Assembly: GCA_963969345.1 (NCBI GenBank)
Contig: OZ017770.1
Span: 6,519,246 to 6,583,245, forward strand
Direction of reading: 5' to 3'
DNA: 64,000 nucleotides
Source of the DNA: Turbatrix aceti
Lineage: Eukaryota; Nematoda; Chromadorea; Rhabditida; Panagrolaimidae
Shown: positions 1-64,000 of the stretch, one piece after another
Numbering within the stretch: the first letter of the stretch is position 1
Layout: each line of letters starts with the position of its first letter
Notes under the pieces: model-generated
Told to the model about the DNA's origin: nothing
Database searches by the model: none
What the model saw: only the letters and a program-made list of their open reading frames with translations
Made by a program: the position numbers and the translations under genes

Positions 1-2612
1 AAAAAGACTTTTAACAATGTGTCACTTTTATCAAACACGCATATACGTAACATGAATTTAAAAAAGGGGAGGGAGGCAAAACTAGCGCATATTGATGCCA
101 TTTCACATGGATGTAGCGCACGACTGAGGGTAGGCATGCTCTTGCCACTTCGGTTGTCTTGAATCGTTATCCTCCTTTCGCTTCCACACCAAGTACGGAG
201 ACGAGAGCGGGGAAAGCATGTCGGTCGACGCTTTTTGGCTCCAACAACAACACAACCAACCATGAAGAATTTTGGCGCTACGCACAGACAAACTGACAAA
301 TGGCATAACGAACGGAGGGGCAAAGGAGGGGGTGAAAACCCTCCGGTCGTAGTCGTCCCCCGAACAGAGTGCGCGTGCCAAAGACACTCCTTGGGAGCTG
401 GATTGGCAGAGCTGCCATGCTTGTCTTAAGTCGGAGGAGTCATGATGTCGTATAATGCCATACACGCTAGTAATATTTACTTTTTCTGTTACACTTAATA
501 TCCAGCTTGTATCAAATTTATTAGTATTAACATTTTTCTGCGCGTTTCAAAAAAAATTTAAAACCGCGTAGCAAACGTCCTTGCCCCTACAATAGGTTGC
601 AGGAAGGCATGAGACAAAGCCATTAACCAACCGGTGCGCAGCTGGTCTCGACTACTCCGTTCTAACAAAGTCGGCGACGCAGTTGGGCGACAAGAATATG
701 CATGCTAAATTTAGTATTTGCAAATCGTATTTGAACGAAAATTAGGGATTAGGCTGTTCATACTGCATTGCTCAAAAAACTGAATTCATTTTTTTGTCGT
801 CATTGTTTTACGAAAGAATATGAATTCAGTGGCACAAGTTTCGAATAGATTTTCATTTAGGGACCTGCTTGCAACGGAAACGCATTAAAATCATGACGTT
901 GCGCTTTTATTACATTCATCGGGGTCAGGATGCCATCGAGACCGGCGTAGTTTTTGAAAAACGTTAAACAAAGCCCATTACGAATGACGGAAATAGAAGC
1001 TCACGTTTTTGCTCATGCCGGTCCGAAAACCTTAGTGCCACAATCTGCGCCGTGTAAAGTGTATCTGACGTCTAAATGCAAAGTAACAAATGAAACGAGT
1101 TGTATATTGCCAATAAATGCCGTCTGTTTTCGGACACAAGGCTGGCAGGTCACACAGGACAGCGGCCCACGTCACAAAAAGCATTGCATTAAAAAAATAT
1201 TATTGACTGGGTGAATAAGTGAGAATGCGAAGGGTGAGGGGGGATTTACGCAGTTTATGGACAAAACTTCTGTGTCAAGAACGCAAATGAAAAGAACAAA
1301 AAAGATAAGAATATGCCTAACTGCTACACACACACTTAGCAGTAAAACGGAAATGTTCATGTTCCTAAAGAAGACTGCGCTTTGCTTGCTATTCGCGAAG
1401 AAATAAATGATGCGTGCCATCAACTCGGCAAACGTCGAAAGTCCAGGAGAGGGAAATCTGCCGTTATTTTATGAAAGACAGCCTTAAAAACACGTACTAT
1501 ATGCAAATAAAAAATGTCTGCGTGCACTTAGAAACTGATTTGTAACACGCAAAAGAGAGGAAACTCTAGTAACATATTTGCATGTGCGAGAATTAAAAAT
1601 TGAAAAATAAGCCACACTTGACACCACTTCCTTTCCCTTTCCATTGGCCATTATTGTCTGTCTTTTTTTTGAGGACTCATGATAAACCCCTGGAACGCGT
1701 ACAGCTCGGCAAAATAACTGACAATGAATCAAATAGCATCTTTTGGCAGTAAGTAAAAAGTCACGCACAAAAAATTGGCTATTTTCAAATTCCCTATAGC
1801 TTTAACCCTATCGAGCGCCTAGCTGGTTGCTGCTGGCCGCGTTACCGATGAAGCATAGAATGCAAAGTTTCCCATGAGAGAGATTTAACCTTCTACTCTT
1901 TTTCGACACAGACGACCACCCTCTTTGGCTTGGAGGAGGGAGGGGGTACCCAAGCATCATTGCGCGCAATGAAAAATCTGTGTTATCCAAAAGTCCTCAA
2001 ATCCGCACGAAGGAGGAAGACATCGTGGCACTATGAATGAATTTAGAATGAAACATATATATATTCTCTCGTCTACACAATTTTTCTGCCATTTTGTTGG
2101 CTTTTGAGTTAAATTAACCAGCGTCATGCTAAATAGCGAAATGCGAGAAAGTGTTAGCCTGAGAATTAGAAGCAAAGCAAGAAGAAAAAAGCGGAAGCAA
2201 AATGCCACAGTTCTGGAACACTTGCGTATGACATGTGAACCTTGCCGCAATGATAATTTATTCAACGCTTGATAGTGTTCAATTTTTTTTTGACACTCGT
2301 AAACAGAAATGCGTTATCATCAAGCAAACAAGGGTTGGCTCATGTTATCCAATCTCAAGTACTGTCATTGCACACTAAGTTAGCACATTACCAAGAAAAA
2401 AACAACTGCGTCGTAATTGCAAGGTGCGTACTTGTTAAAACACTTTCGAAATAAATCACTATTCATTGTGTCTGTCTTTTTTCAAGCAGAGCCAAAAATG
2501 CTGGCAAAAAACAAGACAAGACACACCTCTCATGCCTTTTTTGGTCAAAATACGCGTGCCGGGAAGGTTGAAAGGGTTTCATACGTTAAAAAGGAATTTT
2601 AGAACCTTTTGC
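1..2612. other. Upstream region with no supported gene
   Basis: I see only short, low-quality reading frames on both strands here, with no recognisable domain and no chain of exons with compatible splice sites. The last few hundred bases presumably hold the promoter and 5' UTR of the ethanolamine kinase gene that starts at 2613. No tRNA or other structured RNA was recognised. Confidence 0.5.
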
Positions 2613-4102
2613 ATGGCGATAACGACTGGTTTTTACGACATTCCGACCATCGACGTTAAAGTCGATCTCGTGGATGAAAACCAACTTCGGGTTAATACCA
2701 GAAAAATTCTGGAGTCTCTTCGGCCTGAGTGGCAATGGCAGTGGGTCCAATTCAAAGTAAACAACTTTTTATGATTCACAAATTAGCATCGTTTCAAATA
2801 TTTTTTAGGACTTCACAAACGGAATAACCAACCGCATTTTTCTTGTCACCTACGACGATGGCAAAAAATCCACCGAGAAAATGGTCTTCCGAGTCTATGG
2901 TAACAACACAGACAAAGTCATTGATCGGTAGGCAAGGCTTGTAATGCATATGCTTTATTCCGGATATGTATTTCATTAAGACAGCACCCTGCATCCCAAA
3001 ACTTGTCATAAATCGATACAGTGCATCGTAATTTGACAAGCCAGCTTTAAAGTTTTTTTTTGATGTTTAATTTATCTTATCTGAGGTTCCGCTTTGTTTT
3101 TTTCAGATTGCGTGAACAGAAAATAATTGCCCGTTTGGGAAAAGTTGGAATTGCTGCTCCCTTGCATGCTAAGTTCCAGAATGGCATTGTCTGTGGGTAT
3201 CTCGAAGGCAATACACTTGATACGAAAAGTGTACGAGACCCAAAAATAGTAAAGTTACTGTAAACACGTTGATGAGCCATTTTTTATCTTGAAGTGCGTT
3301 ACAGCAAGATTTGTGAAACCATGGCAAAGCTGCATCAAGTTGAGCTCGAAGAAGGCGAAAACACAATTCTCTTTGACAAAATTAGACAGTTTTTCGAGAA
3401 CATTCCAAAGCACTTTCGGACACCCGAGCAAGAAGACTCTTTCAAACAGTATTTTGGAAGTAATATGCAATTTTATGGACAAATTTTATCAGAAGTATTT
3501 TAGGTTTTGATTTTTCGAATGCACTCGGCAATCTACAGAAACGCATTGGGAACGCCAAGAGTCCCGTGGTTTTCTGTCACAACGATCTGCTCGTCTACAA
3601 CATCCTCTTTAATACCCAGAAAGGTATGCACTTGATTGCGCGTGAAAAAATGATTTCACAAGATCCATCTAACTGCAGATACCGTGCACTTTATCGACTA
3701 CGAATATGCAGGAGCCAATTACCAGCTTTTTGACATTGCAAATCATTTTTGTGAATACGCAGGCGTTGATAACCCTGACTACGAGTTATGCCCGACCGTC
3801 GACGAGAAAACTGCCTTCATAAAACTCTACCTGTTTTACTTTCTCGGACGTCAGCCAACCGCGAGCGAAGTTAATGACTGCTTAGAGGAACTTCCGTTGT
3901 TTGAAGCGGTACGTTTTTTCTTGCCTTGATTATCAGTGTGACGTTACAAGTCTTGAAATTGTTTTTTTGTTTTCAGACAGCGCACTTTTTCTGGTCCGTG
4001 TGGGCTCTTGTGCAGGCAGGAAACTCGACAATCAATTTCGATTTCATGGAATATGCTATTGCCCGGCACAATATGTATGCGACCATCGCCGATCGTTTAT
4101 GA
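2613..4102 (+). CDS. Ethanolamine kinase (ETNK/EKI, choline/ethanolamine kinase family)
   Basis: Probably phosphorylates ethanolamine in the cytosol, the first step of the CDP-ethanolamine route to phosphatidylethanolamine. Seven exons: 2613-2756, 2809-2927, 3107-3259, 3305-3459, 3504-3623, 3679-3908, 3977-4102, giving 348 residues, close to the family length. The N-lobe carries the TNxIF segment of the nucleotide-binding region (exon 2). Exon 5 encodes the Brenner motif HNDLLVYN with the catalytic Asp, and exon 6 encodes FIDYEYAGANYQLFDIANHF, the choline-kinase motif with its Asp. The C-terminal AHFFWSVWALVQA block and the FDF..YA..R ending resemble ethanolamine kinases more than choline kinases. 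Start chosen at the first Met just before the conserved region. The exon 3/4 junction is the least certain: I used donor 3260 and acceptor 3304 because they keep frame. Likely polyadenylation signal at 4307-4312. Confidence 0.9.
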
Positions 4103-5023
4103 AGCCCATTGCCTGCGTTTCTCGCTCCTCTCGTACAGGCATCCATTCACTTATGTATAATTAACAATGCTCATAAAAAAAAGGTTTGAAATTGATGTGG
4201 GGCTCATTCATATGACCATTACTATACATTACGTTCGTCGTTACGATGACCGACGATTGGCTTATCAGTATACATGATTATTTCCCCTCCGCGTGTTTAT
4301 GAAAAAAATAAAATACGGCCAAGATTGGTAGGGTCCGGCAGTGTTGTCCCGGTAGTTATTGCATGTGTGCGTTCGAGCTTAACAAAAAAACGTGTTTGTC
4401 GACATGTATGGATCGCGATCATGTTGCGCATTCGACGTCGCGTCTCGTCTCATCTGCCCTTCCCGTGATGATGTCTGCTTGCTTTGACAATCAATACCAC
4501 ATTATAACTCCTGTCTAGCACTTTTTTACCCTGTGGTCCATTAATTTTACCGCCTGGGGTGTCGAACGTAAAACAACTGCCACCTTGTTACTGTTCAACA
4601 AAATCAGTCGTATGACCTGACCGCTGGCTGGTGTTCAAATATCATAAAATGTCATCAGCATGTCATGCAATTTATCATGCATAGCAAGACTCTAAATCAC
4701 AGACGGAAGGGGAAATAAAGTCCGTATTTCTTCTCTAACAGCTGTTTCAATCTATGTTACTCACTTTTTACTTCGTCGATGCTCCTACAGCGAATTGGGT
4801 CACGTTTTGCGAGCTCATCGAAGGCTGTTTATAAAAAGAGAAGATGCTGGTCTTTTTTTGTCTGATGTTTTTGTCTGTAAGCTGTTTTTGTTTTTTTTCA
4901 CGTGTACAATGTTCTTCACTGCGAATTTCAAAAAGGAATCTTGCGTGCATGAATTAAAGATTGGTCGTTTTACAGCTTTCCATGTTTCATTGCGATCGCA
5001 CGTAGTCTATACGACGGGTAGTC
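4103..5023. other. Intergenic spacer between ethanolamine kinase and FIP200
   Basis: Contains the 3' UTR of the kinase gene and presumably the promoter and 5' UTR of the FIP200 gene. No further coding exon or RNA gene is visible. Confidence 0.45.
4307..4312 (+). other. Polyadenylation signal AATAAA (ethanolamine kinase)
   Basis: A canonical AATAAA lies about 205 bases after the ethanolamine kinase stop codon, on the same strand and before the next gene. Confidence 0.5.
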
Positions 5024-8000
5024 ATGTCATCTTTTTCGAGTCACATTATCTTTCGGTCTCCGGACAAACCTACGTACAAGGTGTTTTGTATGAATGATGG
5101 CAACCTCATTGGTTTTACCTTAAATCGATCAGTCAAAACCGCTGTTCTGAAGAGTGAAATTGAAAAGCGAATTAATATCTCATCCAACGAACAGGTGAGT
5201 CAGAAGCGCAACCATGCCTTTATTGTTTGCAAACATCTGTTTTTGCAGACACTTTTTTCACTGGATGGAAATGTTCAGTCGGATGAAGCTTTGCTCGATC
5301 CCAACTTTACGTACTTTCTGTTCTTCTACAACGTCGTCGACGATCAAGCGACCTCATCGAAGAACGTCCAAAGCAGAATCGCCGACCTGAAGCGCGATCT
5401 CAAGAGCTACGAAGATCCCACTGCTCTGGCAAGTTTCGTGGAGAAGCATTTCAAGTTGCTTCTGAATTTGCAACGCCAACGTGTGGACGATCAGATCTTG
5501 CTGAGGGATGGCTGGACTGTCATGGTCGGACTTCTGGAGAGCGACGTCAGGAAGTCTCTTCGCAAGGTGGACAAGCTCCTGCAGAACATTGAATCCATCA
5601 ACAGCGAATTCTCGCAGCTCCAGCAGTTGAATTTCCCCGAAGTTCTGCAGACGCTTCAGCGAGTAAGTTTTTAGCATGATTTCATCAGAACGATCGATAA
5701 TAATCTTCGTGGCTAAATTGAATTCAATATTTTGAAATCGCTTCAGATAAAACTTCCGCTCGAACTCATTTCTATGCTTTCGGATTCGCGGTACGTAGAT
5801 CGAGGACCCAACGGGCAGATGTCGTTGTACGACTGGATCGCCGCCAAGGACACGGAAAATCGACTCGAAAACATCGTTGACGACATCAGCGATCAGCTGA
5901 AGACTGTCAATTCGTCGAATCTGGCTGCTTTCAAGCCGGACATCCAGAGGCTCCTCGAGCTGGTGTCTGATGAGAAGTTCAAGAATGTTGTCCGTCTGGA
6001 CGAACGACTCACCATGATGGAGAACAAGTACAGCGAGCATTCCAACATCTGCAGCGAAGCTCTGACCCTCGTCTCGCGGACCAACAAGTCGACTGTCTTC
6101 AACAACAAGCCGGCTTTCATAAAATACTTTGACGTATTTTCCGGTCAGTTTTTGCGGTTCAGCGAGTGCAAGGACGAGCTGCTCGTCATCCTGCGCAAGC
6201 GGTACAGGACCTCTTTTGTTCGGTATAAAAAAGAGGTTCGCTCGTTCAACGACAAGGTCTTTGCCTTCGACGGCCTCTTCAACATCGTCACCAATCAGCT
6301 CCGCGTTCTTCGCCAGATTCACGAGGCTCCTCTTTTGTACATGACCGCAGTCTCGGAAGTCATCCGTCGCCGAACGTTGCAGAAAGAATTTACGTGTTGG
6401 CTGGCTGCGCAAGATGAGAAGAGCTCAACTTTTCTGAAGGAAGAAAACTCGCTTCGCGTTCAGTTTGATGCCAAGTTGCAAAAACACTTTTTGCGTCTGC
6501 TCTTTTCAAACATGTCGGACCAGATGTCTAATTTTGTACCTGATCCAGCTCCTTTTGATACTTCGTTGCCGGAGATCAACCCGGAATATCTGCACGAACT
6601 GCGCGTCGAATTCCCATCGATGACGGACATGCTGAACGTAACCATTCCGAACGTCTTCAGCCGGCTTACGATCAGCTCTGAGAAGCCCACGCAATCCGAG
6701 GCAACCCAGAGTGGCATCCCCGTGCCAACACACACGGCTTTGACTCGGGAAGAGTCGTTCTTTATCAACGCGCCGACCCTCAACATCGACACTATGAACC
6801 GTAACTTTCCACCGAGTCACTTCCCGGAATTGGAGGAATCCTCTCCGTGCAGTCTGAATCTGAACTACGATTACCACTCATCGCCCATGCCCAGCGGATC
6901 CGAGCAGCCGGTATTTAAACTGTGTAGCGAACTGGAAGAAACACTGGTGCCGGATATGGACGGCGTAGGAAGTCTCCCGATGTCTATTCCGAACTCGAGT
7001 GCCATGCAATCGGTTTTCAACACCCCGGAGGAGAGTTTTCCGAAGATGGCTTTTACACAGGTTAGTTCATTGTTGTTTTTGTTTTAGTCGGTTGTCTGTA
7101 GCCCTGTTAAAAAGTGGTTTGTGATTTGCGTGCACTCCTCGGTTGTTTTGTTTTTTAGCAGTGTGCATCGCCGAAGTCTTATCCTCGATGGATCCGAAAG
7201 CCGTCCGTGACACGATTCGTTGAGGTGCAGTATTTTTTTTTGTTTGAGTCGCTAACACTGTTTTATATTCTGCTTTGTTGTCGCATAAAAGTTATATTTT
7301 TTGCATTTACAGAATTCCGAAACCGAATCCATATACAAGAAAAAATACGAAGATCAAATGAAAATCAACGACGAACTTTCTCGCATCGTTCGCGAATCCC
7401 TCAAAACACTGTCTGAGGTCTGACTTCCTGTTTTGGCATATTTTGGGAGGGTATTTGACTTTATTCTTTTGCAGGAGATTTCGGAAACGAAAAAGCTGTG
7501 CGTCAGTAACGACGACGACTACGCTGCGTATAAGGAACGTAGCGTCGGCGAAATTTTATCGGCAATTGAGCGTGCAAACGAACAAAGGCAACGTGATTTG
7601 GACGAACACAAGGCCTTGCTCGAAGAAAGCAACAATGAAAAGAGCACACTTACTGAGGAGCTTCGGGTGGGTTTCTTTTTTATCTTGCAAGAGTACTATT
7701 ACTCCGTAATGGACGTAATTTGACGACAAATGCTTTTAGAAAAACAAAATAAAGTACAGGGATCTCGAAATGGACTTCAATAGTCTGAAAGAGATGTCTG
7801 ATCGCTACGAGCAGGGCATGGTAGAAGCGGTAGCCGCAAGGTGTGACATTTCTGCCAACTACGATCGTCTCAAGGCGGAGAAGATAAAGGTCGAGGATCA
7901 CCTGTACAACGAACTTCGAAATCTCGTTGTCGAGCTCAAGAGCGCCGAGGACAATCGCATGCGTCCACTCTCGGTTGGTTTTTTTTGTCTTCCTTCCGGT

Positions 8001-9580
8001 TTTGCAGTCCTGAATGTGCCATTGTTTCAGCCGGACGAAATCAGCGAAATTGTTTCCCGTCATGTAATGACGCAGAGCCTGAATGAAGGTAACAACCATC
8101 AGTGTTCGCATGCCGATTACGAAAAGGCTTGCAGGGTAAGTGGATTTTATTATTGCATTCTTGGAAAAAAACAGGTAGCAAAATAATAACAATTTTTTGT
8201 ACGGCTCCCTGTTTTAGACTCGTATGCAATTCATCGTACAAGGCGTTGAGCAGAAGAAAGACCTCGAAATTGCCAAAGTTCGCGAGGAAATGAGTAAAGA
8301 GAAAGCGGAAGTCATCGCTGCCATGGTTCGTCTATTTTCTTTTTTGGTCCCGTCTGATGAATTTTCACACTTCTCATTTTTCAGCAGTCCGAAATTGATT
8401 GCCTTAAAACTCGGCTGCGTGACTGTGAGACGGACTACGCGCCATTGGATATCAAGGCATTTGAAGGTGGACTTAAACGAGCACTGACCGTATGTTTTCC
8501 TTCCTGTCCTCTTACGAAAAGGTCGACGACACATGTTTTTAGCACGATGAACTAACGGCCGTCGTTCAAGAGCACATGAAGAATCAGAAGAACATGCAAC
8601 GCAAATCCCTCGGCTTCGTGAGTTTTGCTTTCCTTTCCCACGCATTTCTCTTTCAATTCTCGCTTTCAACTGAGCTCGTTTTTAGGCTAACATCCAGCGC
8701 ATTATTAGCGAATTTGAGGCTCGCAAAAATGCCGAAGTCGCGAAAGCGCTTGAGAACCTCAGCACAAAGCAAGCTCAATTTTCACTGGTTTGTTGCTTTC
8801 GTGTCTTCCGAGTATTTGTCTTACAACAATGTTCTTTGAAGGCATCTGTTACCGACATGAGCAGTTCCGTCGTCACTGGCTCGTCTTTTTCGGACTTTTT
8901 GTCGAACAAAAGCATGACCGAGTCATGCGTGGTTGTCTCTCGTGGCAATGACGTGCAGTCGCCTCCACCTGAATCTGGAACAGACAAGGCACGGGATTCG
9001 GTTTCTTCGCCCGCCGATATTGACCTTCTCGAAATCGCGAGTTGCAACACACAGACCAGAATTCGTCTCTGTGACATGAAATGGATGATATCGCTTCAGG
9101 ACATCCATGAAGGCTGCTCGGTCATGTTGTTCTGGGATCAGCCGCGCAACGCATACGTTGTCCTGACGTGAGTTTTCTGAGTAGTAACGATAGTGCAATA
9201 AGATGACTCTCACGTAATTCGATTGGCTGTAATTAATTTTTGTTTGTCAACACAGATTATCCCCCCTTCAAACGTAGTCTTAATTTCCCTGATTTTCAGT
9301 GTCCACCGCACGTCTTATTTTATCAGAGAGGGCTGCATGGCTCGTTTTGATGCGGATTTAATTTCGCACCGCAATTGGATTTTTGCCACTGTCACCCGCG
9401 TGGATTATTGTCAAATTAAGAAAGAAAATAATCGGTATTAATTTTTGTCGGAAGAATGACTAACCAAATGTTTTTCTTTTCAGTTATAATCTGCCCATCA
9501 ACACACGTTTCTACCTGGTCGACGTCGATCCGATGCCCATTCGTCACATTTCGTCGACCGGTCCGATGAATCGTCAGTGA
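5024..9580 (+). CDS. FIP200/RB1CC1/ATG11-type autophagy scaffold
   Basis: Scaffold expected to organise the ULK/ATG1 autophagy-initiation complex and bind cargo receptors. Fifteen exons: 5024-5194, 5249-5662, 5747-7060, 7159-7224, 7313-7417, 7475-7666, 7740-7973, 8031-8135, 8218-8325, 8385-8489, 8543-8617, 8686-8787, 8842-9167, 9300-9434, 9484-9580, encoding 1182 residues (human RB1CC1 is about 1590). Residues about 15-80 look like the ubiquitin-like N-terminal domain of RB1CC1; residues about 80-600 are a helical ATG17-like region. Exons 5-12 are Lys/Glu-rich coiled coil. The last about 100 residues (I..GCSVMLFWD.....Y.VLT ... NTRFYLVDVDP) match the FIP200 claw domain that binds FIR motifs of cargo receptors. 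Exons 1-12 all start and end in phase 0. Start is the Met directly before the ubiquitin-like fold. It is shorter than vertebrate proteins in the coiled coil. Confidence 0.88.
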
Positions 9581-10812
9581 TATACCCACACAACATGGCT
9601 GTCTGTCAATATGTTACGGTTTATCTGCGTTCGGCCTTTTTTACCTCACCTTGCACCAAATAATTTGTAATTCATCGTCTTTTTTACACTCTATGAGTTG
9701 ACAATCTTTCATAGCCATTTTACAACGGTTTTTTTATTTTTTTATACGGACATCATCATCATTTTTTGGTACCACTTCTGGTCACGATTGTTTCTCTCGT
9801 CAATTTTTTTTTGAGATTCATCACAGCTAGACAGACGAACACATAAAGGTTTTTATTTCCACTTTGCATCAATTTGTAGATTTGTGGCGTTTTTTGCACA
9901 TTCACAGACACTGCATGGGATTCATTCCTTTGAGAAGCCAGAAATCGTCGAGCTTTTTTAGCACAATTGAATTTAAAGCCGATAACAAATGGAGGAGGAG
10001 AATATGGCACCACCGTTGGCGGGTAACACTCGGCATGTTATGGCTATTTGTAACAACGAAACTTGTTGCCGTCCATAGAGCACTTTCATTGCTCGGTCGG
10101 ATTTTGTTGTTTATTGGCCAAGGAACTAAATAGATGGGCGCACAGGTGCCCCCCCTACACGGGCGAAATCCGTCAAGACAGCAGGCCATGGTAGTAATTC
10201 TTCGGGAAGGTCGGGCGGAAAAGCAAAAGCACAGCACCTTGTAGGAAAACAGCTTTTCAGCTGACTTGTTTCCAGATGACTGAAGAGAAAAAATGAAAAG
10301 GAAGAAAAGAGACATGTTTTCAATCACTCCTGGATACCACGACATCAGCTAGCTACCTTTATGCCCCCGCCGCCGTTGTCTTGTTGTTGCTGTGATTTTG
10401 TACTTGCCGCCCATGGCATGGGTTTTTCGTCTTATATTTGTGACTATTTTTGTTTGTTGGTAGAGGAGAGGATTGGGGCGACGTCAACTTCAGCGCGGAC
10501 TGCCTGCCTTCGAACACCCCAGTAGTAGTTTTCCCTAGCTCCGCCTTCGTCGAAAAAGAATGCAACGAAGCGGTCGGCTGCTCTCAAACAGTTAAGGACT
10601 GCGAAGACACATTTACTCGGGACAATCCTTTGAGCTACAGATATCTTGGCTTTTGACCATACAGTGAAAAATTATTTGTTTCATACCGCGGCTCCGTTTT
10701 GGCATCATTATTGACGTTTGGATTATTTTGTTATTATTTTTAGGCAGCCAAGTACTAAAAAAAATTAAATGCAGTGTCGGTGGTATCTTTTTTTGATGTA
10801 ACGTCTTTTACC
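9581..10812. other. Intergenic region between FIP200 and GPCR genes
   Basis: T-rich in its first part, with no supported coding exon. Several short open frames around 9864-10656 lack domains and compatible splice sites. Probably the 3' UTR of FIP200 and the promoter of the GPCR. Confidence 0.4.
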
Positions 10813-13800
10813 ATGAATGTAACGAACTTGACCGGTACAACCAGTATCTGGCAGTCACCGTACTCATCACCCGTACAGGTAAAATCCCTTTTCTTGTAAC
10901 TCTTGCTCGTTTGTCCCCTGAATTTTTCCCTGTTTATCGGACATGTTTTGCTTTAGGTAATATTATGGACCGTAGCCCTCATATTGAGTCTCGAAACCAT
11001 CATCGGCAATGCTATGGTCATCATTGCCTACAAACTTGAGCGTTCTATCAGTAAACAGGTAAGAGTGAGGTTCTCGTCTCGACTTCCTCTTGAAAGCCCT
11101 AATCCGTCTGTAGTTTTTTCTTATGTACTACTTGTGTGCACTTTATAGCTTTTTTGTTGTTTTCTAAAGTGCGCGGAGAATGTTAAACATGTGGAAAATA
11201 CTAAGTTGTCCATGCACACTGCATGCGCTTTCGCCTTATTTCTGCTCAATCGAGCGCGCGCGTGCATTTTTTTGAAGGTGTCGTGTTCAAAAAAAGGCCC
11301 TGAAGCCAGTAATAGAGTTTTTTGCTTACGGTCACTTGGGTAGGCTTAGGCATGTCCCAGAGATTGTTATAAGCCATCGGCGGTCATTGTCGGATTTTTT
11401 TGTGCAATGTTACAGACATTGGAAGAACATGAAATTTCCTGAGACTGTAACTCACCAGAACATCTGTGAATTTTTGAAAATCGAACGTAACTTTTTTCAT
11501 TACGTCTATAAGAAGCAAATTACGTGAGATGTGCCGTAGCATTATAGTAGTATGCGAGATCGAACGCAAAATGATAAAAAATGCGCACGCGCGGTGAACA
11601 ACAAGGGAGAATTTTGAAGAAAAGCAGAAAAAAAGCTCTATTCGATGTTCCTGCAGCGAATGAATTTTAGCCAAAAGTCGGAATCTAAGAGAGTGTATCT
11701 TTTCTTATCCATCTGATTTCTTTGGTTCTTTTTCATTTTTTATATTCATTTTGCTTTCTGATATGCAAGTACCAGCAGAAGGAACGCAATAATGAACGTT
11801 TTTTTCATATACGACAATAGGCGCGTGCGCATTATGAAGCACGTATTCTATTTTGGGTTCGATCTCGCATACTACTATAATGCTACGGCACATCTCACGT
11901 AATTTGCTTCTTATAGACGTAATGAAAAAAGTTACGTTCGATTTTCAAAAATTCACAGATGTTCTGGTGAGTTACAGTCTCAGGAAATTTCATGTTCTTC
12001 CAATGTCTGTAACATTGCACAAAAAAATCCGACAATGACCGCCGATGGCTTAAAACAATCTTTGGGAAATGCCTAAGCCTACCCAAGTGACCGTAAGCAA
12101 AAAACTCTATTACTGGCTTCAGGGCCTTTTTTTGAACACGATTCATTCGACGCGCGCGCGCGCTCTTTTTCGTCCATTGAGGCAAAGGCGCATGCAGTGC
12201 ATGCAGCCTTGACTAATTTATGCTCACTTGCATTGTTTATGTATTCGAAAAATAATACGTTGTCAGTTTTAGTTATTATGTTTATTAAGGTCATCTGACG
12301 ATGTTTGCAATAAAAAAACTTTTTGACTACATTGCCACGGCTTCTGCGCAATTTTGGATACTATTTGTGTCCTTCCCGCGTGCATATAATGCATGCTATA
12401 ATTTTTTAGTCAATTCGAATTGTTTTTAAGTGTTTGCATTGCCGGGATGTGAGTAGTCAAATTCACATGGAAAAATTAAAAGGTGATGACTGTACGTATA
12501 TCCACGTTACAGCGCAGAAACGGATTTGACATTTCAAAGGATTATCTTAAGGCTGCCGACAGAGTGTAAAAAATTGGTTTTAGGGATTTCAAATAATAAT
12601 TCTTTCATTAAAAAAATACCTGTCTGCAGACAAACAATAAATATTAACATTTACAGGTCAGCAATCGATACATCGTCTCGTTGGCCATATCTGATTTGAT
12701 TATCGGGATAGAAGGATTTCCTTTTTTTACCGTCTACGTTGTGAACGGTAAGATTATCTTGGTAGAAGCCATCGACAAACAACGTGTACATACATTACAT
12801 TTGGTAATTCAGGAGATCGTTGGCCTCTTGGCGTCATTGCCTGCGAAACATGGCTCTTCTTGGACTACACATTGTGCCTTGTGTCCATTCTCACAGTGCT
12901 TCTAATCACAGCCGATCGATATCTTTCTGTCTGCCATACGGCCAAGTACCTTAAATGGCAATCGCCTACCAAAACCCAGATGCTCATCGTTGGATCATGG
13001 GTCATTCCAGCTCTTATTTTTGGAGTCATGATTTACGGATGGTCGATGATCAGCGGAAGCACTGAAGGGTAGGTCACATTTGAAAAACTAAATTTGGCAA
13101 CTAAAAGTCTGTTTTTTTAATTATTTTTTTTTGTTGGATATTTTTCGGACGAGCCAACGTGCCGCTTCATAGGTGCATTCATTTTCAATTTCCTGTACAA
13201 TCATGTCGCTTCCACGCTTGATAATGTGTCAATTCAATACATAACGTTTTATTTTTTTTTCACTACTGTACATTTTTGGGCAATTTTTTATTTCAAAATA
13301 ATTAACGAATCCGACAGCTGTGTTTGTGCCATGTTTAGCATCCTGTTGTTCTTGACAGTGATAAATGTTTTAAAATGTATCGTGACGCTATCATGATCAC
13401 ATGTGTTTCTTTCAGCAATGCTGCCTACGAAAACGGTGAATGTTTTGCGCCGTTTCTGTCTAATCCGTACGTGAACATGGGCATGTACGTGGCATATTAC
13501 TGGACAACGCTAATTGCCATGCTCATACTTTACAAGGTAAGTTATTCATGCCCAAAACTGCATTTAAATAAATCAAGCTTATATTTATTTTGCAAGCTGT
13601 CTAATTTTGAATTTATGACACCATAACTGTGTCATATTTTATCAATTCTGGCGCCAATTTAGCACTTCGCGTGTGAATATAATTCGTACATCATGCTTTG
13701 GAGTCAATTTTTTTTACGGGAAAAAGCATAATAGAATGTGTTTTAATCAACACTATTTTTGTAATGTCAAATGATAAACACAATTGTTATCCGGCCTCTG

Positions 13801-16280
13801 TTCGTTTGCTACGAACACTTATGCGTCATTTTTTTGCACTAAAAATGGTTTCATTACATAACTTTTTTTATTTGGAATCTGTCACCAAATTCGTAGAATT
13901 TCGATTGCTAAATTTGGCTTTTTCAGGGAATACATCAAGCAGCAAAAAATCTGGAGAAAAAAGCCAAAGCAAAAGAACACAGACACATTGCCTTGCTGCT
14001 GACCCAGCGACTTGGAACTCAGGTACAAATTTAAAATTATTTATCTATTTGACCTTTTGTAGACACTAAAATATTCAGCCATATATTTTATTTGGTTGTC
14101 ATTTTTTACAATGAGTTATGGTTAAAAAAACAGTTATCCACAGTGTGATTAACCACAGCTGAATGTTTATGTGTGATATTTGTCTCTGTAATTGTGTTTT
14201 TGGCACGGAAGCCGATAAAAAAACTTCGTCATGCCATAATTATTTTTCCTGTTATTTAAAAGAACATTTTCTAATGTGAATGTGTTGCAGGTTGGCGTTA
14301 GTCTGATGCTTCAATCGAGGAGACACGACTCGCTGCCGACGGAGGCTATCAGAGACAGTGGATACCACACAAACAACGTAAGGATTTGCGGCTTTGCCTT
14401 TTTTCTTCTGCCGTCCGTGCCGTGAAAACAAAATAATGCAGGAAGATTTCTGATGAATTTTTGCCGGTTCGAAAATTATTAACGCAATGTAATGCTTGAC
14501 GAAGCATTTACAATCAATTAACTTTTGTTTCTAAAAGTCCTGATTTTAAGTCACACTTTCTTTCAAAAGGACAAATTTTCCAAAAAAAAATGCATGTTAA
14601 AGAAATGGGTTTTTTTAGCAACTGTCTGTTGGCGGAGGAAACAATTCCGATGGAGCAACTGGGGATGCAATTGAAATGAATAACGAATCCGGGTTTCCGA
14701 AAGACCAAAACATTCGCCGAACTCGACTTAACTCGGCTAAAAAGCGCCACCAATTGCTCAGATCTGTAAAGTCAGCTTCCATTGCAACGAACACAATAAA
14801 CAGCCCAGACAGTGATGTCAGGAGTAACAAGTTCCAGGTTGGTGACATGTTTGAAGCATTGAGTGCCGTTTGCTTTGATTAATCAGTGCTGTGCGTCATC
14901 AATTGAAGTTTGAATGTGTTCTCCGCGTGTTTTGGATTTATCGTATTTTATGGTCATCTGGGAATTCTTTAAATCTAATAATTTTTTGCGGGGGTTTGTT
15001 TGCACTCTTGATTGCTGTGATTCTCGTTAAACTATTTTTTTGCTTTGGCCGCATCATGGCTTGTTTTTGACTTTTTTGGTTATTTTATCAAAAATAACAA
15101 ATTTTAGCAAACTATTTTTGCAGGACGCTTACAGCACTGATTCGAGCTTAACGCATTCAATCAGTAACATGTTTTATGACGAGAGTTTCACTAGCATTTT
15201 ACAGTTTACGTTGGCCTCGCCTTCTGATGCAAATCAGGATGGCAAGCATTCAGACTCGGCGTCCATTATTTTTAGGCAGCACAGCCGTGTAAGTGTTCGG
15301 GGGCCAAATATCTTAGAACCAAAATATCTCTTTCAGAAAAGCCAACACAGACGAAGTCAACAAATGCTTAAGTCAACGGAAAATTTGTCAGAATGCAACC
15401 AAATCGTCAACGTCACCGATGAAAACGGAGAGGTGACGACTACCATTGAATGCGGTAACACCGTCGTTGAAGAAGCAACGGGGGTTTCTCGGTTTTTTGC
15501 TGGCATCAGAAACTTCTTCAAGCGCCACGCGCCTTCAGCATCTGCGAATCACACGTATTCGCGGTCCCGTTCTTCTTCGATGTCTTCAACGTGAGTTTGT
15601 GCAAAAAAACAAAAGTGATGCACACTGGAACAATCTTATCGCTGCAGGTGTTCATCGTCCAGCGAAACGTCGCACCTACGCCGGAAGAAATCAACAACGT
15701 TACCTGCTGTTACGGTAACACGTGATCAAGCTCCTCGATCATCGATTGTGTCGTTCAGCAGACAGAATCGTGACAAATCGGATCCCTTTTTATCTACGTT
15801 AAAGTACGCATTGTTTATGAATTTTTCTGACTGATAGTGCATGCTTTACAGCGTCAGCCGGAAAGTGTCGACAATATCAAACTTTACCAAGGATACGCGA
15901 GATCGAGTCCTCCAATCTTTGTTCTCTCCTATCATCGCTTTCAATCGAGGTCGCAAGCGAACAAAAGCTGAAAGACGAGCTCACAAGGCATTTCGAACAA
16001 TCACATTCATTGTCGGGTTTTTTGCCATCTTGTGGTCGCCATATTACGTTGTGGTAAGCACAGATTTTTATGATGATTGTAATCTGATAATCTAATCTTC
16101 CAGGCGACTATTTATGGCTTTTGTAAGGGCCAGTGCATACCGCCGCTGCTTTACAATCTGTCATACTACATGTGCTACCTAAACAGTAGCGGGAATCCCT
16201 TCGCTTACGCGCTTGCCAATCGACAATTCCGATCTGCTTTTTTACGCATTCTGCGCGGTAATTTCAACCGGGTATCATAA
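10813..16280 (+). CDS. Muscarinic-like acetylcholine receptor, class A GPCR (GAR-2/GAR-1/mAChR-B type)
   Basis: Thirteen exons: 10813-10878, 10957-11058, 12657-12747, 12813-13068, 13416-13536, 13927-14022, 14291-14377, 14619-14837, 15124-15288, 15337-15590, 15648-15803, 15852-16053, 16104-16280, giving 663 residues. TM1 has the GN motif (exon 2), TM2 SLAISDLIIG, exon 4 the TM3 Cys, the ligand-pocket Asp in LDYTLC and the DRY motif; exon 5 has CFAPFLSNP, close to the muscarinic ECL2-TM5 sequence; TM6 has LWSPYY and TM7 NPFAY. The third intracellular loop is about 270 residues, Ser/Thr-rich, spread over exons 6-11, as in invertebrate muscarinic receptors; the TMs point to a Gi/o- or Gq-coupled aminergic receptor in neurons or muscle. 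One caveat: the TM6 position after WSPY that is Asn in classical muscarinic receptors is Tyr, so another aminergic ligand cannot be excluded. Polyadenylation signal at 16397-16402. Confidence 0.85.
11207..11592 (+). repeat. Left arm of the inverted repeat
   Basis: About 386 bases, reverse complementary to 11821-12212. The outer end is a less conserved GC-rich stretch (GCGCGCGCG), the inner end is ATGCGCACGCGC. Confidence 0.75.
11821..12212 (-). repeat. Right arm of the inverted repeat
   Basis: About 392 bases, reverse complementary to 11207-11592, slightly longer at its outer GC-repeat end. Confidence 0.75.
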
Positions 16281-18066
16281 CTGTCATGCTTATACGAAGT
16301 CAAAAACAACCGGATATTTGTGACGTGCAAAAATAGTTGTCCAACAAAGTAAACGGTTTCTAATCGGCCTTTTGTACTTTAATCATGTATCTTGCCAATA
16401 AACACAATCTATTAACACGCCTAACGCGTGCTACACGTGATGACGACGTAGACCGTATTTTCCCGTAAAAACTTGATATAAGGGTTCGCGATGATTAGTC
16501 TGTTGATCACCCACTTCTTCGTCCTAGCGTGATAGACACATGCGTGGAGCATTCTATTTAATTCAGTCAAGCTACGTGTTGATTTCTGACAGTTCTCACG
16601 TGTCTCGTTTCTGATGCGATCAAGGATGCGCAAATGTGTTTATATCCAACCCGGTATTTCTGCGGAAAATACCTTTGTTTGCACGCATGCGATCCTATGA
16701 AAAATCAAACCATACACGTACGCCGACGCACGCGTGTGATATCGATCTGCGTACTCCCGCACGCAGCAGACGGGGTATACGAGTTCCCCACCCCCCATCG
16801 CTGCCTCTTCCCTATCGCACACGATGACGACAATTGGAATTTTCCGCCGTACCGCCGATTAAAATGCTCTCCCGCTGCGGCTGTGACGTTTGATCAATGA
16901 CACTGATGCTGTGGGTAATCACGGGTTGATGCGTCGTTCACTTTGTTTGCACGTGGGAATCGCTTTCCCCGAGGTGGAATGGCTGTTCTCTGATTCATAA
17001 TCAAGGGGAAGTTTCGGGGCTTTGGCGACCAGAATAATAAAATGCAATGGCGAAAGTAGGATTTATGACATCTCGTGAGCATGGAAACTCCTGTGGAAAC
17101 CCTACCCTACCCCATCCGCATCTAGGGTACCGTAATTTGACTGTCTCTGTGACGTGACATTCGTTTTAAAGTAAAAAAAAGTCATGATTAATTGCAGCCA
17201 CGCGAAAACAGAAACACACGCAGGAGATTGGTCTGTTCGTGTGAGACCAGGTGTTAATACAAGCGGTGCCTTGTCACCGGCAGCGTACAATCCCGGAAAC
17301 GCACTAACGCACGACTCCCAGGCGTTGTCACCCATAAATTGCGAGTTTTTTTGCTCCAAAAACCCCCTTGCATCATTCACACACATGCAGACTGGGTTTA
17401 TTTAAAGATTCACATAAGCTATCACAAACGACGTAAACAATCTCTGCCGCTTGAAAAATGAATTTATGATGTCCGAAACGAAGAACAGACAGACACAATA
17501 CGAGGAGCGACTGTTGACTGTGCAAGCGTGTGGAAGCATAATGTGATCTACCAAAGCAATTCAAGTTTACTCGCTTAATGTAGAGAATTTTTGGAAAACA
17601 AAACGAACGATGCAACCTGAGAACCGGAAAAAAACTAAAACATGCGTAACAAACAACAAATGAAACCCGACTTATTTCATTTTTCTCATAGACGAAGTAG
17701 AAAAAAAGAGAGAGAGAACATTGTAGAAAACGTATACCTGGGAGATCAGGCAACGCGTTGGCAATCGAGAGAGTATATGTGAGAAAAACAGTTCACAATG
17801 CTTTAAAGCTATTGGCATCAAAAAAGTGACACCTCGCCGGGACCTGACTTGTATGGTCCGTGCGTGGGTGCAGCTATGAAGGGATTTTTGATTTAAAGGT
17901 CGATTGATCTGAATGAAGCTACTACACTTGAACGAACAAACTATAATTGCGTAAAGGGGGATAAGTTAGTGTTAAAAATGCAAGAGTGCATCCCGCAAAT
18001 CTCATTAAATACGTGAACAATAAAATAAGAGACCGTGTGGTACGATTTGGTTGATCACACGGATTT
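16281..18066. other. Convergent intergenic region between GPCR and bHLH-zipper genes
   Basis: The two neighbouring genes point at each other here, so this is expected to be mostly 3' UTR and spacer. No exon chain or RNA gene is visible. Confidence 0.4.
16397..16402 (+). other. Polyadenylation signal AATAAA (GPCR)
   Basis: Canonical signal about 117 bases after the GPCR stop codon. Confidence 0.5.
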
Positions 18067-20717
18067 TTAGGGCATGGGCGACTGCTGGATGCTGTTGTTG
18101 ACAGTAGGGCACTGTGGTACTGGCAAGTAGTTGTAGGGGTAGCAGAGGGGCTTGAGTGGCAAGAGTCCTTCGAGGAAGGGGTTAAACGTGATCTGACTGT
18201 TGCCGCCAAAGGTGGTCGTGACGCTGAAGTTGACCGGCATGAACGCTGCCGCCGCGGCGAGAAGGGTTCGAGCTTGGAGCTCGGTTGCCTTGGCCGCTGC
18301 CTGGGCGGCATCCTGCGCAGCGGCTTCTTCAGCTTCTTTCTGGGCCTTTTCGGCGTCGCGTTGACGCTTGATTTCCTTGAGTTTTTCAATTTTCTGTCGA
18401 AGTGCAGAGTTTTCCATCACAAGGTCATTGCGCCGACCGATCTGTTTCGTCTGTCGCTGATTCAGATCCTGTAACAAAACATGGTCATTCAACGATGTGT
18501 CAGCGCGTGCTGTTGTTTTTGTTCTCCCCGACGTCTGTCGATGTGTAAAGTTTTTTTTTTCTCAGCAATTTAAAAGATGCGTTTCGTCTGGCGCATATCA
18601 GCTGTAGTCAGGCAAGCAATTTAACAAAACAAGCTGGCATAATGAATTTTAGTACGTATTAGTTCCTGATATTTCCCATCTTTTTATCTCTCGTCGCGCA
18701 CAAACGATGACGATGTCCGATCACAGAACGGAGTATTTGAGCGATGGAGAAGCAAGTGAAACCCCAGCGTGCAATAGATAATCGAGTCCGCGTCGTCCTT
18801 GTTTTGAACACTGCGTGCGTGCACGACGCGACAGGAGACCACTCGACTCGGTTGGGGAGAAGCGTCCTGTCGCCACGTGCAAATACGCAGCGATGTCAAC
18901 AAACAATTTTATTATGGCGCACGTGGGCTACGCATGGCATCTGATAAGGTGTGATCGAGCGAGTTTATTGCAGCAGCACCGATGGTCGGTGGCCTCCTAA
19001 GTATGTAAACAGATGCGGCGCTACCGTGTCTCCCCAAGTTTTGCAAAAGTCATTGCAACTCACCCTGAGATGATTGCGTGCACGCGTGAGAAGCGAGAGC
19101 GTAGTATCGCGAGATGAGTCATACTCGGGTGGCAACTGAGTCTTGATTTGGTCGAGATAACTGCGTAGGTTGGCTCGGCGATTTTTTTCCAATTCGTTGT
19201 GTGCAGCTCTGAAAGTTATGCTTAATTCATTGCATTTCCTGTGTGTTTTTTTCTATTTCGGGGCTCGGGGGTGTTTGTCTCGCATTGACAAGCATCAGGT
19301 GATCAAAAGGACAAAGTTCAGTCATTCCTTTTGGTCTTACGGCTGACCTGCGTCAGCCAGGTGGTGCGTTCCCTTACACGGTAAAAAATTTATGGGGAGA
19401 AATAAAACTGCAAAACACGGTAGATCGCTGCTATCAACCGGAATGATCAGAAGCATAATGTGCACCTACAGCTGTGTGTGTACCTGTCACACTTGAAGGC
19501 CAACAACGACATCGAAGACCTCCTATTGTGCCGCGCACGTGTACTGAGGCATCGAAAGGCATGCACGAACGCACACGTACACGGCCGTAACGCTCAATTG
19601 ACGAAAATGTGACCGCCGCCAGAGCACGCAAGTGCACGACCGGTTGTTGTCGTCGTCGTCGTTGTCGGAGCAAGTTGTCGCGTTGCCACCGACACCGTCA
19701 TACCAAACCACCACTGATGTAAGACGAAGCGCATTTCCCGTGCTCGCTATGATCAACGATCTGTTACTGGGTTTTCCGAAATCAGGCGTGCTTGGCTTCT
19801 CTGCGTTACGAGAAAACAAATGCTAAGCGGTTCCTGTTGTTATTTCTCAACGTCTGAGGGGATTACCATAAATATCAGTCTTGCGTCCGGGATAGTCCCT
19901 GGTTGCTCTGCTTCCTGACGAAGCCCAAACAAAAAAAAAGATGCGCTGCGTCGAGACTGAGCTCTCAGTCGCTCGTTAAAAGCAAAACAAATGCGTATCG
20001 TGTCAGGTAGCGTTTGCTGTGCCGGGAAAGATTGTTTTGAGATCAAATCTACGATAGAAATCGAACACAGAAAATGCACATGGTAAGGGTCAATCTGAGG
20101 AGGACGGCTGTTGGTAAACTGCCTGCAGACCCCTTTCTTAATGCCTCAGACCTAGTTGTTGCTGGAAGACAAATCACGAAGGGCAAAAGACCAACGGGAT
20201 GCAGCAGGCCTTCCTTTTGTCTTGCCCAGCATACGTATGCATAATCAAAAAAGACGGATGCGATGGGGGAAAAGACGGCAAGAGCAAAAGGACCCTCACT
20301 TTGTCCCGGTCGAGAGGCGCAAAAGCTAGACTTACCGGCTTTGACGAGTGCTCTGTCCCGACTTTTTCTTTTGCGGTGGACCCATCGGCACTGAGGCAGG
20401 CAGTTGCAGAGGTTGTAGGGGAGATGTCGGACCGGACGACATCATGCTGCTGGTGGGCGAACTCCTCAGACTCGATGTTGTCGAGTTCGTACTAGCCGAC
20501 GGCGGGGCATTCATCATGAAGGCCCCATTCGGCTGGTAGCCGGCCATGAAGAGTCTTGCTATGTCTTCTTCACGAGCCGCTGCAAACAGAAAAGTTATCA
20601 CCCTGTATTGGTTCAATGTTCTTAAAACTCACCACTGGCGCCAAAAGCGGAAGGATGCTGCATTGCCTGGTTCTGTTCAAGGAACTGAAAGAACTGCTGG
20701 AGCACAGCGGCATTCAT
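18067..20717 (-). CDS. MNT/MXD (MAD)-family bHLH-leucine zipper repressor (MDL-1-like)
   Basis: Expected to pair with MAX on E-boxes and recruit SIN3 to repress transcription, opposing MYC-type activation. Four exons on the minus strand: 20633-20717, 20336-20579, 19064-19208, 18067-18468, giving 291 residues. The N terminus (MNAAVLQQFFQFLEQ) looks like the short amphipathic SIN3-interacting helix. Exon 2 is a Ser/Pro-rich linker with a basic PQKKK patch. Exon 3 encodes the basic region and helix-loop-helix, HNELEKNRRANLR and DTTLSLLTRARNHL, with the His, Glu and Arg that contact the E-box; this wording (TTLSLLT.A..H) is diagnostic of the MAD/MNT branch. Exon 4 continues into the leucine zipper, an Ala-rich helix and a Pro/Tyr-containing tail. 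The intron before the bHLH exon is about 1.1 kb. Whether it is MNT or MXD class is not decided. Confidence 0.87.
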
Positions 20718-23108
20718 GTTGTCGTTGGGAGGAAAAAAGTAGAAAGAGATAGATTCTGCAAGGTGTGAGTGGTCAACAGGGATCAGCACCAAGGGTAAAC
20801 AAGCACGAGGTAACACGGCAGGGGGGGGGGACGTGTGTGGGAGAGCCGAAGGAGGCTGACGGAGAACAGTGAGGGTGCTAAGCTGTTCTAAAGTGGTCAA
20901 CCTGCTGTGAGCCCCCCCAAGAAATAGGAGGCCGGAAAACCACCACCCAAATGGCTGGCTCAACTTTGTCTGGGGCGGCAAAGACCCAACGATCCATCGT
21001 CCGCCCGCCTTCATCAACTAACACGAGACTTTCCGCCATTCTTTTTCGGGGGACGCCCAAACGTCCGTGAGGCGTTGTTGCAAAAATATGAAATGGTGGA
21101 AAAGAGCATAGGGGGATGGTATTGTGTGCGTGCGACGACGGACAAAATAGCCAGACCTCCTGGCTGCCCCGTCCTGTCTCGGTCTAGCGTCAGTGCTCTT
21201 CGCCCTGCTGCATTTTTCGCGGGACAGACAACAAAATTGACAGTCCATCACACCAGTGAACCCCCACACGCAAGCAATTTGATTATATTTCGAGTAAAGG
21301 AAGAGGCAAAGCTCGATAAACACGCAGGCTAGTTGGGTGGAAAAAAGTTTACTGCTTCGCATAAGGCATTATCCTCAGAAAAAAAAGTACGGTGTCTGAA
21401 ATGCTGAAACACATCGCGACGCAAGCAAGCAATCTACGACAGGGAAAAAAGGCGTTAGTCAGACAACAACTTGATCTGAGGGAGTTCTTGCCTGCAGAGG
21501 GCGGACGACCGAGGGTCTAAGCCATCGCTCGACGCAAGAAAAGCAAATACGCGTGGTAGGTCGCGGTCCACGTATGACGGTTTTCCACGTGGGTGGATGG
21601 CAGCGCGTGAATTGAGGTGGAAAAACCCCACAAATAACAGTAATACGTAGCGCCTCTGCTGTCTGACTGCATTGGATAGCATCTTTTTGATCCCAATGCC
21701 GTTGGCGTCATTGTCTCGGCTGGTGTACGTCCGCGTCTCGTCTTTCACCCTCCCCCTCCCCTTTTTATGCTCGCACAAGAACGGGAAGTTCGACTCTGCA
21801 GCGACGGGCGGCGACGATGCTATTTGAAAAAGTCCGAAAAACGCGAGCAGCCGAGCGGTGATTCCAGTAAATGTCTTGCTTCGGGCAGAGCAGCAGCACG
21901 GGCGCAGGGTCTCATTTGTCAATGATTTGGTTCATCACCCAAGACAAAAAAGGAGCAACACAATTGTTGTCTGCGGCGAACAAAAACGCTCATCCTAGCA
22001 GTAATTAACGCCTTTGACACGTGAATTCATTCTACCTTTCCATACAACTCGGAAACGCGTGCACGTACGTGCTTATTTGGTAGCGCGTTGAACCAAGCTC
22101 TATACGGAGTGGTCTTCGTTACTGTACACTAATCAACTAAGCGCTACGATGACGTAGTTGGCGGAGCGAAAAACAGTATCGTGTTTTTTTTGCACGCCAT
22201 GTGTTTGTCCAGTTATGGGATCGTGGACGTGCAATTCCATTCTTGCGAAAGATAATTTTGCACCGAACAACAATCAGAAGCGGAAAGACGTAAAAAAAGT
22301 CAGTAATGTGGAGTTGTTGTGCGGCGACACCATTTAGTCATGCGTAAAACCAGCGGGACAGCACAGGGAAGAGTAATTTTGGTATCCAAAAGTGATTCAT
22401 TGCCGTGCACACTTGTTATCACTCAGAACTGTTCTCAATTCCGACTCATCACCCGATTGATAGGCTCACATGCCCTCTCGGGCGTGCAAAAAAAATAAGC
22501 CTTGTTCGTAGTGCGTGTCTTTGTTCCGAGGTAAAGCAGGATTCAGACACTTTTGACAAACGACATCAGACCAAGCCATTTGAAAAAGACAGAACAAAAT
22601 CTCGTTTATTTGGAACGTACATTTTTAATGATGACTTTGATGCCCAAAGCTAGACTCCGAAGCCAAGCCCGAACCGATGCGGCAACAGCCAAATAACAGA
22701 CTTGAGGCGAGAGTAAAAAAAGTACAGTGGCGTGTGGCTCTTCGTTGCCCCGCTCCCTCTCTCCTTCTCGTCCTCTTTCCATTCCCGTTGCAGCCACAAG
22801 AAAAAGGCTAAATACACGCGCGCAGCTTCAGTGCCATTCTAAGGACCTGCAACTGCAAGGCTGTGGGGTATTGCTGGGCAAGACTTGCTGCGTCTATGAG
22901 CTTGAAGTCGTTTATGCTCCGCCAGTGAGTGTCACGCTGACCGCCGCCATTTGTGTTGTGTCACTTGGCGACGTCTTGATATTTATTTCTTTTTTTTTCA
23001 TCTTTTACGAGACTTGCTAGATAATCCATTTTCGGACAGCTAACGCATGGATTTATCCCTGTACCCTGAAAACCGATAACCAAAAATAATCTTGTGTTCC
23101 GTTCAGTA
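20718..23108. other. Divergent intergenic region upstream of the bHLH-zipper gene
   Basis: Lies between the start of the minus-strand bHLH-zipper gene and the plus-strand gene at 23109, so it probably holds both promoters. A run of ten G occurs near 20821-20830. A possible untranslated exon ending at a GTGAGT near 22925 could splice to the next gene but could not be confirmed. Confidence 0.4.
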
Positions 23109-23719
23109 ATGGATTTACTTGGCATCTGCCAAAACAGTGTGTCACGACCAAGTTTATTCTCGTCGTTGTGGTCAATTCAAGTGCAACATCAGGTAGCATT
23201 TCCTAAATATAAAAATTTTCTAATTCTCAGTTGCATGCTTTTAAGAATGAAGTAAGCGATACGATCAGTCAGGATCAATTCCAATCCGGCAGTCCGTACA
23301 TTGATCGTCGCCTCGAAGCAGGCATTCGTAACGCCATTTCTCTTTACGGCAAGTTGCTTTGCATTTTTAATTAAACGCATCTCTCGAGAAAATGAACGCT
23401 GCTTTTTGCAGACATAAGCAACACGTTAACCAAAAAACTGTCCTCTCGAGCGTCAACATGCCCGGCGCTGTTGTTTTGTCCCGTCGACGTTGCAAGCGAG
23501 GAGGAATCGCCGGCAGCTGCAAAATGCTACATATTCATAGACAAAAATGAGCTAACCGATCACCAGCGATACGGTCAATCGTGGAATTCTTCACAGAAAA
23601 ACCGAAACATCAGAGACTGGCTGCAAAAAGTCAGCGGAACGGATCCTCTTTCTGAGACCGGGAGCATAACATCTGTCAACGACGGCACCCTGAACAAGTC
23701 CCCCCGAAGTCAAACGTAG
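23109..23719 (+). CDS. Small unidentified protein, three exons
   Basis: I do not recognise the family. Exons 23109-23192, 23231-23348 and 23412-23719 join in frame to 169 residues. The model is supported by clean phase-compatible junctions: 23193 GTAGCA, acceptor CTCAG at 23230, a GC donor (G then GCAAGT) at 23349 and TTTTTGCAG at 23411. The predicted protein has no signal peptide or membrane segment; its middle (about 45-110) is a mixed helix-strand stretch with several Cys, and the tail is Ser/Thr-rich and disordered-looking. The start is the first Met of the open segment, but an upstream exon is possible because the frame is open back towards an AG at 23105-23106. It is tail-to-tail with the TBC gene. 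Confidence 0.6.
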
Positions 23720-23811
23720 ATTTCGCACTCACTTGTACGTTTTGTTGTCGCCTTGGACTGGTACACATATACATCGACACATTATCTTTTTTTTTCTGTA
23801 CAGCTTGTTGC

Positions 23812-23817
23812 TTTATT
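23812..23817 (-). other. Polyadenylation signal AATAAA on minus strand (TBC gene)
   Basis: TTTATT on the plus strand reads AATAAA on the minus strand, 125 bases beyond the TBC stop codon. It lies upstream of the opposite-strand signal at 23844, so the two 3' UTRs must overlap. Confidence 0.45.
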
Positions 23818-23843
23818 ATTAGAACACTGATGTGAGAATGAAT

Positions 23844-23849
23844 AATAAA
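23844..23849 (+). other. Polyadenylation signal AATAAA (gene at 23109)
   Basis: Canonical signal 125 bases downstream of the TAG at 23717-23719. Confidence 0.45.
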
Positions 23850-23941
23850 AAGGGATGCATTCTGTGATAATATCACGTCTTTTCAAACCCTCAAACGCTT
23901 GTGAAAAAAAGACAGAACGTCGGGACCGAAAAAAAAAACAA

Positions 23942-26672
23942 CTATTTTGCTATGAAGGGGCATGGCTCGTTGTCACCGTGTTTACAGTTACACTGGAATA
24001 CGAGTTCGCGTCCGTGATTAACCCATTGCTGGCTGGTGTCGTCGTATTCAAAAATGCCGGCTAACGAACAAGGAATGGTCTCCATTCGGTGAAATTGATA
24101 AAGCAGCCCCCGAGCCTGCAAGATAGATGCAAGTTAATTTTAAAATCGACAAAAACAGGTGGTGCCCTACTTTTTTGAGCACAATATTCGCATCCATGTG
24201 CATGGCCAACGAGGCGAAGTAGAGCAGTATCTCGTCGTTAGGCAACTGTTGTGCTATGACGTCGCCTCCGTAGATAGATACAATTGCTGCACATACAAAT
24301 AAATGGAAATATGAAGTTCGATACTTTGCCCAGCATGCTTCCCATATGTGGAGTGCGTCGTCTTCAGGGAATTCACGTTTGAACAGAAGCAGTATCCAAC
24401 GGTGTACAAACATAAATTGCAGCGCATCGTCTCCGAGTTTAGCAACGTAGGCATAAAACTCAGGAACTTGCAGTTTTAGTAGTTCTCGGAGGAATCCCTA
24501 AAACAATGAGATTTAAAAAAATCGTGTTTTCCGGAACAAACCAAATTTATGTCCATCATGTTATTATCATCTTTAGGATCGGATGCAAAAAGTGTTTGCT
24601 GCATGAGTCCGACAAAACACCAGTAAGTCGTTGCCTCGTCTTTGATAGTGCTGAGCAGAGGGGCAAGCAAATCAGACATGCCCTGGATGTAGTTGATCTC
24701 AGGGTACTGTACAGCGTAATTCATGAGCACATCCCTGAAAAGCGGAAGGAATGAAAAACTGGACTTTCACTCTAAATTTTTTACTTTAACGTATCAAGAT
24801 TCGGATTGCCGTCGCTGGCATAGAAAGGGTTTTTCCGATCAGTACGAACGACGTCTTTTATGATTGTGTTTTCGGTAACCAAAAGTTGAGCTTTCTGTGG
24901 TCCTTCCATTTTGCGCATTCTTCTTTTTTTGATAGCTTGATATTCGATAAACAAATCGTTTCTCAGTATTTCCCGTTGTTCGTGTGTCGACGTCCAGGGA
25001 TACATTCGAAGCAAGAAAGGCCACACCTCCTTGCGGAGACCTGGCTCCATAGAGGCAAAGTATATCGCCTTTCGAAGAGTGACGCTGTCATCGATACTGC
25101 CGTCCTGGTTTTTGTATGACTTCCAGAAATCCCAATTTACACGATCGTAAAGTCCGTCTTCAGGATCGAGTTCAGTTCTACTGACTTCGGGATGACAAAT
25201 CAGCAGGTGACGATCGGGAAGCGGTGAGGGAGAGCCATTTTTGACCGATTTGGATTTAATAGCATTCCACTGCTCAAAAATCTGAGCCAACTTGTCAAGA
25301 CCTCCGTGATGGAAGTGCAGAATCTTGTACCTCGCATCAGGGCTCGCGATTACCAACTGTCCAGAAGTATTTTCAGAGTTTGAAAAAAACAGTCTCATGG
25401 ATCTCATTTTGCCTGAAATTTGCTCTTTGTAACCAACTACGAGTGACAATTGAAGGGACCGACCCAAATTAACAGAAAAGAGAGCTGCTGTTGGACGTTG
25501 TTGAAAAATAACACGCTCCTTTGCCATTGCGAGTGTCGTCGCGTCGTCGGCACGACACGCGGTGTCAAGAATCAAATTTTTTTCCTGCGCAAGTTGCTCT
25601 GGTGTAGTCATCATTAGGCATTCATAATTAGTGCATTTGCTCAACTGCTTCGGGCTCTGTTCTGCAAATTAAAAAAAAACAGTCCCATAATATATTGAAA
25701 TAAAATTATTACTCTCAGGAGTCGCGTCGTCGGAATCTTCGTCACAAGATGAACTTTGAACAACATCTTCTTTATCAGAAAACTCGTCAGCCCCGGATGT
25801 TGAGCCTGAGCCGATGGACTGGACATCCATGGGGGCTTCATATCCATCCGGACTAAAGAGACGGGGATCCAGCGGAGTGTTAGGAATAACGTTGATAGAT
25901 GGCACGAATAAGCCATTATCACTGCCCTAAAAGCCGACCCCGTAATCCTCTAATCGCGTGCATTAATTAAAAAAAAATATAAGCTTGCCTGTAAGGTCGT
26001 TGGTCGATCGATTCTCTGCTCATCGTGAGTTTCGACAGCGACGATTACGGGCTCCGTGACAGATGGCTCTTTTTCTCCGATTTCTTCGCTCTCATTGGCA
26101 CCGAGATCTTCGGTTTTGTCGACCTAAAATAGCCAGAAATGCAAAAAAATATGGATGCTAATTTAGAGTATCTTACAGATGTGTTTTTGCTCTCATTATT
26201 TGCACGATTGTAGTTTCTCGGCGAGACACAACGGATGCTGTAAAAGTACAAATGCCAATTTTCAAAACTATTTTCTCGGAAACAAACCTCGCCGGATTTT
26301 TTTCCAGAGTCGTGTTAGGAAGCCACTGAAGTACTAACGTCACGCCGACTTGTTCATCATTAAGGCAGTGGACTGTAAGGTATCCTGGCGTGTGCAAGAC
26401 GTTATCTTTGTTTGTCTGGAAAATAAATGTAAAGCTAATATAAAAAGCCAAAAATAGCTAGCAACGCACCACATCTGTGTTGTTAGCGACGTCATGGACG
26501 CAAACATTGTTCTTGGAATATACAATATCGCCATCTTTACCGAAGAGCACGTTGTGACCTCCTGAAACGAAAATAAAGAAATGATATATTTTTGCAACTT
26601 TAAAAACTCACCTCTCAAGTTATCAATCGCTCCATGTGCTTTTTTAAATAAATCGCTAAACGTAGAAGACAT
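23942..26672 (-). CDS. TBC1D16-type Rab GTPase-activating protein
   Basis: Expected to stimulate GTP hydrolysis on a Rab (human TBC1D16 acts on Rab4A) in endosome recycling. Ten minus-strand exons: 26612-26672, 26470-26561, 26288-26415, 26177-26237, 25989-26123, 25713-25926, 24785-25661, 24542-24734, 24171-24497, 23942-24115, giving 753 residues against about 767 in human TBC1D16. The N-terminal third is a PH-like/linker region with an acidic Ser-rich stretch (exon 25713-25926). The TBC domain spans the last about 400 residues: LRKEVWPFLLR, the arginine finger in KDVVRTDRKN, the glutamine finger in YIQGMSDLLAP, WCFVGLMQ, FKREFPEDDALHIWEACW and the C-terminal IPCSL. The order and wording match TBC1D16 rather than TBC1D15/17. 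Intron after 25989 uses a GC donor (CAG then GCAAGC). Start is the Met at 26672. Confidence 0.9.
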
Positions 26673-29600
26673 CAAGACTACAAATATAATACCACAACTA
26701 CACTAGAAGCTTTCATCAACTGAAAAAAAGTGAGACTTGATGCCTGTTAGTCGATTTGACATAATTCGAGTTCCACGATGCCCGCATTTATGGAAATGAG
26801 AGTGCGCAAGTATGCAATGCCGGGCAATTTATTATCTCTAAACTCGCTAATGTGATAAACAACGTAAAAAATGAATGCGTATTTGACAGGAACAGAAATA
26901 TCTAAAAAACGGCGCAAGATACTAAGCAGCTGGAAAATGGCAACGAGATGGAATAAGCCGGAGGCGTATACGCGGCACCCAATGCGACTATAGAAAAGAA
27001 AGGCACAGAGAGTCAAGAGAAGTAAAAAAAAGCGCAAAGGAACACAGATAATACAACGCTCTTGTGAGTAGAAAAAACAGTATAAGTCTGGCACTATTAA
27101 ACACTCACGTAAATGTGTTGAAAAATTTCAATTCTGATAGTAGACCGACCACTTATGTCATCAGATGTGCCTCTCGCCTTTCTGTGCGCCGTAAAAAAAC
27201 CCTAAGCAGAAATCGATGAGGAAACAGAGGCTTGTATCTGCCACCTAATAGCTAGACAGTCCGTCGAATTCCAAGGCTAAGTCGACATGACTTTCAGTGG
27301 CGGGAGCACATTTCACGGCTATGCTCTAAGGCACTTAAGCATGATCTCCAGAGAGTTCTATTGTCCGGCTACCGGCAGCGGTAGCAACTTTTCATCTCAA
27401 ATTGGGTGAGAATTAGTAAGTGGTTGCAGGGTCTCTCGCTACCCCGCTACCGCGTTGGCTTTCGCAAGAAAAAAAAACATGTGTCTGAAGAATGAAGACT
27501 GAATAGGATACCACCATTACTTTGTCCATGGTGCTGCGACAATGTCTGTCTGAGTACCAAAAAAATCAGAGTGTTAGTCTTTTTAAATCTATGCTATTAT
27601 CTTCAAAAATGCCTAAAAAGCGCCCCGGCTTTACCACTGCTGAAAATGAAGTAACAAAACCTAGCTGTCGAAAAAGCTCAATCCACATTCGCCGCTTTTG
27701 GATGACAGCAAAAAAATGGTGTTTTACCCCGCCATTATGTTGTCGGGTCATAATTTTTTGGCCTACGAGCTTGCCAAAATTCGGTCAATACTGGCAGTAA
27801 CCACATTTTTTTCTGAAACAAAGCTATAACAGTAGTGGCTAAACGGAATACTTTCAGTTTCAAAGCCTCTAAAGAAAAATGGAATTTGACAAAAAAAAAC
27901 ACAAAAAAAAGTTATTCATTTTTTGTTTTGCCAGGCGCATGCCAAAGTCGGCCTCACATCAGGAACACAATCAATGAAATGTCGAATTGGAACTACAACA
28001 GAAAATATGTAGAAAATATGGAATTGGTTATTGAACGTTTTGTTGAAAGACGGTGCTTAATTTTTTTTTTGAAAAAAATACATTTGCATTGGCATCAATC
28101 TTTTTTTCAAATTGGTAACGTACACACATCATGCATTCCCTGAAAAAATATACGTTGTATAAAAAATAACTATAATTATGAACAAAAATAACAACAAAAT
28201 CACTCATGCAATTCGGAGAATTCTACACCAATGAACTCCTGATAAAATTTGTAGCAATGAAAAACAAGTTTTTGTATGAGGTACGCTTTGCTATAATAAA
28301 TATTTCTTATGAATTGTATCCGTTGCTTTGGTCCTTATTTTGTAGAGAGGGACACAACCATTCAAGATATTGTTATTGCCTTTAATCAGAACGCAAATAA
28401 ATAAACTACACACAATTTGCCGTAATTTTTGGTCCCTCAATACCGTGAGCCGGGACACGAGAAACTTATACTTTGGAACTGCTTGACAATGTCTTAGAGC
28501 AGTGATTTTTATCTTTACTTTGTGGTTGTTCAACTTTTTGATTGTTCAAAATTGCGTTGTACAGCCGCAAGCATTGCTTGCTTGCCCGAGTTTTCCGCGT
28601 GTTGTATAACTGTCTGCAAAGTCATACGTGAGTATTGTTTACTTTTACACAATTTGTTGCCGATTGACAACAACAGCGTGCATTACGGTTAATCAACTTC
28701 GTTAGAGCATCCCTTGTAAACATGATCGCTATCACCGAATCTTCGTTGTCTGATAATCTTAATTTTTGCCTTAAGCACCGATCGTCTGGAGTAGTCGGAA
28801 TGAACGCACAAAGTTTTGTCTGTTTTCATTCATCGCAAGTCATAATACTTGCTGCAATTCAGGGTGCATTGTTTAGGTGTAATATTCATGGCTGAGCCTG
28901 AGGAGACAGAGGGAAAAGAGAGCTGGAAACCGTGTCGGAGCCTTCCAAAAGCTATGTGCGCAAGCAAAAACGTTCTGTTTCAGACCCGGTTTTTTGTTGA
29001 CTCACTGATCTCCGAATGTCTCAGTCAGCCTTCCGCAAATCCGATAGTTAAGATTACTGAGCGAGGGTTCTTGCCGTTCCCCCTTTGTTCATTGACAAGC
29101 AGACGACAGGCTGTCTGCCCGCTGCATTTTTTTTGTTTTACGCATTCCCTTTGTACGCTCACCGTTATCATTTAATTGAACATTTGTTGTCCTCTGTTCA
29201 AAATTTAAGAATTGTTTTTCTGACACATGCTCTGATTCACTAAAATGTACATATTTTAATGATATCCTCGCGAAAGAAATGTGTATTTTTGTTTTTGACG
29301 GAACAGCCACGCTGCCAACACGTCCGACTGGCACATCACAACTTTGTGCACATGCAATTGCTTCATGTTCCTCTCTGTGTTGTGGAGTTGTGTAAATTAG
29401 CTCAAAGAGTCCAGCGAGACGCATCTTTTTTATTATTTGTTGTGTACTTTCTTTTTTTACTATACACTTTGTCTGTTCGCTCAGGCTATGCCATTGCTGC
29501 CGTAGACGGAGAGCACTATAGTCAATAGTATCTTTGTTTTTCACTCGAGAACATGCACTTTTTGCACTTGTGTTTGTGCTAGCGGTCATCGCTGGGGCGT

Positions 29601-32600
29601 GAACTCATAGTCTCATCTTTCGAGTCGGAGGCCGCCCGCGAAGACCCAAAGCGCGTGTTCTTTTTTTCAATGCCACCCCGCAGTGGCTTTGAAAAGAAAA
29701 ATTCCTTCGCTTCTTTTTCGTTGCTTCGTAACAACAAGTACAACACGCATTCACAAACGAGCCGTCCTACCCCACCCCTCTCAGTAACCTTATGAGTAGT
29801 ATTGGCCAACGGCTACAGCAGTGGCTATTTGCCAACAAATGCAAAGAGAAAATAACAAAAAAGCAAAAATGTCTTTGACTGCCCGCCAAAAAGCGTTCAC
29901 TGGAGCTCCTGCCACATGGAATTATAAATATTTTAGAACCTTCAACTGTTTGGACTCAACACTGAATGTATATTTGTATGCACGGCTGCTAGCGCAAAGT
30001 TTTTTTTTGTTGTTTCTTGTTTACATAATGGGAAGGGTGATTTTCATTGCTTCTTGGGATGCAGCTTTTGTACATATTCTGCATTATCATTTTTCCTGAC
30101 AGTTCCATTTTTTTAGAACTGAAGTTACCTTACTTACCTGTGAACATGTTTTTAGTGTTTTCGAAAAAAATTGAATTCAAGTAAGCGTACCCTGCTTTTT
30201 TTTATCATCAGATAACTGGGATTGAATATTGTACGAGGAGCTTGTATGATTAACAACTGCCCCGTAAAATAATTTTTCATATGAAAAAAATTCTAGGCCT
30301 TAGTCAGTGTTTTTCATCATCCAGTTCCTAATCACTCCGCGTACGGCTATGTAACAGGTGGTTATTCTCACGTAGAGGGAAGTAACACGCGACTCGTAAA
30401 CAGGTAGCTCTGGCAGGTAGCGCGTTCCAAGCTTTGGAAGGCTTGTAAATAAATAAGTGTTGCATTGCGATGCGTCGACCAGTATTGGCTCATATACAAA
30501 ACTAGATGACGATCAGCTGTCTGTGGGTTTTATTATACATTTTTGATCGCAATTCCATTCAACGTGCTTATGCCCGGCTGACCAAACAGGTATCCCAAAG
30601 CTCTAGGCTGTGTTCACTATTTTTGCCTCATGCAATGTGATGGTGACGCTGATACACGCGGATAATTGCAAAAATAGTCCCTCGCCATTATTTTCTGTCT
30701 AGCATATTTTTAGTATACTGGTCCGTTTTTTTTGTGTTGTTTTGTTGTTGTGCAAAGGCCAAAAAACCTGGAACAAATTATATATACGTTCCCTCTCTTT
30801 TATGCTATCGACGTTTTTCTTCTTGTTTTTTGTCACACTCTCTCGTTAAATTTCCTGGCTGTTTGCCAGGAACGTGGAACGCAGGCTTAGCATAAATGCA
30901 AGAACGACAACGTTGAAGACCCAGCGAAGGCAAAAAATTGTTTTCCACGCAACCCCTGACTGACTTTGACTTGCCCTTAACCGTCGGAACAACCAACACG
31001 TGACATGTTCGTTCCTTTTGGCACTAGTACGGCATTTATATTTATAAGGCTTGGGCAGGGTGGAATCATTCTGATAATTTTTTTTCTGCCATGCGATTCG
31101 ACATCCATGTTTTTTGCTCAGTTCCTTTATTGAATTTCAAGTTGAAGACCACTTTTGTTTTGTTTTTGCGGCCCTGAAAAGCCGCATGGCCCAAGTTATC
31201 TTTTTACCATGTTTTTATCTTTTTGGCATGCTACTTCTTTCTTTTTTCTTTTCAGTGTCGTGTCCCCCGGGTGTTTCTGGGCATGCTCGCTGTTATTTCT
31301 TTTTTTTAAGCAGCGTGCACACATCAGCCCCCCAGCTACGCTCTTTCCGCGTTCAATTTATTCGTTCGCATGTTCGCTTAGTGCTTTTTGTGCAAGCAGC
31401 TTTACGTTTGCCGCTTTTTGGACGGGCTGTCTCACCCTACAGGCAAGTCATCCAGACAGACAAGCTAGGGGGGAGGCTGATTGTGTGTCGGTCGTTTTTC
31501 GAGCACTTTTTGCATATTCCAGAGTCGTATTCTCTTTTTCGTTTTTCAACGCTTTTTTTCCGACTAATACCCTCCCAGCTGGCTCTGTCATTTTCTCTTC
31601 TCTTCACCAGGCTTTTCTTCCCGCTCGTTCTTCTCCCCTTCCAATTCCTCCCTCGTACGTTTTTATCGCTATGAGCGTCTTTTTGACAAACGCTTCTGTC
31701 GCTCCTGTCTTTTTTTTTCTTGTGCATAACAAAAACGTTAGACAACCAGCCAGTTGGCGCGTAAAGTTGTGGACACCCTCTTGAAAAAAGGACGCACACA
31801 TGCTACGCCTTAGGGTGACGCGCGTTCTGCCTCCTGCTGTTCGCATCGTTCACTTTTTGTGCATCGTACTTTTTGCTTCCCTCTATACACATGCTTAACA
31901 ACCCGCGTCGTCTACACGGCTCATTTTTCCATCATCAAACGAAAAACACCATGCATGAGCTATTGCAAGCCGTAGTAGAACAATTCAGTCGAACATGTGT
32001 TGGGTAATGTATTCGAAGGAAATATTTTGAATAGGATATCATGACCACAAAGACGACAGCGATCCACGACAAAGGAAAGAATGATACAAACATATGTTAA
32101 GGCGGAAAGTCGCCTAGAGTAAAACTATTATAATAAGCACAGTATCAAATTTTGGCTGCCCAAGGACAATGAGTCCTTTTTTTATAATTTTTCTAATGCT
32201 TTTGAACAATGGACCTCTAGTGTCCCGGTTTTGGTCCCTTCAGTAGTTTTCTGAAATGCGCAAGACAAAAAAGGAATAAAATCACCTTGGAACATCGTCC
32301 CAAGGAAGATCGCAGCGACATCACGATTATGTCAGCAAAGAGAGCGCTATGATTCTAATTCGCATTACAAAAGTAAAGCAAAGTACAACTCGTGCGTTTT
32401 TTTTTCAACTAAAGATTGCGCCGTAACTATGACGCTGCCTGCTGGAGCTGCGTTCCCTCGTGAGGGCAGAAAACGAAGCCCGCGTATACGAATAAATTCC
32501 TTACGGCGGATGTTGAAATGCCACGCTCTTGCGCTCGTGTGGCACCACTGCCTACGCGAACGAACTATCATATCTACCTAGTCACCCATTTACAAAATCT

Positions 32601-33454
32601 TGTTTTTTTAGTGTGCTACCTCATTCACGTGTCGTACTGTGTTCCCCGTCGGGGTGCCAGCCAATTATCAGTGGCACTCAATATACGCCACTCAACGATA
32701 CAACAATTAGTACTGTTTCTAAAAAACGTAAGAAATAACACAGCTCGTAGCATGAGAGACAATTTTTATCGTACTTTTTTTTAGACAAAAAGGAACTCGG
32801 AAACGCTAACCAAGAGGAGGAGCGCTCCGCGTATCCCTGTCGGTCACACGGAAAGACGTTCACTTTGGTGCCAGTCGCTTTTCCATTGTGCGACGCACGC
32901 CATACACACTCCCCTACGTAACAAGGACGTCCAATTCGTTTTTCTTGTTGTGTTTCCCTCTACGGCTGACGAACAACAACAACAACGTCCTGCCGATTTA
33001 TTTTTTGCCGTCCTAACTAAAACTTCAAGGTCCGGTCAGAGTATAGCCAACTTCGGCTCTCGACCACCGACGACACTTGCTTACGCCGACCAAGGCGACG
33101 TCTTGGACGACGTTGTCCACCATTCCACCGATTCCACTTGTGTGCTAGATCTACCAACTCTCAAATACTGCTTGTACTGTGACTGTTAGCTTGCCTGTAA
33201 TCCAATTATCAAAGTCGAAGCTGCATCGCCACTTTTTGTTGCCACTGAAGATATTTGCCAGTGAGGCTTCACCGCCTGCGTGGTGTAGCCGGGGCCAGAA
33301 TCTGCGACCATAGTCGCACGCGCCGGCTACTCTGAACTCTGCAACCGCTTTTACCTCAACCGCCGCCGCGCCATCGAATCTAAGTTCGGCGGCGGCGGGC
33401 ATTCATTCCGCCAATGCGCCTTCTGAATCCATAAATTCCAACAACCTCCTTGCG
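26673..33454. other. Large divergent intergenic region between TBC and lin-14-like genes
   Basis: About 6.8 kb with the starts of two divergent genes at its ends. Open frames of up to 209 codons between 29089 and 31850 sit in strongly pyrimidine-biased sequence, overlap on both strands and show no domain or splice-compatible partners, so I do not call them. This is a natural place for the lin-14-like promoter, upstream untranslated exons and enhancers; none can be pinpointed. I saw no tRNA or other structured RNA. Confidence 0.45.
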
Positions 33455-36400
33455 ATGCTTTCCGCTGCTCAAGCTCTTCAGTGGCAGCAGGTTCGTTCGA
33501 TTTTTTTACCCTACTTTTTGCAGTTTTCTACCACTGATTTTTGTACATACGTGAAAAATTCATCTCTATTGACGCGTTCCTTTTTTCGTCCTATTTAATT
33601 TCACGCAGTTTTTTTCCCGTCGTTTAATTATTTCGGAAAGTAGTAGCGTTCTTTGACGAACTGACTTTGTTTGCAACAGATGCTGGGAGTTGAGCGTCGG
33701 ACAACGACAGAGACTGACACTGTGTTGTCGAATGTGAATTTATGTTTCCCCATAGACACATGCGACGGCAAAAAAACTCGTCCCGTAGTGATCGCGCAAA
33801 ATTTTTACGCAACTGCGTTAGGCGTCGCGGGGATAGCTTTTTGGTTTCCAGTTTGGAGTGGCGCTCGTTTGGCAGTGGAGGAACACGTTATGTGGCGTGA
33901 AAGCGCAATTGTAAGTGCGACCGAAGAGGGAAACGCCGCGTCAAACAAGTTAAAACACACGTCAAAGTATTTTTACAATTCACGTTCCGATTACTCTGTT
34001 GCTGCCTTGGATCTCAATTACACTGCTATTGTTGATGAAAAAAAAATGCAACTCACATCTATGCGTTCATTTTTTTGTGACTCGTATTCCCGACATTTTT
34101 TCATCAAAATGTGTTTTTCTGCACCGTTGAGAACGCAGGATGAACACAGCGAGCAAGTGACAAAAAACTAAGCTGCAAGTGAAGATAAAGAACACAACTC
34201 TTGATAGACAGAGAAAAAGAAAAAAAAGTATCGTTCCTGGCAATTTGCTTAATTTGTTTTGGTTTTGCCGAACGAGACTGAGTATTAATTGTTGTTAACG
34301 TTTGAAGACGTAAACAACGCCTCTGGCAATCGCCCAAAATCATTGTTTGTTTGATTGCTTTTTAGACAGAGCACGAACATTCAAAGTGTGTTTATCATGA
34401 TTTCATCTACTATCACACTGTGCTATCATTGTCAGAAACTTTTTTTTTCCAAAAATCTTTGTTACTTTTTCACTGCGACCAAAATCTTTGTTACTTCTAA
34501 TTCGGTCTAATTTGAAAAAAAAAACTATTTAAAACTCAGTTGGACGATTACAACATGGTTATTTATTTATTTATATCAGACTGTCTGGGGCTAGCGTTTA
34601 GCAAGAACCGTTTGTCTTTGACTATTTTTTAGAAAGCGTTTACAATTTTGTTTATGCTGACAATACGGGACTGTCTTTTGTATTGTCAGCGCTGTTTTTT
34701 TCTCCAACGGAAAAAAATAGTACGAAAACGGTTGTTGGTTTTGCGGATAAGCGATACATTGCCTAAGGAATGGCAATTGTGTTTTCCACAACGAGTGTTC
34801 AACAATTGCTGAAAGTGTTCACTTCCATTATTTCGTATTTTTTGTTTTCTTTTTTTGAACAATTGAAGCAGGGCACTTGTTTTGTCAAGCATCGTACAAG
34901 AGGTATGAGCAATACGAAAACTTATATTTTATCACTGTAATGAATTCCAATTTATTTATTCGACTTTCTATTCGACTTTCTGTTTTTTCGCATTGCTTAA
35001 AATATTTTTTGTTAGCGCGAGAACAAAAATCCCATAATTTTTTTTGGTCGTATGAAATATGTCCTGAAATGCGGTCTTGCAATCACAAAAAAAAATAAAC
35101 AAGTGTAGAGACAAAGGTGTTTTTTCTGTTGGGTACAGCTATAAATAACCTTGTACCTATCTCTGTTAGATGTTTTATACGTAAAAAAAACCAATTCTTT
35201 CGTCTTCATTTTTGCTGGGTACTGATAAAATTGTTTCCGACGGCGCTCCGTTTTTTCGTTAAAGCGAACTTTGTGATACCAGTTTTTTACCCATCGAGAA
35301 TGAATTCTAAACCACTGAACGTCACAGAGTATAATTTGTACTTTTAAGTTGACACTTACGAACTGTCGTTCCAGTCGATTGTTCCAACGTTTTTTGTTTT
35401 CACCGCATTGTTAAAAACATTCTACCCTGATTGACATGAGCATTCTACTTTGTCTATTCTAATTAATGTAGAGAAACGTGCGTTCAAAGTTGTTACGTAA
35501 GAATTCAACTTGATATCTAGAATCTCTTCTAATGTCAGCCATGTCCCAGCGAAGGTTGTCATGCAGGAATCATAATTTATTGACTTTCGACGTACTAGAA
35601 CTAGTTTTAATGGAGGTTTGAAAATTTACCCTAAAAGTGTTTCCGCATGGCCAAAAGTTTCGTTTAAAAATTGATAACACGTTTCTGCTCTTTTTAGTAC
35701 GCTTTTTGGCACGACTGCTTTTTTATGCTTCGTAGTCGCAAGCGCTCTTGGCGCCGTGCCATTTGTAGTATCTTTGTCACATTTTATCTAATATTATGTG
35801 ACGTGATTGAGTTAGGCAGGGGATGAGACAGACTTTACGCCGCACTGCAAAGCTATAGAGAACTGCAACCGTATCAGTCATCGCCTGAACTGAGGAAAGA
35901 AATTTTAAAAGCGACAAAAACAATCCCCGAGCCTCGTAGTAATTGCTACCCCCAGCCGCTTGCTCTCTTCGTCTATACGGAAAAAGTTGCACTTTAGGCG
36001 AACGCAAAATGATAATGCTGGGTCATTTGTTCTGTGGAACGCTATGCGGTGACAGAAAAAATTGTCTGTAATACCGGAAGCAATGCACTGACGTCCAAAA
36101 GAATGGTAATTTATGCGACGATTTATTCATCATGATTTTATCACCGCGCACATAATGTTAACACACAGTAAAACATTGTTAATTGTTTTACAAAATCGAC
36201 AGTCCTCCAAGACCCCAAATATACAATTCAACTTCAACCTGACTAATTCATGTTTTTTAGCATCAACAACAACGATTAAATCAGGCTCAAGCTTATGCAA
36301 AAAACACACCGCAACAACAGCTCATGTTAGCGGCCAATTCTATCATGCATAGCGGTCACAATTCAAGTACAAGCAATCAGAACGGCAATACAGTACCCAG

Positions 36401-39400
36401 TTGCAACGGTTGTCGAGAGTTGAAAAGGTGGGACTTTTTTATCAGTTACCTACACTGCTTCGTGTCTACAGGCTTCTTTGGTCCTACTATAATAATCTGT
36501 CTCGTCTGCCAAAACGCTTCTTTCTTTTCGACGGTTGTGTTGACTTCAACGTAGTTATTTCTCTTTTTTATCACATGGAATTCTTACGTCCTGACTTTGT
36601 TTTCCTCCTGCTTCTCCCCTGGTCCTTCTGTTATCAAAGTTTTTGCGACGTCCGATTTTTTCGCCGGCGTTTTCCGTTGATAAGAAACATAAAAGACCGA
36701 ACACTGGGTAATTTTCAATCAGTTCTAGCCCATCAATTCCTGATCCTCGCTCCAGACAGTGATGCTTTGTGAATACACGGGAAGTCGAAGACAGGGTCTT
36801 ACCATTTTGGTCTCAGGGGAAAGCGCTGCACCTTACGTGCGAAGTGCGATGCGAGGACTAGTAATTATTTTTAGGCATATTTTCCTTGACGTGCCAAATT
36901 GGTTTTTCCTAATTATTTCGTCCTCCCATGTGAGTTACACCTGAAACGTTGTCAGTTACTTTACAATCAATTTTGACAGCTTTTGTGGACAAAAAAGCTT
37001 GCAATTAGCCAATGTCATCTCGAATTCCATCGTTCTTTTTTTTCTGGGGGTAGCTCTCCTTTTTTGCCTTTGGCGAATGCGCTCACATTGAAAAAGGAAC
37101 GAAAAAAGGCGGAGACTGAAATCGGTTGTCTCGCTCGTGAACGGCTGCCAGCGGGCCGTGAGTGGTCCAACCCCTCTTCCGTCATGCTGTTCGACACGGG
37201 ACTGAGCTCCGACAATCCATCTACAAGCAGGAGCAAAAAAAATGTGTTTTGTGAAACTCTGTGGTTGGCCCAGGGGGTACATTGCACTGCCGGCCGTATC
37301 ACAACACGAAAAACCGCAACATATTGTTTGTATAAATTTGTTCCTAATGCTTTTTCCTTCCGTTCAATTTTCTCATTTTTTCTGATGTCTTCCGTTGCTT
37401 TTAGTACCATGTTCCGTTAGCTGTTGTCTTTGATAAGGTGGTTCCTTCCCTCACACCACAATTGCGGCGGTGGAAGAACAACTGAACGCCTCGAACAATG
37501 TTATCACGCTGGATGAAAACGATTTGCCTATCGCGTGTCTTGGCTTGGTGTTTTACGACCCTAAATCGTAAGAAAAAAAGCGGAACATAAATTCTGTCAA
37601 ACGGGTTGCGTAGTTTTGCATTGGCTCATAAACTCAGGCTTTGACTGGCAGTACTCTTCTTGTTGTCAAACGTTGCTTCTTCCGGCAATTGCAATTGCGG
37701 TCAACCTAATTTGTGTTTTTTTTTTCATTACTTTGCATTATTTTTTTGCAAAATGTAGTAGTCTTTTTATAAATGATGTTTAGTGTTCCAGACAATCATT
37801 TCCGTTGACTTGCTCGATTTAGCGAGATCATCACGCGCTCATTTCGCAAGGGGGTGTATTTTGTTTCCGCTTCTTTTTTTTGTTTTGTCATTCTCAGAGA
37901 AACTGTTTCGTGTGATAATCACTATCGGGTGTATTTCTTAACTTATTGGCATGTTTACAATTCATACGAGAACACTTTTTTTTCGGTGGGATTGTCAATT
38001 TTTAATGGTACCAGGCGGCCTAACCTTGTTCTGTGATTCTGTTATCGGATTAAACAACTTATTGTGTTTGTGGAGTCTAAAAGCCCATCATTTGAATAAT
38101 ATATTTTGACGAACACTTACGTTTTTTTCTCTGCCTCACCCTATTTTTTCTGTTTGTTTAGCTGTTCCCATTTCCCTGTCTGAACACGTTCAAAAAAATA
38201 TTGTTCCAACTATGAACAAATGATGATTTCAGAGAAGTTGACGAACTCAAAAGATTGCTAGGCATGGACGTCAAATCTGACAATTCTGTTCCGCTGTACA
38301 ATAGTATAGCCAACGGTCAGCGTCCTCCCTTCCAACTGTCGCAGTCTTTAGTCACAGAACCTCTTTTTAACCCGTCTCCGATGCCAAATCGTGAGTTTTG
38401 GTTTCGCGAAGTTATCAGGAATGATCATTGGAGATTTTTTCAGTGCACCATCAGCTACTTCTGCGCTTGTTGGCAAATGTACAACAAACGCAGCAGCAGC
38501 AACAGCAGAATTCTGATCAAAGCCAGATTTGGTCGCAAGCCGTTCCGACCCTGGCTGCATCGACGAGCGGAAATGTGGATCTAGCACGTAATGCAATTTT
38601 GGTGGAATCAAATGGTTGGCCCCTTTGACCTTAGTTCTTTGGTTCATTGCATAGAGCACGTTTCAGTGGACAACAACAACACCGTCGACCTTATTGGAGT
38701 CGACGGCAGCGAGACGTCGTCGTCGACGTCATCGGCAAATACACAGGTTCAAGTTTTCTTTTTTTTCGATTGAATGATGACTAACTATCGTATGTATCCG
38801 TGTTCAGGCAATGATTACTCATCATGCCTCGCAGCAAGTACAAGACCAGACAAGTGTGCGTAACGGAAATGGAACGATAGCGAGCAACGGTGTGCCCAAC
38901 GCGATCACAGCAAACGCAATCCTGTACGACTCCCTCCAGCGTGCTTTGGCAGGTCAGAATCTGTTTTCCCAGCATCACGCTGCAGCGACCCTCAACAGCA
39001 TGTTCAACGTAGCAACACCTCAGCCCACTCACCTGAATGGCAGCCAACAAACACCTCTGCCAGCTTCCATGCAGCTTTCGATACCGTCATCGGTGATGCC
39101 GCCCAACATCGGACGCCCTCATTCGAGGCACAACGGAACACATGGTGGTGAGCGCAACGGTGTTACATCTGCCATCAGTGAGCGACGGGTAAGCAGGACG
39201 AAAAATAGGAACACATTCACACGAACAATTTTGTTTTCAGAAAGCCAGCACTGACGATTTTGTAAAGAACATTCGGCAATGCCAGATGACCGAGGACGAG
39301 GTTTCAAAAATTGAAATCCCCGTTCCCGAAGCTCTCAAATACGACCAAAGTATGTGACAGCCAATGTTTATGCTGTCCTCTCTCTAGTTTCACGATTTTT

Positions 39401-40118
39401 ATGGCTATTTTTAGATTTTCGTCCAGTGCCTGAGGAACAGATCATTCAACAGATCATGACGAGCAAAAAGTACGAAACAATGGACGTACTCGAGACCATG
39501 ATTCAGCTGTGCAAAAAACTCGCTGAAAAGCGCGTATTTGGATCGCGTTTAATGGCCGACACAACCGTTGCCGCTCCGAACCATTCTAATTACACAAACT
39601 TGCCAGACAAAGGCATCATTTACATTCTCCGTCAGTGCATTTGACGTTTCTCTACCAGCTCGAATAATTCACAACCTCACTTTTCAGATGTATGCCAAAA
39701 GGTACTCGGACCACGAGTCAAAAGCGAGGACCAGTTTTGGGAGTACTTCCGCGATGCGATGCGCAAGCTAGCTGCTCGATGCCGTCGAGTTCGTCACGCC
39801 AAAAAGATGCGCTCCGGCCATTTGCACTCTAGCTCGGGGGCTTCCTCGTCGGCGCTGGTGCTAAACAATGGACCCACCATGGTGGTCTCTCCGAGCATGC
39901 ATTCGCCTTCGATTTTCACGAGTGCACAGTCTCTGATCGCAGAGGACGAACGACTCTCGAGGTCGTCGACCGAAGCGAATCCAGCCATGCCGAGTGTTGC
40001 CAGTGCTGTGCCAACGGGTCGACCATTCACGCCTCTCTCATCTGCGACGACGATAACACCGACCGCGTCTAATACATCACCCGATGTGCCCGAGGGCTGC
40101 GAATGCACGTCTCCGTAG
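33455..40118 (+). CDS. lin-14: LIN-14-like BEN-domain transcription factor
   Basis: Candidate ortholog of nematode LIN-14, the nuclear timing factor repressed by lin-4. Exons: 33455-33490 (possibly extending upstream), 36261-36427, one near 37440-37567, then 38233-38390, 38444-38614, 38667-38746, 38808-39188, 39241-39349, 39415-39630, 39688-40118. All junctions from 37567 onward are phase-consistent; the join between 36427 and 37440 is not, so a small exon may be missing there. The N-terminal half is Gln/Asn/Ser-rich with a CNGC motif. Exons at 39241-39800 encode the conserved C-terminal block with FWEYFRDAMRKLAARCRRVR, which has the ending typical of BEN-type DNA-binding domains. The tail is Ser/Thr/Pro-rich. 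The lin-14 name rests on the BEN-like block plus the lin-4 and let-7 sites in the 3' UTR; I could not align it to a reference. First exon and start are tentative. Confidence 0.68.
33491..36260 (+). other. Long first intron of the lin-14-like gene
   Basis: About 2.8 kb bounded by GTTCGT and TTTTTTAG. It contains an open frame at 33681-34171 with no recognisable domain and an 11-bp perfect hairpin at 34653-34690. An alternative exon beginning after the AACAG at 33680 is conceivable but unsupported. Confidence 0.4.
34653..34690. repeat. Short perfect hairpin
   Basis: GCTGACAATAC is followed after a short loop by its exact reverse complement GTATTGTCAGC. The stem is only 11 bp, too short for a miRNA precursor, so the role is unknown. 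Confidence 0.5.
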
Positions 40119-40501
40119 TTGGCGTAGCCACAGAAGCACAAAAAACCCATCGCGCTTTCAACTGTACTTTCCCGTTCGGTGTGTGTAATATTCGGTGAAC
40201 TCAACACGATCCTGTGCGTCTCAGCTCTACAAGCATCTCGTCTGTGGTCCCGGTTACCTTTCAAAGGGCACACCAACCCGCTGATTTGTCAGCTCTACCT
40301 TGTTGTCCAGCATGATTTTTTTTTTTCATTTTTGCGATGTTTTGAAATTCGTACTTTTTTACTTATTTTATAGTATTAGCTTTTGTAAGTCACTCTCTTA
40401 ACCACTGTTTTTTTGTGTACTAACCTTAACGCCACCTTCATTACACCTCCACTTTGGCCAAATGCTAACACAGAAGCACATGTTATCCGTACTCTTATTT
40501 T

Positions 40502-40511
40502 GTCTCAGGGA
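40502..40511 (+). promoter_or_regulatory. lin-4/miR-125 target site 1
   Basis: GTCTCAGGGA pairs with nucleotides 1-10 of lin-4 (UCCCUGAGAC). Confidence 0.75.
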
Positions 40512-40525
40512 ATTTTTGATACCAT

Positions 40526-40533
40526 CTCAGGAA
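40526..40533 (+). promoter_or_regulatory. Imperfect lin-4/miR-125 site
   Basis: CTCAGGAA matches the seed at all but one base; probably weak or decayed. Confidence 0.35.
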
Positions 40534-40546
40534 ACAACTTTTTAAA

Positions 40547-40554
40547 CTCAGGGA
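40547..40554 (+). promoter_or_regulatory. lin-4/miR-125 target site 2
   Basis: CTCAGGGA, full 8-mer seed match. It lies 43 bases after site 1, a spacing that permits cooperative repression. Confidence 0.7.
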
Positions 40555-40678
40555 ACTCTTTTTTTTTGTAATGTATCAGTCACCTTTTAGATTTTATATT
40601 TTAAAGCAAATCAGTTACTCAATCACATTTTTTCCAGGGTCTTTTTCATTTTAATCATGGTAAGGCAAAAAGACTAAT

Positions 40679-40687
40679 TCTCAGGGA
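40679..40687 (+). promoter_or_regulatory. lin-4/miR-125 target site 3
   Basis: TCTCAGGGA pairs with nucleotides 1-9 of lin-4. Confidence 0.72.
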
Positions 40688-40721
40688 CTTCTTTTTTCCA
40701 CCCAGTAAAAATGACCGTAAT

Positions 40722-40728
40722 TACCTCA
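40722..40728 (+). promoter_or_regulatory. let-7 seed site 1
   Basis: TACCTCA pairs with let-7 nucleotides 1-7. No extended 3' pairing is evident. Confidence 0.5.
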
Positions 40729-40841
40729 CAGAGTCGTTTAAAAATTTCCTTAGATACAACCTAGCCGCTGTTGAATTGTAGCATTTAAGGAGTGATTTTG
40801 TTCCCAATTGATCGAAATTTGTATTATATCGAATAATCAAT

Positions 40842-40848
40842 TCAGGGA
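40842..40848 (+). promoter_or_regulatory. lin-4/miR-125 7-mer site
   Basis: TCAGGGA pairs with lin-4 nucleotides 1-7. Confidence 0.45.
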
Positions 40849-41065
40849 AGATCAGTGGGCGGCAGTTCGCTTCTTAATCTGCATTGGCCAGTACTATGTA
40901 TATTTGCCCCAATTTCACCTTCCCCCTTTCCCAACCTTGCTTACTTTACTTTCTATCCTCATGTTCATGGTTGCCGTTGGCATGCTATTGTTCGATGTGA
41001 CGTGCATGCACCACACATTGCACTCATTTCTCAGCCAGTTGCATGGCAATTTGCACTCTATGGAC

Positions 41066-41087
41066 AACTATACAACCACCTTACCTC
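41066..41087 (+). promoter_or_regulatory. Extended let-7 target site
   Basis: AACTATACAACC pairs with let-7 nucleotides 11-22 without a mismatch, and TACCTC 4 bases later pairs with nucleotides 2-7; the base between is a G:U wobble and a small central loop remains. This is the layout of the strong let-7 sites known in lin-41. Confidence 0.85.
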
Positions 41088-41173
41088 CTTAAAGGATTAC
41101 CGCTCATTTTTTGACCTCTTCGCAAAATTTTCGACCATTCAAATACCGTACCCCTCAGGTTTCATACCCTTAT

Positions 41174-41179
41174 TACCTC
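41174..41179 (+). promoter_or_regulatory. let-7 seed site 3
   Basis: TACCTC, 6-mer seed match, only about 8 bases before the polyadenylation signal. Confidence 0.4.
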
Positions 41180-41186
41180 GATGAAA

Positions 41187-41192
41187 AATAAA
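41187..41192 (+). other. Polyadenylation signal AATAAA (lin-14-like gene)
   Basis: Canonical signal that closes the microRNA-site region; the last let-7 seed match lies just upstream. Confidence 0.5.
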
Positions 41193-41210
41193 ATCGATTG
41201 TCTGTTCGTT

Positions 41211-41652
41211 GGAAGAAAATTGAGAAGAAAAAAAAAGGGTGCACCGGAAGACGAGATCGGGATCAAACAGGTTTTTGTCACATACCCCGCCGCCGCTGAC
41301 GTTCGTTAACGCCCGAGTAGTCACTGATATGCACCATTAGTAACAGAAGGGTCATTTGAATCCAGATATCCCCGGGGTTGACAGCAACAAGCTACGTTAC
41401 ATAAGTCGTTAAAAAAGCACCTGCTTGACAGCTGGGATATATGTTCGATTGTAATTCGAGCACGACACACAACTGCCGGCCAAGTTGACAAATCAACAAA
41501 AAATCAAAATGCGCCGCGATTGACAATTCAGCTGCCGGGAGTTACGAGGGCAGCCAGCCTCACGAAAGTGTATTACTCAGCGAGTTCGGTGTTGCAAGCG
41601 TTTGAAATTTTTAATAGTAAAGGTCCGCAATTTTTGCCTCAAAATCAATTTT
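41211..41652. other. Spacer between lin-14-like and Ig-domain genes
   Basis: No coding exon seen. Probably the promoter and 5' UTR of the Ig-domain gene. Confidence 0.4.
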
Positions 41653-42504
41653 ATGGCTCGAGTTATTATACTGCACGGTGAGTTTTGGCACATTTTGCAA
41701 TGCATTTTTAATGATCGCACTTTTTAGACAACAAAAAACAGCACCAGGAACCGCCATCCGTGATTCCATGGAACAGCCACTTTTTTCGCGTCCGTGATTC
41801 AAAGGTAGGAACGTTCGCCAAATAAGACATGGCGTTCGACTGATGTAAAGTTAATGCATGATTTATTATTCCAGCATCGACAGGCGATCACGAATGAACT
41901 TGATTTGAACATACGACGTAGCGGCGGATGGCTTCTAGCCAAGCGGGGTTTGTTGTTTTTCTGTTCTGTTTGCGACCAAAAATAGTCGAAAAAAAATCAC
42001 ACCATTTTTTTGTTTCAGATACACACCATGAAACTCCAATTCTCACAAGTCGACTCGAAGATCAGTGGCACCATCACGACGATACTGTTTCACTCGTCGT
42101 AAACTACAAAGCACACCCGGAACCCACTGTTAAATGGTTTGTTTGTCTGATGATACGTGAGCGAGACTCAATTTGTTTCAGGTTCAAAGAACAGCAACCC
42201 ATTGTTCCGACGATGCGAACGATGATTTACATTTCCGACAAAAAAACTGAGGCATGTTCATTTTGTCATTCTACCTTAACACACACCGAGCCGACAATTT
42301 AAATTAAAATACCTGTAAATCAATCAACCCCTATTGTAGCTCGTCATACTTGATGCACAAAAAAGTGATTCCGGTTTTTACACTTGTCGAATTGAAAATT
42401 CGTGTGGCGTCAGGGAAACAAACTGTCAAGTTTACATCGGTGATAATGAAAGGCTCAAAGCCAAAGGAAGCAAAACGCTTATCGGAAACACTCGCGTCTT
42501 TTGA
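41653..42504 (+). CDS. Small single-Ig-domain protein
   Basis: Six exons (41653-41677, 41728-41804, 41875-41947, 42019-42136, 42182-42251, 42340-42504) join in frame to 175 residues. The C-terminal about 100 residues are one I-set immunoglobulin domain: PEPTVKWFKEQQP gives the B-C strand region with the core Trp, and DAQKSDSGFYTCRIEN gives the D.G.Y.C motif of strand F. The usual strand-B Cys is not in the expected place (SLVVNYKA), as in many intracellular I-set domains. There is no signal peptide, so a cytoplasmic or muscle-sarcomere-type role is more likely than secretion, but this is inference. The intron after 42251 uses a GC donor (GAG then GCATGT). The first exon is short and the start could lie further upstream. 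No specific ortholog recognised. Confidence 0.68.
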
Positions 42505-42919
42505 TCACTCATCTACAGACCAAGATATTCGAATCACATATTTTGATATGTATTTCGTCGAGACTGCATTATTAAACAAACCCTAGGAACACACAGACTT
42601 TCTCTTCCCAAACCGCACACATATCATACGGTGCGCACGACTGAAACAATAACACATTTTGTGCTGTTTTTTGACGCTTAAAAAACATCCAAACGATAAA
42701 GATGCATTTTTGTGATACGTAAAGCCGATAATTTTCCCACAACACCATTATCTCCTTCTTTGCGGGGAATCGGTGAAATACAATTTATTTTTGATTATTC
42801 TTTCGGCACACAACACGTTACAAAAAAAGAAAGAAAGTCTGCGTGCTATACACAACATTTTCATCTGTTAAATTGCTCGACATAGAGCAAGGTAACTGTA
42901 CACAACAAAGGAAAATGGC
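42505..42919. other. Convergent spacer with 3' UTRs
   Basis: Lies between the stops of the Ig-domain gene and the MBR-1-like gene. A minus-strand AATAAA is at 42784-42789. No coding exon seen. Confidence 0.45.
42784..42789 (-). other. Polyadenylation signal AATAAA on minus strand (MBR-1-like gene)
   Basis: Lies 131 bases beyond the stop codon at 42920-42922. Confidence 0.45.
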
Positions 42920-45900
42920 TTATTCAATGATAGACATAATATTAAAATCACTTTTTTCATTCACACTGGTTGAAACGGCATTGCTTGATTCGTCACCGGA
43001 ACTTATGGTTTTGATGCTGTCATCGGTGGATATGACAAGAGACTCAGCAGACTCACCAGCCGAGTCTTTGTCTTTCTTTGCCTCGGGGGGCGTCTTTCGC
43101 TTTGGTCGCATCAAATAGCGCTCTTTGACCTTGTATTCGAGTGTGGAATGAGGAACACCGTAGAAGCTGCCTGCTCGATGCACCGACATTTCACCTTTAC
43201 GCACGGACAACACGGCATTTTCGAGGGCATCCTTGTCGTATTTTCTGAAAAGAAAAACAAATCAACGGTCGATCTTACATTAGAGATGTTTTGGTTTGTT
43301 TCCCTACCTGTACTGGCCCCGTTTTGGTCTCGGACGCTTCTCCATTTCATCGCCAGAGTTTTCTGTCGGTGATGACATGCTTCCTTCTTTTGTCCCATTC
43401 GAGACTTTTTTTTCTGTGTAGTGCTTGAAAAAGTCGGTAAAGGAATTAAGCGTGCCTCCAAAGTGGGGTAATGCAGGTAGAATGTTTCCGTTTGAGCCGA
43501 GTGACATTAGAGGCAGCATTGAAGGCGAATTTATAGTTGGCATAGACTGTGTTTTTTGCAGAAGCAAAGCCGACTCATCCTCTTCTTTTGTTGTTTTGAG
43601 AGACGCCGAAGAACACCTGTATTAAAATTCGTTGCGTTATCAGACAACAAATGAAAAATAAACAAAATAAACACACTCTTCGACTTTTTTGGTTTTTCTT
43701 TTCCGCACTTCGCCATTTAATTCGTCGATGCTCTCCAGCTTGTATATTTTGTTTCGCAACGTGGACCTGGGAATACCGTAGACCACAGATGCACGGCGGG
43801 TCCCCAATCGACCGCTCATGATTTCCTAAAGTCATTGAAAAGTTAACAGCATTTGCATAAAAAGCCTGTTACCGAAACCGCGCTGTTTAGCGCCTGCTGT
43901 GTATACGTCCGTTTGTTTAATTTGACACCGGGTTCGCTGAATTCTGGAGAACTTGACCTAAAGGGTGTGCCATTGATAATTTGGTATTCCTTTTGACGCA
44001 TGCTCGCAAATTAGATTGTACCAAACAAATTTGAGAATACGCGGATGGAAAAATGAGAACTTACTTGTCATTCAGATCGGCAGATGCCGCTGACGAAACT
44101 TGGTCGTCCTCCACAGTCTTTGAATTTTGTTGGGATTTGGCACTAAGATCAAGAGGCATGTCGCTGCCGTTTTCCGAAGAATTGGAAATCTTGGGTTCTT
44201 TCTTAGGAGGATCCTTGAGAAGGAATGGCCTTTGATTTGTAGAGTTCAGAGTTGAGCAGAGATTGGCATTAGTCTGTAAGTGCTGAAGAAATGCTGCTTG
44301 CTGCGCAACAAGCATTGCCGCAGCCGCCGGCATGTTAAGTTGAGCTGGATTAATCGTTCCTGGAGCGCGCATGAAAAGTGGCATCATGTTCGAGCTTAAC
44401 AGTTGGTTCTGCCAGTCTGATGTGTAACGCTGCATAGCTTCCGCTAAATTTGATCCAGAGTTATGTATGTATGTTAAAAGCATGTGAAAAACAACGCTCG
44501 CTTACCGTCAAAAAGTGGAGGACGATTTGGACTGGACTGAGAATACAATCGATCCGTTGGAAACGTCTGATTGTTGAGTACCATGGGCCATGGCGGAAAC
44601 ATTGTATTAGGCACTGAAACAATACCGTTTGTCTTTCTTTTCTTTGACAACATTCCAACGAAAAAAATAACAGAAATTGGAAGAATGGGTGAAAGCTTAC
44701 TCGAGAAATACGAATTCAAAGCAGCGGTTGCGAGATTTAAAGCCGCAGCCTGATCCTGTGTCGTAGTAGTATCTGGCGGCGTTGCCCGGGGTTCAGGGGC
44801 CTCAAAATCAAATCGAAGTGTCTCAACACTTTTGAATTTCTTTTTGGATTCCTTGACAGGTGGTTCGGGCACACCGTTAAAACTCTTAGAGGGCTAAAAA
44901 GAACGGTTGTAAAATCCGGTAATCAATGCTCACAAAACAGGATAAGACAAAACGCACATCGAAGTCAGCGTCTACTCTGCTTCCCTTACACCAATTACAA
45001 AATTCTTGACCACTCCAATTGCCGCTTACTTGTTGGGTATCTGAAATATTAAGTGTTCAATTTAGCACTCCGTGACTAGGCACTGAAAGGAGCTGTGTTA
45101 GGCAAAAAATTGGCTTCTAGCCCCTTTGGTGTAACGGATAAAACGGCTTTTCGTTTCCGAAAGCCCGCCCTTAAGACGGAAAACGGTGGAATGCTGGTGG
45201 AAGCTGGTGGCAAAGTCCCTGCCAGTTGGTTGGACCAACTCGCAAAAATGAGCCAAGCCACTGCGCTCCGACGTTTATTTTGGCTGCCCGCGAGAAAGCT
45301 TGTTTGGGGCTGCTGATTGAAGAAAAGGAACTACGTTCGTGTGCAAAGCATACAGTAGTCAGCGTCAGATACGTTAAACTAACGAATAAAAACAAGTGCG
45401 CCAAATTAAGAAGTATTTCACGGCCACGAAATATTTCTTGAAACTTTTGATGAGACGGGGGTACCCTCGATGGAGCAACAGCGACATACGTACACCTCCA
45501 AGATGCGATTAGCTTGTTACGCCAAGTATAAATGCGAAATCACGCGTCTGGTAGACTTGTGCACGCTATCAATTGTCTGTGTCCCGCCAAAAGCGCGGCC
45601 GTGGCATTCATTTTAACACAATGTGAGACAGTTAGTTAGTGAGGTCTGGTCCTATGCGGCTACCTGTTCCCCGTAAAATAAGCAATTCGGTGTCGCACGT
45701 GCGACAAAAGAGACAAAATGGGAGACCAAGAAATAATAACGGAATCTGTCTCTGATTCGCACAGTCAGTCGGCGCTGTTTTTGATTTCGTCACGGTCACG
45801 GTAAAAATGCGGCAATTCACGATTCACATTCTCGAGTAATATATGACATTGAAAAAAGTAGGCAAAAATTGCTAAACAATAGCAAGCCTCCGACTATTGT

Positions 45901-46981
45901 GCAAAAAAGCGTGTCAAGCAAAGAAGCATACCAACACGCCGCCGTCGTAACTTTTCGACTCAGCACAGTCTACCGTATTCCTGCCTGCTCAGACTAGTGA
46001 GGTTTCTGGCTGCACGAAAATTCGACAAATTTTTTTAAACACTCAATCATCGCAAGAGCAAGAAACACCAGAAGAGAAGGAGTATCAAAAAGAAGGAAGG
46101 AACATCACCAAAAAAGCTGCGTCTGCCTGCGTTGTGACTAACGACGATATCAAAAATATGCGCCATGATTGCGGTGTGTGTCGGCTCAAGTTAGTCACTA
46201 AAGGCCAAGTATAACTGTTATTTTTTTTCGCGGGAACGATTTGTTTTGACTTCGGTCGTATTAGGAAAAAGAAACAATAGATACGCACGAAAGATACACG
46301 AAACGGCAGGCAAGCTTGCCATTTTGCTACGTTTTTTTGCCGATCGAGGAGAAAAAAAAATATTTTTTACGCTAATTGGATGAACTTGTTCGACACCGAT
46401 AGGGACGTATATTTTTGTGCCTCTCCATTTTGTTTTTTCTCATTCTTCATTTTTCTTTGCTTAACGCCGTTTTCTTCACTCTCGGCCACAGCAGATGGTT
46501 CAAAAAAGTTTTTTGACACGCAAATGAAAAATTAATTTCTCGCATCGGCCACCCCTAATCTGTCACCGATTTGCTCGGATATATCTGTTTTTATGACGAG
46601 CCAGACGCTGGTTAGCCTATCATCAATGCTTTTATCGTCTTCAACATTTTTAAGCACATCCTCCCTTTGTAATGACGCTTTTCAACACGAAAAATATAAT
46701 ATGTCGAATCCCCTCGCTCAAAGCTTTTTTCTTGTTTTTTGAGTCATTTTAAAAAATCGGGGGATTCAAAATTTAATACAAAATCGAGGCTAATCGCGAA
46801 GTCGCATTCCAAAAAAATTAGCGATAAATCCGTTCTTCTCACCTTTGTGCTTTTTGCTAAACACGTCAACGTCGTCCAGAGCACTTAGGTGTATATTGAC
46901 ATCTTCCAGGCCTGAAATAATGACCATTAGCCCGGTATTACCGTTATTGTTTTTGATTACTGGTTCCGAGACAATGCCTCC
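42920..46981 (-). CDS. mbr-1: MBR-1/E93/LCOR-type transcription factor with two pipsqueak HTH domains (5' end missing)
   Basis: Ortholog of insect Eip93F/Mblk-1, C. elegans mbr-1 and vertebrate LCOR/LCORL, nuclear factors in neuron remodelling and metamorphic timing. Minus-strand exons: 46843-46981, 44958-45040, 44701-44893, 44506-44613, 44065-44443, 43873-43957, 43677-43825, 43308-43616, 42920-43244; these give 589 residues in one frame. The N-terminal part has a FCNWC zinc-binding-like motif, as in LCORL. Exon 44065-44443 carries PLDLS, the CtBP-binding motif. The first pipsqueak HTH runs across 43873-43957 and 43677-43825 (RTYTQQALNSAV...YGIPRSTLRNKI); the second is in the last exon (MSVHRAGSFYGVPHSTLEYK, KERYLMRPKRK), nearly identical to the family consensus. 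Earlier exons and the start codon were not found; the 46843 exon enters in phase 0, so at least one more exon lies upstream. Confidence 0.9.
45041..46842 (-). other. 1.8 kb intron of the MBR-1-like gene
   Basis: Bounded on the minus strand by GTGAGA and TTTCAG. Contains a 73-codon plus-strand frame at 45095-45316 overlapped by a 77-codon minus-strand frame; neither shows a domain. Nothing else supported. Confidence 0.45.
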
Positions 46982-49900
46982 CTAAAGATTACCATAACAA
47001 GATCGCAAACGCCACAACGAACCACAAGAGCAGACAAATGCCAGAGACTTGTATTATTGTTTTTTCGCTAGCAAGAATAAAGTGCCATTAATGGCAAAGA
47101 GGTTAAAACCGTATTATTTCGACAAGTGTTAAAATCACGAGTCTAATCGTTCTAGTTTAAAAAAATAAATATTTCCTTTTGTCTGTATATCACAAAATGT
47201 GATGTCAAATTGGTACACCGTCATGTCCTCGTCTGGGGCTACGTGGTTATCCTGTGGGTGCTTAGAGAAGCCACAAGACTGGTGGGAAGACAAAAAGGAT
47301 TTGTGCCCACAGCACACAAAAAGGTGGTTTTAGTGTATCTGTGTACGCTTCACCAAATGCATGAGTCTTCTTTCAAAAAAATACTTTCATTCGCTCATGA
47401 CATATCGAAAAGGTATTAACTAAGACTAGGGTAAACAAATCTTTCGGGTTGAAGTTGAGACGAAATCCTACCTTGAAGCCTGCTTGGGAGCAAAAATTAG
47501 ATGTGTGTTGGATTCTATGGCATCTGCATTCTATTTTGACCGATAGAAAGAAGCGCGTCAACGAAAAAAATGCAGCGCTTTACAACGCAGTGGTCTAAGT
47601 TTTTAAATGCATATCTAAAGATACTCCGACCGTAATTCGACAGATTAATTGATGAATCCGCTGAATTATCATGTGGTGGTGACAAAAATTTTGACGGTCT
47701 AATGCATCTCGCAGAGTTATAACCTTGGTGGTGCAAGTGGCAGCTTAAGCTCGTTACTCTGGGCTTTTTAATGCTCCACTGTTTTTAGGTATATTTTCAG
47801 TATGGTACAAATTCTTGCAGTCGAAAGTGGAAAATGAGGTTTATCTTGACGCAAGTATGATTGTATCACTGTGCCCAACGGTCATATGCAGGGTTCATTA
47901 GCCTAGAGGCGACTCCATTGCTCCAAACCAAAAATCTCCGGCACTAAGCGTCCAATTTGATGCGTCGCCGAGGCAACCGTATGCTCGGCACCGACGAAAA
48001 GGGCAACTTTGAAAGGTGCCAAATTACGAAGTGAGAAGCTTTCTCGCAAAGCTATCAGGAAAGACACAATTACTTTTTTCAGAAGCCAAAGGCAGCTTTC
48101 AAAAGTCAATCGCATCATTTTTACAAAAAGTGAGTTCAAAAATAGAAGCATGTTGTACGCCATTAAATCGCAAAACTTTGAAAAGACGAAAAATTTGCTC
48201 CAGAAAAAAAACACTCTACATGAAAGAAAAAAAATATTTTTAGAAGAAAATGAAATTATCAGTAACCGTGTACAGCAGCATGACTAAATGCGGTTATCGT
48301 AGAGGTAGATACCTATCTCGATGAAAAAATGGTAGTTCTATAAATTTAATAAAGCAAATTAAAACCCATAGTCCAAATTTTTTTTTGGATTTTCTTGGGA
48401 TACGAAAAAAGGAGGCAGATAATAATGAGACCACAGCCTAGCTGTTATTATTAAGTTTTGCCACACCATTTCAAGATTTTCCAAAAGTTGAGAAAACAAA
48501 AAATATGAAAAAAAATTTCGTTGGATCCTGATGATAGCCGCTGGCATGTTTAATGATATTGTTTTAGTGGGGCACGGCTCCTTAAAAAAACAGGCTATGG
48601 TTATCATCTCAAAAATTTGTGGTTAAAAAGCCTACGATTTGTGAGCACAGCAATGCCTACACTTTAGCGAAGCAAAATTATGATAATTTAAAAGCAAAAC
48701 GGCAAAGGGCCAACTATCCTTTCTGCTATCTCGTTAATAATGCCAATTAAACGAAGGATCGACAAGCTAAAAGTCCCGGAACCTGGCAGTGTGTATTCCA
48801 AAACGGAAGCTTGGTCCTCTTACTTCTGTGCATCTCGAAACTGCGATTTGTCTGTGTAAGCTTAGCCGTCTACGTCGTCCGATGTAATTTTCGGCTGCGC
48901 AGTCTTTCCCCTATTTTCGCGAATTTTTAATCGCTCATAGCTGCCAAAGTCTTATCCTTCTTTCGTTAGCATCTTTGGGAAATGCTAAATTGAACACGGA
49001 TGAAGCCAATGGATAAGCAAAAAAATAGAAACAACGTTTTTTGCAAAGATATACCGCATATAAATCAATTTTGTGTTAACAGACGACGTTGAGCAACTCA
49101 TGCAGACTTGAAAAAAAAGTAATACCAATTAGGAAGAGGGTTGCGGAAGTCTGCGCAACGTTTGGTATTGCTTCGGTTGGACAGAAAACAACGCCAAGCA
49201 CGTAAAGCATTCCCAGCAAAGTGAAATTTAATTTTCAAACAGACAGTACCTGCCAGTTTTTCTCATGGGAGGGAATACCGAAATTGAGTCTACAGGTAAC
49301 GAATAGGCAACCACCTAAACAGAATGGTTGTTTGCCTCGGATTAGGTCATGCTTCGTAATTTTATCTTAATAAGGTGGCGCTTGCATTTGGAATAACAAG
49401 CAGGGTGCAAAAATATCTATGTGAAATCAAGCCTCCGCGTTTGATAATACAACTCACCGATTGTGACCAAAAGCGTTCGATTTATACGACTCAGTTCGCG
49501 ACAGTGATATCGTCGTTGTGTAGCACACGTGTAGTCACACTTTTTATGATGATTCATTGACTACCGTAACGGGTTTGGCGGGTAGAAAGGCAAGCACGAC
49601 AGGCTGGTAGCGTTGTGAGTCGAATAAGAGAAGCTGTAACTCTGCACGCTAGCACACCCGGGCGCCGCTTTTTTTGGGACGAAAAAACGGATTGGCTGTT
49701 GTTGTCGACGGCAAAAAAGTGCCGGAAGACAGAGCAAAGACGGGCAGAGAGCGGAGAAAGAAAGCAGACAATGCACACCACGCCTTCCAAAAGCTGTAGT
49801 TTCCAATTGGCCAGCTTCACTCAACAAGTAAGTGATAATTTGACAAATATGACTAATTATGCGCTCAAACCGGTGAAGATAGAGCTGAAAAAAAAGTTAG

Positions 49901-51045
49901 AGCCGTGTTAATGATGAGAGTATTGACAGAAAAGATAGGCTCATACGGGATAAGGAATGAAAGCGTCCGGGGTGGCCAAAGTGTTTGAGGACCAGAAAAA
50001 GCGAAAGCCTTCACTGGCGTCTCCCTTGCCGGCTTTCCGAAGGCTTTTTAACACAGCAAAAATTTTGTGCGCGAAAGAACCACCAGGATTGTGTGGCTCA
50101 TTAATACACCGCTGAGAAATAGAACTTAATTTTTTCTGAAATGTACTCCGGTTTTAGAACAGCCAAATGCCGTCGGCCAGGGACTCAAAAAGCGGTATGT
50201 CTGTGGTTACCTGTGCAAAAACGTAAGCCGTTGAGTCAAAATTTGGTGTTTACTATTGAATTAGGAAAACGACACAAAAACAGTGGCTAACATACGCCAT
50301 TAATGATAGCATTTACCCCCGGTAAAAATTTTATCTGATACAATGCTAGCGGGCCAAACACGAAAGGTGCTTGTTATACAGCTCATTACTTTTCTCTTTT
50401 TAGTCGATTTCGCCTAAATATCATATTTGTTTTCTCGCCAACGCTACCATTTAGGTAAAAGATGCCATAAAGCAGTGTTTATAATAAAGTATCCAAAATA
50501 TACACAGAGATGAAATTGTCCCAAAAAAAAGTGTTTATGCCCCCATCAAAGCAAAATGTATGCAACAATATTACCTGAAAAGCGAAAAACCGAAAAGCAC
50601 CTAAGCCGCATAAAAAGTGGTGGTGATGTGAATGTGACGAGTGAGACTCATGAATGTCGGCATTTGGATTGTGAGGAAACTGTGTTCGTTTCTTTTCATT
50701 CAAATGAAAATCATAGAGTTGATTTGGGCCGTGTGAGCGTGACCACAGAAGGCGTTGTAATGGTATCAGCTCTTTCAAATGCCTTGTAAATTTAGGAATA
50801 ACAGAATAGTAAAAACTTTATTTATCTAGATTGCAAGACAGAAAAACTAAAAACATAAGAAAGAAGAACTGTGAGTAAGGTCAACTAAAATAAATCAATG
50901 CAAAACAATACAACATCAAAATAACATGATATCGGTGAAGCGAAAGAATGAGAATAAAGATAGGCAAGAACAGCAAAAAAAACGGCAAGCTTTCAAAAAA
51001 CCATATCTACAAAACAACATTCAAAAAGAATTCAATCATTAGCGA
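46982..51045. other. Region upstream of the known MBR-1-like exons
   Basis: Expected to contain the remaining 5' exon(s) and promoter of the minus-strand MBR-1-like gene. Candidate open stretches at 49554-49827 and 50479-50789 are open on both strands and were not accepted. The stretch 50816-50821 is a minus-strand AATAAA that fits the gene starting at 53600. Confidence 0.4.
50816..50821 (-). other. Polyadenylation signal AATAAA on minus strand
   Basis: About 225 bases beyond the stop codon of the gene at 51046-53600. Confidence 0.4.
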
Positions 51046-53600
51046 TCATGGAGTGGCTAAAATATCGTCCAGCAGTGGATTATACGATGGTTGCGGGTCC
51101 TGCATCCGCATTTGAGCAGGTGCAGGTGCTTCTACCACGGGTGCAGCAAGCGTCTCATCCCGACTGATAGCTTCATTCAGCCGACGAACCAAAACAGTGT
51201 GAAAATCTTCGCGGGAAGGAATCATTATGTATTTCGGAAAGCCGTGGAACTCAGAAGACGGCAAGAACGGAACTTTGCTTTCGCATTCTTCTTCAAATCC
51301 TATCTTGCATGCATAGCTCAGATCAGTATTGCATTCGATGCTTCGAGCATGCCATCGAGGGCCATATTCGCCGCGTATTCCATCTTGGGAAGGTTCGTTG
51401 CGATCCCACAAAGCGCTGCCAGGAATTTCGATGTCCCTGACTTTCAGCTGAGTGCCGACGTCCACCATGACGGGAGGCGCATAAGTAATTTTTTTGGGTT
51501 CCATGAGTTCTCGCAAGGTGCGAAGGAATTCTGATCCAGCGCTGAGAAACCGGTCTGACGTAGGTTGTCCTTCGAAGTCTGATTCGGACACCGACATATC
51601 TCCGTCGGAATCATTTTCGACAGGAGACAGGCTGTCTTCATTGTCATTGACGTTGTCGTCGTTCAAATTAGCATTAGCATTCGCATTTGCTGGTCCGCCG
51701 AACGGATGATCCGGTGCCACACCGGGCAATGGAAAGCGACAAGGCAGAATATTAACGCTAGATTGCGCATTGGAATTGCCAGTGGATGGACGAGACACGG
51801 TGTAGTATTTTGCTTCAACTCGAACACCTTTTGGGCGAACGATGCCAATTACGGGAGCGATGTCGGACGTCTCCTCTCCCAAAGGCAGGTAAAAGTATCG
51901 CACGACTCGCTTGTAAGTGCGACTGTGAAGACGATATGCATAAATTTCAGGGCGTTTGTTGATGATGTACGAAGCGGTACACAACATGTGTTCTTCGGCT
52001 TTAAAGACGGGCAGCTCCTCATTAATGTGCAGCTCAATGTCTTTGATAATGCCAACATGCAGCGGGTTCAAAAAATTTAACTCCATGGGTGCGTCTTTGA
52101 GGAGCGGCGGAATGAATTCCATACGGGCTAAGTGGTCCATTTCGACAAGACTCATAACATCGCCCATGCTAACATGAATTTCGGCCTGAACACCCTGCTC
52201 TGCGACACTCACAAGGTCAGTCTGCTGGTCAGATTCTACGCAGCGACGCTTACGTCGCTTGCTGACTTGAATAGAGGCATGGCGCCGAGGTGGGCGTGCA
52301 GTACTTGCGGCCTGTGCCTTTGATCGTGTGGCAATGACCTCATCCATGGTCACTGCACGCAGTCTGTTGAACAGGTAAGCCATCTGGTCCCTCGGCAGAA
52401 TAAGCATTTCCCGGACGACCTGCATGGTTATGGCATCGACGGCTTTGTCAACTTCGGGAGGAACGGTGTTCATCAGTGCACGGTAATACATGCCGGAGAG
52501 AGCTTCGATGCTGACGTCTCCATCTCGAGCGAGCTACAAAACAGTTTAAATAATTTTTAAAATATCTTTAAACACCTTATATCTTCCATTTTTTTTAAAA
52601 ACCCACCAAGTTGGATACAAAGTTCTGACTTTGAGCTTCAACGCGTTCATGCCATCGAGTTTGACGTCCAATATTTTCTGCACGAGCGAAAATCTGATTG
52701 AAAATGACAGGATCTCGCAATTTTTCAAAAACTTCTTTAAGCGTGCTACAACTGCGCTTCATATTTTCGGGAATGTTGATTTTGTAAAAATTGGCATCCT
52801 TGTGCAATCGACGTTTCTTGCCCAAAACACGATCATGAAAATGGTCTTGCCACTCCACCACTTTGTCTTCAACCAATTTCGCGTACTTTTGAATATCTTC
52901 TGTGGTAGCCGAGCTCAAAGTAGGTGTACTAGGAACAGGATCAACGTCCATGCCCGTGATATCGTCGGTAATTTCGCCTTCAAGCAGAACGCCAACGCTG
53001 GTGGGGTCAAATTCAGGCCGCGCGACAGGAGCTGGCCGCATTGGTCGGGGACGGGCAGGAGACCTTGGAATTGCGAATGAAGGCCCAGATCCAGGCGTTG
53101 ACGGCACTGCGAATTCTGGAGCTCGTGGCCTTGGGGATGGACGGGCGAACCGTTCAAAATCCCTCGATGACGACGGTTGTCCAACGGGAAAATTATCAAA
53201 ATCCCTCGAAGACGACGGTTGACCCACTGGAAACCGATCAAAATCCCTCGATGATGATGGTTGACCCACTGGAAACAGATCAAAAGCTCGCGACGATGAT
53301 GGCTGTCCAACAGCCCGCGCAGCGATTGCCGATACTGGAGGAGGGTTCGGGCGAGTTGGCCGACGGCTCATATCCGGCCCTTCTTCCAAGTCTTGATCAA
53401 CGCTAACGTAGAGTTCATCGTCAAGTGTTGTTCCTCGGGTGCACTGATCAGCAATGGTGTAGAGAACGTTGAAGGTCTGCCTCGATGTCAAGCGTGAGTC
53501 TAAAGAAGTATCCATAATAAATATTCAAACATAAAACCCAAAAAAACTCACTTCTGGTCCTTTCTGGTAGATTCGGATTTGAGCTGCTTGGTGGATCCAT
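51046..53600 (-). CDS. Unidentified 809-residue protein with 16-residue tandem repeats
   Basis: I do not recognise the family. Three minus-strand exons, 53552-53600, 52607-53499 and 51046-52533, join in frame from ATG at 53600. Residues about 80-145 hold four copies of a 16-residue unit, VGQPSSSRDFDRFP-like. Residues about 225-330 are a charged helical region. The segment about 330-410 is another helical region ending in a basic KRRKRR patch, a likely nuclear localisation signal. The C-terminal half is a predicted folded region interrupted by an acidic Asn/Asp/Ser stretch (about 600-640). It has four short motifs of the form QTD or GTQ (DQQTDL, EQGVQAEI, DVGTQL, ECNTDL), which resemble dynein light chain LC8-binding motifs. 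No membrane segment or signal peptide. Most of the protein reads as one continuous high-quality ORF, so a real gene is near certain even though its function is unknown. Confidence 0.85.
53140..53330 (-). repeat. Coding tandem repeat, about 48 bp x 4
   Basis: Consecutive units share the core (plus strand) AAAATCCCTCGATGATGA or close variants and a GGTTGACCCACTGGAAA-like half. Units differ at several bases, and the first and last are the most diverged. It encodes the VGQPSSSRDFDRFP-like repeat. Confidence 0.8.
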
Positions 53601-54328
53601 GGTTCAGAAAAACAGCAGCCAAATTGCGCAGAAACTAAAAAAAATTATATTATGTTTAAAAATGAATCATGCCAAAAAAACGAACACGAAAAAGCCCAAA
53701 ATTTACCAACGAGCAACAAATCAATGTTTGAGAAAAGCAGCAATACTTTCAGAAAGCAAGGCTAGCAACTATAAAAAATCAGGCTAGAAAGACTGCGCGA
53801 CAAACACACAAACGCTAAAATCAAGCAATGCCGGCATGGAAAGTCGTTGTACTAACTAGTGGTAGCAGTGCGTAAAAGACAGTTATACTAGCAGCGCAAG
53901 CTAGCATTTGTCACAAGATTTATTGCCTAATGTCTGAAAAAAAATCACGCAGAGTAAAGTTCCCATTCCAACAGGCAATTTTCCTCAAATGTTATGGCTT
54001 CATTTTGTATTTAGAATTCAGTTGGGAAAATAAGAGGCAACGAAAGGGACTGTACAAGTTAAAAAAAATGATGCCGTCTATCAATAACGAATAAAAACAC
54101 TAATGAGCTGATATTTGAAGCCTGAGATAATGCACAGCAATAAATATACAAGACATGTGCTCGAAGTACACTTACTTCATGCCAAAAACATTACTTTGGC
54201 ACCTACTCGCTGCCATTCAAAAGTGAACGCTCAAAATTATGAACAAAAGATGTTGCGTGCAACATGCAAAAACACATCGGGAAAGCGCTTTTTACGCGCG
54301 CTGGCAAACAACTCACTCCTCCGCTGTG
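53601..54328. other. Bidirectional promoter region
   Basis: 728 bases between the divergent starts at 53600 (-) and 54329 (+). No coding exon seen; probably shared promoter space. Confidence 0.5.
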
Positions 54329-57234
54329 ATGGCGACTTCGGCGCAGTCAGAAGAATCTACCACTCTGGGTCCTATTGTAATTAAGGTGAATCGTTCGAAA
54401 CGTCTGGGAAAGGATGCAGACGTATTGGACTGTTTCAAGGACTCCTTTTCTTCGAGAGCTCAAGAATTCGAGCAGAAGTGCAAAGCACTGTACCAGAACT
54501 TCAATGCCATGGTAACGGTCTGTTTTGACACATTTTTATTTCTTCTTTTATTTCTTGTGTTATGCTTTCAGAAAACCGAGAGGAATAAATTGCGAATACT
54601 GAGGCTACGCAAAGAGCTGTGCAAGCAACGCAACATTCGACGGCACATTTGCAACCGGCTTTCGTTTTATAACGACAACTATATGGATGCTTACATCGAG
54701 GTTAAGGACAGCAATCATGTAAGCTCCAAGGTCGAACAACTCATCGGTGAAGTTCTTACGAATACGGAAGTGGCAGCCAAGAGGCGAAAAATCGAAGTGA
54801 AGAAACCACCTAAGAAAGATGTCATGGTCATCGAGAAACCGCCACCGGATGCCAACGAGACTATTAATCGAATTTTGACTCAGGCGAGCACTGAAATCCA
54901 AAAGAAGGAGCAGGCCAAGAAAGTTGTTGTCAACTCGAGTATTTCCATGCCCGGCGTTGTTCTCTCAACTTCCCAGAAGGACGTCTCCGGATTGAACAGG
55001 CACGACCCAAATGCGCCACTGTCTTCTTCCGATGCGGTTAGCACAGAAGGACGTGTGACTTATTCCATCTCGACGAGTGGCGTTGCGACCTATCTGCCTC
55101 CGAAGGCGAGCATGAAGCCTGGTCCTCCGGCTGATATTTTTGCCTCAAGACCTATCGCCGGGGCTCAGACCATTCTAACCGCGTCTTCCGGCAAACCGAT
55201 GGTTTACTTCGACTCCTCTTCTGGTATTCCAATTCAATCCATTTCTGTGTCCACAACTACAGCAGAGGCGCCCTGCAAGCCCCGTTCGCCGGTCTTTGCG
55301 AAGCCCTTTCCTCCTTCGAGAACGTCCACTGGAAATTCTTCAAAGTCGATCATCAAGCCGCCTAACGTGACAACTTCTTCTTCCAGCCATGATCATTCGC
55401 ATCCTTCTTCGCAGGCTTTGAAAACCAATCACGTGGCTCGTAAGCCACTGAATGCTCCGACGATCACGACTTCGGCTTCTTCGTCTCCGAACCAGAAACT
55501 GCGGGCGGTTCCGGTTCAACGTACTCAGAACTATCAGCCTCTACCAAAGCCAGCTCGTCCTGATGAACACGAAAAAGACCATTCGAAATCCTCGAAAACT
55601 GCTGCTAAAGCCTCAAAGGGTGGTTCCTACGCGGTTATTAGTCATCACGACATTGGCCCGCTCAAGGGTTCTGTTCTGCAGAATGCCCTTTCTTCTCAGC
55701 CCACTCCAATCAGCAGTGCAGGTGGATCGCATCAACAACACTCCCGGCAGACCATTCAAATCATTCGGCCGGTCGACAACGTTTTCATGACTCCAAACAA
55801 TCCGGAAATCATTCAATTTGATCCCTCAAAAGCGACCACGCTCATGGTTGATGCCAAAGGTCAAATCATCATTCCAAAGGATCATGCGAGGTCTCCCGCG
55901 CCCCTGCCACTTCCGATTAATAATCAAAAGACGACGCCTTCGAAGAAAAGCACTGCGTACAAGAAAGAAGAGCAGGAGCGGGCCAAATTGCTGCAGATGG
56001 AAGTCGAACAAGAAGTCCGGAAGGAGCAGCAACAACAGCAGCAGGTCGTTTACCCTCACAGAATGCCACCTCATCAACCTTCACCCCTGGTTCTGCAGTC
56101 TGTATCGCAACCAAAGTTGCGTGAAGCCTTGCAGAAAGCGGGAGGACACCTCACCCAGATCTCACAAGCCCCTCAATTTCTGCCTTCTTTCGCATTGGCT
56201 GATCTGAGCGGAAATATCGTCCAGAAGGATCAGCATCCTCAGATCATGTACATTGATGGCTCGCAGTGCATCCAGATTGCCGGACAACCTGGGGTATGTT
56301 TTGTTTTCTTTTTTTTTGGATATTTTTATATTTGCAACTTTTAGATGTCATTTGCGGTCGCTCCCCAAACAGTTCGTTTTGTCGTACCTCAGAATGCTCC
56401 TCAGCCAATGCAACCTATTCCTCAGCAAGCTACAATCATCACAACTCCCGTCAAGCCGCAGCAGCCTCCTCCTGGCGACCGGGAATTCGATCGCCTGCTT
56501 CGCGCGTCTTCCATCGACCACCTTCTCCCAGAAGGCCCGGACAGTGACCCTCCGCCTACCGCACCTCCTCGGCAACCGGGCACGACCTCGAGTTCGTCGT
56601 TTGACGACAACATTGATTGGTCCAAGGTGGATGAGCCCAAGAAGCGCAAGCGCTCGTCTTCGAACCGCAAACGGGCGTCCACGAATGCAAGCGATATCAA
56701 CAACGATGCCATGGCTAAGATATCGCCCATTCTTGCCCAGTTCCAGCAGGAGCTGGCGCAAAGTGCTATCGCTCAAGAACAACACCAGCAGCAGCAGTTG
56801 ACATTGGCAGCTCGCAACGCACTCAAGACCAGCCCTGCCAAGTCCAAAAAGCGAGCAAGCAAGGCTGAACGAGAGAGGATTACGACCGAGAGGCTGAACG
56901 CCGCTATCAATATGGCAAGCACATCTTCTTCGGGTTCGTCAAGTGAGTTTTGATTTTGATTGAGGACCGATTTAAGCATTGCTTTTTCGTTGCAGCTTTG
57001 TCGGATAAGCAGCTGCCCCTGCCAGCGCGATCTTCCCTGTCCATCTCGCCCCAGTCAACTAACAGTGAGCAATCGATCAGTCCCTCGTCTGCCGGTCAGC
57101 GTACCTGCTCGTTGCCACCTCTCACAATCCGTCCACAGACGGCCCCTTCCTTTTCCTTGCCCCCGCATCGTGCTGCCGGCGCTTCTGTCTCTGTTGCAGC
57201 TGCTCTTCCTCTCATCCCCCCTCATAGTTCATGA
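54329..57234 (+). CDS. Unidentified serine/proline/glutamine-rich protein, probably nuclear
   Basis: I do not recognise the family. Exons 54329-54511, 54572-56293, 56345-56942 and 56996-57234 give 913 residues. Residues about 1-150 form a conserved-looking basic coiled coil (KTERNKLRILRLRKEL, with RNIRRHICNRLSFYNDNYMD); the middle (about 200-635) is low-complexity Ser/Pro/Thr with Gln runs, and a segment near 550 (Lys/Glu/Gln-rich) is probably helical. Residues about 660-835 contain DREFDRLLRASSIDHLLPEG, a SFDDNIDWSKV acidic patch and two strongly basic KKRKRSS-type nuclear localisation signals, followed by a Gln-rich helix. This composition suggests a transcription or chromatin cofactor. Start is the Met after in-frame upstream sequence without conservation; the frame is open further upstream to 54239. 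The first intron (54512-54571) has no stop and a length divisible by 3. Confidence 0.85.
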
Positions 57235-57575
57235 TAAAGGTTCTGGCACGAATCGTTAGCATCAACAGTTGTCTGTTACGCGCCAGTGCATCTGTCCACA
57301 ACAATTCGCGGAATAGCTATGTATTTTTTTTCCTTGTGCTTCCTTTCACCCATGTCCCACCACCTCTTCAACCATGTTCAAAGAACTCAAATTGAGACTT
57401 TATGGGAAAACAAATATATTACGATCTCTTCGGCAGCAGAGAAATATGGCAGGAAAGAAAAGAGATAAAATTATAGAAAGCTTGTAGTTTTGGCAATTTT
57501 GGCTTTTTAGAGAATGCTAAAATAATAGAACAATTTTGCGCAATAAAAATAATCTGTAAAAAACAGGGGCGCTGC
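57235..57575. other. Convergent spacer
   Basis: 3' UTRs of the plus-strand gene ending at 57234 and the collagen gene ending at 57576. No canonical polyadenylation signal for the collagen gene was found on the minus strand close to its stop. Confidence 0.4.
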
Positions 57576-60500
57576 TTAGTTTCTGTTTTTGACACAGACT
57601 TGGCAACGTGAGACTCGCGACCGCAGGCTTCCGGCTTTGATGACAGCGGATACTGGTTTCTGAAAAAAAAAATTTTGTCAATCAGAAAAAAAGGCCGATT
57701 ATCGCTTACGTTGAACTGTTCGTTTTCATCAATGGTGGCAAGCCAGAAACTAAGGGTATTGGCGAAGTAATGACAGGTACCGCGTGCGCCGTTGCACTCA
57801 ATGAATGGCGTTGTTCTGAAGTCTTCCAAGCAGGAGCCTGGCGAGCTGAGAGGCTGTCCACCACCTTCGGCACCAGATGAAGTGTGCATGGTGAAGGAAT
57901 AACCGATCCAAAGCGAGCTCCAGCCTTCAGGGCAGTTGGGGATCTGGATGGATTGCGAGTGGACAGCGATGACGTTGGATGGAGCCTCGCAGACGGAGCA
58001 TCGAGAGATGTAGGGCTCGATTTCCTTTTCTTTGATTGGCATCATGGCCATCGGCTCATTGGTCGACACCCAGTAACTCTTGTCATTGCGCTCAGCGTAG
58101 TTGCAGACGTTGTTGGTATCGCAGAAGAGGAAGGGCAGGGTCGAGAATCGGGGCATGCATGAGCCAGCCTCGCCAAGATCCAAGCTGTGGGCCTTTTCGT
58201 TACCCTGGATGTAGAGAAGCGAGTAACCACTCCAAAGCTGGGTCATGCCCTGGGGGCACGTTGGAATTGCAGCAGTCTGACTGTGAGTAACGACGATGAA
58301 ACCATCGCGGTAAGCGGGGCCAGGCGATCCAGGCGGGCCGTGGAGACCCGGCTGACCAGGGGGACCTGGAGGACCGTCCGTGCCAGGGAAGCCTGGAAGA
58401 CCCAGATCTCCCTTTTCGCCAGCAGCACCTGGGATGCCAGGAAGGCCTGCACTGCCCTTGAGACCAGGAAGGCCGGGAGTGCCTAAACATGTATTTTAAT
58501 ATTTTTTGTTGATGTGTTTTTAGTCACTTACCTGGAGGTCCGGGAAGACCGTCCAAGCCAGGAAGGCCACGTTCACCTGCAACACCAGGGGCACCGGGAG
58601 GACCCTCAAGACCAGGTGGGCATGGCTGAACAATCGGAATAGGAGCAGGAGGGCCAGGTGGACCTTGAGGACCGTCGAGACCGGGTCTGCCAGGGGCACC
58701 AGGAATACCGGGGAGACCGGAGTCACCCTTTTGGCCGGCGTATCCAGGAGCACCAGGTTGTCCGTCTTGGCAGCGGTCGCCCTTGAGACCAGGCAGACCG
58801 GGGAATCCAGGTTCACCTGAAAACAAAAATATAAAAGTTTGAAATTTTACACAGGTAAGTTACGTTACCCTTTTGTCCAGTAGCACCAGGGTATCCAGGT
58901 GTGCCAGGGGGTCCAGTAAGACCGGCGTCACCCTTGACTCCCGGAAGACCGGGAATGCCGCTGGCTCCTGGAGGACCAGGAAGACCGTCTTCCCCACGTT
59001 GTCCGGGAATGCCAGGAAGGCCGGGTTCTCCCTTGACACCGGGGTATCCAGGAAGACCGCTTTCACCCTTGAGGCCAGCAAGACCGGGGTGGCCGGGGAG
59101 ACCTGCTTCACCCTTAGGTCCGGGGATGCCGGGAAGTCCGTCGCGGCCGGGGAGACCGGGAAGACCCTTCGCGCCGTGGTTGCCAGCAATTAGCACGCCT
59201 AAAAATTTTTTTTGAATTTATTGAGTAGGAATAAAAAAATATCTTACCAGGAGGACCAGGGGGACCAGCTGGACCGCTGTCACCCTTTTCGCCAGGGTAG
59301 CCAGCAGCACCGGGTAGACCAGGGGCACCAGGAAGACCACTGTCTCCTTTTTCACCAACAAGACCGGGAGATCCAGGAATGCCAGGGAATCCGGGTTCGC
59401 CCTTAGGACCAGGGAATCCAGGAAGACCGTCATTGCCCTTGGGACCAGTAATACCGGGCACGCCAGGCAAGCCATTGAGGCCAGCCTCGCCCTTAATGCC
59501 AGGCAGACCGGAGAGACCAGGTTCGCCAGGAAGGCCGGGCAGACCAGCTGTTCCCTTTTCGCCGCGGATGCCGGGGACACCTTGGGGTCCATCTTTGCCG
59601 GGGAGACCGGGAACGCCGGGCAAGCCGGAAACACCAGGTTCTCCAGCAATACCGGGGGCTCCGGGGAAACCGTCGGCTCCTGGGGCACCAGGAAGGCCGG
59701 GAACGCCCTAAAAAAATTATTAAACGAGAATAAAAAAATAAAATTCTTACAGCATCGCCCTTGAGACCAGGGAAGCCGGGGACACCGTTGTCGCCAGGTG
59801 GGCCTTGAGGACCTTGTCGACCTGGTTTGCCGGGGAGTCCAGCAAGACCCTTTTCTCCGGGGATACCAGGTTGGCCGTAGCCTGCAGGTCCTTGTTCACC
59901 CTTGGCTCCGGGAATGCCAGGAATGCCAGGAGCTCCTTGAGGACCAGACTGGCCAGGAATACCGGGCAGACCATTGTCACCCTTTGCGCCGGGGAGGCCG
60001 GGGAATCCGGCTTCGCCCTTGAGACCAGGATGACCATCAAGACCACGATCGCCTTTGAGGCCGGGGATACCGGGTGCACCATCGCGGCCGGGAAGACCAG
60101 AGTGACCAGCGTCACCCTTTGTTCCGGGAAGTCCAGGGAGACCGCTGATGCCTTCGTTTCCTTTTTCGCCAGGATATCCAGGTGCGCCGGGAATGCCAGG
60201 AAGACCTGCTTCGCCAGGGATGCCGGGGAAGCCGTTGTCACCCTTGAAACCAGGAGTTCCAGGAAGACCAGGGTATCCGTCTTTGCCGGGTTCGCCAGGG
60301 AAGCCGCGTTCGCCTTTAGTTCCAGCAAGACCGGGAATGCCAGGGAAGCCATCAGTGCCCTTTTCGCCAGGGAAGCCAGGCGCTCCGTTGAGACCGGGGG
60401 GACCCTGAGGTCCTTCCAAGCCTGAAAAAATATTTTATTGAAGATTTTGCAAACATTAGTGCAAATGCTTACCGGGAATACCAGGGAGACCGGGTTCACC

Positions 60501-63500
60501 CTTGAAGCCAGGAGCTCCAAGGCTGCCAGGTACACCTGGAAGACCATCACGTCCTTTTTCACCTGGGAATCCAGGTGCGCCTTGGGGTCCTTCCAATCCA
60601 GGTGTTCCGGGGAGGCCAGGAAGACCAGCGTCACCCTTGATTCCGGGGAAGCCATTTGGTCCAGGTGGGCCTTGCAGATCACGTCCAGGTTCACCCTTAG
60701 GACCGGGCAGACCAGGTAGACCGTGTTGACCGGATTCGCCCTTAACGCCGGGGTAGCCAGGTTGTCCGGGGAGTCCTAAGCGCATTCATAGTTGATATGA
60801 TCTATCAAGGGGGCAAACAAACCATTAAGTCCCTTGTCTCCGGGAATTCCGGGGAGGCCGCTGATGCCGGGAGGACCATTTGGTCCGGAATCACCCTTTG
60901 GTCCGTTCAATCCGGGGAGACCAGGCAGACCGTCTTTTCCGGGTAGACCAGGAAGACCTGGTTCACCCTTCAGACCAGGAGCACCAACTTCACCAGGTGA
61001 TCCGGGGCGGCCGTGCTGAATGAGATGATCGGCTGGGGGAGGAGCAGGGGGGCCAGGAGGACCTGACAGGCCGGGAGCGCCAGGAATACCGGCATCACCT
61101 TTAGGACCAGAAAGACCAGGGTTTCCGGGAACTCCGTATCCAGGTTCGCCCTTGAGACCGGGGAAACCAGGAGCGCCGTCTTTTCCAGGGTAGCCAGGGG
61201 CGCCAGGAAGACCGGGTTCACCCTAAACACCATTTGAAAAAAACGTTATTGTGAGGTTAAAAATACCTTTTCACCAGGGAAGCCAGAAGTGCCAGGAACA
61301 CCTGGTGCGCCGTCGAGACCAGAAGGACCTTCGGTGCCAGGCAGACCGGGAAGACCAGGTTCGCCCTTGTATCCAGGATAACCAGGGGGTCCGGGGCGCA
61401 AGTTGAGGCGGGTGGGTTCACCTTTCTGTCCAGGAGCGCCGGGGAAGCCGTCAATGCCAGGGGGTCCAGGAGCACCAGTGCGACCAGGGGGTCCGGGAAG
61501 GCCGTCGTCTCCAGCATCACCTTGAGCGCCGGGAATACCAGGAAGACCACGATCACCTTGAGGGCCGGGAAGTCCGGGTTGGCCGAAGGTACCTTTTTCG
61601 CCCTTAGCGCCAGGGGAGCAGAACGAGCAGGCACCACCGCGGTCACCTTTCGGGCCGGTGGAACCGGGGGCACCGGGGACGCCGTCGCGACCATCGAATC
61701 CTTTAGGTCCGGGAAGACCGGGGACACCTGGAGCTCCAGGAAGACCGTTGATAGAGTCACCAGGTAACCCTAAATTATAGCTATTTACGTCAGCATTATT
61801 TTCTAAAAGTCATACCTCGGAGACCAGTGTTTCCGGGTTCACCCTTGCGGCCAGGCGGGCCGTCAATGCCGGGAACACCATCTTTGCCAGGAGGGCCGGG
61901 AATGCTGTTGCCGGGAATACCACGTGGACCAGGCTCGCCTTTCGGGCCAGGCGCGCCGTTGAAACCAGGAGATCCTTGGATGCCGGGAAGACCGGGCAAA
62001 CCGGAGTCACCCTTTTCTCCCTTTTGACCAGCGATACCTTCGAGACCAGGCACGCCAGGAAGACCGGGGCCGCCAGGAAGACCAGGGGGGCCTGGAGGGC
62101 CAATTCCACCGGGGCGACCGTCGTTACCAACAGGGCCAGGCTGTCCAGGACGGCCAGCAGGACCAGGAGGACCGGGTGGTCCGTCAGAGACATCAACGCC
62201 ACCAGGAGGACCCGGGGGACCTAGACCACCCTTAGGGCCGTCACGACCAGGGAAACCTTGTTCTCCCTTTTGACCAACTTGACCGGGGAGACCAGGCAGG
62301 CCGTCAACACCACGATCACCTTTGAAGCCACGTGCGCCAGGCAGACCAGGTCGACCTTCTTTACCCTAAAAATTAATTGAGAAAGTGTTTGAAATGATCA
62401 TACTTACTCGAGGACCAGCCGGACCAGGAAGACCTTTTTCGCCCTTTTGACCGGACAGACCAGGGGTGCCGAGAAGACCGTTTGATCCGGGGTAGCCGCG
62501 CTGACCTGGTTCACCAGGTTCGCCCTAAAGAAACGTGATTAATAAGGTAAAACAAAAGAAAGAAACAAATGCAGAACATAAAGCCGGAAGGTTGAACACG
62601 CACTACGGTTGCTACGATTACAGTCAGTAAGCAAAGAACTGAATGAATGAACAAGCTTTCTAGGTATTGATCAGTAGGATAAAAGAATTTTTAGTCTTGC
62701 ACAAAAGCGTAGCAAAAGCGTAGCATGTGCCAACCTTCTCGCCTTTTTCTCCAGTGTGGCCCCTAGGACCCAGCAATTGATCGGGTGGTTTTTTTAGTCC
62801 ACCGAAACCAGGTAAACCAGGAGGACCTCTGGGTCCAATGTCACCCTAAAAATATTAAAATTAAAAATTATAATCACCTTTTCGCCTTTGTCGCCCGGGT
62901 TGCCACGCGGACCAACGATCGAACCACTGCCAGTGAATTCGCGTGGTCCAGGGGGGCCCGGCGGACCTGCAGGACCTATGTCACCCTAAAAATGATTATC
63001 AAGCAAAGTGGTCAAGCTCTAATTAGTCAGATTCTTGGTTTGAAATTGTATTCTTACAGGGTCACCCTTGGGGCCAATACTGCCGATGCCGGGGTTGCCG
63101 GGGGCTCCTTGTTCGCCGGGAGGACCCTTGGGGCCAGCCAAACCGATGTCACCTCGATCACCCTTTTCGCCGGGAAGACCGTCACGACCAGGAGGACCGT
63201 TCATACCAGGGATACCAGGCATACCGGGATCACCCTAAAAATTTGTTTATCATTGCACTGTGATTTTTGATAGATGACGGAATTCTTACTTTCTCGCCGG
63301 GAGCACCAGGGAAGCCAATAGCCGGTTCGCCTTTTGCTCCGGGAATGCCGGGAGTACCTGGAAAACCGGGAAGACCGGAGGGACCAGGGGGGCCGGGGAT
63401 ACCGGGGAAACCATCGGTACCGTTGCAACCGTCCCAACCGGGGTGACCGGGAGGTCCAGATTCACCTGGTCTACCGGGTGCACCGTCGTTACCAGGAAAA

Positions 63501-63655
63501 CCGGGTACACCGATTGGACCACGGTCACCTTTTAATCCTTGTGGGCCGGGGGGACCTTGAGCGCCTTTCTGGCCTTTGGGGCCTTGGAGGCCTTCGGGAC
63601 CAGGGAATCCACGGATACCCGGTGAACCGGAGGGGCCTTGAGGGCCGGGACTGCC
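57576..63655 (-). CDS. let-2: Type IV collagen, alpha-2-like chain (LET-2 type), N terminus unresolved
   Basis: Basement-membrane collagen, secreted and assembled into a triple helix. Fifteen minus-strand exons: 63290-63655, 63058-63234, 62878-62985, 62735-62845, 62408-62524, 61816-62365, 61267-61769, 60823-61222, 60473-60775, 59751-60421, 59248-59707, 58869-59198, 58532-58816, 57710-58482, 57576-57659. They encode 1745 residues, against about 1760 for nematode alpha-2(IV). The Gly-X-Y repeat has about two dozen interruptions (for example [10 protein letters not shown] near 62930 and [12 protein letters not shown] near 59180). The C-terminal NC1 domain (about 230 residues from 58300) has two internal repeats with 12 Cys; [15 protein letters not shown] and [16 protein letters not shown] are near identical to the family. 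LEDFR and CHYFAN favour the alpha-2 class over alpha-1. The 7S domain and signal peptide are not confidently located in 63656-64000 and may lie beyond the window. Confidence 0.93.
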
Positions 63656-64000
63656 CTGAAATGTACATTTGTTAAATAAACACAATGTTGCAATATTTTA
63701 ATTTTAGTTGGTTTTGCCTGCTTTAGTCCATCATTGAGGTATGCATTCAAAAAAGTTACAAAAGTGCAGGTGGTGGTTGCAACAGCTGTCATCCTGCAAT
63801 TTCGGATAGCAGCCGTTGCACCGCCATGGCCAGTGAGTGCGGCAGGGACCCAAAATCTCGAGGCGGCTTTGTTGTCCTAGGTCAATCAGTCAGAGCTAAA
63901 TGTTGCTATCCTGACACTTATGAAAATTCGTATGGCTCATCGATTCAGCTTCTGCCAGACAGTCGTGCAAGTGCACAACAATTACCCTCTTTGAGTGGCA
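63656..64000 (-). other. Region upstream of the first mapped collagen exon
   Basis: The first mapped collagen exon is preceded by a good acceptor (CATTTCAG, minus strand). A short Cys-rich frame around 63770-63860 and a Met frame at 63790 were examined as the missing 7S/signal exon; neither gives a convincing Cys-X-Cys entry into the triple helix. The gene is therefore marked as partial. Confidence 0.4.

Follow-up and report, generated by a model that had tools for sequence, protein, structure and literature searches.

Does let-7 act directly on lin-14 in nematodes outside Caenorhabditis? The miRNA lin-4 has its founding target in lin-14, and let-7 its founding strong target in lin-41. In Turbatrix aceti the question is raised by positions 41066-41087 of the 64,000 nucleotides analysed here (hereafter, the window), which an initial annotation had described as a near-complementary let-7 site arranged like the strong sites of lin-41. 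We read this stretch as a let-7 target site in the 3' untranslated region (UTR) of the mRNA of a nematode lin-14, pairing in the lin-41 mode and repressing lin-14, and we give this reading a probability of about 0.8. The end of the gene is laid out as follows.

38808-39188, 39241-39349, 39415-39630 and 39688-40118, plus strand: last four coding exons of the LIN-14 ortholog, splice sites placed by eye
40119-41210, plus strand: predicted lin-14 3' UTR, about 1.1 kb, from the stop codon to just beyond the sole AATAAA
41187-41192, plus strand: polyadenylation signal AATAAA, the only one in 40119-41700

When joined, the four exons (38808 to 40118) give a single open frame of 378 amino acids, closed by a TAG stop codon at 40116-40118. 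The protein had 60 database matches at E<=0.001; those carrying the name of an organism come from nematodes, and several are called lin-14. By score, the best named LIN-14 matches are a protein of Panagrolaimus, with 56% identity across 97%, and one of Panagrellus, with 52% across 73%; CRE-LIN-14 of C. remanei matches at 64% over 40%. No Pfam family was found for the protein. Judged by these similarities, the gene is a LIN-14 ortholog. Two stop-to-stop frames inside the predicted UTR (98 and 115 amino acids) have no Pfam match. The sole AATAAA, at 41187, is situated downstream of every TACCTC of the UTR, the one at the 41066 site included, and the variant AGTAAA occurs within 40119-41700 at 40704 and 41616. 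Elsewhere in the window, the minus strand downstream of lin-14 encodes two helix-turn-helix domains of the Pipsqueak type (PF05225), at 42920-43261 and 43640-43825, and collagen-like Gly-X-Y repeats (57419-60775, minus strand) occupy its GC-rich end, the tail of which we take, by eye, to resemble the paired C-terminal domain of collagen IV.

The predicted UTR contains TACCTC, the let-7 seed match, three times (40722-40727, 41082-41087 and 41174-41179), within the following features.

40722-40728, plus strand: let-7 seed match TACCTCA (7mer-A1), 3' pairing not above shuffles
41066-41087, plus strand: let-7 site, 10 bp with let-7 nucleotides (nt) 11-20, then a TACCTC 6mer seed match
41174-41179, plus strand: let-7 seed match TACCTC (6mer), 3' pairing not above shuffles

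On the plus strand, 41066-41087 reads AACTATACAACC, then ACCT, then TACCTC; the 12-mer, the small loop and the seed match are therefore placed exactly as had been claimed. The 12-mer, at 41066-41077, is the only exact match in the window on either strand, and it is complementary at every base to nt 11-22 of canonical let-7, UGAGGUAGUAGGUUGUAUAGUU. The 12-nt pairing announced on that ground has to be shortened, nonetheless, once the let-7 of the species itself is considered. One let-7 gene was detected in the genome (59.9 Mb in 28 contigs, searched for miRNAs and for sequence patterns), at C6:10292484, with 40.2 bits against RF00027 (cut-off 53.5); its predicted mature sequence is TGAGGTAGTAGGTTGTATAGCG, located in a regular hairpin. 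Nucleotides 1-20 are canonical, CG stands at nt 21-22 where canonical let-7 has UU, and a genome search for the canonical 22-mer that tolerated one mismatch gave 0 matches. The initial annotation had named a divergence of the species' let-7 at nt 11-22 as what would speak against the site: such a divergence exists at nt 21-22, whereas nt 11-20 are canonical. Because of the CG at nt 21-22, the 3' pairing of the site amounts to 10 contiguous bp and not 12, starting at nt 11 and ending at nt 20, and the AA that precedes the 10-mer CTATACAACC matches canonical let-7 merely through chance or history.

An Rfam rerun at E<=10 gave no more let-7 family members among the 57 of 4675 first-look candidates that were scored, and a weak search of the genome detected no sisters of the mir-48/84/241 type; let-7 sisters with other 3' halves could escape these searches. 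Located 2.8 kb downstream of let-7, a TGAGGTAGGCACAGTA stretch that we take to resemble a mir-48 relative was dropped after three folds gave no miRNA-like hairpin. Upstream of let-7, at a distance of 216 bases from start to start, is a mir-100-like hairpin (33.3 bits against a cut-off of 47.5), and the two hairpins stand in tandem at C6:10292268-10292557; a let-7/mir-100 cluster has been described in Brugia, Drosophila and humans, and not in C. elegans (PMC3282659, in part). Furthermore, reverse-transcriptase-like coding sequence (1790-2000 of the extracted locus, by eye) starts about 0.2 kb past the let-7 hairpin on its downstream side and suggests a mobile element beside let-7.

With the let-7 of T. 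aceti, nt 2-7 form Watson-Crick pairs with TACCTC, nt 8 forms a G:U wobble, and an internal loop of 3 nt on the target against 2 nt on the miRNA gives an offset of +1. The match to nt 2-7, joined to unbroken 3' pairing whose position and offset are favourable, makes this a 3'-supplementary site; the strict 3'-compensatory class, which is defined by an imperfect seed, does not include it, as its seed is perfect at nt 2-7. The predicted unpaired fraction is 0.82 at the site, compared with a mean of 0.48 for the UTR. The two flanking seed matches at 40722 and 41174, to which attention had also been drawn, are both present; nevertheless, their 3' pairing is at the level of shuffles (fractions 0.27 and 0.21), and we regard them as weak.

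The genome supplies an internal control for this architecture. The gene adjoining C5:3139618-3139817 encodes B-box and NHL domains, and its nearest solved structures (PDB) are those of TRIM71; on these grounds it was taken as lin-41. Its let-7 sites are the following.

C5:3139618-3139817, reverse strand: three lin-41 let-7 sites, at 6084, 6224 and 6283 of the extracted locus

In the predicted 3' UTR of this lin-41, CTATACAACC occurs three times, followed each time by an imperfect let-7 seed match; the seeds are broken in three different ways, and the let-7 pairing ends at nt 20 in all three. In C. elegans, the lin-41 sites pair with let-7 nt 11-19 at an offset of +1, pairing of nt 11-19 with a positive offset confers strong repression, and viability in vivo depends critically on nt 11-13; the same source terms both sites, LCS1 and LCS2, 3'-compensatory with imperfect seeds (PMC8940178, in part), and one of the two is called a perfect-seed site elsewhere (PMC12810180, in part). 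The likeness to lin-41 proposed at the outset is thus borne out: the T. aceti lin-14 site pairs from nt 11 through 19 or 20 with a +1 offset, as LCS1 and LCS2 do, shares its 10-mer with the three T. aceti lin-41 sites and, like the C. elegans sites, is carried by a heterochronic gene in its 3' UTR, here a predicted one. It differs from the lin-41 sites in its full Watson-Crick 6mer seed, to which the 3' pairing is supplementary, and also in number, with one site in T. aceti lin-14, three in T. aceti lin-41 and two described in C. elegans lin-41.

How rarely would such a site arise by chance? The odds of 1 in 16 million per position given originally are correct for a 12-mer (4^12), but the 10 nt that really pair correspond to about one in a million. 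Allowing up to two mismatches, the 12-mer has 9 matches in the window against 4.13 expected, a number reached in 1 of 100 shuffles. For the 1087-nt UTR, the expected number of CTATACAACC ranges from 0.0012 (Markov) to 0.0018 (base composition), falling to about 1e-5 when a seed is required within 12 nt (base composition). Of 5000 sequences obtained by dinucleotide shuffling of the UTR, 12 contained the 10-mer, 10 contained three or more TACCTC, and none contained the 10-mer together with the seed; conversely, one of 20000 shuffled let-7 sequences matched the real UTR equally well (seed plus 10). Over the whole window TACCTC is at chance level, with 15 occurrences against 14.5 expected, and an upstream run of more than 5 contiguous 3' matches accompanies only the one at 41082. 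When let-7 nt 9-22 were shuffled (1000 trials), an equally good duplex was obtained at 41066 in 0.6% of them, in the range of the T. aceti lin-41 sites (0.6, 0.2 and 0.4%).

Genome-wide, CTATACAACC followed after 0-12 bases by ACCTC was found in at least four places, against 0 and 1 on the two strands for a reversed-pattern control; the four are two lin-41 sites, the 41066 lin-14 site and the antisense of the let-7 gene. The combination of TATACAACC and TACCTC was found in at least three places (control, 0 and 0), namely the 41066 site, the let-7 antisense and C6:5568575. This last 9-mer plus seed is a probable chance occurrence, with a gap of 10 nt between its parts and without clear UTR context. 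These pattern counts are lower bounds, since not all candidates were scored and, in the case of CTATACAACC plus ACCTC, because the third lin-41 site, its seed broken, escapes the pattern. The bare 11-mer ACTATACAACC shows no genome enrichment (12 against 12 in the reversed-pattern control), and therefore it is the combination of pairing and seed that is unusual. Within the window, duplex energy alone does not discriminate: two stretches outscore the 41066 site and one ties with it.

The last two results agree with the view that the match is a functionless chance resemblance produced by drift, lin-14 being under lin-4 only. The same can be said of an ALG-1 pull-down from C. elegans L4 animals in which let-7-dependent binding of lin-14 was not found (PMC3597506). 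This view must accommodate, however, a 10-mer plus seed that the UTR shuffles never reproduced and that, among at least four places in the genome, otherwise belongs only to lin-41 and to let-7 itself; it must also accommodate the presence of the site in a known heterochronic gene whose UTR holds two more let-7 seeds, a threefold TACCTC that shuffling seldom yielded. We consider it quite unlikely, although it survives better than the other alternatives, and retain the reading of 41066-41087 as a let-7 target site.

The miRNA to which lin-14 classically responds is also encoded in the genome. A lin-4 gene is situated at C1:12465204-12465224 (minus strand); its mature sequence, TCCCTGAGACTATAGCTGTGA, starts with UCCCUGAG, and its near-perfect hairpin has an energy of -33 to -35 kcal/mol. 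It was recovered by a relaxed search combined with a pattern, at 22.5 bits and E 1.32; at E<=0.001, Rfam gave no lin-4 among the 69 of 1259 candidates that were scored. The weakness of the score is explained by the 3' half, which we take to have diverged from that of C. elegans lin-4. Nine TCCCTGAGACC places were rejected as lin-4 candidates, by eye, for want of a suitable hairpin. The matches to this lin-4 in the predicted UTR are listed below.

40504-40510, plus strand: lin-4 seed match CTCAGGG (nt 2-8), within GTCTCAGGGA, which matches nt 1-10
40526-40531, plus strand: partial lin-4 seed match CTCAGG
40547-40553, plus strand: lin-4 seed match CTCAGGG
40680-40686, plus strand: lin-4 seed match CTCAGGG
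40842-40847, plus strand: partial lin-4 seed match TCAGGG
41154-41159, plus strand: partial lin-4 seed match CTCAGG

CTCAGG is thus present five times, three of them as CTCAGGG, and none of 5000 shuffles contained five or more. At these six sites, the pairing of the diverged lin-4 3' half does not rise above shuffles (fractions 0.23 to 0.96, n=200), and of the nine sites tested in the UTR, for lin-4 and let-7 together, only the one at 41066 shows strong 3' pairing. Seed-based regulation of T. aceti lin-14 by lin-4 is supported by this enrichment. Several CTCAGGG-type seed matches are a feature shared with C. elegans lin-14, for which seven putative lin-4 sites have been described (PMC5376704, in part). 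The site at 41066 likewise involves the miRNA family and the target gene of the let-7-family regulation of lin-14 in C. elegans.

The original description of let-7 by Reinhart et al. in 2000 is said to have proposed let-7 complementary sites in C. elegans lin-14. In C. elegans, lin-14 has been called a well-known let-7-family target (PMC4279084), a review ties let-7 to lin-14 repression (PMC4949569), and a recent CLASH paper places lin-14 under lin-4 only (PMC12810180). LIN-28 has also been reported to bind C. elegans lin-14 mRNA, mostly in the 3' UTR, and a stabilising role has been suggested (PMC4408804, in part). Within the literature passages covered, we found no description of a lin-14 site with 10 bp of let-7 3' pairing, and no let-7 site with such 3' pairing in a lin-14 from outside Caenorhabditis. 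The site is of a known kind, and its gene had been connected with the let-7 family before.

Decay-triggering sites combine a seed, long 3' pairing and a central loop, a general shape that the 41066 site shares, and LIN-14 acts early and let-7 late, as mutual antagonism would have it. The action could run mainly in reverse, abundant early lin-14 mRNA sequestering let-7 or triggering its decay (target-directed microRNA degradation) and so holding let-7 down until lin-14 has disappeared. The best known triggers are not known to leave the last nucleotides of the miRNA unpaired, as happens here with the last two of T. aceti let-7. In C. elegans, the similarly built lin-41 sites repress their target (PMC8940178, in part); we regard this reversal as very improbable. 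Least probable of all is that the lin-14 mRNA ends upstream of 41066 and never includes the site. The AGTAAA variant at 40704 could be invoked in favour of this; against it speak the sole AATAAA, at 41187, with T/G-rich sequence after it (by eye), and let-7 and lin-4 seed matches that extend to 41179.

Repression of lin-14 through the site remains, in our view, the preferred reading. The letters of the site, the identity of the gene, the let-7 and lin-4 genes with their sequences, the architecture common with lin-41 and the rarity are observations; from them we infer that the site would be transcribed, that let-7 would be loaded and that Argonaute would occupy the site. The let-7-loaded Argonaute would pair its seed (nt 2-7, plus the G:U at nt 8) with TACCTC and the 3' half of let-7 (nt 11-20) with CTATACAACC, leaving a 2-by-3 internal loop, in the "nucleotide 11, +1 offset" mode known from lin-41. 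As let-7 rises in late larval life, translation and/or stability of the lin-14 mRNA would then decrease, in addition to the effect of lin-4. The architecture of the site, its rarity in the genome and the outcome of the UTR shuffles make direct repression of T. aceti lin-14 by let-7 likely as far as sequence can indicate; since the lin-14 site is built like those of lin-41, let-7 probably helps turn lin-14 off directly. That the let-7 site would dominate late in development is speculation.

Such repression could also close a double-negative loop with LIN-14, conceivable because C. elegans lin-14 has been reported, second-hand, as a repressor of miRNA genes (via PMC11304605, in part). A bolder proposal, that lin-14 in this clade is a second hard-wired target of the lin-41 class, through which a single let-7 succeeds lin-4 and locks LIN-14 off, we consider unlikely; if true, a hard-wired lin-14 together with repression of miRNA genes by LIN-14 would separate early from late larval fates by a double-negative switch. 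While the 3' half of lin-4 drifts, its seed matches in the UTR stay enriched; nt 11-20 of let-7, on the other hand, are retained by the miRNA as well as by the strong sites of lin-14 and lin-41. Broadly, a lin-41-style site in lin-14 suggests that both microRNA arms of the timing pathway meet on one gene outside Caenorhabditis, and bears on whether the extension of let-7 control to early timing genes is an ancestral or a clade-specific trait.
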